Shown: positions 1 through 64,000 of the stretch, one piece after another | Layout of the letters: every line of letters starts with the position of its first letter | How positions within the stretch are numbered: position 1 is the first letter of the stretch | Assembly (NCBI RefSeq): GCF_000485595.1 | Contig: NW_014577680.1 | Location: forward strand, 1 to 64,000 | Source of the DNA: Priapulus caudatus | Taxonomy: Eukaryota; Priapulida; Priapulimorpha; Priapulimorphida; Priapulidae | Direction of reading: 5' to 3' | DNA length: 64,000 nt | Position numbers and translations under genes: made by a program | The notes under the pieces: model-generated | Told to the model about the DNA's origin: nothing | What the model saw: only the letters and a program-made list of their open reading frames with translations | Database searches by the model: none

Positions 1-1735
1 ACAGGAGGTCACACGCGGGAGAAAAAATGTCTGATTTGACGCTCACAAATATTCCATTTTGATGGGTATGGTTCTAGAATTGATGGTAAGTTTAGCATAG
101 GAAAATATATGCCTACTTCAAGTCATCTATTAAAAAAAGAAAAACTGCTGCCCGTGCTCAGAGTTAGGTCTTGGTTGGGGGAAAGGTAACTTTAAATAAA
201 CTCCTGTTTTTTCAAATATGGATTTAAATATTTTTACCCGGCCTTTAGTGGGAGTATTCTCCAATTGATAGTCGGTAACAAATTGCGCGGCGATCGGCGT
301 AAAATAACCGGTCACCGGCTATTAACAAGAACCCAGCCCTGATAGATATATATTATATAGTATAGTATAGATATATACAAGCAATGAGGCTCACAACTAC
401 CCAAGCGACACCTGGCCGCACCCTAGCTACTAACCACAAATATTTACAATATATGATCAAGCACCGAGTTAAACAAGCATCTGTGGCTAGCTGTTAGTAT
501 TACCATTCCAACAAGCAGAACTATATATATATACAAGAATAGCTCACAACAAATTAACACGCTGCCTAACCACAATATTTACAATATTTACACGGTAACT
601 ATATAATAATGACTATATAGTTGTTGTTGTTGTTATAATATCAATCATGACTGTGTATATAATAAATTAATCATGTGTGATCATGTGGTATTTAATTGTC
701 ATATTTGCTTTCTTTCAGGGATCGAGACATTGCATAAAGAAGTCGCTAATAATTCATACATGTTGTGACACTGTTGCGCTGTTCAGTGCGGCAACACGAA
801 GCTGGTTACAAACCCCAGCCAAAATAGCTTCGATGTGGCGGACAGCGGCCATGATTAGTGGCATGAAATAGTTCTCAGGCGTGTTCACTCTTACATAATT
901 AACTTCTTATTGGGGGGCAGCTGCAGACTTGCTGCCCTTGAAACCTCCACTGATAATCATTTTTTTAAGAACGGCATGCTTTGCGTGAGCATTGAGTCTA
1001 ATCATTCCATGTAACGCCTAACGAATCTTCTCTCCATCCCCACTTTAAACAGCATCCTGGAAAAAGAATTGCAAGTCCGCTGCTTATGTGGGCATGAGGC
1101 GTGACACTGGATCACGCTATCTGCCTCAAGAGTTGATATAGGTTTGCCTGAAGGCGAACTCCGATTGTCTCCAGAACTGCAAAATACAGCAGGTGCGCGG
1201 ATGTAACAGCTTTCCGTAATAATTTTATGATGTACGGGGTGTAGTAAAAGCAGCGTCGTCTGTTGGGCTGGAGCTCTTTGGCAATGGTATTTTGCGCAAA
1301 AGCACTTACATTTAATGTTTTGCAGCTCCTTGTATAAACAACATATAAGTATCACGAGACTATATGTATATATGGCATTGGGACTTATCTATGCTACGGA
1401 GAATGCACTAATAAGTTGCTCCCACCAAAACGAGCCATCTGCAGGATGACAATGCATCTGTACTACGATCGGTTTTAGCATGTACACGGTTATATACCCA
1501 TCTGCAGAGAGAGAAGAGTTAGACTTTATTATGATCAGGAAGATTGCTCGCAATCATACATCTATTCCCGCAATTTGATAGCACAAAAATTTGTTAATGC
1601 AATGAATTGGGAACAAGTACAATTATTTTTAGAGTGTTCGCCGCTGAAAGGACTACTTGGCCGGTAGGTCGATCAGGTTTCCATTATAGTAATACCGTAC
1701 ACTGATAAACATATAATAATAATAATAGTCTTACC
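1..1735. other. AT-rich non-coding stretch
   Basis: I see no supportable gene. Short open frames exist (for example around 677-871 and 1002-1355), but they lack family motifs, are not flanked by convincing splice signals and overlap other frames. The segment has low-complexity TATATA runs near 340-370 and 520-530 and a (GTT)n patch near 620-635. Confidence 0.5.
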
Positions 1736-1739
1736 GGTG

Positions 1740-2000
1740 TAGATCGTGACATGGCTCATTCACACAGCACTACCTAGTGAACATTTAGCAGCATTACTGT
1801 TGAAGAGCCTAGGTTTTTACACCTTGTACAACGCCGCTGACAAGAAATTATTTATCCAGGGCATCTTGATCAGTCCTCGCGGGGAGCAAGTATTTGAAGC
1901 TGCCGTTGATGCTAGCGTCTTCCCGGAGACTCCAGAATCGTTTGCCGAGGTCATTAACGGATTCCAACTCTGGCACTGGCTCCATCCAGGCTTTTGGAAG
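1740..2000 (+). CDS. Tentative exon, unknown protein
   Basis: The plus frame is open for about 85 codons and ends at a good splice donor (GGAAG/GTGAGG at 2000/2001). A possible acceptor (CCGGTGTAG) lies just before it at about 1738. The peptide has a natural-looking composition with a Trp/His-rich end. I do not recognise a family. The opposite strand also has an open frame (1817-2209), so this may be chance. A second short open frame follows near 2150-2280, but no linking evidence exists. Confidence 0.22.
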
Positions 2001-4004
2001 GTGAGGTCCTTTAGCCAATCTCCATAGCCATGCTGCACAGTGCTGTTTCCGTCTTTATCTGCAGAACCTGGCAAACCAAAGGTGTTTAGCAAAAATAAAG
2101 AAATTATTAATTTTAAGGCAGAATAATAAGCAACTAGTACGATTCTGGCAGCACAGGATAACTCCAGCGGGAAGCGCGCCAGACTGGCCGCCCTGCGGCA
2201 CGCTTTCACAACATCGCGTGGACCTGTGATTTACACTTCAATCGGGGTCTCTGGTATGCGCCAAAGCCGTATTGTTCGTTGAGTTGAGGCATTTCTCGGG
2301 CCCGATTGACGACCTGAGTTGTCAACTACCCATGTAGGGCTTGAGAACTTGCATTGAAATGCTCGTATAAAACTTTGTTGGGCAGACAGTCGGCGGCCTT
2401 TGGTTTTGGCTGGTAAAAACGCAGACTTTGACTTTTTGTTCACATTGTAACAATGATAATAGCGCTCCTCGCCGCCGTAGCGTTGAGCACAAAAATTATC
2501 ACAACATAGGAGCATTAGGGAGGATCGATTATAGGATACATCATGTTTATCGCTATTGCATTAAGTTACAGTTAGTTTGGATTGTCAACTTTTCTGTCTT
2601 GTAGGGCATTGCTGAGTGGTTCAACTATCAATGATAGCAAGTAAAAATGGTTGAGATGTCATATCATAGAAACATGTGCATCATATTGTTATAGCATATG
2701 TCCTTGTTGAGACACAACCACGCGCCTTACATTGCCCATGGTTAAGGCAGGAACCGGAGATGATCATAGATGATTACTTAAGCAGTATCGCCATTTAGAA
2801 GAGGAGGACATAAAAAACTTATATGGCATGAAATGCTCGCAGCATGATGTTGGCGCCAGGAACTGACCAAATCGGTGCGTACAGATAAGCTCATGAAAGA
2901 ACATCAACAAAAACCCCACACTCACACGCGAAATCTATTAATTGGGACACGCATTATCACGTCTTAATCATAGACCTCAGCAGGCTCACAACCACATGTG
3001 GAAATCTGTAAAAGGCAACTCCACTTTCTTGTAAATAATTAAACATTTTGCTGTACCTGTGTTATGCGGTGAATATTATAATTATACTACGAAGATTTAC
3101 TAGGGCGAAGGCATACAAACGATGTATCCAGTTAAAATTATTCACACATATTATATTATATAGACGGCAACATTACGCGACGGCACGCGCTTTCCATTAG
3201 TGGAAAGTTCGCCTTTAGCCTTTCATGCTGAGACGGTAATCCTTCATTTGCGCACATTATATTATATTATCTAGACATAACTCATGGGGCAATAAGAGAG
3301 ACAATACCCCAAGAAACATTTTCAAGGACTGCAATCAAAGTAATAAAATGTATAGTAGCTAGCCAATATATTATTTGGGATGTAAACATTGCTAAATAGA
3401 CAGACTTGTCGTGGGTATGGATGGTGAAGTTTGCAAGCTCACCGTTGTCAAAATTCTAATAAAAGACCTTGTTTCAGCTCGGCCTTATACAACTATAGTG
3501 AACCTCCAGTAACTCAGCTCTTTTCGGGCTTCATTGAGTTTCGATCTTTTGCCCGCCAGCGTCACATGTATGATTCGTGGTCTGTAATTCCTGGGTGAAA
3601 TCAAGGTTTTCATAACCGAGAGGGGCAGATGCTGGGCGAGCGTAGATGAAAGTGGTAGGTCAGCGAAGCTCTGAACGGCAGATTAGTCATAGGGCCAGCT
3701 TCGTCCCTACTGCGGCACGACGGACTTTGGGCATTGATTTTATTTATGTGTCGATGAGCTCCAGGGGAATACACGTTTTGCTGAATTCCTATGAAAAAAA
3801 AAGAAAAAGAAAAGCTATTGGGGTCATAAAGCAAAGACATGAATTATAGCTATAAAAAATCTCTCTTAGAGCACTTGAAAGCCCCGATTGTTAGGGCACC
3901 GAAATGTTTCAGGTGTTGAAAAACAAAAATGATTGATCCTTAATCTTTGAAGATGCATGGTTACTTTTGGAAGTTTAATTTAAACAAGTATACATATTCC
4001 TTAC
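2001..4004. other. Non-coding spacer
   Basis: No supportable gene is visible. Around 2415-2580 a sequence resembles 7680-7810: both contain a run like ACATTGTAACAAT, then a CTCCT-rich stretch, then GTTGAG, and end near an ACAGTTAGTT run. This suggests two diverged copies of one interspersed repeat. TTATATTATAT tracts occur near 3150 and 3260. Confidence 0.45.
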
Positions 4005-5186
4005 CTTAGGCAACTCCAGGGCAGCCAATTGATCCTGTGTTAAAATGCCTTTGACACTCTGTTTTACAGTTTCCAGTTTCCTTTTAAGACACAGGTTCTG
4101 TAAGTATATACATAGAAATAAGAAAATAGCAATGTAAACTTTTTTTCTATTCATAATATATTTTACCGCTAAAAGATTTAATTTTGCTAACCGCATAAGA
4201 TCTGTATACTCGGCCTCTTCTATATCTCAGTCATTTAAATGCAGCAAAATAGATTTATTAATATAATATTAAAATACCTGTCTTTGTAGCCTACGAATTT
4301 CCAGCTGTTCTTTTGTACTACATTCAGGAATGCAAGTGAAAGTTGCTGCATCATTACTTGGATCACCGCATGCATCTGACGTTGCATTCTTCCATAGTGT
4401 TTACGTGCATAGCCGTGGTCACTACCTGTGCAGAAGTAAAGAAGAAAAACCATTTCATAGCAATTATAGTTGTTAGAAAACTTTTATTTATTATATCGAA
4501 TATTCCAATTATATTGAACCTTATAATTATTTAATTGATAGAAAAAATATTACACACTGGAAGTAGGTATTGCCACAGCTACTTGTGCTGTCTTTTCATG
4601 CGCTGTCCCTGAGATTTTCTTTGGTGGGTTAGGCACATCAAAAAGAGTGGGGATGGCATCATGCTTCAGCTTCTTCCACCCATCTTTTCTGCTCTCGTCT
4701 CAAATTGAGAGTCTTCAAAGTGGACCTTGAATAGCAATCCTACTTATGTAACATTATACATGTGTATATCTACGCTGGAACACGTGTGGTATCCTGATGT
4801 GTAAATTGAAAAAGACCAGTAGACTATAATTTGTAATCGTTTAGTGGCCCCGAAACGTACGTAAGCAATGTAAAGTAGTAGAAGAGGAAGCTACGTAATA
4901 GACGCGTCTACACATGTCGGGTTTGCATTTATATACGTTGTATGATTAACCGATTATCTGATTATAATCGATAATCGATTGTGTACCACTGATAATTGAA
5001 GTTGTTTTATGTACTTACCTGACAGAGTTTGGCATTTGGTGTAGGATTCCATGCCTTGCCATTTCTTCCACTCCTTCTCGTGTTTATTCCCCATCGCTTT
5101 CTCCTATTGTCATCAGCTGGGAAGATGACCATGCGAAATCTTTTGCTTGGTCTGTTTGTGCAGTTCGGTGCGGAACACCCAGTCAT
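4005..5186 (-). pseudogene. THAP-domain zinc-finger gene, four exons, frameshifted
   Basis: THAP domains are C2CH zinc-finger DNA-binding modules of animal transcription factors and P-element-type transposases. Exon 1 (5186-5019) starts at an ATG and encodes 56 residues with CSAPNC (C4, C9), an FPADD stretch and a final LCQ, ending at CAG/GTAAG. Exon 2 (4725-4558) supplies the missing His (C-x2-H across the junction) and the AVPTIF-box equivalent, AIPTLFDVP. Exons 3 (4425-4278) and 4 (4097-4005) have good AG/GT borders and encode a charged coiled-coil-like tail (EIRRLQRQ, then KRKLETVKQ). The frame breaks in exon 2 near a GAAAAGATGGG tract, where one A appears to be missing, and again within exon 3. 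It is either a decaying gene or one carrying homopolymer errors. No further 3' exon could be assigned. Confidence 0.8.
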
Positions 5187-5249
5187 CTTTTTAGTACTTA
5201 TACCCAATACATTATTTATCTACTATAACCGACTGATTAGAAGTGCTCT

Positions 5250-8200
5250 GTAGACTGTATGTCGTTTGATTTATTCAATGCTAACAATAAAATATTTTGC
5301 CTCGATTAGGTTATAATGTGTTAGAAATCAAACTTAGGCTTACGTTGACAATGTAACTGTTATATATCTAGAGTAGATGGTATAGGGCTTATTAGCGTCG
5401 TTTTCCTAATATTTCTTGTCGTATTTACTATTTGTAAATAAACTGGCAACAGCTTGTAAAAATGTATGACTAATGTATTTTATAGCTATTTTTAATTAAA
5501 ATTATGCTATGTGTTACATTAAAAACTGTCTAAACTATAGGTTTATATCTTATATAATGTCTATTTAGTCATATTTAGTGATATTATTACCAGTAAGACT
5601 TCCAAATCGAATTCTCTGTGTTGTATATGGTTATGGTAATACACGATCGTCTGCACAGCCGTTTCAGCTGATTATGGTCCATAGATGGCGCCCTTGAGGC
5701 GAAACGCGCACAGCCAATCCGCTTCCTCGCCTTGTTAATATATAGCAAAGATCCTAGAGTGCACGGCACTATCACAGGCATGTATCCGTTAGTCTGTGTC
5801 ACTATAGAGCCTACGGCACTATACCATCTTTGATATATAGCTCCTTGCCTGTTAGGTTAGAGGATGTGCACGTAAATTATTTTTGAAATGGCGGCGAAAT
5901 CGACACGAGGAAACTTCTGAGCGTGCAAGTTTTGGAGAATATAGCGAAGAAGGGAAGTTCTAAGATATTTCATCATTACTCTAGACAGTTGCTGTTACTC
6001 AAGCAATAACGGTAAGTATCGTAAACGTAGAGATAACACAAGATTGGTTAGAAATTAGTTTCAAAATAATGGCTTTGAATTTGATAAGCCAGTCGTTGGC
6101 AGTGGCGGCCGTTCGGAGTTTCACGACACTAGTTCCAAGAAACGGTCTTGCTAATCACTGTATTACAAGACCGTTTCAAACATTGACTGCAGTTAAACTC
6201 TAGGAATGTCACAACAATTCTGAACATGTAACTAGGCTGTTATTGGTATGAAATTATTTCGATTTGATTATTGAGATTTTTGTTTTCGATATTTCGATCC
6301 GATCGGCGATTCGATTTAATATGTAATAATACTAATACTATTACTAGTATTAATACTAATAAAACATGATGTAGCAAAAGATAGATGGTGTTTTTTGTTG
6401 TTATTTGAGTAGGCGATGTAAATGGTGTTTTATTGTTTTGATATGGGAATGCAATGCATCTACAAATTGACACAATATTATTAAACTTATAAGGACACGT
6501 TATTAACGCACGAAAAAGGGTGTTTCCAAGAGTAACGCACACGTACTGCACAGAATATTATACCCGCAGTATTGTTAGGTTTTTAATATTATGGCCTATA
6601 TTTTTTGAGGTAACATTATGGATATTTTAGGTTAGGGTCAGGGTATAGAAGTGTAGGAGTAGGCTTAAGAGTTAGGTTAGGTAGTGTTGACGGGTTAGGG
6701 GTACACTTCTTAGTAGCAAGTCTGGGTACACTTTGTGTAGTTAGCATATATGTATGCGCATCGTATCATAATCTGTAGTAACCTGATTTCGACAACCGAC
6801 CCGTTGAAGCGTTATTTAACCGACCAGAGCTGCTGTGACTAACATCAAATACACGCGCGCCTGACATCCACCACATGTGAAAAATTCTGTAGCTTGAGCA
6901 AAAAACTACCTAACATTACGTAATCTCAAATAAAAATGATACCATGTAGAGCGAGTGTCGAGCCTTGTTTTGTATCAAATATAAACCTCACGATTATAGT
7001 ATTCCAGCGTTGTTATTAAAACTAATACTGCAGTTTGCTGCTGCCAGAATGTAAAATTCAAGAGCCCAAACCGAAATTTCACCATAACCGCCAACCGCCA
7101 TGTTTGCGAATGCGCATCGATTCAGAACGGCCACGCGGAAAACCGATAACGACATAAACATCACCATGAGCGATCTGCTACATTGCGTTGGGCCGCCGAG
7201 CATAAAAGAAGCATCATAACACTTCGTAATAATATTATAATATTAAAACATTGAAAACCAGTAATCGCAATCCCTACAACAACTTAATAATTATCCAATT
7301 GCGAAGATATGGTATCTTCTGCGTTGTATTTTGCCTACGCACATGTGAAAATCAGGTCCATTGCGCGATTTAGTGCACTGAACATGGCAAGACAATGGCG
7401 CTGTCTGACATCTGGCAGCGGGATGCGCGCGCAACTGCGTCAACGTCTTGCACCCTAGTGCGCACTCTTACTCAAGGCAATACGCTCGCTTTTTACCCAA
7501 CGCAAGTATTCGGCCCGGTCCATTCTTAGGTATAGCGTGAAGCGCGGCTTTTTCGGCTGAATTGACATTCTGCCTCATTGCACGAGGGAATGCTCAACCT
7601 ACCGTTATGTAAGAGACTGCTAGAACATGCTGCTAAATTTCGCTAGGCTACTAAGCGCCTTCTTTTCTGTAATAACGGAGTTTTTTTGTGACATTGTAAC
7701 AATATATACGCTCCTGCGTAGCCGTTGAGTGCTGATTTAGTGATAGCATATAGAGGGATTCGTCTCCGCGTATTGTCAGTCCAATAATTACAGTTAGTTC
7801 ATTGTCCATCTGTTATCTGCTATTGTATCTCGGCATAGTACACTCCCCCATCAAACTAAAAGATATACTCTAACATGTGGCAAGAAATGCCCTAAACTGT
7901 CGAACCAGTCGGAAGCTTGAACTGTAAGTGTTCCCGTAAAATTCCCGGGTGGCAATTCCGGCAGTGCTCCGACTAGGACGCCTAGCCCCCCCAAGGATAG
8001 AGAACATATCGCCAATAACAAACGCAATTTGCGCTACGTACTGCTGATCTACAGCACCGTACTCTACTATATAATAATATACTAACACGATCCGCCAATG
8101 CGACATTGCGAATTGTATCGCACACCTACAATACGTCTATACCTACAACTAACACAAGTACATGTATCAATAATACTATTAGTAGTAAGTACTTAGCTTA

Positions 8201-8600
8201 GTAACTCATTGACTGACGAATTACTCCAGGACTAAGCTAGTCTATCAGTATACAGTAACTCAAGTACTAGTCTACTAACGCTAGGACTAAATAATGACAA
8301 CAGCTGTGTTACCCGTACTAAAGTAAGATTACATTAATCATAAAAGACTGACTGCCGTAATGTATCTAAGACATCGCCTACAAATATCTAAACTATAATG
8401 CTAACTAATATACGAATCATATATTACTAGCAACTTCTTCATGGTTCTATATGCATAGCGCTAACTCTCTTTTGACCTATTTCCGATTTCCTATAAAATT
8501 CCTCGATATCCTAAACGTCGGCAACGTACGCTGCCGCTGCCATTGCTCTCGCGCCGATCGTGCACGCTTACACTAAATCACTATATAGCAGGTAGAAAGC
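5250..8600. other. Non-coding spacer with interspersed repeats
   Basis: I see no supportable gene. A palindromic run (ACCGATTATCTGATTATAATCGATAATCGATT) lies just upstream of this stretch, near 4950-4980. The stretch holds one copy of an AT-rich repeat (6290-6520), a few degenerate GGGTTAGG-like runs near 6625-6705, a long segment at 7330-7830 sharing sequence with 2415-2580, and an AT-rich segment at 8150-8420. A frame at 5885 opens with ATGGCGGCG but stops within 11 codons. Confidence 0.4.
6290..6520 (+). repeat. AT-rich interspersed repeat, copy 1 of 3
   Basis: This segment contains TAATACTAATAAAACATGATGTAG, then a run like AAAAGATAGATGGTGTTTTTTG, then a CATCTACAAAT motif and a final TTATAAGG. 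The same order of motifs occurs twice in tandem at 9713-9945 and 9946-10160. No protein is encoded. The class is unknown; a short non-autonomous element or a satellite-like unit are both possible. Confidence 0.5.
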
Positions 8601-9700
8601 GTGCTGCAAAATTACTCGGTCGATGCCCACTCTCATTATGACACCTTTTCACTCACACGAATTACACATTCAACAGCTTCTGCATCTTTTTTTTCTCACT
8701 TGAACAACAGTACTCACATCTGTTATAAACATAAATGTCTCTTTCGTAAGCCGCGAGCTGTGTCATGCGAAAGTCAACAGCAGACTTACGAAATCTGTGC
8801 GTTCGCATAGGCGACACGCATTTGCCCAGTAATGGAATGGCTGTCACCGCAACACTGCGTCAAACGTTGCATACGTTTTCCCAATGGCGAGGCCGTACTA
8901 GTTTGGAAACAGTGCCTTGCCGCCTGCACGCGCTCAGCCTATAGCCCATAGACTGGTCACCGCTTCCACCTCTCGCTAGCTAGTCACTGTCGCATGGTAA
9001 CGTCGAGTGGCGATGAGTCCAGTCTATATATCCTTTGTCGCTTGCAGACCATTTCCATTACTGGGTCAGGTCGGCGAACCGCGAAAATTTCGCTCAACTT
9101 CTGTGATCCTATCGCGTGGACACAGCTAGGTTACAACAGAACACTAGTTTTATAACAATGAACACTGATTTCACGCCCACATGTCTGCCCTCTGTGTCCC
9201 CCACTAACAATTGGGACTGTTCCGCGTTGGCAGCTATGAGTAGCGTTCGGCCGCATAACATTCGGCGCACGATCCATAGCTGCCACCAGTTCCATACTGT
9301 CCGTAGGACGTCCCCAGCGTCGCTTGCGCCATTGCCGCGAACTGCGGCGCGAAGATCTTGCGCCTCAGCACTTTGGGCAAGCAACCTCTTTCGGCAAACT
9401 GCTTCTAAGCTATTATCCGTCTCATCACTGTTGTCTTTGATTCCAATTCATCCAAAGAAAAACGGCATAACCAATAAATAAAGTAGCTCGCCCCGTAGCG
9501 CGCCAGTTACTAGCGAGCAAGCCAGAGTTTTATTTATATCTCTTTTACTATTACATGTGACCTAGTGTGTCCATGGCTTGGAGTACCGCCAACTACAAGG
9601 AATTTGGCAAGAATCCTGAAACGTAATTCTATCACCTAGCAATACCGGTTCTTGGACTAGCCTGTTATACATATCTTTATGCTCCTATTTACACAGTTAC
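8600..9700. other. Non-coding stretch of mixed composition
   Basis: Overlapping open frames on both strands (9109-9384 minus, 9116-9481 plus) reflect locally higher GC content. Neither contains a recognisable motif or splice signals that would decide between them, so neither is called. Confidence 0.35.
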
Positions 9701-9712
9701 GAGCGATATTTC

Positions 9713-10160
9713 GTATGTAATAACTAATACTAGTAGTAAAAGAAAAATATCTAATAAAACATATGATGTAGAGCAAAAAATAGAGTGTCTTCTTTTGTTG
9801 TTTATTAGTGTAGCAATTGTAGTGTTGTGACCTTGTTTTTGTAATCAGGAAGCAGCATTGATCTACAACTATTATAGGTACTTATAAGCCTTAATAATAT
9901 CGTTTATTATCTCTTATACACATTTACAGCCGATTTCCCGTGGTGGATGGTGTAATACTAAACTAAAGTATAATACTAATAAAAACCATGATGGTATCGA
10001 AAAGATAGATGTGTTTTTGTGTTAGTTGTAGCATTGTAGGTTTCTTAATTGTTTGTCTGGAATGCCAATCCTTTGACTACAGATATTATAAATCTTACTA
10101 AGGCCTGTTAATATATTCTTATCTCTTACAAGTTTAACGCAGCGCCGATTTTCGATTTGT
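9713..10160 (+). repeat. AT-rich interspersed repeat, two tandem diverged copies
   Basis: Two roughly 220-bp units (about 9713-9945 and 9946-10160) share motif order with 6290-6520: an AATACTA run, then CATGATG or CATATGATG, a GTGTTTTTGT-like tract, a CTACA(A/G)-TATTATA run and a CCGATTT(C/T)C end. They are clearly diverged from one another, which indicates an old duplication. Confidence 0.5.
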
Positions 10161-10559
10161 CAACTGCCCCATCCCATTGTCTTGGGGAAACCAAAACATT
10201 CCGACTCAATGACTTCATCCTTCGCTTTCTGAGCCTGAATAAAACGAATAACTTTTTATCAGGCAGGCATATGAACAGGGATGAATCTTCCGCGGAAATC
10301 TGCGGATTTCACAGTCCCAGGGTCGATTTTGTGAAACGTCTAAATCCATTGAGAGAAAATTTTAGGGGGGGTTAGAATGTACAAATTTTCATTTTACAGT
10401 TCAACAGTACCTTTATTTAATAACATTGTAATATAGTTCGCTTTACAATATAGACACGGCTTAGTTCACTGTTTGAGATTGTCAGACGTTGGCCAGTGTG
10501 TGCGTTTATTTGACGCTGCAAGTGTGTGTGTATGTGATGTGTGCCGCGCGTGCTACGCA

Positions 10560-10750
10560 GGCTGGATATAGTACGCGATCGATCGATCGTGTACATCAAA
10601 AGCTGCAGCGTCACGCGTGGCCTTGAGCATGAGGATCGTTTTATGAAGTAGCCGGTCCAGGCTCTGCGACTGTTTCATGTGGTAGGAAACGTAGGTACGA
10701 ACTGTTTCACTTCTCGCCAACGAAGTTGAAAGTTCTGTTTATAATACATA
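10560..10750 (+). repeat. Interspersed repeat, inverted relative to 62385-62560
   Basis: The segment contains GCGATCGATCGATCG, CATCAAAAGC, AGCCGGTCCAGGCTC, GAAACGTAGGTA and TTCTCGCCAACGAAG. The reverse complement of 62385-62560 carries the same words in the same order, so the two are copies of one family in opposite orientation. No coding capacity is seen. Confidence 0.6.
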
Positions 10751-10869
10751 TATATACATAACCGTAAAAGGTGGTGTCGCGAGCTGCCTTTTTCGGTGAC
10801 CTTTGAAAACGATAAAAAAATCAATGTTGCGCGATTGTGCCCTAGCTCCTGGAGTGTTAGGAATATTAT

Positions 10870-11085
10870 ATCGTGCGCGCAAGGGAGGATTTTTGGGCAA
10901 CCTTTGGCTTAGCAAATAAAGCGTTTCCTTTCCTGATGTCTGATCACTGTGGGGCTCACAGACTTGCCTTGGCAGCAGGACAAGTTGCTAAAGTTGTTCA
11001 ATATGATAAAATATCTACTGTAGTGACCAGAAACAAATTTGAAACTGCCTGGACAATGAACATCTTATATTATATAAAGGTTAGC
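10870..11085 (+). pseudogene. hAT-like transposase fragment
   Basis: The plus frame contains SDHCGAHRLALAAGQVAK. This matches the HC.AHRLALA block that follows the SDGAS motif in many DUF4371/ZNF862-type hAT transposases. Only about 70 residues are recognisable: the upstream DDE residues and the C-terminal dimerisation domain are missing. It is one of very few coding remnants on the plus strand of this window, and it is too short to be functional. Confidence 0.5.
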
Positions 11086-11089
11086 CTTT

Positions 11090-11900
11090 GGGACACTGTG
11101 GAAGTGTACATTAAAATAATTTTGTTTACAGAATGTAAGTAAATTTTTGTATTGATTATTAATTTTAGTGTTATGATAATGACAGTGTAATATATACTCC
11201 CTGCAGTGTACTGTAATATGCTCTGTAACAATTATGTTCTGTATGTGTCTCCTAATGCAATTTTATGCCTTGTAAATTGTGAAAATTCAAAAACTTTCTG
11301 AACCCCCTGACCAGGCTTCGCCCTGGACCTCCAAGGCAGTCCAATATTGTGAAAGGAAAAACAAAATCTCTCCCCTGTGTCGAACTCCGTTAGAATAACA
11401 TAAAACAAATATGGCTACTCAGGAAGTCACTGGCACCACCTATATGGCAGATTAGTAGTAATTGGTTACACTACTGAATTCTGTAAAAGTGAAAAAGATC
11501 ATAGCATAGGATCTACCACCAAGCCAAGTAAACATGTTTCACAAGAGATGACAGCATACCTCTGCATATAGTGCAGGTGAATGAGTCAGACTTTTTGTCG
11601 CTCCCGTGTAACTTTCAGCAAAAGACATCCGTCGATGTCGCAGTGATGAGCCTGTCCAGCTCTCTTTCTTCAGGTCCTTGATTTTAGCTACGAGGAGGTC
11701 CACTGAAAATAAGGTCACAGATTAGATAGAGAACACATTAAAACATACATTAAGATATGAAAAATGCTCTAGGGTTATGACCTTGACGCAGTATGCTGGG
11801 AAAATTTTAATGACTAGTTTGATAAATTCTTGATTCAGGTTACATTGGTACCATTTAAGTAATTTTCACAGTGATACAAGATTTCAATTTCAATTTTCAC
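11090..11900. other. Spacer between transposase remnants
   Basis: No complete gene is visible. A short minus-strand open stretch near 11700-11560 (DLLVAKIKDLKKES) is charged and helix-like, and may be a remnant linked to the decayed transposase just to its right, but it is too short to assign. Confidence 0.3.
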
Positions 11901-11959
11901 AATGCAATGATTTGAACGTTACAAAGGCGAATGCAACATTGACGCGGCTCTTGATTGCT

Positions 11960-12662
11960 GGCTGGCTTCATCTAATCTAAAAGAGACTGTGCCACATCCT
12001 GCTCAGCTTCACATTTGCATTGTTTCTCCTTATTTGATTGATGTACGAAAAACTCCAGGTAAAACATGAAGTGACTGGTTCATTGCACGTGCACTGAATT
12101 TGATTTTCTGGATGTAGGAGTTGAACTGTTTACAGATTTCAGAGTTTATTCCAATGTTGAAACTGGTTATTCTCTGTGACTGATACAGAAAGGGGCATTT
12201 GTGAGTGAACCCGTGAAAGATATGGAAAAATCGGCAGCATCTCCAGAATTTTGGTTCTCTGTTCAGAGCGTACTCCTACAGCTGAAGTCGTAGAACAACT
12301 CAGTGAGGACAGTCTCCATGTACATGTACGAAAAGGGATCTTTCCTGCCTTCATTTCCACTAATAACGTGAAAGCCTTAGCAGTGACCATGGAGAGGGTC
12401 AAACCACAAGAATAGATATGCCGTTCCACTCTTGGACACTTCTGGAAAACTTGTGGCATTTACTTGAGGAAGCACCAGCCTTTGGTTTCTGGATGGCATA
12501 TGATGGCAAATATCGCAGACGACCACGATGTGCAGTAAAGTAGTATGCACGTCCGTGACGTTCAGGGTCATATTCCTCCAAGATGACAGAGCTGTCACCA
12601 GGCTCTTTGTCAGAAGAGTGGACAGTTTCTATTTTGTTAATGAAATCAGGAAAGCGCAACAC
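11960..12662 (-). pseudogene. KDZ-like transposase fragment, frameshifted
   Basis: Across at least two minus frames I can read YFTAHRGRLRYLPSYAI, then ELFYDFSC, then FHGFTHKCPF and finally GINSEICKQFNSY. These match the order of acidic and His/Cys motifs (Y-D-F-[SA]-C; H-x3-H-x-C; S-E-x2-[EQ]-x-N) of CXC-associated, KDZ-like (Kyakuja-Dileera-Zisupton) RNase H-fold transposases, from memory of that family. The frame changes near 12400 and 12290, so the gene is dead. Upstream and downstream exons were not found. Confidence 0.55.
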
Positions 12663-12699
12663 CTATGTTGTGGGTATCGAGACTTTTATTTGTGGAGTA

Positions 12700-13540
12700 A
12701 TCGTACGAATACAAGAAAAACCTGTCAACAAACAAGCAGACAAAATAGGTATTACAACCTTATTCATGACAAAATGATGATTGTTGATTTGATCAAAGAA
12801 CTGAATTCAACTGTTACATAATGTACTTTCCGAGTGCTTTTCTCCACTTAATAATAATTATTCCATTGACTGTAATATACTTGTTTCTGCCCAATAATAG
12901 CTAGAGGCACTAGAATACCTTTTACATGACCCCATATTGATAATAAAATACATATACCTTGTCACAGTATAACAGCCGGCATATTTTCTGGTTTATTCCC
13001 GGTTGACCTAAATAAATATAAATAATAACATATGGTTTTAATTGGCATACATAGACTACAGGAACCAGAAGAAAAAATAGGTACAAATAATGAGAACACA
13101 ACTTGACAAAAATAGAAAATAGAATAGCATAAATAGGAGTAGGCGAAATGGGAATATTGCCGATTCTGAGAGTATGCGAAATGGGACATAGGCGAACTGG
13201 GACATAGGCGAACTGGGATGTTACCTATTTTCTCATCTCAACATAAACAATGGTTAATCTGCACTGTTTTACTAGCGTACTGCACGAGAGAATGTATCTT
13301 CTGCATTGCAGAGCTAACACTAGTTTTGCAATTATCATGTATGAATTCCACATGTTGCCCTGTACCCAGGGGGGGTCTGATCCCCTTTTGTTGATAATGG
13401 AAATTCTGCATGAAATAACTTCAAAATACGAAATCTAATGATGAACAAAGTATGTGTATATTAAGAAAAACGATTAGAAATAGTTGAGTAATGACCAAAA
13501 GTAACAACCGAGTACTTGAGTAAAAACACACAAAGCACCG
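12700..13540. other. AT-rich spacer
   Basis: I see no gene. A short tandem phrase (GGCGAACTGGGACATA and variants, about 13140-13210) gives several imperfect units of TAGGCGAACTGGGA. The rest is AT-rich with no recognised motif. Confidence 0.4.
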
Positions 13541-13544
13541 CTTA

Positions 13545-13985
13545 CAGGTGGCGAAATTAGCGGTATCCCGATATCCGCGGTATAGTAGATTTCAATGCTT
13601 GGTATCCTGCCGGGATAGTAAAAAAAAAATTGTCAAAATCGGGATAATGGTTGTTGAGTTATCAACTTTACGGCAGCGCATCTGAGCGGGCGCAGGCCAC
13701 TCTAGTGTTATACAGCAGGCATAGCATATTTGCAAGCGCCAGCATAAATGTGATGTGTATACATTGTATCAAGCGAACCAGAAAATGCATCTAGACAATA
13801 CGCCTGTCTGCAGTGTACTGTGGAGGCGTATGTAAAATGAACGCGAGCGATGAGAGTTTCGAAGGCAAACAATTGTTAAAATTACTATCCAAAAAATTGG
13901 ATACCAGATCTTTGGTGGGGATACCAGATTTCAATACCTAGTATCCCGAATGGATACCATAATAAAAATCTAATTTCGACCCCTG
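13545..13985. mobile_element. MITE with hAT-like TIRs, copy 1
   Basis: The left end CAGGTGGCGAAATTAG (13545-13560) and the right end CTAATTTCGACCCCTG (13970-13985) are inverted repeats with two mismatches. The CAGGGG-type terminus is typical of hAT elements. The 441-bp interior has no ORF. A second, truncated copy begins at 61056. The flanking 8-mers (ACCGCTTA and GCTCATTA) match at only about half their positions, so the target-site duplication is not proven. Confidence 0.65.
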
Positions 13986-14344
13986 GCTCATTAAAAAAGT
14001 GGGAAGAATGGCGTGGGGATGCTACCGGACTTTACCGGACGTTGACAGGTATGCGTTTTCTTGTGGAAAAATCCAAGCCTTTATTTTATATATTTACATC
14101 ATACCTATATTAGAGCAGTACTTGTCGACAAACAATAAATGGTCGAATGCTGCCTTATACTATAGTCGTACACCTTAATGATTGGTGTGCCATCATCCTT
14201 CATGTCATCGGTAACTGGATGCTGAATGAAGACCACCTCAAATGGCTGGTTTCGGTCAGTCTCCCTTATAAGGGACACCCATTCTGAAGGCTTGACCCTG
14301 TTACGTTAACTCCACAGTTACCGCCTGACCAATCCCTGGGTATC

Positions 14345-14700
14345 CTACTCTACCGCAGTCAGCGTGCGGAAGCAACAGATTTGCCTAGGTGTGCCGGTGG
14401 ATGTCAACATTTGTTTTGTCCTTGTTTGTTTTGGTAACGAAATGTATTGACGGAGAGATTTCTGCAAGTTAGTTTGATATTGAGTACATGTTTGTAATTT
14501 GTTTACACATCGCTGGCAAATGTCGGATGTTTCGGGCAGTTCATTATCAATGGGACCAGCAATTGATACAACTAATTCTCGATTATTTTCTTTGATACAT
14601 TTTTGCTTACTCATCTTAAAACATCTGGATTTGTTCGCCGACCAACACGAAAAACATGAAATTTTGGATGTTTTTTTTCGGCATTCACATCGCAGCCATT
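14345..14700 (-). CDS. Cys-rich zinc-finger-like exon, unknown protein
   Basis: The minus frame is open from about 14720 and contains several Cys pairs: RCEC, SCFSC, then ICQRCVNKLQTC. The spacing resembles the N-terminal C4 zinc-binding modules (C-x2-C ... LP ... C-x2-C) seen at the start of many transposon-derived proteins in aquatic invertebrates. The module is followed by a basic, Gln-rich segment. No partner exon was found, so this may be an orphan fragment. Function is not assigned. Confidence 0.35.
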
Positions 14701-14739
14701 TTAACTGGATTTTTATTGGGATCCGCCTGCTTGAAAAAT

Positions 14740-15875
14740 AGTATTAGCCTTGTGGTATTCGGAGTACGTTGTACGAAGGAGGCACTGCATGCAGTTTGAA
14801 ACTCGGTGTTAATTTCAATTCCTAGTAAAGTTTCTGTACAGAATGCGCTTTAGGGCATTGGAATGCATATTAATTGCAGGCTAATTTGAAAAAGAAAACT
14901 TCGAACTAAAAAGACAAGAGCAGATATAGAGGCGTGTGGCAATTAGTGGCTTTGGTGCCAATTAGCTTTTCTAAAACTACTCTAACAACATCTGCACAGT
15001 TATTGGTGCCTACATTTAACACACTCATTGAGAAACAATTGAACACATTTGAAAACGTTTCTTTTCCACCCTGAACTTGTGCAACGTATGACCAAAGCTG
15101 ATCATTGTTTTAATGCATCATTTAATTTTTTTCTTAGTTGCTCGTATGGTGTAGGTGTATGGTGCCAATGGTGATTCCATCCATGACTGCATGCTTTTTA
15201 CAGTAAGCTACCTTTCTATATTGCCTAGATCTAGATTTCTCTATTTCCTCAATTTTGCTGGCAAGCTTATTACAAGTTATATTTGCCTGCTTTAATAATT
15301 CTGCTAGTGTGTTAACTTTTGTTGTATTTTCTCGTTTGTTTCCGATTCTGACAGTGTGTTTGCTGCAGCCTTGTTGAATAAATCCTCAAAATGGTCTGCT
15401 ATGTATTGCGAGTATGTCATCGTGTGTGAAATGTCTCTTTCGTTGATCACACAATCATAACAACTTAATTTCCATAAAATCATCCTCTAAATCCTTCCTC
15501 TTCTTCACTTCAATGCGTATCTAAATTCCAAATAACAAGTTCTGTAAGAACATATTTACCCTATACTATCATTAATGGAATGGGCATCTCTCCTATCTTA
15601 TCTAAGGTACCTCTCTACGCATCTCGCGCTTTCAGCCATGACCGCTTCAAACTAAATGCCTGTGTCTGACACCATTTCTAAAAAATACACTCGCCTAATG
15701 AACGTGGTTCTACCCCTGTGCCAATTTACAGTTTGACCCGAACCCAGTTTATTTCTGCAGTAATTTTACTCCGTGGGGGAGGGGGGGGGTGTTCCAACAA
15801 CTGAAAAAGGGTAGTGGGAAAATTATATGGCCTGTTTCAGTGTAATGTCTGCACCTGTGCATAGCTTGCACTTTG
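14740..15875. other. Non-coding spacer
   Basis: I see no supportable coding region or recognised repeat, apart from a G10 homopolymer near 15780. Confidence 0.4.
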
Positions 15876-15879
15876 TAGA

Positions 15880-16347
15880 TCAGTGAGAGCTGCTGTATAT
15901 CGCTGTACCTGGTCTACTTACATGGTGCTGTACACATTTATTTTGTCTCATTTGGCAGAGTATATGCCAAATACGAACAGCCATAGCTGTGTTGAAAAGA
16001 ATACATCCTGCGTCGGACAAGGGCATCTCCGCCCACCCATCGCCGAACTCCATTGCCGCCGGTTTCTCCTTATCGAGCAGATCTTCCCAAACCTGCTCCC
16101 CAGCTTCCAGCACAGCTCCTCCCTCAGGCTGTGCCTTCTTCAGGTCCGGGTGCTCAAACTGCCTCATCTGGTTGCCAGATGGGACATGTCTGCCCTGGAA
16201 ATCCGCCGGGTCCTGCATGCATGCCACGTGTTTCTTCTGCAATTCCCAGAGTGCCGGCATGCGGTCCGCATCGAGAAGCGGTGTGCCCATGGTGTCACGT
16301 CCCTGGTCAGCAGTGAACGCAACCAGCAACTTTTCCCATTCCTTCAC
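15880..16347 (-). pseudogene. DUF6729-family transposon protein fragment
   Basis: The first ~45 residues (DQGRDTMGTPLLD, then KKHVACMQDPADF) are a close match to the DQGRDTIGTPLLD...KRHVACLQDPADV block of the larger pseudogene exon at 38199-38991. Beyond that the frame stays open for about 110 residues, but it no longer resembles that family. This is a small detached fragment of the same element family. Confidence 0.55.
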
Positions 16348-16416
16348 TCAGCCTCGCGTGTTAAATCACTATACGATTGATTACATATAATTACATCACA
16401 TGCAATCTCTTCCCGT

Positions 16417-16733
16417 ACGGATATAAAGCCACTACATATGCACAGATATACTGCCACTACACAGATACAAATATACTGCCACTACATAGGCACGGATATA
16501 CTGCCACTACATAGATACAAATATACTTCCACTACATAGACACAAATATACTGCCACTACATAGGCACAGATATAAAGCCACTACATAGGCACCGATATA
16601 CTGCCACTACATAGATACAAATATACTGCCACAACATAGGCACCGATATACTGCCACTACATAGACACAAATATACTGCCACTACATAGGCACGGATATA
16701 CTGCCACTACATAGACACAAATATACTGCCATT
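16417..16733 (+). repeat. 25-bp minisatellite
   Basis: About 12-13 tandem copies of a 25-bp unit with consensus near ACTACATAGRCACRGATAT followed by ACTGCC. Units vary mainly at TAGGCACGG versus TAGATACAA and at ATACTG versus ATAAAG, and variants partly alternate, suggesting a 50-bp higher-order unit. No coding role is apparent. Confidence 0.85.
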
Positions 16734-16739
16734 CGGCTC

Positions 16740-17510
16740 AATGCTGCTCAGCCCGCTGTCTGCCGCTGACGCCGCGCACGTCTGTTTCCGCCTGAGCCTA
16801 GAACAAAAATCCCCAAAACTTCCTCCCTCGTCTGTCGCGCCACTCACTTATCTCCCAGACTAATCTCCCGCGCCCCCGACCTGGGCGCATTCCTGCACAG
16901 CGCCAGTATCACGTCACTCCCTGGTCGCTAACATGAATATTTATGCATACTCTTGGCGATGGCGCGGGGAGGTGGTGGGCGCGACTCACACATTCCTGAC
17001 TCCGTCATGCCACCTCCTTTCCAAACACTGCGACCTCCTGGGAGCTAGGCCCCCCAATTTACGCAATCTCTCAGACGAAGTCAGGCATGCCTGCACCGCC
17101 CTCTCGTCACCTTACCGTCCACCGCTGGTGGAATAGTGCGCCCCACACAAATATTCGCTCCTAAAATAGTAGCGAAACCTAACATGACCATATAAAACGT
17201 CAACGGTATGAATATGTTAAAACAGGGCCGGCGCGGGTATAATGTTATCAGTATAAATACCAGTCCTCGGGGTTCAGGCCCCTGTCTTGTTCAGTTGTTC
17301 AGTTGTACTCTAGATGTAATTACAACTTGTTATTTCCCCAAAACATTCGTCAATTCACAAAAGCATCTCTCCTTTCTCCGCCCTCGCGTCACTCTCCTCG
17401 TCCGTTACAACACGCACGCCAGCGCCATCTATCGTGAAATAAAACTATAAACGGTACAACTACGTATTAAACAATATACTAACCGCTACAATAACACAAC
17501 ATAATACGTT
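16740..17510. other. GC-richer spacer, no gene
   Basis: This stretch is richer in C than its surroundings. A TATAAATACCAGTCCTCGG run near 17260-17280 could be a core promoter or part of a retroelement LTR, but no partner LTR or coding region was found. Open frames on the plus strand here carry no recognised motif. Confidence 0.3.
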
Positions 17511-17512
17511 AC

Positions 17513-17750
17513 CTGTGCAGCCCACACTCCCTGCCCTAACGCCCTGACCGACTTGAGCTGCATTCCAAGATTTCCACTCACGACTTTTAGCTGTGCTATC
17601 TCTGGCAAATGCTGGGACAGTTCACTTAAACCGGCCTCTGCCTCCTGCTGTCTTTGGAGAACAACGGAATATGGGCACATTATTTCAAGAACTCTTGTCC
17701 CATGACAGGAACACCGCATAACTTCATCAGCAATGGCTGATAGCCATGGT
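17513..17750 (-). pseudogene. YqaJ-type exonuclease domain fragment
   Basis: The minus frame reads PWLSAIADEVMRCSCHG, then LEIMCPYSV. This follows the YqaJ (lambda-exonuclease-like PD-(D/E)xK) pattern, where PDG...C.CCG is followed by LEIKCPYS. The catalytic Asp position (PDG) appears as ADE and the essential Lys of the E-x-K motif is Met, so this copy should be inactive. The piece ends at a good donor (CACAG/GTAACG at 17513/17512). It lies just downstream of the decayed MULE copy at 17.9-22.5 kb in the same orientation, but belonging to that element is only a guess. Confidence 0.55.
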
Positions 17751-17939
17751 TTTCACTTATGGTTTTCACTTATCATGAATCCCGACTGATTGTTCAAAAT
17801 TACAGTGTCTCCCAAAAATTGGCCCGCCATCATAAACATTTTTTTCTTCATTTTCGCTCGTCTATAAAGAAGCGGTGCTGCCCAATCACGATTGGTCTTT
17901 GTGGATCGCAGGATCACAGAAGGAGCTCGCTTCTGCGCA

Positions 17940-18272
17940 AAGGATCCTTAAACTTCATATGTAGTTTAATTAAACATTTATCAACATACTTAATCGATTA
18001 GTAATTTGACCAAGTGTGTGATCGGGACCAACTACATCCTTATCATTTGAGACATGGAGGTTATTCTGAGCGTTGGTGGTGGAAAGAACCTTTTTTGCTG
18101 TAGCTTTCAACATTACTCTCATGTTATCCCTCCCATCTATCACGAGTAGATACATTAGCACGCTTTTTAATTTGCGTGGTAATATTGTCATGATACTGAT
18201 CCTTACTTTTACCATATATATTCCATTTTGTAAGATCAGTACTAAGTAATAAGTTTTAGTGACCAAGAGCAC
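17940..18272 (-). pseudogene. MULE leader remnant, copy 1
   Basis: The residues SALxx-type leader, TAKKVLSTTNAQ and then ITNR...KYVDKCLIK (after one frameshift) align with SAKKIFSATTNSAK and VSNRVKYVDKH in the second copy at 45172-45450. In copy 2 this leader runs directly into the MULE transposase; here the homology stops after KCLIK and unrelated sequence begins near 17940. Confidence 0.5.
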
Positions 18273-18299
18273 ATAAAATGTGGATGAATGTGTTTTTTA

Positions 18300-18490
18300 A
18301 GTACAAATTTTCGCATCAAATTAATGAGACGGTCGCATTTATTCTTCAACTCGTAGTTATAGCAGTTATAGAACAAAGAAGTGTACAACCATCAGCATTT
18401 TTTCGCCACTTGGAAGACGTTGTTGAGCAATGGACACATTCCTTTTGATCCAACATAACATCAGCTTGGCATGATGGACAGTTAGTGGTA
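18300..18490 (-). pseudogene. GATA-type zinc finger remnant, copy 1
   Basis: The minus frame reads CPSCQ, then CVHCSTTSSKWRKN with 17 residues to the next LC, then after a frameshift CYNYELKNK. This follows the GATA finger layout C-x2-C-x17-C-x2-C, including the Trp-Arg in the loop, and matches the better copy at 45472-45864. The frame break falls inside the last Cys pair. Confidence 0.5.
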
Positions 18491-18920
18491 TCAGTAGATA
18501 GATTGAAATTTGAAAAATTTCCTCCACAAATAGATTGACTTAGAAGAACATTTAGTAAGCATCACAGCTGCTACAAATTGAGAAGCATCTTTTAACAGTG
18601 GATCTATAAATTCAAGTGTATTGTCTAGCCGATGAGTTTGCCAGTTGTCTTTCAAAGTAATAGATGCTTTCATGGTAGTTTGGTTGCCTACAAATGCGGG
18701 GCGTACATTTTTTGTGGAGACTGACAGTTTTCGTGAAATCAAAGCTAAATTTATCAAAATAGTATTTTGTTTCAGGACCAGTCACGACATCACCAATTTC
18801 AACCCAGTCACCATTAGGAAATGGATTGGGAAGATCAAGAAACTTTTTTATAGCATCAATGGCTTGTTCATCATTTTTACCAATTTTAGAGCAAGGAAAA
18901 CTTATATTTTGCCTGACCAT
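18491..18920 (-). pseudogene. Linker region remnant, copy 1
   Basis: Two overlapping minus frames align with 45758-46087 of copy 2. AIKKFLDLPNPFPNGDW corresponds to KAVSWIQAEVSEW; YYFDKFSFDFTK to FLFDKFIFDFSR; and the later HRLDNTLEFI to YRLDEVYSFI. The pattern looks like a small globular domain of unknown function placed before the GATA finger in this element family. Confidence 0.5.
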
Positions 18921-19287
18921 TATTTAAAAGTACTGTAAGTTCAAGGGAGTGTTTTCCTTCTCTTACGCGGTGGCAGATTTTAGTTTTATATCTTATCATA
19001 TTCGCCAGGAAATTAGGATCAGTCTGAGAAGAGGACACACCCTCGGGATGGGGATCATCAGACACCGTAGTAGATGATAGAGAGAACCTAGGATCGGACT
19101 GAGAAGAGGAAACACCATCGAGATGGGGATCATCAGACCGTAGTAGATGAATTGTTTGGCAGAGGAAATTTAGGTATTACTAGTGAGTCCAAGGATGATC
19201 TGACTTTTTTTGAAGGTACGGGAGATGGCGGTGGTAAAGAATGCTTTGAAGAACTATTTACTCCAGACCCTATAGTAATGGGAGATG

Positions 19288-20013
19288 TCACTGATGCCCT
19301 TGATCGCTTTTGCTTTCGCTTAAGGGATAAAGATAAAACCCTAGGAAATGGGTTCCTAGCAGGCCCAGCTTGCGGCCCGCAATATTATTTGAAAAAAGCT
19401 GACTAATATGAATTTTTTGTTTCATAAGCCAATTTATTAATACTAACCTTAGAAAGTCAGAGTAGCCAAAAATGTTTTCAAGGTAAGATAGTTCACTTTT
19501 AGATGAGAAGACACTAAGCAGATCTTGTTTAGAAGAAGCTGCAATGCACGAACCAATTAAAGTTGCAGGGCCACACACTGATGAACAGGTCTGAAGCGGA
19601 TAATCGGCACTGCATGCATTGCTACATATATGGTTTTCATTAACGGTACTATTTGAATCATGACAATGGCTATACAGAGGTTCAGAGATATCAAATGTTG
19701 CCAGAACTGCGTTTAATTGTCTTTTTAATTCCCTTGGACAGGCCCAGGCTAAAGTATCAGCATAAATAGCTTTGTTACTTTTTGGATAATAAACTGCTAG
19801 TGCATAATGATTGCCAACAATGTTACCATACTAATTCAAAAATACAAAATCATTTTTTTATCAACATGAAGGGAAAAAATGAGTTTATCACACTTATTAA
19901 ACGGATCAGGACCAAATCTCTTATGCAAATAGACACATATTTTGTAGGGTCAAGCGTTAATGGTATCATAAGCGCATAGACATTTTTATATGAATCATTC
20001 AATATAGCAGCAA
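19288..20013 (-). pseudogene. ULP1-like cysteine protease, C-terminal half, copy 1
   Basis: ULP1/C48 peptidases cleave SUMO-like proteins using a His-Asp-Gln-Cys site. In one frame I read GNHYALAVYYP (His), IYADTLAW (Asp) and LQTCSSVCGP (Gln, then Cys-Gly), in the expected order and spacing. Upstream, NDSYKNVYAL continues from the N-terminal half once the retrotransposon is removed. A frameshift or stop lies between about 19840 and 19830. The homologous block in copy 2 lies at 46698-47236. Confidence 0.6.
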
Positions 20014-22143
20014 CTCAACTCAACTAGGTCGTCCTTCAGGACGCCCCATAGCTTCAACACGCTTTCTTCATTCGTCTCGATCTTCTATAATGGTCCTCAA
20101 CTCCTGTACCACTTGCATTCCAGGGTCTTCCACCACGTTATCCACATAAGTGATTCTTCTCCTGCCTGTATTGGTTTTGCCTCCAGTTGGTTGCCAGAGG
20201 ACCAGCTTATTCACAATTTCATCTCTGTCTGATGCAGTGTCCGGCTAGACGCATCCTTCTCCGCTGTACCTTTGATGTTACTTTTGGTAGTTCTTTGTAG
20301 AGATCAGCATTCGTCATATGACATTTCCAAGACACATTGAGTGCCATCCTGAGCATACGGGTATAACATCCATCTAACTGTTTCCTCAGAGTTTTGGTTA
20401 GTGTCCATGTTTCTGCCACATAGAGCAAAACTGATTCCACTGTTGCTAAAAACAATAACCTTCAATTTTCTTGTCAGTTTCGAACTTTATACCTTTCTCA
20501 ATTTATGACATGCACTCTATGCAAGAGCTTTCCTCACAGCGAGGTCTTTTTCAGTGCTTTGTGACCACGCACTTAGGTACTTGAAGTTTTCTACTATCTT
20601 CAAGGTTTTACCTTCTCTTACTTTCACTATCAATGGAGTTTCATGATTAAATACTTGTAGCTCAGTTTTCTTCGCATTACAGTGCAGTCCAACCCTCTCC
20701 TCCTCTTGTTCTAATCGGCTCAATACTTCCTGTGCTTGTTACATCTCTTCTGTTAGTAGTGCAAGGTCATCTGCGAAGTCAAGGTCAGTGACAGTAATTT
20801 CTGGATGCCGCCTACTTCTTTGTCTATGTAGTCGAAATCCAAGTTCCTCTATACCATCATAGGTTTTACGCATTACATAGTCAAGGACAATAGCAAAGAG
20901 GTATGGTGCTAGGGTGTCTCCTTGCAATACTCCTGCTTTGATTTCGAAATACTCTGTTTCGCCATCAAGTGTAATCACTCTTGCTTTGGTGTTTTCGTAA
21001 AGCTTGCTGATTGCCCTCAGCAATCTTGGTGGTAGATCATAATCTTCGAGTATTTTCATCATCATCCCTCTATGTATGGAGTCAAATGCCTTTTTAAAGT
21101 GTACATAGATGATAATAGCTTTCCTATTGTGACTTTTAACTCTTTCTATTAGTCTTCTAAGAACAAGAATGTGTTGTTGTCGAACGTCCGGGTCTAAATC
21201 CATTTTGGTTTGGCTTGAGATGACTATCCATCTTAGGTTGTATTCTTTTCAGGATCATCTTGTTAACTATCTTAGCAACAATGAACGACAGACTAATCCC
21301 TCTGTAGTTTTCAGTGTCTCAAATCTCCAGATTTTGGTAGCGGTAACATATCAATCTCTGACCATTGTTCAGGTTTCACATTGTCGGTTAACAATCTGTT
21401 CGCAAATTCCAAGATTATATCGTCTAGATCACATCTCTTTAGAACTTCTGGTGGGATATTGTCAGGACCTGATTGCTTTCCTTCTTTCAGGGATCTCCTA
21501 GCCGCTTCCATTTCAATTATTGTAAAGTTTCCTTCTTCGATTTCTAAGCCATCAAGTATCTTAGCAAGTCCTTCATTCACTGTTGTATTATCTACCTGAG
21601 GATCATTTCCAAGCAGTTGTTGAAAGTGAGTGTACCACTTCTTGATTCTATCCTTCTATCTTCTTTCTTCTTGATGATTCCCTGTTTCTCAGTTTTTCGA
21701 CCAGTGATAGAATAGATATAACTAGATAGATCAGTCTCCAGCTTTCTCCATGGTTACTCTTTGCATCTGCATTTTTAAAGTGGGTGATCATTTCATCCAG
21801 TTCCTCTTCTTGGATATCTTGGTACACCTGTTTTAGTTCCTCTTTCCTCTTTTGCAAATGTTGTTGCGACTCTGTGTTGGCATTATTTTGATAGTTGGTG
21901 AATGCATCCTGTACTTCCTTCATTGTTTGTTCTACTCGAGGGTCATCAGCAATCTCTTTTCTCCTTATCCTCTTCTTTACCGGTAGCAATTTCTCTGCAG
22001 CTTCTGCATTTACTTGCACTAATTTTCCATACTGTTCTGTAACATTATCACTGTCGTTGGATAGTTCAGGAAATCTGTTTCGCACAGTGACTGTGTAGAG
22101 CTCTTGGAGTTCTGTGTTCCGTAATATATAATATAATATATAT
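20014..22143 (-). mobile_element. Non-LTR retrotransposon, 5'-truncated, inserted in ULP1 region
   Basis: The element is bounded by a perfect 13-bp target-site duplication, AATATAGCAGCAA, at 20001-20013 and 22144-22156. Its 3' end lacks poly(A) and finishes with a short TTGAG duplication. It encodes an RTE-like or related reverse transcriptase in several frames: a linker with EEELDEMITHFKNADAKS and GESWRL (22110-21648), then EIEEGNFTIIEMEAARRS (21580-21311). Next come RT motif A FKKAFDSIHR, motif B GVLQGDTLAPYLF and motif C DLDFADDLALL (21203-20739). The thumb and C-terminal parts follow (20723-20219; GCYTRMLRMALNVSW). The endonuclease is absent and frames are broken, so the copy is dead. The clade cannot be fixed by eye. 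Confidence 0.85.
20739..21203 (-). pseudogene. Reverse transcriptase core of the non-LTR element
   Basis: This frame contains the palm motifs of the RT: FKKAFDSI (first catalytic Asp), the QGD/LAPYLF template-grip motif and FADD (second and third catalytic Asp). The catalytic residues are intact, but flanking frames are shifted at about 21205 and 20735, so no full-length protein can be made. Confidence 0.8.
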
Positions 22144-22534
22144 AATATAGCAGCAAAAGCATTCAAAACAGAACCATCCAACCATTTATGACTTGCTATT
22201 GTCTGAAGTTCCAGAACTGATATTCTATAATTGAAAATGGGTAACTTGTAGGATGGTTTTAAGGAAAGAATGATGTCTGAAAATACCCGTACCTGTTCCC
22301 AATCAACAGAATCCTTATCAGGGGTCAATAGTTTATTATTTATCCAATAGCTCATGGTAGCATGATCTGTTTTTTTTTCGTTTTGGCATAATGTAAGAAA
22401 AGAAACCAATTTATCTCTTCAATGGAATAGCAACCAGTATCAAGTTGTACATGGGGTTTACCACTGGAAGGGTTATTACGGATATTTGACTGCAAATTTA
22501 ACTTAATTTCTTCCAGCTGGCTTTTATGATGCAT
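22144..22534 (-). pseudogene. ULP1-like cysteine protease, N-terminal half, copy 1
   Basis: The frame contains SHKWLDGSVLNAFAAI, the hallmark W-L-x-[DN]-x-x-[IVL]-N substrate-groove motif of ULP1 peptidases. It is preceded by YWINNKLLTPDKDSVDW, which parallels IWFDDKLFNK in the copy at 53124-53929. The reading frame then runs by chance into the retrotransposon insert. A frameshift near 22400 separates the first ~45 residues. Confidence 0.6.
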
Positions 22535-22559
22535 AGTGGGCGCATTATTGGCTGAATTG

Positions 22560-23310
22560 CACGGGCTTGAATTCTGGCAACATTTAAATGCTATTAACGG
22601 CGAAGGCTTTTAACCATTCGATAGTATCTATACCAGCAGGGCCACCTACCAATCGACTATTTCCTTCTTCATCCATTCCTTCTTCCGGTCTTTCTTCATC
22701 CATTCCTTCTTTAGTTTCTTCTTCTGTTTCTTCTTCGTTACGTTCAGTCAATTACAACTCTAAAAAACAGCAAAATTCTTAAAAATTCAGCAAAATTCGT
22801 ACGAATTCGGGCATTGTACGACGCAGTTTATAAACTCGTAAGCCAGGCGGTGGTGGTGGGGGTGTGTGTGTGTGGTGGGGGTGGGGGGGGTGGAGTTATA
22901 GGTAGGAAAAGTGCTTTAGTATTTCGCTAACACACTCATGTATTATAAAACATGCGGTTTGACTTTATTCAGTTTAATTATGAAAATTGAAAATAGCTGC
23001 CGACACTAGATTGCTTCACTCACCCGTAATACGTATTGCAATCTCGTTCATCCATTGCGCTCTTTCTCGCCTGCTCGCCAGCGGTAGGCCCCTTTATCCA
23101 GCTGATTTCTCAGGTGCTATCTCAGCTGCTGTGATCCGTGACATGTTGTACTAATGCGTTGCAGTCTACCGTGGTATGCGTGTTATGTGTGTCGTCCGGC
23201 AAGTGATCAATTTGCTGAATGTCACCGCATAAAACTGCATTGTTCCGTGCGTTATCCAGCAATCGGCCGATTGGCTGCATCTCACTACCAAAACCTGCAT
23301 TCCTCTGCCT
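22560..23310. other. Spacer with GT/GGGGTG low-complexity tract
   Basis: A purine/GT-rich microsatellite (GGTGGTGGTGGGGGTGTGTG and variants) occupies about 22846-22895. No supportable gene is visible. Confidence 0.5.
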
Positions 23311-23318
23311 TCTTGCGT

Positions 23319-23566
23319 CGTCGTGAACGTATTCCGCTGTTCCTCGCTTCGCCGTGAACGTAGGCTGCTGTTTCTCGTTTCGTCGTGATCGTATTCTGCT
23401 GTTCCTCGCTTCGTCGTGAACGTATTCCGCTATTCCTCGCGTCGTCGTGAACGTATTCCGCTGTTCCTTGCTTCGTCGTGAACATATTCCGCTGTTTCTT
23501 GCTTTGTCGTGAACGTATTCCGCTGTTCCTCGCTCCATCATGATCATATTCTTCTGTTCTTCGCGT
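23319..23566 (-). repeat. 31-bp tandem repeat, 8 units
   Basis: Eight tandem units of 31 bp with plus-strand consensus CGTCGTGAACGTATTCCGCT followed by GTTCCTCGCTT. Because 31 is not a multiple of three, each unit is read in a different frame, so long open frames here are a by-product. It lies on the internal side of the PBS-bearing LTR described at 23869-24047 and may belong to that retroelement. Confidence 0.85.
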
Positions 23567-23848
23567 CGTCGATAGCCAGGTCGTACAAGATAAGTTCTGG
23601 CTTATATGCGCCTTAGCGGCAGCATCATTGTTCGTAGGCATTCCATACGCAATGCTCGTATGGCGAAAACGGCAACACTTCATTCCAACGTCACAATAGT
23701 CTACTAGTCATAGGTTTTTTGTCTTCCTTCTTCCTCTTCCTCTTCTTCATCGTTACAGGTGTCTTCACTCAGTGTTTCTCTCGATTTTCGTGCATTGTAT
23801 AGCTATAGTACCTTTAGTTCGCTGTTTGGCAAAGGAATACCCTGGTTC

Positions 23849-23865
23849 TTCGAGTCACGGCTCCA
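23849..23865 (-). promoter_or_regulatory. Retroelement primer-binding site
   Basis: The plus strand reads TTCGAGTCACGGCTCCA, which looks like the T-loop and acceptor end of a tRNA finishing in CCA. On the minus strand it begins TGGAGCC, three bases after the LTR end (...CTACA). This is the arrangement of an LTR-retrotransposon PBS. Which tRNA is used cannot be told by eye. Confidence 0.6.
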
Positions 23866-23868
23866 AAT

Positions 23869-24047
23869 TGTAGCGTGAAATATATGTCGTAGACAGTAGA
23901 ACGTACAGTGGTATAAACGGTAGTAACTTATAGATTTATTGTAAACACGAATGGCAACGGTGTACACATACCAAGTTGTAGTCGGCGTCTCTTTCCGTTT
24001 CCCTCAAAACCTCTCTTTTTTAAACCGTACGCGCGTTTGTCGCAACC
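23869..24047 (-). mobile_element. LTR of a minus-oriented retroelement (partial)
   Basis: The LTR ends in ...CGCTACA on the minus strand, immediately before the PBS. It contains an AATAAA polyadenylation signal (minus strand, near 23940). The 5' end is not defined: similarity to a different (Copia) LTR starts at 24048. No gag or pol frame can be recognised downstream; only the 31-bp repeat and non-coding sequence follow. Confidence 0.5.
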
Positions 24048-24216
24048 TGTATGAGGGTCACTCATGACGGAGGAATAAATAGCAAAACACAGGAGAAAAA
24101 TGACAATTCACTCTCAGATGTCAACCATATTGGGTAAAGGATTGTGGGTATTTTTTATTAGTATACCAATGTCCACCAGGGGGAACCTGATTAGTACAAG
24201 AAACATACACCAGTAG
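24048..24216 (-). mobile_element. Partial Copia LTR running into assembly gap
   Basis: From TGTATGAGGGTCACTC to ACACCAGTAG this is nearly identical to the first ~140 bp (plus coordinates) of the LTR at 24611-24798. It carries one extra stretch after GACGGAGGA (about 24073-24100). It stops at the run of ten N (24217-24226), so its true right end is unknown. Confidence 0.6.
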
Positions 24217-24226
24217 NNNNNNNNNN

Positions 24227-24366
24227 AACATCATGCATAATGTGATCTATTGTTCGTATTCATGCGTGCGCGTTCTAAAGAAATACCATAGATACCAGAT
24301 ACTAATTAGCACGTCATTGTCGGTGACTGCTGCGCGTTGGCGCTAAACTGAATTCATCGTCGATGC

Positions 24367-24412
<46 letters not shown>

Positions 24413-24558
24413 CGATGCGATTCTGCGATGAATTCAGTTTAGCGCCAACGCGCAGCAGTCACCGACAATGACGTGCTAATTAGTATCTGGTATCTATGGT
24501 ATTTCTTTAGAACGCGCACGCATGAATACGAACAATAGATCACATTATGCATGATGTT
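24227..24558. repeat. Perfect 133-bp palindrome with (ATG)n loop
   Basis: The arms 24227-24359 and 24426-24558 are exact reverse complements over all 133 positions that I compared. The 66-bp loop is mostly a GATGATGATG microsatellite. The left arm begins at the first base after the 10-N gap. Either this is a foldback-type insertion or an assembly artefact in which one strand was joined to its complement. Confidence 0.85.
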
Positions 24559-24610
24559 ATTATACTGCTCGGGATGTTCTAAATAGATCATATCTATATA
24601 TTATTTATTG

Positions 24611-24798
24611 TGTATGAGGGTCACTCATGACGGAGGAAACAATTCACTCTCAGATGTCAACCATATTGGGTAAAGGATTGTGGGTATTTTTATTAGTATA
24701 CCAATGTCCACCAGGGGGAACCTGATTAGTACAAGAAACATACACCAGTAGTATTTGAGGTCATTATGACTTACAATCTAGATCTTCTGGGTCTAACA
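24611..24798 (-). mobile_element. Copia 3' LTR
   Basis: On the minus strand the sequence runs TGTTAGACCCAGAAG ... CCCTCATACA (TG...CA ends) and is preceded by a purine-rich ATGGGGGTG tract. This is the usual polypurine tract and 3' LTR arrangement after a Copia pol. The Copia RNase H fragment at 24913-25318 lies immediately upstream in the same orientation. Confidence 0.6.
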
Positions 24799-24912
24799 CA
24801 CCCCCATGATCTCAAATTCAGATCCAATATACACATTCGATCCCCAAAGGTAAGATCAATATTGCTGTCGCCTGCAAAACAAAATAAATAAAAATAACAT
24901 AACGTTTCAAGC

Positions 24913-25318
24913 TTAAATCCCGAAAATGTAATGCCTGAATTTTTCAAGCTTGAATCTCGTCGCAGGCTTTGTCATCAAATCAGCTACCATCTCGTGAGTT
25001 GTACAAACTACAATACTCAAGCAACACCTTTCCTCTGTTCACCTCACATCTGATAAAATGGTACCTGACATCAATATGCTTTGACCTCTTATGGTTCACC
25101 GGATTCTTGGATAGTGCTATGGTGCCCTGGTTATCCTCATATATCAGAGCGGGTTCACTCTGTATCTTGAAACCGAAGCTGTTCACTAATTGGGTGAGAT
25201 ACAGGGCCTCTTGAACTGAAGCTGCGAGTGCCATATACTCTGCTTCACACGACGATAATGCAACCGTCGGTTGCTTCTTGGATTTCCAAGATACTAGGGT
25301 GTGCCTCCTTTGCTCATG
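24913..25318 (-). pseudogene. Ty1/Copia RNase H, C-terminal fragment
   Basis: The frames contain LVSWKSKKQPTVALSSCEAE, YMALAASVQEALYL, YEDNQGTIALSKNP and SKHIDVRYHFIR, the standard C-terminal RNase H block of Copia pol. It closes with HEMVADLMTKP and a stop before the polypurine tract. Frameshifts near 25300 and 25000 break it. Everything upstream (gag, protease, integrase, RT) is missing, as homology ends near 25320. Confidence 0.85.
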
Positions 25319-25319
25319 C

Positions 25320-25879
25320 TAAAGCAGTGTTGCACTGAGGTCGTAAAATAAAGTATTTTCAAATTTGTTGTAACTGGGATATGTTGTATTTCAATATGTA
25401 AGGCATGCTATGTTGTTGTGGTTTCGTTAAAACGCGAAAACTTTTCATGATATGACCTTCAGCAGCAGGTACTTTATATGGGGCTACGGACACTGAATAA
25501 AATTTGAGCAAGCCACATTGTGGTGGCTTTTTCTGTTTATTCCTGCATATTTTGTGCCCTGGTTGTTAATCTTAATAGTAAACACGAGTTTATATCATTT
25601 TAGTATTATATGAATGTGTTTTATTTATTATGGCACATTTCTGATGAAAACCATATGTTACTGAAACACCTGTTCATTTTCGAATATTACACAATATTAA
25701 ATTTGAACAATGTAATAACAAGTGTACATTTAAAACATCTGTGGTAATACTCTATCAAGGAAGAATGCAAATTTAAGTCATTTTGAAATGATCGGGAAGC
25801 AAGAAGTGTCCTTGAATTACAGATGTGTTGAGTGTAGGGGGGGGGGCTACGGACACTGAATTATAAGGCCACAACACAT
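25320..25879. repeat. Spacer with two copies of a 17-bp motif
   Basis: GGGCTACGGACACTGAA occurs at 25481-25497 and 25844-25860 (the latter after a G-tract). The same motif recurs at 28957-29497, all in the same orientation. The rest is AT-rich without genes. Confidence 0.7.
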
Positions 25880-27862
25880 CTACACTTCCCTCACATATTG
25901 ACCATTGTATGTAATGATGGTTACGGGTGCAGTGTTTTGGCTGATGTGCAAAAATGAGTGCTTGCCCTTGTATTGGGAGGCACACCCATCAGTAAACTGA
26001 TTGACTCGGGCGCCTTTTTTCTCAAGTAGCTCGAAAGCTTTGGTTTCAAAAACTTTCACCCCATGTGAATCGTGCTTCGGGTCGTCACTGATACCGATAA
26101 TGGCATGTTTAACTGCGACTTCCGAGTCATCATCTAATTTTTCATTATAGTAACACATAGGATGTACTGTTACTTGCCGCTGCTCAAAATATGCATTTTG
26201 CGACTCGTTTTGGAAGCGGCATTTGTAGTTTTCACTATAATCCATCACCATGGTGAGATCACCTGGTTTCATGGACTCAATGCACGCAAACATTTGCTTT
26301 TGCTGCCACGTCGCCCTGAAACTGTGACTCGGAAAATTTATCAGATCATCTTCGATGGCCGAAATGAATTCCACAAATGTTGTGGCTTGTGCAACACATG
26401 AAGTTACCCTTTTTTGTTGTCCATCTGTGTCAATCGTGATGTACTGCCATTTGTGCCAGTCGATGTTCTTGTTTGCATGTTCTTTAAGTTCAGGTGCATA
26501 GAAATCAGATAGTTTGGCGGGGCCACAGGAAGGGCAGGCTCGCTCGAGACAACAGGCATCCGGGTTTCCTGTGTGTGTGCAGAGTGTAAGGTTAGCAGTA
26601 GAACCTTTGTTGACATTTTTCACCTTTTCTTTGAAGTCATTTTTTGTTTGTGCGAATTTTTGCAAAGCTTCAATTTTTAAGGCAACATTGCAACAAATCT
26701 GACAAAACAAGTACGGAGACTTGTTTCCGAGATATGTTTCACCTGTTTAGGCTTCATTCTCCTAAAGCTAGTAAAGCCGATCTTTCGATTTGGATGTGAT
26801 TGTTTGTACAGGGAATATGCTTCATGGAAGGTCATGGACATTACATGCTTTTGGGTGTAAACTTTATTGCCACAATGGTCTTTCACTTTTACATCTTTTT
26901 TGCAAGGCACTTCTCTACTGACATCAGGCAGTAGAAAGAATTCTCGCACTTCTTGTCGTAGGTTTGCAGAAATTTTGTCTTTGCGAGTTTTTCTGATTTT
27001 GGGTTTCCACCACTGATTACATCTGTTTTTGTCCTGCTTGTTTTTGATGTGCAACCGATTTGCTATAGCACTTCTTGCTTTCTTATCTCTTATGTTGAGG
27101 GCTACTGACTTAATTACATGACGTGCTTTTTGTTTGTCGTGTGTGTTGGTCCCTTTGACTTTTGTTGTGGCTAGCTTTCTAGTCATACTATCCAGTACAG
27201 CTGCTCCCATGTCCAACTGTTTTCTTGCAGTGGTATTTAATGTAACACCTTTTCGACTGAGTATAGCATTACATGTAGGCGATTCAGCTAACTGTTCCAC
27301 AATTGAAGCTCTTTGACGGGGTGACTTGGGCAAACTACTTTGAGCTTTTTTTAGCGCACGGTAGTGCGACCAACGTGAAGAAAAGCTAGGCGTAGTACTA
27401 CATGTACTACTAGTACTAGCATTTGAGTTGGACATGTTTGTAGCTTTGTCTGGTGTGGAGCTGGTTGTTGATTTCATTTGGATTCTAAGACGCCATGACT
27501 GAGTTCTCAAGACAGCCTTTTTTTTACCATTTCTTCTTGTCGAAGCTCTATCTTAGTTGACTCTGCATGTGTTTTAGATCTTCTTTTTTTTCAAGAGGAG
27601 CGTTCATAGCTGTTTTTTTCTTTTGGTAATATTTTTGATTTTGAAGACTGATCTTTGCTTTCCCAGCACTCGCTTTAGATTCAACCTGTTTTTGCTTTCT
27701 CCTTTCACGTTGTTTTCTTTCCCGGTCTAGTTTTTTGGCTCTTTCATACCTCTCTACATCATTCTTAACATTGTTTCTGTATCTCTGCATTTTAAGCGTT
27801 GTTTTCTTAACTTCTGAACTTGAATCTTTGTCAATATTGCAACTTCGTTTAGATCGTTCCAT
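25880..27862 (-). pseudogene. Decayed DDE-type transposase of an invertebrate family
   Basis: Three minus frames in order form one protein. The N-terminal part (27862-27548) has an ATG and a basic helix YRNNVKNDVERYERAKK followed by DRERKQRERRKQKQ. The middle (27510-26677) includes SLPKSPRQRASIVEQL. The C-terminal part (26710-25880) includes CTHTGNPDACC...CPSC, VMDYSENYKCRF, QVTVHPMCYY and FTDGCASQYKGKHSF. The two Asp motifs (D-Y-S-E-N-Y and T-D-G-C-x2-Q-Y-K) look like the first two acidic residues of an RNase H-fold transposase; the third is lost with the C-terminus. Frameshifts lie near 27530 and 26703. This family is common in marine invertebrates, but I cannot give a superfamily name with confidence. 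Confidence 0.6.
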
Positions 27863-27974
27863 GATTTCACTTCCACTGCCGCAGCCAATTCTGAAATGGT
27901 GGTGCATAAACAGGAGATAAGATAGATACACTGTATTTGTGTGTGCGCACACGCATGCACACATCTGCAAGTGC

Positions 27975-28001
27975 GTATGTATGTGTGTGTGTGTGTGTGT
28001 G
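27975..28001 (+). repeat. (GT)n microsatellite
   Basis: A run of GTATGTATGTGTGTGTGTGTGTGTGTGAT lies upstream of the transposase start on its 5' side. It also drives the open frame that appears to extend the transposase N-terminus past its ATG at 27862. Confidence 0.8.
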
Positions 28002-28956
28002 ATTTAGGTAGAGTTAGTCTTAGGCTTTTCAATATTGTTGGTCCCAAGTCTCTAGAGTCTAGGTGCTATGCCTAAGCTGTTATGCCCATTTCAAGTATTT
28101 GACCTTGACCCATTTGACCTTAACTTCGACCTTGACTGACGACTTGACTGACTTTCGAAGTTGAATAATTATACATAATTATAATAGTTTTCATTTTCAA
28201 TTGGCTATTTATTAGAAGTAATGTGTGTCTGTAATGTGTACAAATGTAAACAAAAGTTACATTGATGATCATAAGCCTATAAAACGTTTTCACATGAACA
28301 CGTGAAAAAGATTCTAAAATATCAAATCTTTTATATGAAAACATAAATATTACTAGATGAAAGTGCAATAATAATATTCAAATGGATATAAAAGTGTAAT
28401 CAGACTTACATGGTCTGCTTGCACATGACTGGAACAGACTATTTCTTGTCACATGACATCCTGTTCCATGGACTATCCATATATATCTGTGTTATATATT
28501 TTGCAACAATGTGTATATACCCTGACACATTATGATAAAGAAGCAGGTGTGGATAAAATATTTAAAATGTTAATATAAATAGGCATATGCACAATTGTAC
28601 ACAAAACACATACAACAAATATCTAGTTTAGCTCCTGGTTATGCAACTATCCATTGAGAAAAGTCAATAATTAAATAAATTGGGAGTAACACCAAATGTA
28701 TTGTTAAATAGTGATGACTGTCTCAAAATATTGTTATGTAATATGTAAGTTGTGTTAATTATTTTATTTAAAGTTTTAGGGGAGACTCCTTATTACATTA
28801 CATGTAAGTCTCTTTTTCCCCCACTTCTTCCCAAACCTGAACCTATAAATACACTTGGTATTGCTTTTACAATAATAATTAACATATACTTCCATAATAA
28901 TTCACATTTTACATTTCCTATGTACAATATGGATTTAATTAGAACCTGTATATTAG

Positions 28957-29497
28957 GGGCTACGGACACTGAAAAAGGGCTACGGACACTGGATTCACCT
29001 ATATTAAAGCTGAATGTGAATGTATAACCAACAAACAATATAATTTTGGGATTGATAATTATGTTATGTCAACAGATGGTTGTGCTGTATGCATTCTTGT
29101 GCATTTATTGTAACGTTGTGGGCGTCAGGGAGAGAAAACATGACATTGGGCCTATGGACACTTAGAAATGTAGACTTTCTACATCTTTGGTCTTTTCAAT
29201 TAATTACTATTCGAACAGAAAACACAAACTACTAGCTTATATTCTTTCAGACAACCATTATTTAACTTTGTTTTGTACAATTTGGTTTTTAAGTAGACTT
29301 TTGTAAATGGGCCTACGGACACTGAAAAAGGGCTACGGACACTGAACTTATATAAACGAGTCTCCAGAAACAAATACAACACATCAAAATAGTTTGTTGG
29401 TTAAAGTTAGGGACATAACACATGAGTTAACATGCTAGTGCCACAACCTGGTAGGTATTACAGTATCAAAATGAGGTATAGGGCTACGGACACTGAA
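28957..29497 (+). repeat. Cluster of a 17-bp motif around transposase remnant
   Basis: GGGCTACGGACACTGAA occurs at 28957-28973, 28977-28993 (ending TGGA), 29309-29326 (one extra C), 29330-29346 and 29481-29497. A weaker variant lies at 29148-29167. Two of the copies form AAAA-linked pairs. All share the orientation of the copies at 25481 and 25844. Subterminal binding sites of a transposon or ends of small inserted elements are possible. Confidence 0.75.
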
Positions 29498-29499
29498 TT

Positions 29500-30050
29500 T
29501 TTTATACATTTTGTCCGTCACACGTTGAATGACGTGAAAAACATAAATGCTACTCATAACGATAAATTATTTGTGTCCAATGTTTAAGTAGTATGTGCAT
29601 GGGAAAAATAGGACATAAACCTGTAATCAAATATCTTATGTAGAGTTTCTGTCTACTTTACAATAATTAATAGCTGTAAAATGTGAAATTCATAACGAAA
29701 CACAACATTGACATTTTTTCATAAAATTTTTATCTACAACAATAATCATATACCGTTTTCTACATAATTTTACATAGTAATTTTTGTACAGTAAATCCCT
29801 AAGAAATATATAACCTGAAACAAATGCCGTAAATGGTTAAAGATGAAAAACAGACAAAATATAAAGTGCAACAGCATAACGCCTAAAAAGGTCCATTTTA
29901 AGGTAGGAAATCAGATATTTTGTAAAAAATTCAAATCTTTACTGTTATAGTTATTTTTTTAGTAAATATACAGCATCCACCAATAGACAGCACATTAGAG
30001 CCCACATTTGGAAGCAGTTTAATAGAGTTATGCCTCTATAACATGATTTT
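29500..30050. other. AT-rich spacer
   Basis: I see no gene or recognised repeat here. Confidence 0.4.
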
Positions 30051-30051
30051 A

Positions 30052-30565
30052 TTAAAAAAGGCCACCTGATTGTGTTTTACCCGTGGTGGCTATGTATCGG
30101 CCACCTGACCGATGCACGAAACGTCGTCTCTGCGCAGCACGCATTTGGCTCGCGGTGTTGTCGGGCAGCTCAAACGTGTGCCGCGGCTGGTCGGGTGCTT
30201 GCGCTACTGGAGACAGGTCCCGTGCAGCTGGTAGAGGTTCTGCGCTGACGGCCTCCGGGCATTGGTGCGTGATGCCCTGCTCGAGCGTCTGGCGCTCATG
30301 GAGTTTGGCACGCTTGAGGTACCACTGGCTCAAGGTGGTCTGGTTAACGTCCATGAGCTGGATCTTCATGGAATCTCGGACGCGAGTATTGCTCAGCAAC
30401 AACGCCCTGATGCGCGAATAGGCGCGGGTGACATCAGCCCACCGGTGTGCTCCTCGGGCTTTCGCGGGTGATCGATTCGCCGCGCACAGCTTGATTACAA
30501 CTGCCTCCATGATGCTGTTGCAATTGGGCCACTGTGCAGGCCCCTCGCTCTCGCCTAGGAAGCAC
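30052..30565 (-). pseudogene. DUF6729 gene last exon
   Basis: The acceptor ATCCAG is followed by TGCTTCCTAGGC, giving CFLGESEGPAQWPNCNSIME in phase with exon 7 more than 6.3 kb away. It continues with GAHRWADVTRAYSRIRALLL, DVNQTTLSQWYLKRAK and a basic tail ending before a TAA. The exon itself is undamaged. It is separated from exon 7 by the TIR element at 30661-36593, which explains the unusually long intron. Confidence 0.65.
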
Positions 30566-32186
30566 CTGGATGGAGGCAGGAATGCAATTAGCCTCAAATA
30601 CAATCATGACATCTTACATATATATAAAGTTGTTCAGCCGAATTAGTCAGTTCTCACATAATAGTCCATGGGCCAGGACCCCTAAAATGACTTTTTGGTA
30701 CCAAAAATAGGGACAAAGCGTGACATATATTTTTGAAAACTATGTTTCATGTAGTTTATTTTTATGTATGATAACCATCACAAATGAGTAGCTTTATAAC
30801 GTTTATCACGTGATAAAGACGTCACCTCAGCTTACTGAGAGGATAAGAAATGCATGGCCATATCTATTGATCAATACTGTCGTTTAAATTCCACAACATA
30901 GATTTATGGTCTGCCCACTATTATTGAGTGCTATAGTTTATAGTGAGCCAGCAGAAGGCCTTCTGACGTCGCGTTAAGCACCAAGAGTGAAAGATAACCA
31001 ATTGGCAAATTTATATGGCCATCTGGCTCTACCTAATATCGTAACAGTGGAAAAAGCTTTCTGGAGTAGAACATACAAGATATCGGACGTTTTTGTACCA
31101 AGAAAATAGGAGACAGAGCATGACAATAATATTTTGAAAGACTACGTTCAATCGTAAGTTTATTTTTATGTATGCCAGTACTACCATCACAAATGAGTAG
31201 CTTCTATACACGTTTAAAATCACGTCATAAAGTGACGTCACTCAACTCCAGTGTTGCTGAAGGGATGAAGAAAATGCAAACTATTGCCAATAACTGTCGT
31301 TTCTACAATTTCCAATAGTTTAGCGATTCCGACTGCGCTATTGTCGTTAGTGGTTCACTATTCAAGCAGGATCCTTTGAGGTAGTTCCATTTTTTTTAAA
31401 AAACCATTTCAAACGTTATACTGATGGTCTGCCAATGGTTACTAGCACAAGATATTCAAAGCATCACAAATCATCAAAAGGCACATTTTAAAAAAGTTGC
31501 TTTTGCATGCAAGTTTTTGTAGTACAAAAATAAAACCACATTCCCGACCGAAAAATATATAACTGTATTACAACTGTATATTAATATAGACTATTCTTAT
31601 AAATTGTATTGTTAGCCATATCTAGTCTTTCCAGTACTTCGTCATCCACTCGTTCGCTCCTCAGGGACATACATCTTGGAGACGTATCTTCTGGTCTATT
31701 TCGTACAGGTCTGATCAGCCTACACTGTCCGTGCATTTCAAATGCATTCGCACAAGACAGCTGGCACGTTGGCAGTTTGCCAACGCATATTGGCATGGAA
31801 CATGAACATCAGTTCTAAAACCAGCAAGATGGTGCTCGGTCTCCCCAACGTCATGGCCAATAATGGCTGGAGATGGTCATTCTCACATCGCTGCGGGCGA
31901 CCAAAACGACAAACCGACTGGTGACTTGGAATCAACGCGGCAACATTCAGACTTCGTTTCCAAGATTCGCCGGCTTGGTAGTTTGCACGAGTTTGGCAAT
32001 GCTTGGACAAGGGCAAATCAAGCGCATGAGGAGCAGTATGAGCAGAGCGATGTTGCCCTTTCTTTGGCTAACAAACACATTTCTTATCTAGCTCATTGAT
32101 GTCTGTGTCCTGGACGGGAAGCAGTACATTCGGCAAGTTTAGAAATCCTGGAGTTTCTTACAAAAGTTCTTCTGAGAAATTCCCAT

Positions 32187-32747
32187 TCACTGCCTAAGAA
32201 GTGTAAACATGTCCTGAGGCATTTCTCTTTTCTTCAGAAGTTTAAGTGCCAGATCTCTCCGCGAAAATGCAAATGCACTCACCGTGTCGCACCTGTGTAG
32301 CATGCATTCCAGGGAGGCTGCTGTACAAACACCGTGACCTAAGCTTGTGTTACATCTTGAGAATACTGACATACCTTGATACGCTCCTGTTCCACCCTTG
32401 AAGAACACTGATGAGGATCTACGTGTTGGAATCTAGACGCACAAGCATAAAGACGTCTGTGGTCTTCCCGTGCACAATCACTGTAGCCATAACCATATCT
32501 GGCTGCAATGAGCAACAATGTAAGAAATGGATTCCTCTGTGTGCCGTGCTTCTTGTGTAGAGTTGAGTTCTTGAACATCATAGGGATGCTTTTGTGAAAT
32601 CTGCTGGGGCACTCTTCCTACACGGCTACGAAAAGCGCACCTTGTTTGCCTAGCTTCCTCTGTACTTATCACGTTGCCTGCATTCTCTCGCCACACAAGA
32701 TTGTGAAAGCTTTCTTGTTCCTTTGGGTTCAAGAGAAGTTTCGTCAT
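32187..32747 (-). pseudogene. C-terminal nuclease-like remnant of decayed transposase
   Basis: Across three frames I read HNLVWRENAGNVISTEEARQ and later CDTVSAFAFSRRDLALKLLK. The latter matches GCDTVSAFVGHGKKSAW of the FEN/XPG-like segment in the intact protein. Frames shift near 32480 and 32400. Conservation of the CD-T-V-S-A-F motif in a diverged relative suggests that this nuclease-like part is a fixed component of the family. Confidence 0.5.
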
Positions 32748-34015
32748 TGCATTGTGCTCTTTGTGGTCGGGGGGCTGGATATTTCTAATTCATTTCCCAT
32801 ATTCAGGAGCGCCCTCTGTCTCTCGCTTCTGGCATTCTTTGATGGAATGGTGGTTTCTTCCTGGTTGTGTGTTGTAGACTGAGACAATCTCGGACAGAGG
32901 CTGGCAAATCACCGGCATAATTCACGGTTATAAAGCAGTATCCAAAACACGCAACTCTTATCTCGGTATCATCCATTTCTTTGATATCCGAACATGTATG
33001 ATAATCCCTTTCAGTCCCTCTCCCCCTTGAGCTAACTACACACAAATGTATGTGACTCGCATACAAACTCGGTATGTACTGTCAAATACTCTCACAAAAG
33101 GTAAGACACGCGCATTTATTTCGTGTTACGCTTCCGTGATACTCCGAGGTGAGTCGTAATTCGAGTACAGTTCGTAAACTCTAAGAAATGTTATTGACAT
33201 TAGTCAAGACTGGTTCTCGTAGTTCTTATCCTGGCACACAGTCACTTGAGTACATGCTAGGTTCTAGCAACTGCTCCCACAAAAACCTGTTTGTCGAGTC
33301 TTGCTTGATTGTGAATCAGCTACAGTAGTCCACGTACTGGAATCTTATCAAAGCGAGCTTCCTTTGGAGGCCGACTTCAATACATCACGTTATGGAAATC
33401 TGATACACGGTTATGATACTGCGTCCCTCGAGAACGCCCGAGCCACAGATCCCTCGCACACTCCGGATTCTAATACAGATATCCCTTAGAACCTCTGCAT
33501 CTTGGAATCCTTCCCAATGATTCCCTATTGGTTTAACATGATTGTATGGAAGATTTCCCATCTCTCCGGAACAAACGGCCTCAAATATTGAGCAGGGTAG
33601 TTTCCACAGCGCAATTCTCTAGTACTGTCTTTTGAGAGGGCGTACAAAACCTTATCAAAGAGATCAGCAGGAGATGCCTTCAAGTGAAGTGCGTCTCTTG
33701 ATCTTAAGGAGCGTTTCAAACCTCGTGGACAGTTGCCAGATTAGTGCAGGAGTGTTAGATCTATGGGAGGTAAGCCACAAGTTAGTCTTTATGGAACCTC
33801 TAACTCAATTACGTTCTCACATGATCATTATATTGAAATCGGCTGTCCATACTGTGCAGCTAGACCTATAATGGTTCTACTATGACTATCGGCTGTAAGC
33901 GAACTAATAACCACAATAAAGATTTTTTTCCACTTTTGCGCATTGTCTATTCGCTTCTGTGCAGCGTGACCTCGCTACAAACCCTCTGGGCTGGCTCCCC
34001 TGTCGGCTCGCTGCA

Positions 34016-34939
34016 TTATATATTGCAGAAAACTCTGCAGCCAATCAAGCGGCTCGATTCTGTCTCCCGCTTGGTTTTTGCTATCTCTGGTGTCGGCGCA
34101 GAAGGGAGACGTGGGCCAAAATATCTCGCCTGTACCGCTATGCCATTTACACGGTGGGACGTCCCTTCTCCAGAAAGGGTCTCTTCGAGCCTATCAATAT
34201 TGTCCCATGCTAATGTTGTGCTTACATACGGTTGTATGTTTTCAGGCAATGGAATCTCACATGCTGACGACATTTTCTTCAGACAGAGAGCAGTGTTGAT
34301 TTCCTCAAGCTGTGAGTAAGAGAGGCTATGGCCATAACGGTTAAGAATAGAAACAAGTTCTACATTGTTTGTTAGAGTCTTCACTGCGGAAGAGATAAGG
34401 ATGTGTTTGGGTTGCTTGAGCGTTCCCCGACTTACTCCATACATCAAATCTTGTGCAAAAGATTTCATTAACCGCTGAACCCTTGAACTGCAATCTTCCT
34501 CTGATGAAGTTTTGCTGCCAGTAAGCAATGCGCACAAAAATGTACTTAGTTCTGTAGGAATATCTAGAGCACTGTCGTCCAGCTCTGAGGGGCGTGGTGG
34601 CCAAGACATTTTGCATTCCTTCTTCTGGATCGCTTCACGAATGTCGATTGCAGCTTCCCTTATCTTTGTTGATAAATTATTATCATCTTTCTCTGCGGCC
34701 AGGAGTGTAACTATATGTTTGGCTATTTGCATTGATGTCAGGCTGGCGGGAATTAAAAACACACTTGCAGTGTCCAGCAAATTCTCAAACTTAAGGACTT
34801 CACCAAACTCAGCCTCTAACTTTCTTCTAATATGCTTCTTTGTGGACTGCTTACACTCCTTTGCTCCCAGTGAAGCTAGAAACGTTTCGAGTAGCACTCT
34901 CATTTCAGCCAATCTAACAACTTTCTCATTTTCTATCAC
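34016..34939 (-). pseudogene. Central part of decayed transposase
   Basis: A 300-residue helical region includes LIPASLTSMQIAKHIVTLLA, LTGSKTSSEEDCSSRVQRLM and AWDNIDRLEETLSGEGTSHR with NGIAVQ. The last corresponds to AVDNIDHNPSATTAKNSFHG with TGISLLQ in the intact relative. The frame is lost after about 34016, where the DDE-like core should begin. Confidence 0.6.
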
Positions 34940-35499
34940 TTTGATCTGATGTAGTCAAAAAGCATCTCGTAAGAATCAGACTCTAGACGGGCATACTCCT
35001 CATCAGGAGATTCGCTACCATCGTTAGATGCTATTGCACAGCTTACTTCTGGTCTAGTATAACTTCTGTAACATGTCCTATGGTAGAACGCTTCTGCTGC
35101 CACTAACTCGCGCGATACAATGGCGAGAATCCTGCTATCGTTATTTTCAGTAGCGGTCTTTCTGATGGAGTTATCTGCACGCATATCACAACATTGGATC
35201 AAAGTCTCACGATTTCTTGTCCCCTTCGGATATTTACTAGACTTTTCACAGAAAATACAAACACGTTCGTATGTTGTACTAGTGTTAGAGGATCCTCGAA
35301 TGGAGAGCCTCTTATTGACCATTTCCTGGTTCTCATCATAAGTAGCCGTTTGCTGAGAGATCTTATCCAAAAGCCTTTTCATGGTAAAATAACTCCGGCA
35401 TTTTCGGTGGTAATAAATGACCGGAATTTCCCCTTCATTCAAAGACTTGGAAAGCTCTAGGAGTGGTTGGTGCTTGCGAATATCTGCTGCTCTTAACAA
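34936..35499 (-). pseudogene. N-terminal part of decayed transposase (Cys/His fingers)
   Basis: The frame holds YYHRKCRSYFTMKRLLDK, then CIFCEKSSKYPKGTRNRETL with RILAIVSRELVAAEAFYHRT ending in C. This parallels the H-x2-C and C-x2-C modules (WHKTC, CFFCGKSG, YHSKC) at the start of the intact protein at 48027-52604. It overlaps the next frame at 34936-34939, implying a -1 shift. Confidence 0.6.
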
Positions 35500-36880
35500 G
35501 GTTTTCCATGATTCTTCATCCTTAAGACTTGCTAACTCATCTGATCATCCGTACAATGAATGATACAATTGCTCTCACAAAGGCGCTTTTTATTCGGTTC
35601 GGATTCCTCATCTTCATCGCCAGCCCTTTTAGATGCTCCTATTAACAATTAGACGGCTAATTATATAAGGGCACTATAGTAATTTCTAACATACACATTG
35701 TACTTTAAAGTTGTAACACTTTCCAAATGTATACATGTTATGTAAACATCACTTCAAGATACAAGGGAGTATTGTAATCTTGAATTGACATTCGTTGCTT
35801 TATTAACCATTTTTTTAAGTTTGTATTATACACGGTTCATCACGTTTGAAAATAAACAAAATGAGTTGTTATTACCTTTTTCACCATTTCAATTTCATTT
35901 ATCTAACAATAAACCATTATTTAATCCCCAAAATGCAAAAATCAATCAACTAACAACAAGCATTTTCTTACATAAGCTTTGTACTTCTGAAAATCGAGCT
36001 AAACAAATGAAGCGTATCTAAGCATTCCAATTTACCGAACTGAATGTCTGTAAGTTTCTTGAAAATGTATCCTCTTTTCATTAAAACTATTTCATACTTT
36101 ACATCGTTTAACATTACTTATTACATTTCTTAGCTTCTTTTTCCATTTTGTTTACTCATATTGGCGTAAAAAGCAAAAAATCAGAGCAGGGAAGACTCTA
36201 CTCACCTGCCATGGAAGACGCCATCTTTGATTTTACCCATAATGCATTGCAAAGGCATATTTCTAGAATTACTTGAGTTTTATTGTTATTTTGAGGAAAA
36301 GTGTAATTTTTTCGATGCCAAACACATCACAGTTACTCACTTTATCTGTTCTAGCTATTATTTTATGAATAAAAACGCATTCGAACCCCATTACGCGACA
36401 TTTATTTCGAGCCTCGTTTTCATGCAAAATTTCATTTCTTCATTTTTTCAATTGAAAAAAATCCTATTAAAGCTACCGTTTCAGGGCGGTTATCATACAA
36501 ATTTTTAAACACCACAAAGGGTAGTATCAATTGACAGTAGTAATGTTTTGTCCATTAATTTGGTACCAAAATTTGGTCTGGCCCATGGACTATAACTAGA
36601 AGAAAACTAAAGATTTTTTCAGAATCAGCACGTTTGGGAGGTGGTTCTGGGTGAAGCAAACATTTAAAAATTACTAGAAATTAATAACAATAGATGGCGG
36701 TGTCACAGTGTCGTCATATTCATGGCACATCCAAAATGCGTAATTGCAATAATCCTCAATTACACATAGCGTAACAAACGCTAGATGAAATCATTTGCAT
36801 ACAATACGTCCACGATGTATTAGAAATCGATGTAGTACACAGTTATTACACAGTAACGAAATGTACAATCAATTTATTAC

Positions 36881-37989
36881 CTCTTGGTGCTGTCGACCCC
36901 GGGCACTGTCGTGTTTCCTTTAGAGCGCTTGAACCGACCAGTCGGCAGTCGGGGCTTGTGGCGTTCTAGAATGGTGGACGGACTCTTGTCGTAGGGGAGC
37001 AGGTCGTCTCACAGACGGATGATGGTGTCCGCCTGGGTGTTCGTCAGTGCAACTGACATCTGCTCACCCAACTCGAAGAGGTATTGTGCCAGAGCATCCA
37101 CCCGTCCGAAACCGCCGATGTTGTCCGGTTCGATCGAATCCTGTGGAAAACACAAATTCATTACATACAGATCCCTGCATGAGCAAGCATGCATGCATCG
37201 AGAGAGTAAAGCAATTGAAAGACCAGCAAAAACATACTTCGGGTTCGAAGCCCTCCGGTTCTTCAGTCACCACACTCACTGTCGCACGACGAGGCAGCTG
37301 TCACGGGGTGCTGTGTGTCCGGCTGAGTCGCGGGGTTCGACGGAAGACGAACGCTAGGCTCTACTGGCGGTAGAGTCAGGTCATCAGCTGAACCCGCGTC
37401 TTCAAAGCCTTTGTCTGCCTCAGCGTCATCGATGTCGTCGTCGTTCTCAGCCTCGCACTGGGCGGCCTCCCTGCTATCAGGATCCAGCAACGCGAGATCC
37501 TGAAGCGCCGCACCAGTCTGGCTGTAGAGGTACTCGACACCAATGAGCTTTCCTATAACGAATGCAATCGTGACGACATTACATGTATGTAGCTGTCTGA
37601 AATAATGAATATAAAAATAACAATGACATAATAAATCAAAAAATAAAAACAAAAATAAAAATGTTAAAAATGAATCTGCAAATGCAGCATTGTACAGTGC
37701 ACAGCAGTGTACTATGTGTGTTGAAAGTCTGTGGTGGTTTTAAGAAGTGGAATGCGCTCTAAGCAAATATGAAGTCGGTACGTTACCCACCCGTGTAAGC
37801 ACCAGGGACGACGAAACCAGGGAGCAGCGTCTTGCCCAGCGTGGCGTCACGCGTTGAACGCGCTCTTGAGGGTGTCGTCGTAGCTGGGGCAGTCTCGTTC
37901 GCTCTTGGTGGATTTGGCTCGATCCTTGTTCCATCTCGCCAGGTCCTCCAGCAGGTACATCTGGTAGTGCACGTCACTAGCACTAGTAC
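36881..37989 (-). pseudogene. DUF6729 gene exons 5-7
   Basis: Exon 5 (37989-37791) reads GTSASDVHYQMYLLEDLARW and, after a frameshift, LLPGFVVPGAYTG. Exon 6 (37552-37238) reads KLIGVEYLYSQTGAALQD followed by an acidic tail and, after another frameshift, VTEEPEGFEPE. Exon 7 (37140-36881) reads DSIEPDNIGGFGRVDALAQY, then DTIIRL, a TGA in place of Trp, and DDLLPYDKSPSTILERHK up to AAGAG/GTAATA. Junction phases are mutually consistent at each boundary I checked. Confidence 0.6.
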
Positions 37990-38198
37990 CTGCAAAGAAA
38001 TAAACAGAGTCAGAAACAACATCGACTTGTAAGCGAACAAACAGACGCCAACACGACACTCCGTGTACAGACACTGCAAACGCGTGAATGCACTTATTAT
38101 TTTGAGCGCGTGCTATACATTTACCGTTGCAGATCGTAAAACGAGTCGCTGCGTCAAGAACCACACGCATATATGCACTTGTATTACATAATGATTAC

Positions 38199-39416
38199 CT
38201 GGTATGAACCTGGCAATGTGAAGGTGGAAGGACTCGAGACTCGTCGAACTTCGAGCACACCTGTACACGGGCAACCTGGCCGTCCCCTTGGCACGGGTCC
38301 CAGTCTGGGTGTAGAGAGGGACATCTGCAGGGTCCTGTAGGCATGCCACGTGTCGCTTCTGCGATTCCCAGAGCGTCTCCATGTGCTCCACATCGAGAAG
38401 CGGTGTGCCGATGGTGTCACGTCCCTGGTCGCCCGAGAACGCATCCAGCAACTCATCAATGAGCCGCGTAGACTCCGCGGTGCCGCGGGTCTTGCGCCGG
38501 CAGTGAAGGGCAAGCTTCTTTGTCGAGAGTCGCCGGGTGACGTCTTCTTCCGACGGGTTTTCCACGTGCTGAGCGAACAGTTCGGACCGCTTGGCATCTT
38601 TCAACGCCTGCAGGTCCTCCCCACTCCACTCACAGATGCACGCAGAGAGCCGGCTCATGAAGACTTCGTAGAGCGGGTGTGCCTCCGTCGTGCAGCCGGC
38701 TGCCAAACGGCACATGAAGTGCCACACATCAAGGCAAACTATGAGGTCTGGCCAGGCAGCGAACATCCCGCCGGTCAGGCTGCCGTCGCAGCAACCACGG
38801 TCCACGTAAAGGACTGCTGCAGATTTAACACCTGCAGAGGAGTAGCGTTTGACAATGCCACTCACCATGGGTGCGAGTTCGCATTCTTCTCCGGCGGTCA
38901 GAACGCTGTTCAACACCTGGCCATACTCGTTGCCGTCGTTCGTGACTCACGCACCCAATTCCGGCCGTGCGACCGGCCAGTTTCCGCACCACTTTTGAAT
39001 ACGTAGAAGATACACAATAATTACTCAGTGCAATTACGCATTTTAAGCAATACTAAGACACAAATTACAATAACATACCCAAATCGATAAATTGTGCATA
39101 ATCACCTCCGTAGATGCAGGTGATCGATACCTTGACGCCATCGATCCGCCGCATTACGTCACAGCCAAACGCCCTCAGCAGCCAAGTGAACTTGGGAACG
39201 GGTCGAGGGGTTGGAGGCTTCTGGATGGCTGGCAAACCGCACAGGAGATGACGTTCCTGGGCTTCCTTGAATGCCTTGCAGTCTGCCATGTAGAGACAAG
39301 ATCTCTCCATCCAGGCTTCGCAGTGCGTCTCCTCCAACCTGTGCTGCAGCGCGGTGGCGCTGTTCCCAAGTGTGTGCTGACGCAAGAGGGCGATGACGCG
39401 GACGTCGCAGGCGTTT
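38199..39416 (-). pseudogene. DUF6729 gene exons 3-4 (putative catalytic core)
   Basis: Exon 3 (39416-39079) carries NACDVRVIALLRQHTLGN and WLLRAFGCDVMRRIDG. Exon 4 (38991-38199) begins VVRKLAGRTAG, shifts one base at VTNDGNEYGQVL, and then carries the acidic motifs VLYVDRGCCDG and LDVWHFMCRLA and finally STSLESFHLHIARFIPG before the donor. The spaced D, D and E are candidate RNase H-fold catalytic residues, by analogy with KDZ-type transposases. A TGA sits where a Trp is expected in front of VTNDGNE. Confidence 0.65.
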
Positions 39417-39539
39417 CTGATATGTTTAGAATCATGCAACGCAGTCAGCGGTTATTCATACGAACGTGTATAGTGACAATGCACAAGTTAAGTGACGATC
39501 AATGTTTCACATTACAAAATTTAGCAACGAGATATTTAC

Positions 39540-39989
39540 CGGTATGTCAAGAGCACCGGGAACTAGCGTTGGTGACTGATGTCAAGCTGCTTCACTATGG
39601 CTCCGGACCACGATATCAGCCTCCCGCCGCAAGCCTTGCACTCCAGGTACTCCGCGGCTAGATGGTAATAGTCGTCCCTGTCGAGAACCTGTCGGAGGCG
39701 TGGGTAGATGCCGGCGCCCGTCAACTCTTTCCCGTCACAGTGCGGGCAAGGACAGAGCAGCCGGAGCTTCCAGATCCTCCGAGGCATCCACAACAGTAGA
39801 TGGCTGGCGAAGTAGCGGTCTTGACAGGGTGCTCGGTCGCAGGTTGGGTTCGGCTGTGGCGGGTGGAACCAAAGCTAGGTCAGCTTGACGGCATCCCAGT
39901 TCTGACCGAGAAACGAAACAGAGCACGGAAAACCCATTTGCGATCCGCTTCCGTCAGAATCTGATGGCAGTCCTCAGGAAGAGGATATT
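39540..39989 (-). pseudogene. DUF6729 gene exon 2 (DUF6729 domain start)
   Basis: After the acceptor TTTGCAG the frame reads EYPLPEDCHQILTEADRKWV. It then shifts by one base and resumes as LWFHPPQPNPTC and LLLWMPRRIWKLRL, then CPHCDGKELTGAGIYPRLR and a C-x2-C pair (ECKACGG). That is the DUF6729 zinc-binding core. A TAG interrupts just before LWFHPP and another TAG follows ISHQR; the frame continues FPVLLTYR up to the donor at 39540. Confidence 0.65.
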
Positions 39990-40091
39990 CTGCAAACACA
40001 ATTATGAATGCACGCATTAAAAACATTTCGCTTCGTGTGCAACGAACAAACAACAGATTAGTTTGTTTTTGTCAATAACATGATGCATTAC

Positions 40092-40554
40092 CTCTCCGCT
40101 GAGCTGGTGCATCCATCAATGGCACCAACAAGTGCTGCTGCGGCTGCGGCTGCTGATCCTGCTGCTGCTGCTGCTGATCGGGCTGCTGCTGCTGCTGCTG
40201 CTGCGCCTGCGGCTGCGGCGGACTCCGGCGCGCTTCAATCGACTCGACGTAAGCGACCAACTCCTCATCGGTCAGATCAGTCGGACGAGCTGATGCTGAG
40301 GACGAGGATGTGCTCGCGTCGGTCTTGCTGGCAGCCTGGAGCTGCGCAATCCTGTGCTCCAGCCGGTGGGTCGACAGTCGACGTCCCACCAGCAAGGAAC
40401 GCAGGGCACTTGTCGATGGTCCACATGGTGGCGACGATGGCGCTGATGGTGGCAGTGACAACGCTGTGGTCGGCTGCTGGGATGTGGTGGTGGTCGCCCT
40501 TTCCAGCCATACCTTCCGCTTCATCCCCACTGCCTCCCGCCCCTCGGCGAACAT
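40092..40554 (-). pseudogene. DUF6729 gene exon 1, polyglutamine region
   Basis: This exon starts at a true ATG (MFAEGREAVGMKRKVW) and ends at GAGAG/GTAATG. It encodes a low-complexity Ser/Pro/Thr-rich segment, a short acidic LTDEELVAYVESIEARR helix and then runs of Gln and Gln-Pro. The CTG/CAG repeat also generates long open Ala-rich frames on the other strand, which are not genes. Only the LTDEELVAYVE helix looks like the start of the conserved protein. Confidence 0.55.
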
Positions 40555-40712
40555 TTCAACGTACGCAAAAAATTTAATTTAATAATTTTTAAAAATTAAG
40601 TAAAATATTTAAACATGCTGAGTGCTGTTATACGCGGTATACGCGAATTTCGCGAACGCGTCCCCGACCGCAAAAATAACAACACGCTACTAAATAATAC
40701 TAAAAATAATAT

Positions 40713-41680
40713 TCATAATTTACCGGCCGCAAAATGAACCACACGAAATTGTCCAAGTCGGAATTCGAGTAAAATATCCGCAAGCACCGAGCGCCGGCGA
40801 CGGCAATGCTGCCGGTAGTGGCGGCGAACCCGCCGCAGACAGGACAACGGCTTGCTGAAAACAATGCGCATGAGGCCTATGCTGTATATGCTTAAAGCTG
40901 CTATCCGTCCAGAATTGCAAAATTTCTCGCATTTCCTTACCCACACGAACTTATATTACGATATTTAATAAATTATTATTATATTTACGAACTTATATTA
41001 TAAACCCTATTTCGAAATAACATAGAATCACTTTTTTCTTATAATTTTAATTATAGAATGCATAATTGTCTTGTGACGCTGGAGTGAAAAAAGGACCTAT
41101 AATTGTGGACCCTAATGGACCCACAGCTGAACACGTCTGTATGCTGATCGCCAGCTCTTAACTTGCTGCAGATAAAAACAGCATGAAATTGTGATTGTTA
41201 TTCAGTATCCACAAAGTAGACTGTACAGATTTTAAGCCAATGCAGTAAACAAGCATGGCTGCATTCAAACGTCTCTCGCACACAAAGCCTTGTCAATGCA
41301 AACACAAACGTATCTATACACGCGAACATATATATACATAAAAGAGTAGATGATATCAAATATTTTATTTAATATGCCGCTTCATACATATGCCTAGATA
41401 CAGAAACTAGGTTCACGTGTGTAGATCGTGTGTGTACATGTATTCATACAGTAACATAACTGCTGGGATACAGTCAAACCTTCCGACGGCAATGCTTCCG
41501 GTAGTGGCGGCGAGCCCGCGGGAGACAGGACAACGGCTTGCTGAAAACAATGCGCATTAGGCCTATGCTGTATATGCTTAAAGCTGCTATCCGTCCAGAA
41601 TTGCAAAACTTCTCGCATTTCTTTACCCACAGGTGCAATTTACGAACTTATATTATAAACCCTATTTCGAAATAACACGT
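40713..41680. repeat. Direct duplication about 690 bp apart
   Basis: About 40801-41021 and 41485-41680 are near-identical in several blocks: AGACAGGACAACGGCTTGCT, GCTTAAAGCTGCTATCCGTC and TACGAACTTATATTATAAAC are shared. The first unit carries an extra AT-rich stretch near 40945-40985. They lie upstream of the DUF6729 gene start and could be an element end or a local duplication. An open minus frame in both copies encodes no recognised domain. Confidence 0.65.
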
Positions 41681-41719
41681 TTTGGAATACACATGGCGAT
41701 TGTCCTCGTTTTTGATGTT

Positions 41720-42665
41720 TCAATGAGTCATGATGCTAGCAACACAACGCCAATGAAACCATTTAAAACATTTATCACAACCAATAGAGGCAAGCTTTTT
41801 AGGATTCTGACTACATATATTTTTGCACAAGGGGCATGTTGAATTTAGTATGTTGTTTTCATGTTCAGTGTCAGGATCAGCATCATTTACTAGTTTTATG
41901 CTCTTTTCAGCATCATCTTGTTGGCATAACTTAGTTTTAATATCAGATGAAATCTTGCCTAAGACTTGTTTTTTCTTTGATTTCAGCTTTGCAAGATTCT
42001 GCGTTCCTGGGTTGCCCTTCTTTTCTATAAGCTTTTTAAGTTTAGTATAAGAATCGGCATCATTAACTAGTTTTATATTCTTTTTAGCATCATCTTGTTG
42101 CCATAACTTAGTTTTGATATCAGATAAAATCTTGCCTAAGAATTGCTTTTTCTTTGACCTCAGCTTTGCAAGATTCTGTGTCTCTGGATTGTCTTTCTGC
42201 TCAGGCTTTTCAATTTCAGTGTCAGAATGGGCATTACTGTGTAGTTTTATTTTCTTGTTAGGGTTATCTTGTTGTGACAACGTAGCTCTAGCCCCAGATG
42301 AAATTTTGCTGAAGTTTCGCTTCAATCCTTTTTGTTTTGATGGACACTTGTGAAACCTTTGAACATGTCTCTCTAATAGCACATCATTTTCAAAATAAGC
42401 AGTCGTGACTCCACTACCCCAACAAATAGAGCAGTATATTAGTGCAGTTTGATGTTTTTTCATTATGTGGGTGAAGAGTTGAGTCCTTGAACTGCAAATG
42501 TAGGGTGTACTCTCATTACTGTTCACACATAAACCACACATGTATGGTTTCAGTTTCAAAGGGGTAGAATCAGCATCATCTAATTGTGAAGATGGCGGCC
42601 TTTTTGAGTGCGATTGTTCCTCCTCTTCAAATACTGGTTCGGGAATTTCTGGGTCAATATTTATA
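41720..42665 (-). CDS. C2H2/PHD-finger C-terminal segment of MULE gene
   Basis: The frame is open from about 42665. It has a C2H2-like pair (YMCGLC...FTHIMKKH; YCSIC...RHVQRFH), three tandem copies of a 60-65 residue basic repeat (core KKKQ-LGKI-SDIKTKL-QQDDA), and a PHD-like finger (STCPLCKNIC, then CDKCFKWFHWRC). PHD fingers commonly bind histone tails. The transposase at 43083-45179 stops only because a small element interrupts it. This frame resumes right after that element with an acidic INIDPEIPEPVFEEEEQ, so I infer that it was the C-terminus of that protein. Confidence 0.6.
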
Positions 42666-42673
42666 TATTAATG

Positions 42674-42800
42674 CCTGCTGTTGGGGGCACTATGCTCTCA
42701 TAGTGTTGCTGAGGGAAGGAATAGTGCCCGAGCGGCAGCGAGGCACTATTCCTTCCCAAAGCAACACTATGAGAGCATAGTGCCCCCAACAGCAGCATTA
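42674..42800. mobile_element. Foldback element, about 55-bp arms
   Basis: TAATGC(C)TGCTGTTGGGGGCACTATG...GGAAGGAATAGTGCC is followed by a short GC-rich loop and its reverse complement ending CCCCCAACAGCAGCATTA. The arms differ by only a few bases. It has no coding capacity. It abuts a second small TIR element at 42803-43093. Confidence 0.85.
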
Positions 42801-42802
42801 AT

Positions 42803-43093
42803 GTTTTAGTGCATCACATGACTATGCAATCTACTTTTCATGCGTATATACCTTTATACTCCCTAATTTGCCGGTGCATTCGATGTAACAAAACGTTCGA
42901 CACAAACACAACCGCCGTTCGAAATTACTCTTGCTTGGCGCCCAGACGCAGGAGATTCGTGACGTAAACACAATGCGTTATAATAACAATGCGTCGCGCA
43001 AGCGATAGTGCCTGCTCAGGCGGGCACTATCGCTTCATAGTGCCTGCTGCGTTATCCAATGAGATTGCAGCGATTTATCACGTCATGCACTAA
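42803..43093. mobile_element. Small TIR element ending the MULE ORF
   Basis: The left end TTAGTGCATCACATGAC...GCAATC and the right end (reverse complement) TTAGTGCATGACGTGA...GCTGCAATC match, giving inverted termini. It includes a second hairpin, AAGCGATAGTGCC / GGCACTATCGCTT (about 43001-43035). Its right terminus supplies the last codons and the TGA stop of the MULE transposase (NDISA-stop). Hence it interrupts a once longer frame. Confidence 0.65.
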
Positions 43094-45179
43094 TATCATT
43101 TAATAGCACGTCTTCTGAGCAAATCGGATTATCCATCTTCTGTGACAGTACTGGATCTGTAAGTGCTTTTTTGCCCAATGTCTGCAGCGCATCATTCACC
43201 GTATTACAAAAACTAATTCCTCTATTTGCAACTCTAATCGACCTTTTGCCACCATGCTGTTCTTTGGCTCTTTCTGGGAACACCACAAATGGTCTGTATG
43301 GATCAGGGACTTCTTGATCTGGGCCATGATCTTGGTCAGCGAGAGAATATTTTCGTTCAGGTATGGGACCTTCTATACGGCGATACCCCATATTGTGTGG
43401 GTAACGTCTAGCTAACTTTCCAGATACACGTTTTATTTTTAGAACGCTATCATGTAAAACTTGCAAAATAGACCCGCTTTTTGCACGTTCCATTTCTGGC
43501 AGAGATGATTCATGTGACATAACTTTTAATGAATCTATGATGTGCCATGTCTTGGTTGGGAATTGCAAAACGTTCCTCGCATAACCAGGGAAAGGTTTTG
43601 AACGGTATGATCCAGTAAATGTGGTCAGCAAGTCTTCAGGATTCTTGATATTTTCTCTCAAAGCCAGAATAGCATACAAATGTTTGCAAAACTTCGGCTG
43701 ACCCATAACAATGAAACTACTGCAAGTACAAATTCCATGCTCTATATTCACTACATGTACATTTCCTGTTATTTTTTCATGCAATTCTTCTGGCAGAAGT
43801 CCAATGACATAATCACGGTAAAATTGTGTTGCTGACGTGTCAAGGGAAGAAATAAATTTCTTACATTTTGAAACAACATCATAACTGTGGTCTAATCCAA
43901 CATTTTGTGAAGTACAAAAGATCTCGCTAGCTTTAGACAATGACTCTGTTGGAGGGAACCGTTCCTCAAGGTATCTAAGTGGATCTTCATTACTATCCGT
44001 TCCAGTAAAAAATTTATCGGGAAGCTCATCAGTTTTTTGTTTTGTTGCTGCACTTGCATCACTTCTAATTACAGCCCAACCACTCGTCTCATCGTAAGCA
44101 ACCACCAGCCCTTTTTGGATGACATTATGTAATGCTCTGACACATGCATTTGTTTCTTTGGTTTTGCGGTTAATATTTCTTTTTCGAAATTTCAAAGATT
44201 CACATGTTGCTGAATTCTGCCCTGTTTCAATTAGATCATCACCAATAATGCTGCTTAATAAGCGCAATACAAAGGAAGATATCAAACGATTCATCTGACC
44301 ACTGAAGTAGGTTTGATCTACATCCTTGAACTTTCTTTCAGTAACATTGTCAGTCAATAGAAGAGGATTTGTTTGCTCTGCTAAGTCAACTTGATATAAT
44401 CGCTCTGCAGTCATTGTTTCAGCCCAAGGCGGTGAAAACCAGTTAACACTTAAATAATTGACAAGACTGTTCTTTTTGTCCTCCTGTAAAATTTCAGATG
44501 GAATTGTATGCTGAATAAATTTGATGAAGTTATTTGCAACACATTTTCGTGATGCTTCATCCCAGCAACGCATTACGCATTTAAAACCAGTTTCCAAAGG
44601 TCTCATTAATAATCGCGTTGAAGCATCTTCATGCAAATGCCGTCGCAGTGCTTGTAAACCATGAAAGTTACAAAGAGTTGACCCCAAATTGTTGTCATTG
44701 GCTCCATTTCGCAGAGCATTGTCTTTATCATGCTGAATCAACGGTGATATCGGATCATCAAAAGCACATGGTCGTACACGAAAGAATCCATTCCCATCAT
44801 TATAAATAAATAGCTTACTTGGGTGTTCACAGCTCGAATTACTGCATGGCACATTGGATAGTAGTATTTGCAGAGTGGTAGCATGAACACTTTGCTCGTC
44901 TGAATTTGAAACAGATGCTGCTGCAACACGCCCTCTATTTGCAGCATCACAGAATGTCACGAAGGCAGTTTTGAACCGTACAGCATTAAAGTCATGCTTA
45001 ACATCAAACCCTAGAACATGTTTGCCATATTTTCTAACATATTGTAAGGACTGTTTCTTGGCAATGACAAAATGATAGTTCCTGCCCTCCAGTTGATTTC
45101 CACGTTGAAAGAGAAGAACTGATTCAAAGTTGGACTCGAGGAGTTTCTCTGTATCACGCCAATCAGACCCATTAATCAA
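43083..45179 (-). CDS. MULE transposase with SWIM zinc finger
   Basis: This 698-codon open frame carries the Mutator-like (MULE) DDE core. HVLGFDVKHDF holds the first Asp (about residue 59) and FIYNDGNGFF the second candidate (about 128). STLCNFHGLQALRRHL matches the [LC]C-x-FH block (His 173), and LLLTDNVTERKF holds the Glu (about 281). A SWIM finger follows: GICTCSSF...KFCKH (C484, C486, C498, H500). The N-terminus has no ATG in phase; upstream sequence continues in a neighbouring frame (45450-45172), implying one frameshift. The C-terminus is cut by a small element. Catalytic residues look intact, so loss of function is recent or the frame is expressed in part. Confidence 0.8.
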   Translation of the reverse strand: MINGSDWRDTEKLLESNFESVLLFQRGNQLEGRNYHFVIAKKQSLQYVRKYGKHVLGFDVKHDFNAVRFKTAFVTFCDAANRGRVAAASVSNSDEQSVHATTLQILLSNVPCSNSSCEHPSKLFIYNDGNGFFRVRPCAFDDPISPLIQHDKDNALRNGANDNNLGSTLCNFHGLQALRRHLHEDASTRLLMRPLETGFKCVMRCWDEASRKCVANNFIKFIQHTIPSEILQEDKKNSLVNYLSVNWFSPPWAETMTAERLYQVDLAEQTNPLLLTDNVTERKFKDVDQTYFSGQMNRLISSFVLRLLSSIIGDDLIETGQNSATCESLKFRKRNINRKTKETNACVRALHNVIQKGLVVAYDETSGWAVIRSDASAATKQKTDELPDKFFTGTDSNEDPLRYLEERFPPTESLSKASEIFCTSQNVGLDHSYDVVSKCKKFISSLDTSATQFYRDYVIGLLPEELHEKITGNVHVVNIEHGICTCSSFIVMGQPKFCKHLYAILALRENIKNPEDLLTTFTGSYRSKPFPGYARNVLQFPTKTWHIIDSLKVMSHESSLPEMERAKSGSILQVLHDSVLKIKRVSGKLARRYPHNMGYRRIEGPIPERKYSLADQDHGPDQEVPDPYRPFVVFPERAKEQHGGKRSIRVANRGISFCNTVNDALQTLGKKALTDPVLSQKMDNPICSEDVLLNDISA

Positions 45180-45450
45180 GCATTTTCATAGATGTTTTGA
45201 GAAAATGTTTGTCAACATACTTTACTCTGTTGCTCACTTGTTTCAAAGTGTATCGATGAGGATTTTCTGTTTCAGTATCTGCAATCAACAATTTTGCGGA
45301 ATTAGTTGTAGCTGAAAATATCTTTTTTGCAGAATCATTTAATGCAAGACTGTTTGTCCCAACAATCTCTAACAGACAAATTCGGCTTTTTAATATTCTG
45401 AGTTGGAACATTTTCATGATATTTTCCATTGTCATCTTTGTACAAAACAA
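45172..45450 (-). pseudogene. MULE leader, in a shifted frame
   Basis: The frame ends RVKYVDKHFLKTSMKMLD-stop and overlaps the transposase frame by eight bases. A single-base shift would join KTSMK to CLINGSDWRD of the transposase. The copy-1 counterpart (18272-17940) shows the same VDK-CLI continuation, which supports the join. The segment is helical and Asn/Lys-rich without a named domain. Confidence 0.55.
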
Positions 45451-45471
45451 GTTTCATTTGCCAGCCACAGC

Positions 45472-45864
45472 TTATGTGCTTATCAAATACAGCTTTTTTT
45501 GTTTTTCGCTAATAAGAACAGCAGGACGGTTATGCTTGAATTTCAGTTGGTACATATAACATGCATGACAGAGAGCAGTCTCATTCACCCCTTTGTACCA
45601 CTTTCGACTGAAATCAATGCCACAATGATCACAGTCTTTATTATCAAGGTGGAAGATGGTTTTGCATGCCGGACAGGTATTAGTGTCAGTTTCCAACTGC
45701 ATTTCTTTCAACAATGATAAGCACGTGCTTCTACACTCATTGGACTTTGAGGAACATTCAATCAACAAAGAAACAACCGGTAACTTTGGGCTTTTTCTTT
45801 TTTCCTTCAGGCTTTTCAATGAAACTATACACTTCATCAAGTCTGTACGTTTTTCCCCATCCAC
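45472..45864 (-). CDS. GATA-type zinc-finger segment of the MULE gene
   Basis: The frame contains TCPACK (C64, C67) and then CDHCGIDFSRKWYKG with LCHACYMYQ. This is C78-x2-C81-x17-C99-x2-C102, the exact GATA finger spacing, with Trp in the loop and a basic tail ending HNRP, as in canonical GATA domains. GATA fingers bind DNA in the major groove, so this may be the element's DNA-targeting module. The same finger is present, damaged, in copy 1 at 18300-18490. Downstream the frame stops shortly before the leader frame. Confidence 0.65.
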   Translation of the reverse strand: MDGEKRTDLMKCIVSLKSLKEKRKSPKLPVVSLLIECSSKSNECRSTCLSLLKEMQLETDTNTCPACKTIFHLDNKDCDHCGIDFSRKWYKGVNETALCHACYMYQLKFKHNRPAVLISEKQKKLYLIST

Positions 45865-46704
45865 TAGTTTCAGTCACAGCAACCTTTAGCCCACCAGAAT
45901 AAGGGTAATAAAATGCCTGAATATTCTTATCAACATAGTAATGTCGGCTGAAGTCAAAAATAAACTTGTCAAATAAAAATTTTGTTTTCAGGCCAACATT
46001 TAGTTCTTGGCTGAATTTCCACTCGCTAACCTCTGCCTGAATCCAAGATACTGCCTTGTTGGCTAAGAATAAGCCAACTTCTTGCATAGCTTGCTTGTCA
46101 GATTTGCCTTCATCCGCACATGAAAAGAATTTACTTATTATCTTTAGATTCTTTAGAGTGAACTCTACTCGAATAGCTTTTCTGTTTTTTTCTATAAGAA
46201 ATAACTGGTTTACGAAAAGTTAGATCAGCCAATGCTTGATTAAACCTGTCTTCATGCTCTTGACACCTCAACTGGAGCACAGTGTTTTCTGCTGTATTTT
46301 TCGCTGGACAAAAAGGCATTTACAGAGGTAATAGCTTCCTGGTCTTGAAGGCCTAACGCTGAACATTTAAATTTCTTCTGGAATTTTATCTCACTAAATT
46401 TTACTTCCAGATAAAGTGTAATTCCTTTATTTCTGTACCTCAATTTTGGCTTATAAGCAAGCCGATTTTCAATGTATTGAGGTAAAATGATACCACTGCT
46501 CTTTTTCTCACCACTGGAAGGAAGGTTTGGAATAGCATTCTTTTTCGTCTTGATTTTTGTCTCTGGTTTATCAAAATCATCTTCACTGTCGCCATTAATT
46601 AAATTTACAATAGCGTTTCTGGCATTACGTTTCTTCTTATTTATAGCATGGACATCTGGCATATGACATTTGGAAGCTGAGTTTGTTTTTCCTGAATTCA
46701 CCAA
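45758..46704 (-). pseudogene. Linker region between protease and GATA finger
   Basis: Three frames cover this region. The first (46704-46252) reads SASKCHMPDVHAINKKKRNA, a basic stretch and ITLYLEVKFSEIKFQKKF. The second (46319-46131) is a short charged stretch. The third (46087-45758) reads LANKAVSWIQAEVSEWKF and FLFDKFIFDFSR followed by GWGKTYRLDEVYSFIE. Copy 1 keeps the last block (18920-18491), so it is a conserved module of unknown function. Frame changes near 46290, 46110 and 45800 show decay or unrecognised small introns. Confidence 0.45.
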
Positions 46705-47236
46705 AACAGAGGCACATGTTTGACTTTCAAATCAATATTACCCAGCAACAGCCAGTTTAAAATAACCGACCTTAAAAAACTTAAATAGTTGCTTATACTT
46801 CTCAAGTAAGACAGTTCTGGGCAACACGAGGAACAAAGTAGTTCAAACTTTGTTCTATCCATAGCAGCCAGACAAGAACCAATAACAGTTGCAGGACCAC
46901 AAACTGAAGCACATGTCTGCAATGGATAAGACGATGAACAATTATGACTGCAATGGTGATGACCATTTACATCATTTCTCAGCGGATTATGACAATAAAC
47001 TAATGCAGGTCTTGTTACGTTTAACTAGTTTAAAACATTTTGAATGTTTTCAATTTCTGACATTAGACACTTCCAACAATTTGCATCAGCATATGTCAAC
47101 AGATTTTTCTCCGGTGAATATACAATAAATGAAAAGTGGTTACCATGATGGACCTCTACATTGCCATGACTTACTATGTTTAGAATATTAAGAAATGTTT
47201 CATTTTCATGATTACCAACATAGTCCTGCGGCATAG
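46698..47236 (-). pseudogene. ULP1-like protease, C-terminal half, copy 2
   Basis: The frame from 47236 reads VHHGNHFSFIVYSP (candidate catalytic His) and TYADANCW (Asp). The frame from 46922 reads LQTCASVCGPATVIGSCLAA, which supplies the oxyanion-hole Gln and the Cys-Gly of a C48/ULP1 peptidase. A frameshift separates the two near 47000. The N-terminal half lies 5.9 kb away at 53124-53929, because a TIR transposon is inserted between them. Confidence 0.65.
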
Positions 47237-47239
47237 CAG

Positions 47240-50200
47240 ACCAATTGTTCAAATTGTTCTAAAAGCACCAAAATTGGCACACATGTAGATTAATATATTC
47301 TAAACATTTTTGGATATGGAGGCATTCAAGATTAGCCCTGTGGAAGATATGGCGGCCATTGTTCAAAATGGCCGCCATTTACCATTAGCGTCATTACATA
47401 GACTTCATTATGTGTCGTTAGTATGGTGCTAGATGGGCCAAAATTCCTTTTTTTTACATCAGAATTAACATCAATAAGTGTTTAACATATATTTAGATGA
47501 ATCTTCTCAAAAATGGCCCCCAAACTGGCCGCCATTTTGTGGAAAAAGTGGACATTTGATGAAGATTCCAATACTCAATGACATAATACCTCTAATAACC
47601 AGTACATGATTTCAGGAACACACTTTAATTGCTCAAGTTGCTTTTTTATTTCAAATTGCTGGCAAAATTGCAATGGAATGGTAGTCAAAATAATACACAG
47701 AGTACGGGGAGTTTACAGTATGGTCAGATTGTAGTTATATAGTCGACCAAAAGCCCAGTCTCTAGGCACAGTACTTACAGTTATACATTTATGGATAGAT
47801 CTAATATAAATGAACAAATCTAAGTGGCTTCAAGAAGAGGACACAATAAACAGTTGCCAATACAATAACTTTCAGTATTGTGTAATCCTGCAGTACATAC
47901 ATGTAATACAATAACGTAGATTTTGCCACACTATGTTAATTATGATTCTGAACTTTTCAAATCTGGTCACCAGGATTATGAATGTCTACAGATCATAATG
48001 TTGGCTAGCAAGTTTTCTGTCCTAATCTACTGGCATTCGCCTTCACAGAAACACAGACCCGTGCATTGCAGTGAAGCCTTCTTGCACTTGCAGCGGTTTC
48101 TGCAGCCTTTCTTGCATCCGCAAGACACCAGCTCATAGCAGGTCTTGGATGCCTCAGGGAGTGTGGTCCAGAGTGGTGTGTAGGGCCCATCATCACTCCG
48201 ATGCCAGCCCCAGTCTGTTGGTGGAGGGAGCACGGGCTCTGGTACCAATGCCTGGCCCCAGACATGACCACCCTGAAGGGCAGATCTCTTCACATGCTGC
48301 TCCAGAGCAGCGTAAGTTGGCGGGATGTTCTGAACAGAGCTCTTCTTTGCAAAGAGCTTCTTTCTCGCCTTGTTGACGTCCTTGCATTTGCTTGTGCGGT
48401 CATACAGGAGTATTACAAACCTCTCGATGACATGCATTGTATCCTCTTGGATGCTTGTGGGTGCATTTGCCAGACTCAGCAGGGCATCAGTGAGTTCTGG
48501 CAGCGTGTTCCATGTTGCCCAGGCAGATTTCTTCCCATGTCCGACGAAGGCTGACACAGTATCACACCCTGTGATGGCATGAAACATTGGAAGAGCACAT
48601 GTCTTCTCTGGACCAAGGGAGGAAGCTATTTCATGGGCTGCAATGTAGCGGTAGTTCTTGCCTGTCCCAAAGGCTACCCAGAGTTCGTCTCCAGCTGGTA
48701 GTTTCTGGACTACCATCACTGCTAGGACCACGACGTCAGTGTCTACTGTTCGAACCTGTATCTGGTGGTGACCATGTTGTGCAGCATGTGCTACATGTAG
48801 CATCATGCGAGTGTCTGCCTCTTCTTGGTTGCATGGTGCGAGTGAGTTGACGTCCTCTTGCTGTGGAACACAGATCACCTGCTCCCCATCAGTGACCACC
48901 AGTTCCTTGCCTTCTTCTTGAAAGGACTCTGCAAGCATGGTGGAGAGGTAGCTGAAGAGCTCCACTTTGTTGATATCAACTCGCAGGAAACTTTGCCAAT
49001 TTCCTGGTATGACTGCCGAGTCGACAACACGCCGACGTACTCCCTTTCCACGCTGTTCTCTGGTTGATGCCTTCAGGGAATCTGCTCTGTAGCTGTCCCA
49101 CACAAGGTCAAGACGTGATACATGTTGGAGCTGTTGTACAACGTATGGGATGAACACTTGCTGTGCATATTCCTCGAACGTGTTGGCAGTACCCGGCTTC
49201 AACATCTGTACGATTACTGCTCCATCGAGGACAACAGCAGTGACAGTAGGCGCTTCAGACTGAGGCTCAGCATGGCCTTCAAGGCACACCAGCAAGTCAC
49301 TCTTGCTCCCTAGGTACAGTCTCCCTCCGTCAGATAAAGCTGGAGGGCATTGCTGATTTTCATGCCTGAAGAACTCTTCTAGATTCCCATCACGGGTCTG
49401 GCAGCTGATATATAATCGTGCGAAGAGCGCAACATCATTCTTCAGAGATTTGACCTGTTGTTTTCCTTTGGGTATTTTGGGTCCTCTCTTGGTCGCAAAC
49501 AGTGGTAGCTTGTTCCGGTGGATTGCCACCTCAATGGACTTGGTTCTGTCCACGATGCATTCCTTTGAGAATGCTTCAAACTGGTCTTGGCCAATCTGCT
49601 TGGCGTTACGGACTGTTTCTATGACTGCAGTGTCTGCGATCTCCTTTGTGTCGAGCACCAGCAAGTCCTGACTGTCCTCCTCGAAAGGGTTGCCCAGCTC
49701 TTCAAAGATGGCCACGAGTGAGCGCACATCTCTGGCAAAAGTGTTCTGCACACTTGGTGTCTCCTCGTGGTGACGTGTCTCCTCTTGGTCGTGTGGATGC
49801 AGATTGAAGTCTTCAAATGCCACAATCACTCTAGCAACCTCTGGTCCGGCAACCATCCAGCGCCTCAGTGCAGTTGGATTGTCTGTGAGGCCGATGGCTC
49901 CTCCATCACCCTTGACATACGCGTTGTTCTGCTCATGTCCTTGGTCAATAGGGATTGCTGAAAAGATCCTCTTGGTCTTCTGGACTGTGAAGTGTCCGTT
50001 GCTAAACTCTGTGAAGACGTCTGGATGTTTGTTTGCCAGTTCTGCCATGTCCCGCAGATGCACTGGTATCCAGCGGGCATAGTTCGTGTGGTCTAGTGCG
50101 AAGAACCACGGAACCAGTTCTGTCAGAGCATCCACGTACATGCTAAAATTGGCTTCTCTCAGAGATCGCACATAGATCAGAGTGGACAGCTCCAGTGCCA

Positions 50201-53110
50201 AGACTGTTGACCAGTACTGAAACTGCGGATAACTCTGTTCTCTCTGACTGCACCAGTCTTCGAAGCTTCCAGGGTGCGCATCATCTTCTGTATTGGTGGT
50301 GCTGTACTGGTCATAGGCACGCCGTTGGAGTATGTATAAGGCAGCCGCTGTGACTTGGTGTGCTCTTCTGGTGCGTGTGACGTGAGCTGCTCGAAGAAAT
50401 GAGTCTGCTGTTCCTGCAGTTGTGATCTCTGCTTGTACCAGTGCTTGGGTCCACCCACTTCCCTGCAACCAGTCACCCAGGGTCTTCAGTGCCGTCATCT
50501 CAATATGCAACCCCCCGAACATCACCACCAGTTGGTCTTCTCCATATGTGTCTGGCCACTTCCACTGGATCTGTTTTGCTAGAGTGAATAGTGGCTGGTC
50601 GCAAGTCAGAACTGGAGTTTGGCCTGGGTTGAGATGTTGAACTGCATTCCTGACTACATCAATAGAGTGTCTGATCATTGCCACAGTGTGAGCACTCTCC
50701 TGGAACAAGGGAAGCAGGGACGTTGGTGTGATGACTGGTTGCTTTGGATCTTGGTGCCTTGCATGGTATGCAGCCCATGATGTGTTTTCACAGGCCTCAA
50801 CATCATCTTTGAGAACACTTCTCGTGTTCTCCAGCCACATATACTCATCTTCTATGTGCTGCTCAAAGTTGTGGCGTCTAAGAGAGGTCACAGAAGTAGC
50901 TGGGATCGTTTGCCCTTTGACAGAGGAAGCAACAGGACGTACATCCGTGTAATATTCTGGTAGAGGCTCAACCGTCTTTGATCCAGTATCACGCCCAGTG
51001 AGAGCAATGCTACGATCCACTCCCTCATCTGCACACGTTGGGTGTTGCAAAAGCGAGATTCCTGTTCCATGGAATGAATTCTTGGCTGTGGTGGCACTTG
51101 GGTTGTGGTCAATGTTGTCCACAGCCGCAGTTGTGAACACATTGCTACGCAGGGTAGGCGGGCAGACCACTTGCTCTATGCGGTACAGCTGACACACGCT
51201 GTTTCCCATCTGGGCAGAAAGACGCAGGACTCTGTCATATGAGATGCTTAGGCCCAGAGAGAAGAGCTTGTCCACAAGTCCTCTCTTGCGTGTTTCAGCA
51301 TGCAGCATCAGCCCAACATAGGTTGGAAGAGGAGTTTCTTGAGACGTACTGTGTCTGACAGCTGGAGGCTCCTGTGTCTTGGTTGCTCCCTGCTTCCGAC
51401 TTTGCTTGACACTGTTGAACTTGAGAAGCTGCGCAATGGAAAGAGCTGCTTGTCTCGAAGAGGAATGGCTTTGGTTCTTGATGCTGGGGCCATCCAGCAC
51501 CATATTTACCATTGCAACTAGTACGTTTGGCACAGAGTCCTCCTGACAACCGCCCGGGAATGATCCACGGAATCGGTCAGTGTCTTCAAACATATATCGC
51601 CGAACTATCTGTGCAGCACGCGCAAGGTGAACTGCCTCAGTGTCACAGTCTTGCTCGCAGGCTTTGCCTAGCGCTTCACCAATGTCTTCATCAAACGCTA
51701 GTAGAACATCTCGGCCTTTGCTCTGGGATCTCAGGCCTGGTAACTGGGCTAACAGGCGCTCTTTCAGCCTTGTGCTATTAACTTTCTTGCACAAAGCAAC
51801 CCCGAGCTGTTCCATTCTTGTCGTGTATAGCTTTGCAAGATCTGCGAGTCTGAAGACTGGGGCGGTGCCCTCTTCTAGGTGGTTTTCCTCGATATACAGG
51901 ACCAGTTCAGCCAGTACGATTCTTGACATCACACCTTCATGGTCAGTTTTCTGCTCGGCTTCTACAGTGGTCTTTGCACGATAGTAAAGAGCCAACAAAC
52001 ACTTGGAATGGTACTTGGCCTCCAGAGCCACCATATCACCCATGCTGAGCCTGGCCATGAGTTCATTGTCCCCAACTTGCGCTGCACACTTCCGTACGCG
52101 TGTGTCCACCTGGAAGGTTGCTACTTCATGTAGGGTCTCTGTGCCAGACTTTCCACAGAAAAAGCAGGAGGTGCCGCTGGTAGTGGCTTCTGAAGAGTGT
52201 GTTCTGGCGCGCTTGCCTGGGACATTGTCAGTACTACCAAATGCTGAGCTGCTTGCGATGAGTCTCTTCTCTGCTCTTCGTAGCATTGTGTTATTGTATT
52301 GGAGCATACATGTTTTATGCCACTTGGCCTGGTGGGCAACCATTGTCGCCTCAACACCTTGTCCTTCATCTAGTCTCTGTAACTGAACAGTTCTTGGCAG
52401 TTTTCCTAGTTCATCAAACTTGACCAAGTTTGCAGCCATTGTCGTGTATCCACTCCCAGGGTCTCGGCGTTTAGACAGTACTGGGCACACAAGTGACTCT
52501 GTTGTCTCCTCTTGACATACAAGACACAGCTTCCAGTTTGTCTCAGGAGGTGTTGTGGGAGTACGTTGCTCAAAAGTATCGACCAGTTGGAACTTCTTTG
52601 CCATGGCTGCAGTCTGGAACAACGCGTCTCTGATGTCAGGTGGTGCTGCTGCTGCTGCTGTAATCCACCACCAGTTGAATGGTTATCAAAGCCTCACCTG
52701 CAAAGACACAAAACACCACCATGTTACCACAAGCTACTACTACAAGTACCATGACTATCAACACTATACTATTACTGCAGCCGCCGTCACTGCCACCACC
52801 GCTGCCGCTGCAAAGTAAAATTCATTTTTCTTGTAAAATGGTAGCCATTTTATTTGGTAAGCACACAAGTATGTGTAATTGTACACTACTTATCACCTCT
52901 AGCACACTTATCACCTCTAGCATCCACAAAAAGACAAATTATGGTACATATTCAATGACGCTAATGGTAAATAGCGGCCATTTTCAAAAAATGGCCGCCA
53001 AATGTGCTACGGGGAGAATCTTGAATGCCTCCATATCCAAAATTGTTCAGAATGTATTAATCTACATGTGTGCCAATTTTGGTGCTTTTAGAACAATTTG
53101 AACAATTGGT
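47240..53110 (-). mobile_element. 5.87-kb TIR transposon with intact ORF
   Basis: ACCAATTGTTCAAATTGTTC at 47240 and its reverse complement at 53110 start long terminal inverted repeats. Similarity runs inward for about 170 bp (to roughly 47415 and 52935), with a few dozen differences, and includes GGATATGGAGGCATTCAAGA and AAAATGGCCGCCATTT-type motifs. The element contains one long minus-strand ORF (48027-52604). It is inserted in the ULP1 region of the MULE gene, dividing its two halves. A target-site duplication is not obvious; GCGGCATAG occurs just outside both ends but in inverted orientation, so it may be part of the TIR. Confidence 0.8.
48027..52604 (-). CDS. Transposase with FEN1/XPG-like nuclease and CXC domains
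   Basis: An intact frame of 1525 codons starts at the ATG of MAKKFQL. Residue numbers here count six more codons upstream. The N-terminus has Cys/His pairs (LCLVC 33-36, WHKTC, CFFC 153-156, YHSKC). AVDNIDHNP lies at 500-508. A DDE-like core has TCDQPLF (D675), LDHTNYARW (D844) and PIDQGHEQNN (E897). From about 1125 the order VVLDGAV (D1133), LVWDSYRADSLK (D1176), APCNQEEADT (E1268, D1270), RTVDTDVVVL (D1294, D1296) and ITGCDTVSAFVGHGKKSA (D1354) reproduces the acidic residues and helix-two-turn-helix of FEN1/XPG nucleases. The tail has CXC cysteines (CGCKKGC, CKCKK, CFCEGEC). The family is common in marine invertebrates; the nuclease assignment is my inference. Confidence 0.75.
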   Translation of the reverse strand: MAKKFQLVDTFEQRTPTTPPETNWKLCLVCQEETTESLVCPVLSKRRDPGSGYTTMAANLVKFDELGKLPRTVQLQRLDEGQGVEATMVAHQAKWHKTCMLQYNNTMLRRAEKRLIASSSAFGSTDNVPGKRARTHSSEATTSGTSCFFCGKSGTETLHEVATFQVDTRVRKCAAQVGDNELMARLSMGDMVALEAKYHSKCLLALYYRAKTTVEAEQKTDHEGVMSRIVLAELVLYIEENHLEEGTAPVFRLADLAKLYTTRMEQLGVALCKKVNSTRLKERLLAQLPGLRSQSKGRDVLLAFDEDIGEALGKACEQDCDTEAVHLARAAQIVRRYMFEDTDRFRGSFPGGCQEDSVPNVLVAMVNMVLDGPSIKNQSHSSSRQAALSIAQLLKFNSVKQSRKQGATKTQEPPAVRHSTSQETPLPTYVGLMLHAETRKRGLVDKLFSLGLSISYDRVLRLSAQMGNSVCQLYRIEQVVCPPTLRSNVFTTAAVDNIDHNPSATTAKNSFHGTGISLLQHPTCADEGVDRSIALTGRDTGSKTVEPLPEYYTDVRPVASSVKGQTIPATSVTSLRRHNFEQHIEDEYMWLENTRSVLKDDVEACENTSWAAYHARHQDPKQPVITPTSLLPLFQESAHTVAMIRHSIDVVRNAVQHLNPGQTPVLTCDQPLFTLAKQIQWKWPDTYGEDQLVVMFGGLHIEMTALKTLGDWLQGSGWTQALVQAEITTAGTADSFLRAAHVTRTRRAHQVTAAALYILQRRAYDQYSTTNTEDDAHPGSFEDWCSQREQSYPQFQYWSTVLALELSTLIYVRSLREANFSMYVDALTELVPWFFALDHTNYARWIPVHLRDMAELANKHPDVFTEFSNGHFTVQKTKRIFSAIPIDQGHEQNNAYVKGDGGAIGLTDNPTALRRWMVAGPEVARVIVAFEDFNLHPHDQEETRHHEETPSVQNTFARDVRSLVAIFEELGNPFEEDSQDLLVLDTKEIADTAVIETVRNAKQIGQDQFEAFSKECIVDRTKSIEVAIHRNKLPLFATKRGPKIPKGKQQVKSLKNDVALFARLYISCQTRDGNLEEFFRHENQQCPPALSDGGRLYLGSKSDLLVCLEGHAEPQSEAPTVTAVVLDGAVIVQMLKPGTANTFEEYAQQVFIPYVVQQLQHVSRLDLVWDSYRADSLKASTREQRGKGVRRRVVDSAVIPGNWQSFLRVDINKVELFSYLSTMLAESFQEEGKELVVTDGEQVICVPQQEDVNSLAPCNQEEADTRMMLHVAHAAQHGHHQIQVRTVDTDVVVLAVMVVQKLPAGDELWVAFGTGKNYRYIAAHEIASSLGPEKTCALPMFHAITGCDTVSAFVGHGKKSAWATWNTLPELTDALLSLANAPTSIQEDTMHVIERFVILLYDRTSKCKDVNKARKKLFAKKSSVQNIPPTYAALEQHVKRSALQGGHVWGQALVPEPVLPPPTDWGWHRSDDGPYTPLWTTLPEASKTCYELVSCGCKKGCRNRCKCKKASLQCTGLCFCEGECQ

Positions 53111-53123
53111 TTCGTATTTTTTA

Positions 53124-53929
53124 CTATGCCGCTGGGCTAACATGCAACAAGAAAATCAAACTTTTACACTCTAAAAATGGATTGCAGCCGTAACGTTTTT
53201 TAAGCTTGTCTACAAAAGCAGTAGGGTCAAATGAAACCAACATTGGCTTAACATATGCATCAGAAACCTGCTTGTTCACTATTTTAGAAAATGCATAGAG
53301 TATAGTTGAATCAAACCACTGATCAAGTAACACAGTCGTAATCTCATCAACAGGAAGTTTAACATTATGGAACTCCACGCTGTCTCCCATGGATTTTGAA
53401 AACAGCAATTTCTTAAATTCCAGTAATAATTCTTGGTTTAGTCCCTTTTGGCTTTTCACACTGTGTTTTATTAAACAACTTATCATCAAACCATATTCTA
53501 AACTTAGTTATCTTTGATTTAACTTCCTTAGCTTTATGGAGCTCGAAAAATACATTTACTTCAGTCTCATCAAAGATCCCATAATCCAAAATGACTTGGG
53601 TCTTTGCTGAATCCTCCCTCAATTTATGCTTTATTAAATTCAGCTGTGCGATATCTGGCATAAATGAAGAATTCTCTGCAGAATCACACGTTTGTGTCTC
53701 TGCTACCAAACACACTTGCATAGATTTTCTGGTTTGAGGTAGTTGCAAGTGCTCATAATCACCCAGGGGCAATGATGTCCTATAGTTGAGGGGATGACAC
53801 ACAGAATTCACATCATCTCCGATCTCCTCATCATCATCACTGCTTACTAGGATTGATGTCTCCTTCGCGGCCTCTTCTTTTTTTACTGACACAGCGCCTG
53901 CCCCACCAACGCATCTAACAATGCTGGAC
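53124..53929 (-). CDS. ULP1-like protease, N-terminal half, copy 2
   Basis: The exon follows an acceptor TTTTATAG and reads RSSIVRCVGGAGAVSV, then an acidic linker, VCLVAETQTCDSAENS and FRIWFDDKLFN. After a frameshift near 53460 it reads VLLDQWFDSTILYAFSKIV, the W-x-x-[DS]-x-x-[IL] groove motif of ULP1 peptidases, and CKSLIFLLHVSP, the strand before the catalytic His. The stop in front of the TIR transposon comes from the junction. Copy 1 shows the same segments at 22534-22144 and 20013-19840. Confidence 0.6.
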
Positions 53930-54009
53930 CTATAAAATAAACAAGTGATCAGTATTGCTGGGCAATACAGTGCTCCACGTGGACCCGGCTCCACTTAGCG
54001 GTCTAGCGA

Positions 54010-54617
54010 AAAGGGCAAGGGTTTAAGCCAAGGTCAATGCCAGAAGAACCCGATTACGAAAGGTCGGACCAGGGATGTGTGAGTGAGATGGATCACGCAC
54101 TCCATTGCTTTCTGGTTCCACTCACGGACAGATTGACGTTGTAATTAGTGGTTTATAGTGTCAGTCAGAAATGTCAATGAGAGTAGTCCACACACAATAG
54201 ACAGTATAATAATACTATGCTGTCTATTGTATGTGGACTACTTTCACTGAAACTATCAAAACGGAAAAATCAAGACGATTGATCAATGTGTGTCGAAAAT
54301 TTCCCATTAAGTCTGATTCTTGTTTACAGATGGATGGACAGATGCCAAGTGAATACAATAGCCTGCTGGGCTACCGCTACGTCCCAAATGGGCTAAAAAA
54401 ATGTTTGTGAAAATTACATGTATTAACAATAAACTGCTGATATGAGCTGTCCTAATTGGGACCAGCACTTTCTGTCTGACTTGGGCAATAATCTGACGTA
54501 GACAAGGCAATTCGATAAAGATGCGACTACAATTGGACAAAAATTTCTGTCTGACTTAAGTTATTATCTGGCTTAAGAGGATCCGACTTAGCAGGAGTCT
54601 ACTGTAAGAATGTTTAC
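54010..54617. other. Intronic or spacer sequence with small palindrome
   Basis: A roughly 27-bp palindrome, AGTAGTCCACACACAATAGACAG with its complement (about 54182-54240, short AT spacer), forms a possible hairpin. Otherwise I see no gene. Confidence 0.45.
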
Positions 54618-54806
54618 CTTTCTGTTGGCACATGACATTTAATCATGTGATCCAGCATCATATCATCGCTCACATACTTAAAACGTCCACACCAGCACTT
54701 GCTAGCTTGTGCTCTCCTAACTGTGACTACTGATCTCATTGTTTTGTGATCATCGCCAAGCGGAATCCCAATGTTCTTTGGCTTCATGTTCTTCAGAACA
54801 GCATAT
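54618..54806 (-). CDS. Zinc-finger exon upstream of the ULP1 region
   Basis: A minus exon is bounded by TTTCAG (acceptor) and AAAG/GTAAAC (donor). It encodes YAVLKNMKPKNIGIPLGDDH and CWCGRFKYVSDDMMLDHMIK ending in CHVPTE, a C-x-C-x(n)-H-x3-C-type zinc site. Its donor phase fits the acceptor of the ULP1 exon at 53929 exactly (AG/G gives Arg). I infer that it belongs to the same gene. The module is not a family that I can name. Confidence 0.5.
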
Positions 54807-55079
54807 CTGAAAAATAAAATACACTTAAAGATCAGCAACTGACAAAAAAACGTCTGATATGTTCGACAACCCTTGCTATAGTATGTCCATATCAAATTTC
54901 TGATTAATAGTATTGTCGGTTAAGGACTATCTGATCAACCCAAATCTTGGTGAGCTGATGTGTCTGGCCTCAACGCTTATTTTCATATCTGGTTGTCCTG
55001 TTGGGCCACAAGAAGCAATTTTTACTTGTCCAAAATTTACATGCTATCTATGAGCCATTAAGGTCCTCTTTGGTTCAGT

Positions 55080-55260
55080 GCATATCATATTACCAGGAGT
55101 GTATAATATAGAAATCTATATTATATAAATAGATATATAAATATATATACATATATAACATATATAGATAGATGTAGATATATATCTATATTATACACTT
55201 CTAATATTACAGTATATACCGTATTTACTCGTGTATAAACCACACTTTTTTTTACACAAC
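55080..55260. repeat. AT-rich TATA tract and CGTATTTACTCG repeat start
   Basis: A TATATA/TAGATA low-complexity run (55100-55200) is followed by ACCGTATTTACTCGTGTATAA, a phrase that often starts a dispersed repeat in animal genomes. No coding region is seen. Confidence 0.4.
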
Positions 55261-55439
55261 TTGAATAAAAAAAATCAGGGGGTGCAACTTCTAGACGGGG
55301 CTAAGAAATCTTGTTGTACCAATGTTTGTACCAACTTTTCAAGGCAAAATAGGAGGTGCGACTTACACATGAATAATAATTATCATAACAATCATGGACA
55401 ACCATTAGTGTCGAGGGCTGTGTTTCTTGGGTAGATACA

Positions 55440-56300
55440 TGTACCAGTACATACTAAAGATCAGGATAATAGCTCAAAGCATGTCGAATATTTTGCACTT
55501 AAATTGAATTCCGTCTACGAACGGACGGATGGCGGATGGCAATAGAATGCATAAGCCTGTGTCTACACAAAAACTCAGAAAGTGATGCATTTTAAAATTG
55601 ATAGACCTCGACCTGCAACAAAATACCTATATAGACCTACTGTGAGCATACATGCAGTGTGCAAACATCACGAAATATTCTCATTGAGCCAGAAATGTGC
55701 GCCGACGTTGACTATTTTGAAAACTTACGTCAGACGCAAGTTATTTGTACGAAGTGCCAGATAACGCAAAAAAGTATCAGTACGTCATAGCGCAAATAGT
55801 TCCTGGACAGAAAACTATATTTGTTTCCTGATTGCATTTGTAATGTAGATAACGATATATGATTTAAACAAATTTCACATTTTGTACTGAATAAAGTAAG
55901 CATGTAATAATGAATTATAATATGTTTTATTATAGAAAAGAATTGTTAACGATCGCTCTGCTGTGTCTTGGATGTGTAAACATCACTGTGGTGCTACTTT
56001 CGTAAGAGAAGTAATTTCGTTTATATTTTGAGAAGAAATGTTATGAAAGTAGCAATACAAATGAGTTCTAGTGAATTTTTGCAACATAGACGAACTCACA
56101 GTAGGTATATATATGCATTTAGCTGTGAGGTTAAGCAAATGGTCTATAAAACACGGATTCATTATTTGGCCCAAACATCAATGTTACGCAATAGAGGGAC
56201 CCTACTGTACTACAGGTAAGGATGACTGTAACCCTGAAAAGTTCTGTTAAGAAGTTCCGTTGGAGTCATATCCATAGAGACATCATGCATAATGTATTGC
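55440..56300. other. Non-coding spacer
   Basis: I see no gene, only AT-rich sequence and short non-homologous open frames. Confidence 0.35.
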
Positions 56301-56308
56301 TTTAATAC

Positions 56309-56484
56309 CTGATAAACATGCCGGTTTCTTGAAGCACATCGTTGAATAGAGTGGCCTGTCACTGGCAAGGTCCTTCCTCTTCTCAGTGCTCGTAGGTAGG
56401 CCTAAGGCTGGAAAGGTCTCATCATAATCATACTCAGCCTTCGTTACCACTTCATGAACAGCTCTCGGGTGTTTGACATTTTTC
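56309..56484 (-). CDS. Tentative exon of the composite gene
   Basis: The exon has an acceptor (TTTGTAG at 56485) and donor (ATCAG/GTATTA at 56309/56308). The open frame gives KNVKHPRAVHEVVTKAEYDY followed by DETFPALGLPTSTEKRKD. The donor and acceptor phases do not fit directly with the exon at 54806, so an intermediate exon or a frameshift must be assumed. It is a plausible exon but not a named domain. Confidence 0.4.
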
Positions 56485-56544
56485 CTACAAAGAGAAAAGA
56501 CTGATTTCAAAATGGAATGGGAGTAGGAGTAAGATGTCATGTTC

Positions 56545-57560
56545 CCTCCACATGTATATGTATATACTAGCTGCGGGTACCCGCTGCACTGGGTAAAACT
56601 AAACTACGCTACTAACGCGGTGCTACTAATTCATAGTACTAATAATGGGACAGAATAGGAACATTGGGTAAAAATCGACAATAACATTGCAGACAATATT
56701 AATATTTAGAAATGAGTGTAATAAGATAATATTTATAAGCATGGGAAAAACGGAAAAACTGTTACGTATGATATTTATATGACAGCACAACCGAACTTAG
56801 AACCACTGGGACATAATAGTAATATGGTGTAAATAACAAAAAGTTATTATAACAGCATGTACGAATGGGTTGGACTTTTCAATTGAAAGCCTTTTGATAA
56901 AGAATGTTTTTCGTCTTATTCTCTGGTGCAAATATGTAGAGATTCCTGGCGTCTCCAACTCTTGAGCTCCCACGTACAGCTATCCATTGTGAGATCGTAG
57001 CATGAATAAAAGGAATATAGTATCAGGAGGTAATAATGAAAAAATTGTCATTAGCTGCTCATAGTATAGATAGAGACACGCAACCATGCACATTGAAATG
57101 AAGAAATTTCCCTACTGAATCAGAAACTGCATAGCTTTCGAATGGTACAATGCATTGTGAGATCGTAGCATATGAACTGAACCTCTGAGCTGAGTGAGTA
57201 GTACCTCTGAACTGGTGAAACTGGTGCTGGTTGTGGTGTGTTTTATTAGTGGTTTCGGTTTCACAATACCAGCAGCCAGATGAGGTGAGGGAATCGATTT
57301 TTCTCTGTGTGGCAGCACTGTACAGTGAGTGCTGACATTGTGTGAAGTTTCACGAATTGACGGGTTTTTCACGGATTTTTCGGTGAGTTTGATGGTTTGA
57401 CAGGTTTTTTTCATCTAGGAACACTCCCCGGGTATAAGAGATGGCCCTGTGAAAATTGCACCCAGATCGCTTGGGCGGTTTGGCTGCCTATAGGGAAGAT
57501 ACATACATACGAACTCAAATATATATTAGATGTCCTAAGACATATATACCACTGTAATCA
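56545..57560. other. Spacer with short repeat start
   Basis: TATACTAGCTGCGGGTACCC near 56562 resembles a dispersed-repeat end. Direct repeats GTGAGATCGTAGCAT occur near 56990 and 57155. I see no gene. Confidence 0.35.
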
Positions 57561-57791
57561 TTCTGGGGCCGGTTTCACGAAGCGTGGTTAGATTCCTAGA
57601 TTTCCTAATCATGATTAAATCACTAATCATGATTAACTTCCCGTACTTAAATTGAAGTCACTGTTTCACGAAGCGTAATTAACTTGAATCATGATTAAGT
57701 TAATCACAATATTTAATTCTACTCGGGAGCATGATTAAATCCACTAATCATAGTTACAGTCCTTGTGTTTTAGAAAAGGCAGGCGAGTGAA

Positions 57792-57825
57792 AATCACACA
57801 CCTCGGCTTGCCGAGGTGTGTGATT
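57792..57825. repeat. Perfect 16-bp hairpin
   Basis: AATCACACACCTCGGC is followed by TT and GCCGAGGTGTGTGATT, giving a 16-bp perfect stem with a two-base loop. It is followed within 60 bp by the palindrome GGGGGCATGCCCCC. Both lie just inside the left TIR of the element at 57563-63308. Confidence 0.85.
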
Positions 57826-58250
57826 TGCATGCGAGTGCCCGCAGGGCACGAAGCAAACTAGGGGAGTTCGGGGGCATGCCCCCCTGGAAAAAATTTGAAA
57901 TCTAGACTTGAACTGCCATTTCCAGCATTTTGGGATAAAAATTAGCTCTGCATTTGTACTCTTAATTTTGTCGTTTTTTAGGTGATTTTTTTTCATCTAA
58001 CAAAATATCAGTTCTTGAACATGTGGATAACTTGAATCACACATTTAGCATGTTTAGTCAAAAAGGAACAACACTCAATTTTTCAAAGCAGACTATTAAA
58101 ACTTTAATAGTATTTGCAACATCATAATCATTCAATCACTTGTTTGCATTTTTGTCAATTTGAAGTATTTTAGTTTCATGTCAAGAAAACATACATGTTT
58201 TGCAATAAAACTTCACTAAAAACCTTAATCAGGCTTTTTAATTTTTTTTT

Positions 58251-60477
58251 TTAATTACCAGCCTCGATCTGCTGTAGCAATTGAATACAGTCATATTCAT
58301 CATCGGATTCTGAATCGGAGGATGTGATATTTTCAGCAGGATCACGTAAGGCACCAGTGTCGCTGTCAGCTGAATCTTCACGCTTTCTTTTCCTGGAAGC
58401 ACTAAGCAGGTTGAAGGGTGTTGTGTCAATTGTCAACTTTCTTCGATTTTCCATGTACTGAGCTGTCGCTCTGTCAATAATCTCATCCTTTTCAACTGGT
58501 GTCCAGGACAAATCGTTGATTTTAACCAAAAGTAGGTCTTCCATTGTGTCTGGTCTGAGACACAAACGTCTGTCTGACAGCATTGCTGTGAGCTGGCTGA
58601 AGCCCTTCTCAACTGTGCTGTTGCTCACCCCCAGACACAGAACAATCTCTGCCAGTAGACAGATGTTAGGAAATTCCTTCCTACGATATTCAAAAATCTT
58701 CTGCCAGAGTTGTTTTCCCATAACACCTTTATAAAAAAAGGTCACCGTTCTCTTCAAATCTTTCCATTCTGTTCTGAGTCTGGATTGATCAAATCCTGCA
58801 GATTGAAGAGGCACTTCAAAGTGTGCGGCCAAAAACTTCACCTCGGTTTCTGTGTCGTACCAGTTGGCTGGATCTATCCATCCGATATTACTGAAAATAT
58901 AAACGATGAGAAGGATCTAAAGCGATCATCTAAACAGGCATTGATCTGAGGTATTACAGCTGATCCTAGAGCTTTGACTTTGGCAGCAGCACCATCAAAA
59001 TTTGTCATTTTTTGACAAACCAGATTCTTGAACTCTCTATTTATAACTTTCTTTCTCATATGTCCCTTTCTTGGCAATTGGCAGTTAATTTCCTTTTGCT
59101 CTGAATTGAGCTTTATCTCATAAGAGACGTCTAGGTAGTTATCATTGTCGATGATGTCGTCATTTCTGGACTTGGTTTTCTCGACTGACGGCATGACTTC
59201 ACTGCATTGTATATCGCCTTTCTCCAAGACCAGCGAAAACTTGGAAATATCCAAGATCTCCTTCATTAGGCCACAGGTAGCTAAGAAAGTGACATTCCTC
59301 AGTTTTTTCAAAATTCCTTGTATCTTGGGATGGATGTTTTTCATGTTATTGGTCTCCAAGGAATTTTCCATCACACTCACAAGCACAGCCCAGTTTCGAA
59401 GAAGATGATCCAAACCACGGCGAACATGGTTGACAAACCGAGTGCCATGGACCTTTGGCAAATTATATACTTGCACATCTAGAATATCTGCCATTTTGAT
59501 GAAATGGCGCTTCAATTTTCCTGATTGCTTAAACAAATAGAAAAGTGTCTGCATAAAGTCTTTCACTTCAACAAACTCTTTATGTTTCAGCAGTGAGTCC
59601 TTAACTGCCAGCTCTAGGCGATGTGAAACACAGTGTATGGACACCAACCATGGTCTGTCATCATTTCTCATTCTTGTCAAAAGGCCGTTGTATATCCCAG
59701 TATTGACTGATGCTCCGTCAGATGTACAGGAAATCAAGATCTTGGTGTACTGTTCCTTTGTAATCTGGAGCTTTTTCAAAAAGCAGTCATCAATGCAATC
59801 TTTAAGTACTTCTGCATTGGCGTCTCAAAATCGTCTATGTCTTGAAGACCCACGCAGTAGTAGACTGGAACACCATCACGTACAAGACGCATAAGAACAA
59901 GCTCCTTCTCCCGTCCAGTCTTGCGTGCTTGAGAGCCATCGCTAAGTACTGCCATAGCATTTGCAGAGCATACTATGAGTGCCAGTTTTTCTCTGATAGC
60001 ATTGGCAATTTCATGGACAAATTCTCTAGCCTTTGCCCCACTGTCTGTCCCAGAGATCAAACGTACTCCATTGCTTTTCTGTACCTTAACTAGAGTCTTA
60101 AAAGTGGTTAACGGGAGTCCATCTACAGCCAACAAATATGCAGTCTGGATTAGCTTCTTGTAGGCTTCAGATCCAGCATTGTACATTGAACTATCTATTC
60201 GTGGTTGTGATCTTGCTGCCATAGGCTCAGACTGGTTATCAGCAGCAGTAGTTGCATCAGTTGATACGAGTTTGTCGACTTTTTTGGAGTTGCCGAGAAG
60301 TTTTTCCAGATCTTGGCTTATCCTATGTGCACCCGATGAAAGGTGACGATTCACTGTGTACTTTGACACATAATTAGTGCCGCAAACATATTTTTCAATT
60401 TCCTTTAAAGTCTGGCCTTTAATTTTGTCTATCTGCTCTCAATTTCTCAACATGCTGGCGCACAGCTTACAGCACAC
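58251..60477 (-). pseudogene. hAT-superfamily transposase (ZNF862-like), frameshifted
   Basis: After an acceptor (TTTTATTTTAG) the frames give a zinc-finger-like CCKLCAS...HLSSGAH (one TGA inside), then TTFKTLVKVQKSNGVRLISG, VLSDGSQARKTGREKELVL and SCTSDGASVNTGIYNGL. These are followed by WLVSIHCVSHRLELAVKDS and finally the dimerisation domain NSTVEKGFSQLTAMLSDRRL. The order matches ZNF862/ZBED-type hAT transposases. The frame shifts near 59824 (ETPMQ versus DANAEVL) and near 58870. No element-wide ORF remains, so the copy is inactive. Confidence 0.75.
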
Positions 60478-60479
60478 CT

Positions 60480-61055
60480 AAAATAAAAAAATAAAAAATT
60501 AATAAAATAAAAAAATAAAAAATTAATACACATTTATATAAACTACATGTACTTTATGCAAAACAATATCAATTATCAATTAAACACTAATTAATTAATA
60601 TATATATATATATATAATTCAAATGTGTGTGTGTATGTAAGAAAATTGTTTGAGAAACAAAACTATAGACCAGGGTGACCAGATTTTAGAAGATTTGAAT
60701 AGCGGGACAGGAAGAGTCTTGAGGCTAACGATGGCGAGGAAGGGCGGGCGACGGCGGCGGGGAAGGGGATGGTAAGAACTTTTTTGAATTGGGGGTGCAA
60801 ATCATGCAATATTTTTTTTATCCTTTCATTGTAAAATGCCAGAAAGGAACAATTACTCTTCATTAAATATATAATTGAGGTCATAGCTTGGCAGAACTCT
60901 TCATGACAGGTAGTGCTATTCAAACTCGAAACAGCACACACACACAGCAACGCAACAGAAATGAGATCGAATATAAGTACGGTCCGCAAGAAAGAGAGAT
61001 ACGTACGTACGTACGTATACTGACACCGTGACGCCGGCCCGGGCCCGCCGGCCAG
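60480..61055. other. Intronic/5' region of the hAT gene with low complexity
   Basis: AAATAAAAAATTAATAAAAT and TATATATATATATATA tracts lie at 60480-60620. CCAGGGTGACCAGATTTTAG at 60669 looks like a dispersed-element terminus. A CGTACGTACGTACGTATA run lies near 61005. I see no gene. Confidence 0.4.
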
Positions 61056-61440
61056 CAGGGGTCGAAATTAGCGGCATCCCGATATCCGCGGGATATGTAG
61101 ATTTTGTGTGTGGGATACTCCATATTCAATGCTTGCCATGGCATGGTTATCCGCGCGGGATGAGTAAAAAAATCGTCAAATTGAGCGGGCAACGCAGGCC
61201 TACTGCCAGCGTTATACAGCATATTTGCAACGCGCCAAGCATAAAATTTTGATCGTGTTACATTGTTTCAAACAAACCAGACAATGCGTCTAGACAGTAG
61301 CTCGTGTCCTGAAGTGACTGTGGAGACGATCAAAAATGAGCACGGCGATGAGAGTTTCGAAGGCAAACGATGAAAGTCATATATGATGAAGTTTCTTCGT
61401 TTTTTTTGATTATTTTGTTCAAAATTGTTAAAATACGGGG
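61056..61440 (+). mobile_element. MITE, copy 2 (right end lost)
   Basis: From CAGGGGTCGAAATTAGCGGC through CGATATCCGCGG, GAGCGGGC, GTTATACAGC, GTCTAGACAGTA and GATGAGAGTTTCGAAGGCAA the sequence tracks the MITE at 13545-13985. The right inverted terminus is absent; similarity ends after about 61370. The intact left end confirms the CAGGGGTCGAAATTAG terminus. Confidence 0.65.
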
Positions 61441-62080
61441 ACAAACGATGCGTCCACGGGAAGGGTCGTTACGGACGCGACACATGACAAAATACGCGGA
61501 CGTTCTGCTATAGACGAAAAGCTCCCATAACTACGTATGTTATTACAATTAAAATAAAGTTTTGGGCTAATTATAAGTCCATAGGGCTTACGATATAACA
61601 CAGTCTTGTATACAGTAAGTCTAACTAGTCTGTTAATGAAATAATCGTGCACAAATCACGTGCCAAATTCCAACTAATGTTTAACGCAAGTAAACAACAC
61701 TAAATCAGTAATGTAATTAAAATACCGTTCAATGTAAACATGGGGAATAAAAAAATGATATTAACATCATGCAGTACGTTCTTTAAGCAATGATTAGTAT
61801 CTATAGTTTTTAAAAGCCCAAATTCCACCACGTGGGAATTATATATCTAAACTCTAGGTCAACTTTGTTATGTACGTACCGCTTCGACAACCCAGTTCTC
61901 TCCCGGCCGCTGTCTTTTCCTCTGTCTAGTATGCCACATTGTGTGAGGGCTGACAATTCAGCTTGAGAAATGTGCTGCAATTGTACCTGTGAGCCTCCGA
62001 CTTATCAGCGTTTATTTGTGCATCCCGGCCAAGCTGACCGCTCGTCAAGCGAATAAAATGACTGCAAGTACACGGCGTAT
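61441..62080. other. Non-coding spacer inside the TIR element
   Basis: I see no gene or known repeat. Confidence 0.35.
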
Positions 62081-62084
62081 ATAG

Positions 62085-62158
62085 ACTGGTACTCGCTCCC
62101 ACCTCGATTACGCCATCGAGTTACTAAGCTAAGGCCGAGGTGGGAGCGAAGTACCAGT
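62085..62158. mobile_element. Small foldback
   Basis: ACTGGTACTCGCTCCCACCT and AGGTGGGAGCGAAGTACCAG are inverted arms of about 22 bp (one indel) around a 30-bp spacer. It is probably a short foldback or the remnant ends of a small element. Confidence 0.75.
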
Positions 62159-62384
62159 GCTAAGGCGACCGTAAATTACCCTTGGTTGCGGGTGCAGCGC
62201 GACGCCGACTTCCACATTTCGGTAGTGATAAAATGTGCGACTCGGCGTCACTTCTTAGAAGGGTTTTCAAGGAAAAAATAACATTCAATAGATATAACCG
62301 GCCCTGCCATCATTCACATATTAAATATCGCGACTCTCGTCATTTTTATTTACCCTAAAGAGAGTCTCAAAATATTTATATATA

Positions 62385-62560
62385 CAGGAAGCTTCGTTGG
62401 CGAGAAGTGAAACAGTTCCTACCTACGTTTCCTAGAATCCTACAACGTGAAACAGTCGTATAGAGCCTGGGCCGGCTAGTTCATAAACAGAGCCTGAAGG
62501 TCGTATGGCGCGGCGGCCGGCTTTGATGTACGCGATCGATCGCGTACTAACGCATGCTAT
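62385..62560 (-). repeat. Interspersed repeat, inverted partner of 10560-10750
   Basis: GCTTCGTTGGCGAGAAGTGA, CCTACGTTTCCTA, TGATGTACGCGATCGATCGC and neighbouring words match the reverse complement of 10560-10750. The two copies are far apart in the window and in opposite orientation, so they are dispersed copies. Confidence 0.6.
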
Positions 62561-63319
62561 CGTGCTATACGCGGCCCCAGAGCCGTTTACACTTCGGTTA
62601 CTCGCTCGTTCAAAGGGACGATTAATCGAGCTCCGTTTTTGGAGCGATTCCTAGCACTACTATCCAGTACACGACAAGAATACCAGTACACGACACCAGT
62701 ACACGACACCAGTACACAACTGGTGTTCACATTTTGAAAACAATGTTATGACTTGCAGCAATAGTACATGCAACTTCAAGTCATTTGCATCTCGTGGCTC
62801 CCGTACGCGTTGCAAAATCGTTTCAGCACGCGAGGTGTGCGTTTTGATAATGCTTAGATGCGCGTTTTTTCGCACTTCTCCTGATCAATCGAGGCGCGCG
62901 ATGGCGCGCGATCGCGCTCGCGCGCCTTAAAACACAAGGACTGGATTAGTTGCTAGTACTAGTACTAAAATACTAGTATAGTAAGTAGGCTGCAGATTTT
63001 ACAATTGGAAATTTTACTTCCATTTTTCCCAGGAGAATTTAAATTATCTTAGATCAGCTGTATTAATTTAGTCATTATTTCCTTTTCATGTACCGATTTG
63101 CCGGTACTTTTGGCGTTGTTCGCCATTTTGAATACAGTGTAATTCATGTTTAAGTGGGCTAATTATGTGATTAGTTAAATATGTACTTAAATCGCTTTGT
63201 GAAACAGATTTTTAAGTATGATTAACTAATCATAATTACAGGAGGTTAATCATGATTAGTGATTTAATCATAATTAAAGTTAATCACGCTTCGTGAAACC
63301 AGCCCCTGATGATTATGGC

Positions 63320-63568
63320 AGTTTGAAACAGAATGGCCCTGAAGACGACTGATCTGCCACTGGGATCAAATATCAATTCTTTCACCTCATAGGGAACGGA
63401 AGCACTTCACAACGAAGGGAATGCCCACCATAAAGTGTTGTGAGATCATATATTTAATGGTTAATGGAGGACACCAGTTTCTGCAAGCAATTTTTTGTGT
63501 CTGGCTGCTAAAGAATTGGCAAAAGCAAATGCATGTAATATGTTATGACCTTGGATGAAAATACTCAC
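63320..63568. other. Intron sequence before SGNH-like exon
   Basis: No further gene is seen between the TIR element and the exon at 63569. Confidence 0.35.
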
Positions 63569-63725
63569 CAGTTTTCGCCCCTTGCACGTTGTTTAATGCA
63601 TCAAAAATAGATATTGCAAGTTTATGCAATCCTATTTTGGAGGTGTGGAGGCCATCACGACACAATAAGTCTTCCAGATTCTCCTCAAAATCTCGATGAT
63701 AGATGAATGAAGTCAATGGAAAATT
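63569..63725 (-). CDS. SGNH/GDSL-hydrolase-like C-terminal exon
   Basis: The exon has a clear acceptor (TTTACAG at 63726) and donor (AACTG/GTGAGT at 63569/63568). It encodes NFPLTSFIYHRDFEENLEDL followed by LCRDGLHTSKIGLHKLAISI and FDALNNV. The D-G-L-H-x5-G-x3-L-A pattern is the final catalytic Asp-x2-His block of SGNH-fold hydrolases and of SGNH-like domains in invertebrate transposon proteins. It is upstream of, and in the same orientation as, the 56.5/54.8/53.9-kb exons, which suggests but does not prove one gene. Confidence 0.5.
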
Positions 63726-64000
63726 CTGTAAATCAAATCAACATTTACAACTTATTCTCATTATACTTAATTGCAACTAAGAGCACAAACTGAACTCTTC
63801 GGCAAGCTTGGAAGTCTTGTGCACAACGAAAATTTTAAATAAAGCCAATCGCCGAGAACTAGGCAACCATTGTTACTGGAGATAATCCATATACAGTGCC
63901 TCCTGGTGAACAATTTGATAACGCGATGTGGCCCCTTAGCCATACAAGACACACCTACCAATTTTCATGAAAATATCGGGAGTTATTTCTGGAGGTAGTT
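63726..64000. other. Window end, no further exon
   Basis: The start of the SGNH-like gene lies beyond the window. The short open frame at 63767-63961 has no recognised motif. Confidence 0.35.

Follow-up and report, generated by a model that had tools for sequence, protein, structure and literature searches.

A transposon of Priapulus caudatus, very probably AcademX-like, with a DDE-type core and a predicted FEN/XPG-family nuclease in one protein

In the window analysed here (64,000 nucleotides of contig NW_014577680.1 of Priapulus caudatus), a long gene and the predicted FEN/XPG-type nuclease that it encodes belong to a single mobile element flanked by a target-site duplication. The element is very probably AcademX-like, Academ having been compared by description only. 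It appears to be a well-preserved representative of the nuclease-bearing Academ branch that has been reported, in which the fusion of transposase and nuclease is already known. The features of the element are as follows, with residues numbered from a TTG at 52622.

47218..47220: target-site duplication ACA, left
47221..53139, minus strand: whole transposon, 5919 bp, bounded by inverted repeats, termini and the 3-bp duplication
47221..47433: left terminal inverted repeat, imperfect, with weaker similarity extending inward
48027..52604, minus strand: transposase–nuclease gene, 1525 residues from the ATG at 52604 (open frame)
48033..48122, minus strand: CXC-like cysteine-rich tail, nine cysteines in residues 1501–1530
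48219..49307, minus strand: predicted FEN/XPG-family 5' nuclease domain, residues 1106–1468 (structure prediction and comparison)
48561..49226, minus strand: seven candidate metal ligands (alignment conservation)
49815..51467, minus strand: DDE (RNase H-like) transposase domain, residues 386–936
51999..52166, minus strand: N-terminal zinc-finger-like module 2, C153, C156, H205 and C208 (putatively zinc-binding)
52308..52526, minus strand: N-terminal zinc-finger-like module 1, C33, C36, H102 and C105 (putatively zinc-binding)
52916..53139: right terminal inverted repeat
53140..53142: target-site duplication ACA, right

The termini of the transposon read 5'-TAGTCCTGCGGCATAG and 5'-TAGCCCAGCGGCATAG. 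The inverted repeats are imperfect: ungapped, they match over 136 nt at 88% and over 75 nt at 75%, and BLAST gives a match of 157 columns at 91%, which becomes longer once gaps are allowed. A search of the genome (385 Mb) for the element gave at least 46 matching stretches, in places several to a single copy, with 31 of 1197 candidates scored. Twenty-eight loci (8 + 20), comprising most of the matching stretches, were read; contigs C9 and C96 were left out. Both ends could be placed in six coding copies (L001, which is the window copy, L005, L008, L021, L025 and L028), and each of them has an exact 3-bp duplication at the common TAG terminus (ACA, CAA, TTA, AAA, TTA and TAG, respectively). When the register was shifted by 1–3 bases, the only other match common to the copies was a 2-base TA inside the terminus, which is also present in L003. 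The termini were located by a motif that they share, and the register was initially picked out by eye, partly while the duplications were visible; the 3-bp agreement of six copies therefore counts for somewhat less than six blind tests. Two longer duplications were rejected: a 5-bp AACAT at the window copy fits that copy alone, and a 4-bp match at L008 lies in its own register and occurs in L008 alone. L003 (positions 879–1296) also holds a 418-bp non-coding, MITE-like sequence whose inverted ends are of the same type (TAGTCCAGTGGCTTA); no 3-bp target duplication was found at the TAG terminus of this end pair.

The minus-strand frame is open from 52622 to 48027, with 1531 codons from the TTG and 1525 from the ATG, which bears out the intact 1525-codon ORF of the original prediction. 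A protein cluster listed at 1525 residues is 100% identical across the searched region (residues 1030–1480). In zinc-finger-like module 1, H102 and C105 are conserved in 49/49 rows, C33 in 45/49 and C36 in 44/49; all four residues of module 2 are conserved in 49/49 rows each. The proposed CXC tail is present with its nine cysteines, and some relatives of the window protein are named Tesmin/TSO1-like CXC in UniRef.

The DDE-like core, also part of the original prediction, is supported by fold matches to P element, RAG1, Hermes and Transib (Foldseek by itself being weak) and by conserved candidate catalytic residues: D502 or D505, D675 and E897. P element and RAG1 are the nearest solved structures to this part, at 9% identity for the P element transposase. 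The P element duplicates 8 bp of target, in contrast to 3 bp here, and we know of no FEN-type nuclease in its transposase. The open-access papers searched yielded no structural description of the P-element-like fold of this core.

All five motifs quoted in the original prediction for the nuclease are present (residues 1130–1136, 1173–1184, 1262–1271, 1291–1300 and 1350–1367). Structure prediction and comparison give the domain a PIN-like fold with FEN topology, matching FEN1, EXO1, XPG and GEN1 over about 250–260 residues at 12–15% identity. The metal ligands were analysed in an alignment of 119 rows (the query and 118 of the 120 listed homologues). Of seven candidates, D1133, D1176, E1268, D1270, D1294 and D1354 are conserved in 119/119 rows each and D1296 in 118/119; in the reading of the original prediction, D1133, D1176, E1268, D1270, D1294, D1296 and D1354 correspond to FEN1 D34, D86, E158, E160, D179, D181 and D233, respectively. 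Across the 363-residue domain, nine of the 41 acidic positions reach at least 99% conservation, and all seven candidates are among these nine (hypergeometric p = 1.6e-6). The motifs, the fold comparison and this conservation together rule out a chance resemblance to FEN1, and the FEN1/XPG-type assignment, with its seven acidic positions filled and conserved in homologues, is upheld. The secondary-structure places of the seven acids and the fold match agree with a putative single metal site, around which the side chains may cluster.

Like FEN1, EXO1, XPG and GEN1, the domain has conserved Lys/Arg residues after D1176 and a GHGKK turn after D1354. K1184, R1188 and R1191 are at least 95% conserved, and model helix 804–811 spans K1184 and R1188; the basic residues of the helical arch, which in FEN1 are K93 and R100, are thus represented. 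The motif GCDTVSAFVGHGKKSA lies between two model helices and is, judged from this location, a candidate helix-two/three-turn-helix with a K+ site. The domain differs from the four enzymes in being part of a transposase, and from the FEN1 family in that the second Glu of the E158/E160 pair is replaced by Asp, which occupies the position read as E160 in 119/119 rows. This substitution might suit a FEN/XPG fold that is retained but inactive and serves only to bind branched DNA. Such a reading is highly improbable, because the seven ligands persist in family members with as little as about 46% identity, whereas 32 of the domain's 41 acidic positions fall below 99%, and conservation of this kind is the behaviour of catalytic residues.

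A further difference from FEN1, EXO1, XPG and GEN1 is that the window nuclease is missed by Pfam. The XPG, FEN and PIN models, with E up to 1, match 0/18 members of alignment A2 (the window domain and 17 relatives), and no Pfam domain is listed for any of the best 120 of 1141 proteins. Sequence searches of the PDB gave no match to the nuclease. A search of viral contigs found no relatives, and one of phages gave a chance-level match alone (E = 1). The open-access papers searched contained no structural description of this nuclease, for which a confident structural reading is now available.

The Academ nuclease was reportedly described as XPG-type by Kapitonov and Jurka in 2010 and again by Kojima in 2020, the latter with the AcademX lineage. 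The original prediction knew of no published description of the fusion. Its novelty fails, because a nuclease-encoding lineage, AcademX, with 3–4 bp duplications is already reported for Academ in a passage of PMC10045372; what stands is that a FEN/XPG-fold domain and a DDE-type core occur within one mobile element. For AcademH, the Academ helicase lineage, 9–10 bp duplications are reported. A RecQ helicase in Academ is mentioned in part of PMC3627910, AcademH is treated as an origin of fungal helicase domains in part of PMC10799480, and bivalve Academ elements average 5565 bp in length according to a passage of PMC10294476. The Academ passages of PMC9783078, PMC9143410 and PMC5753468 hold nothing on an Academ nuclease. 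The window element resembles AcademX as described in its predicted DDE-type transposase, in its accessory nuclease (also from structure prediction, and said to be of XPG type in AcademX), in its terminal inverted repeats and in its 3-bp duplication. At 5919 bp it is also close to the bivalve mean; no difference from AcademX was found in this comparison by description. It is unlike AcademH in carrying a nuclease instead of a RecQ-type helicase and in its 3-bp duplication; a core of the DUF6589 type, which AcademH appears to share with some relatives of the window protein, is treated below.

An independent transposase–FEN fusion in a new superfamily outside Academ would account for the window protein having no DUF6589 match and for the finding that the whole words Academ and XPG occur together in no paper of the open-access library searched; the likeness to Academ, moreover, rests on descriptions, not sequence. 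The nuclease, the 3-bp duplication, the length of 5919 bp and the RecQ-bearing DUF6589 loci all fit Academ as described, and make an origin outside it very unlikely.

DUF6589 gave 47 matches in the Priapulus genome and matched 0/14 control genomes; a search of the open-access library found no paper naming it. Twenty DUF6589 loci were fetched, not all of them separate elements (L040 adjoins L048). Three have the nuclease (L045, L046 and L047), five have a RecQ-like ORF running opposite to DUF6589 (L030, L033, L035, L040 and L043), none has both and 12 lack the two within about 1.5 kb; at L029 both are absent even across 9.9 kb (L049). Conversely, a helicase was sought in the 31 nuclease-bearing loci and found in none of the DNA examined. 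Because three of the 20 loci carry the nuclease, five the RecQ-like helicase and none both, DUF6589 has the look of a core common to Academ elements and partnered by either the nuclease or the helicase, in line with published accounts of AcademX and AcademH. The window protein, which has no match itself, is linked to DUF6589 through those of its relatives that do match. One locus, L050, is probably an AcademH-type relic in the same genome. It contains a 350-codon helicase frame (1434–2483, plus strand), representing the later part of a helicase, and a DUF6589 frame (3315–4568, minus strand). The helicase matches NCBIfam recQ_fam (E = 4.9e-29, below the cut-off of the model), Pfam Helicase_C (3.6e-12) and the WRN and RECQ1 structures (E = 5e-19 to 2.5e-18). 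Inverted repeats with an 8–11 bp duplication were sought at L050 and none was found.

The other listed matches to the window element in the genome, which represent a minimum, reach at most 74% identity, and the sole other nearly full-length one has 46% and a stop. Relatives in protein databases, by contrast, reach 96–99% identity across most of the part searched; the lineage may be recent or may have been acquired horizontally. L016 (2299–5364) and L025 (2217–5343) are 93–96% identical over long aligned stretches and keep residues 946–1530 only, so that the nuclease and tail remain and the DDE core is missing. Both frames contain stops. L016 is bounded by its inverted repeat and L025 by its termini, with the 3-bp duplication at L025. 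The two look like internal-deletion derivatives that multiplied. The frames P0124–P0126 have 641–642 residues; in P0124, residues 1–211 are joined to 1146–1531 of the window protein, and the in-frame deletion cuts into the nuclease domain. In P0018 of Nymphon striatum, named tryptophan 5-hydroxylase 2, one gene model holds an Academ-type nuclease region and a biopterin-dependent hydroxylase domain, either through mis-annotation or because an exon was captured from a transposon.

A possible course of transposition can be outlined. The window protein would bind the element ends, probably through its N-terminal zinc-finger-like modules and cysteine-rich tail; the P-element/RAG1-like DDE domain would cut and join DNA, with insertion at the 3-bp stagger seen in the copies; and the 5' nuclease of the FEN1/EXO1/XPG family would act within the same chain. 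After strand transfer it may trim the unpaired 5' end of the non-transferred strand, leaving the host only to fill and seal. Other integrating elements such as retroviruses rely on host FEN1-like activity for this 5'-end removal. We put forward such trimming after insertion as the preferred, though tentative, assignment of the nuclease step.

A rather unlikely alternative is that release of the element from the donor site depends on the nuclease for its second (5') cut, the DDE domain cutting only the 3' strand. Tn7 provides an established precedent: TnsA makes the 5' cut beside TnsB, whose DDE site cuts the 3' strand. The likeness lies in the way of working, with a second nuclease beside a DDE enzyme, and not in membership, since TnsA, called a type II restriction endonuclease in a passage of PMC3627910, is a nuclease of restriction type in a separate protein, whereas the window nuclease shares a chain with the DDE domain. 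In the full-length homologues that were aligned, nuclease and DDE protein are one fusion; this sample was drawn with the nuclease region as query, and lineages without it would not appear. Against a second cut, no nuclease was found at the five loci with a RecQ-like helicase; replacement of the nuclease by a helicase in related loci argues for an end-clearing role open to either, and against an essential cutting role. In addition, P element, RAG1 and Hermes, the nearest DDE folds, make both cuts by the DDE site alone, and FEN-family enzymes favour ends, flaps and junctions over intact duplex. That the nuclease opens hairpins or resects donor-site ends, aiding donor repair, is quite unlikely.

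Speculatively, and with the balance clearly against it, the FEN-type nuclease and the RecQ-type helicase of Academ elements could be two answers to one problem, how to free the transposon ends of their 5' strand once a P-element-like DDE reaction is over; which of the two is present would set the duplication size (3 bp with the nuclease, 9–10 bp with the helicase). On that reading AcademX would be a transposase of eukaryotes equipped with a flap endonuclease of its own and no longer dependent on host FEN1. It becomes testable what a cut-and-paste transposon gains from carrying a flap-type nuclease that it seems to need, and whether a helicase could take its place.

Scans of the window for tRNA and Rfam families gave no match. 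Elsewhere in the window, a 698-codon frame (43083–45179, minus strand), with no match beyond a weak one to a SWIM zinc finger (E = 0.1), is possibly another transposon remnant. A long hairpin occupies 54174–54250, its 38-nt arms being 87% complementary and separated by 1 nt. Two tandem arrays are present, with about 12.5 copies of a 25-bp unit at 16420–16731 and 8.2 copies of a 31-bp unit at 23318–23571.
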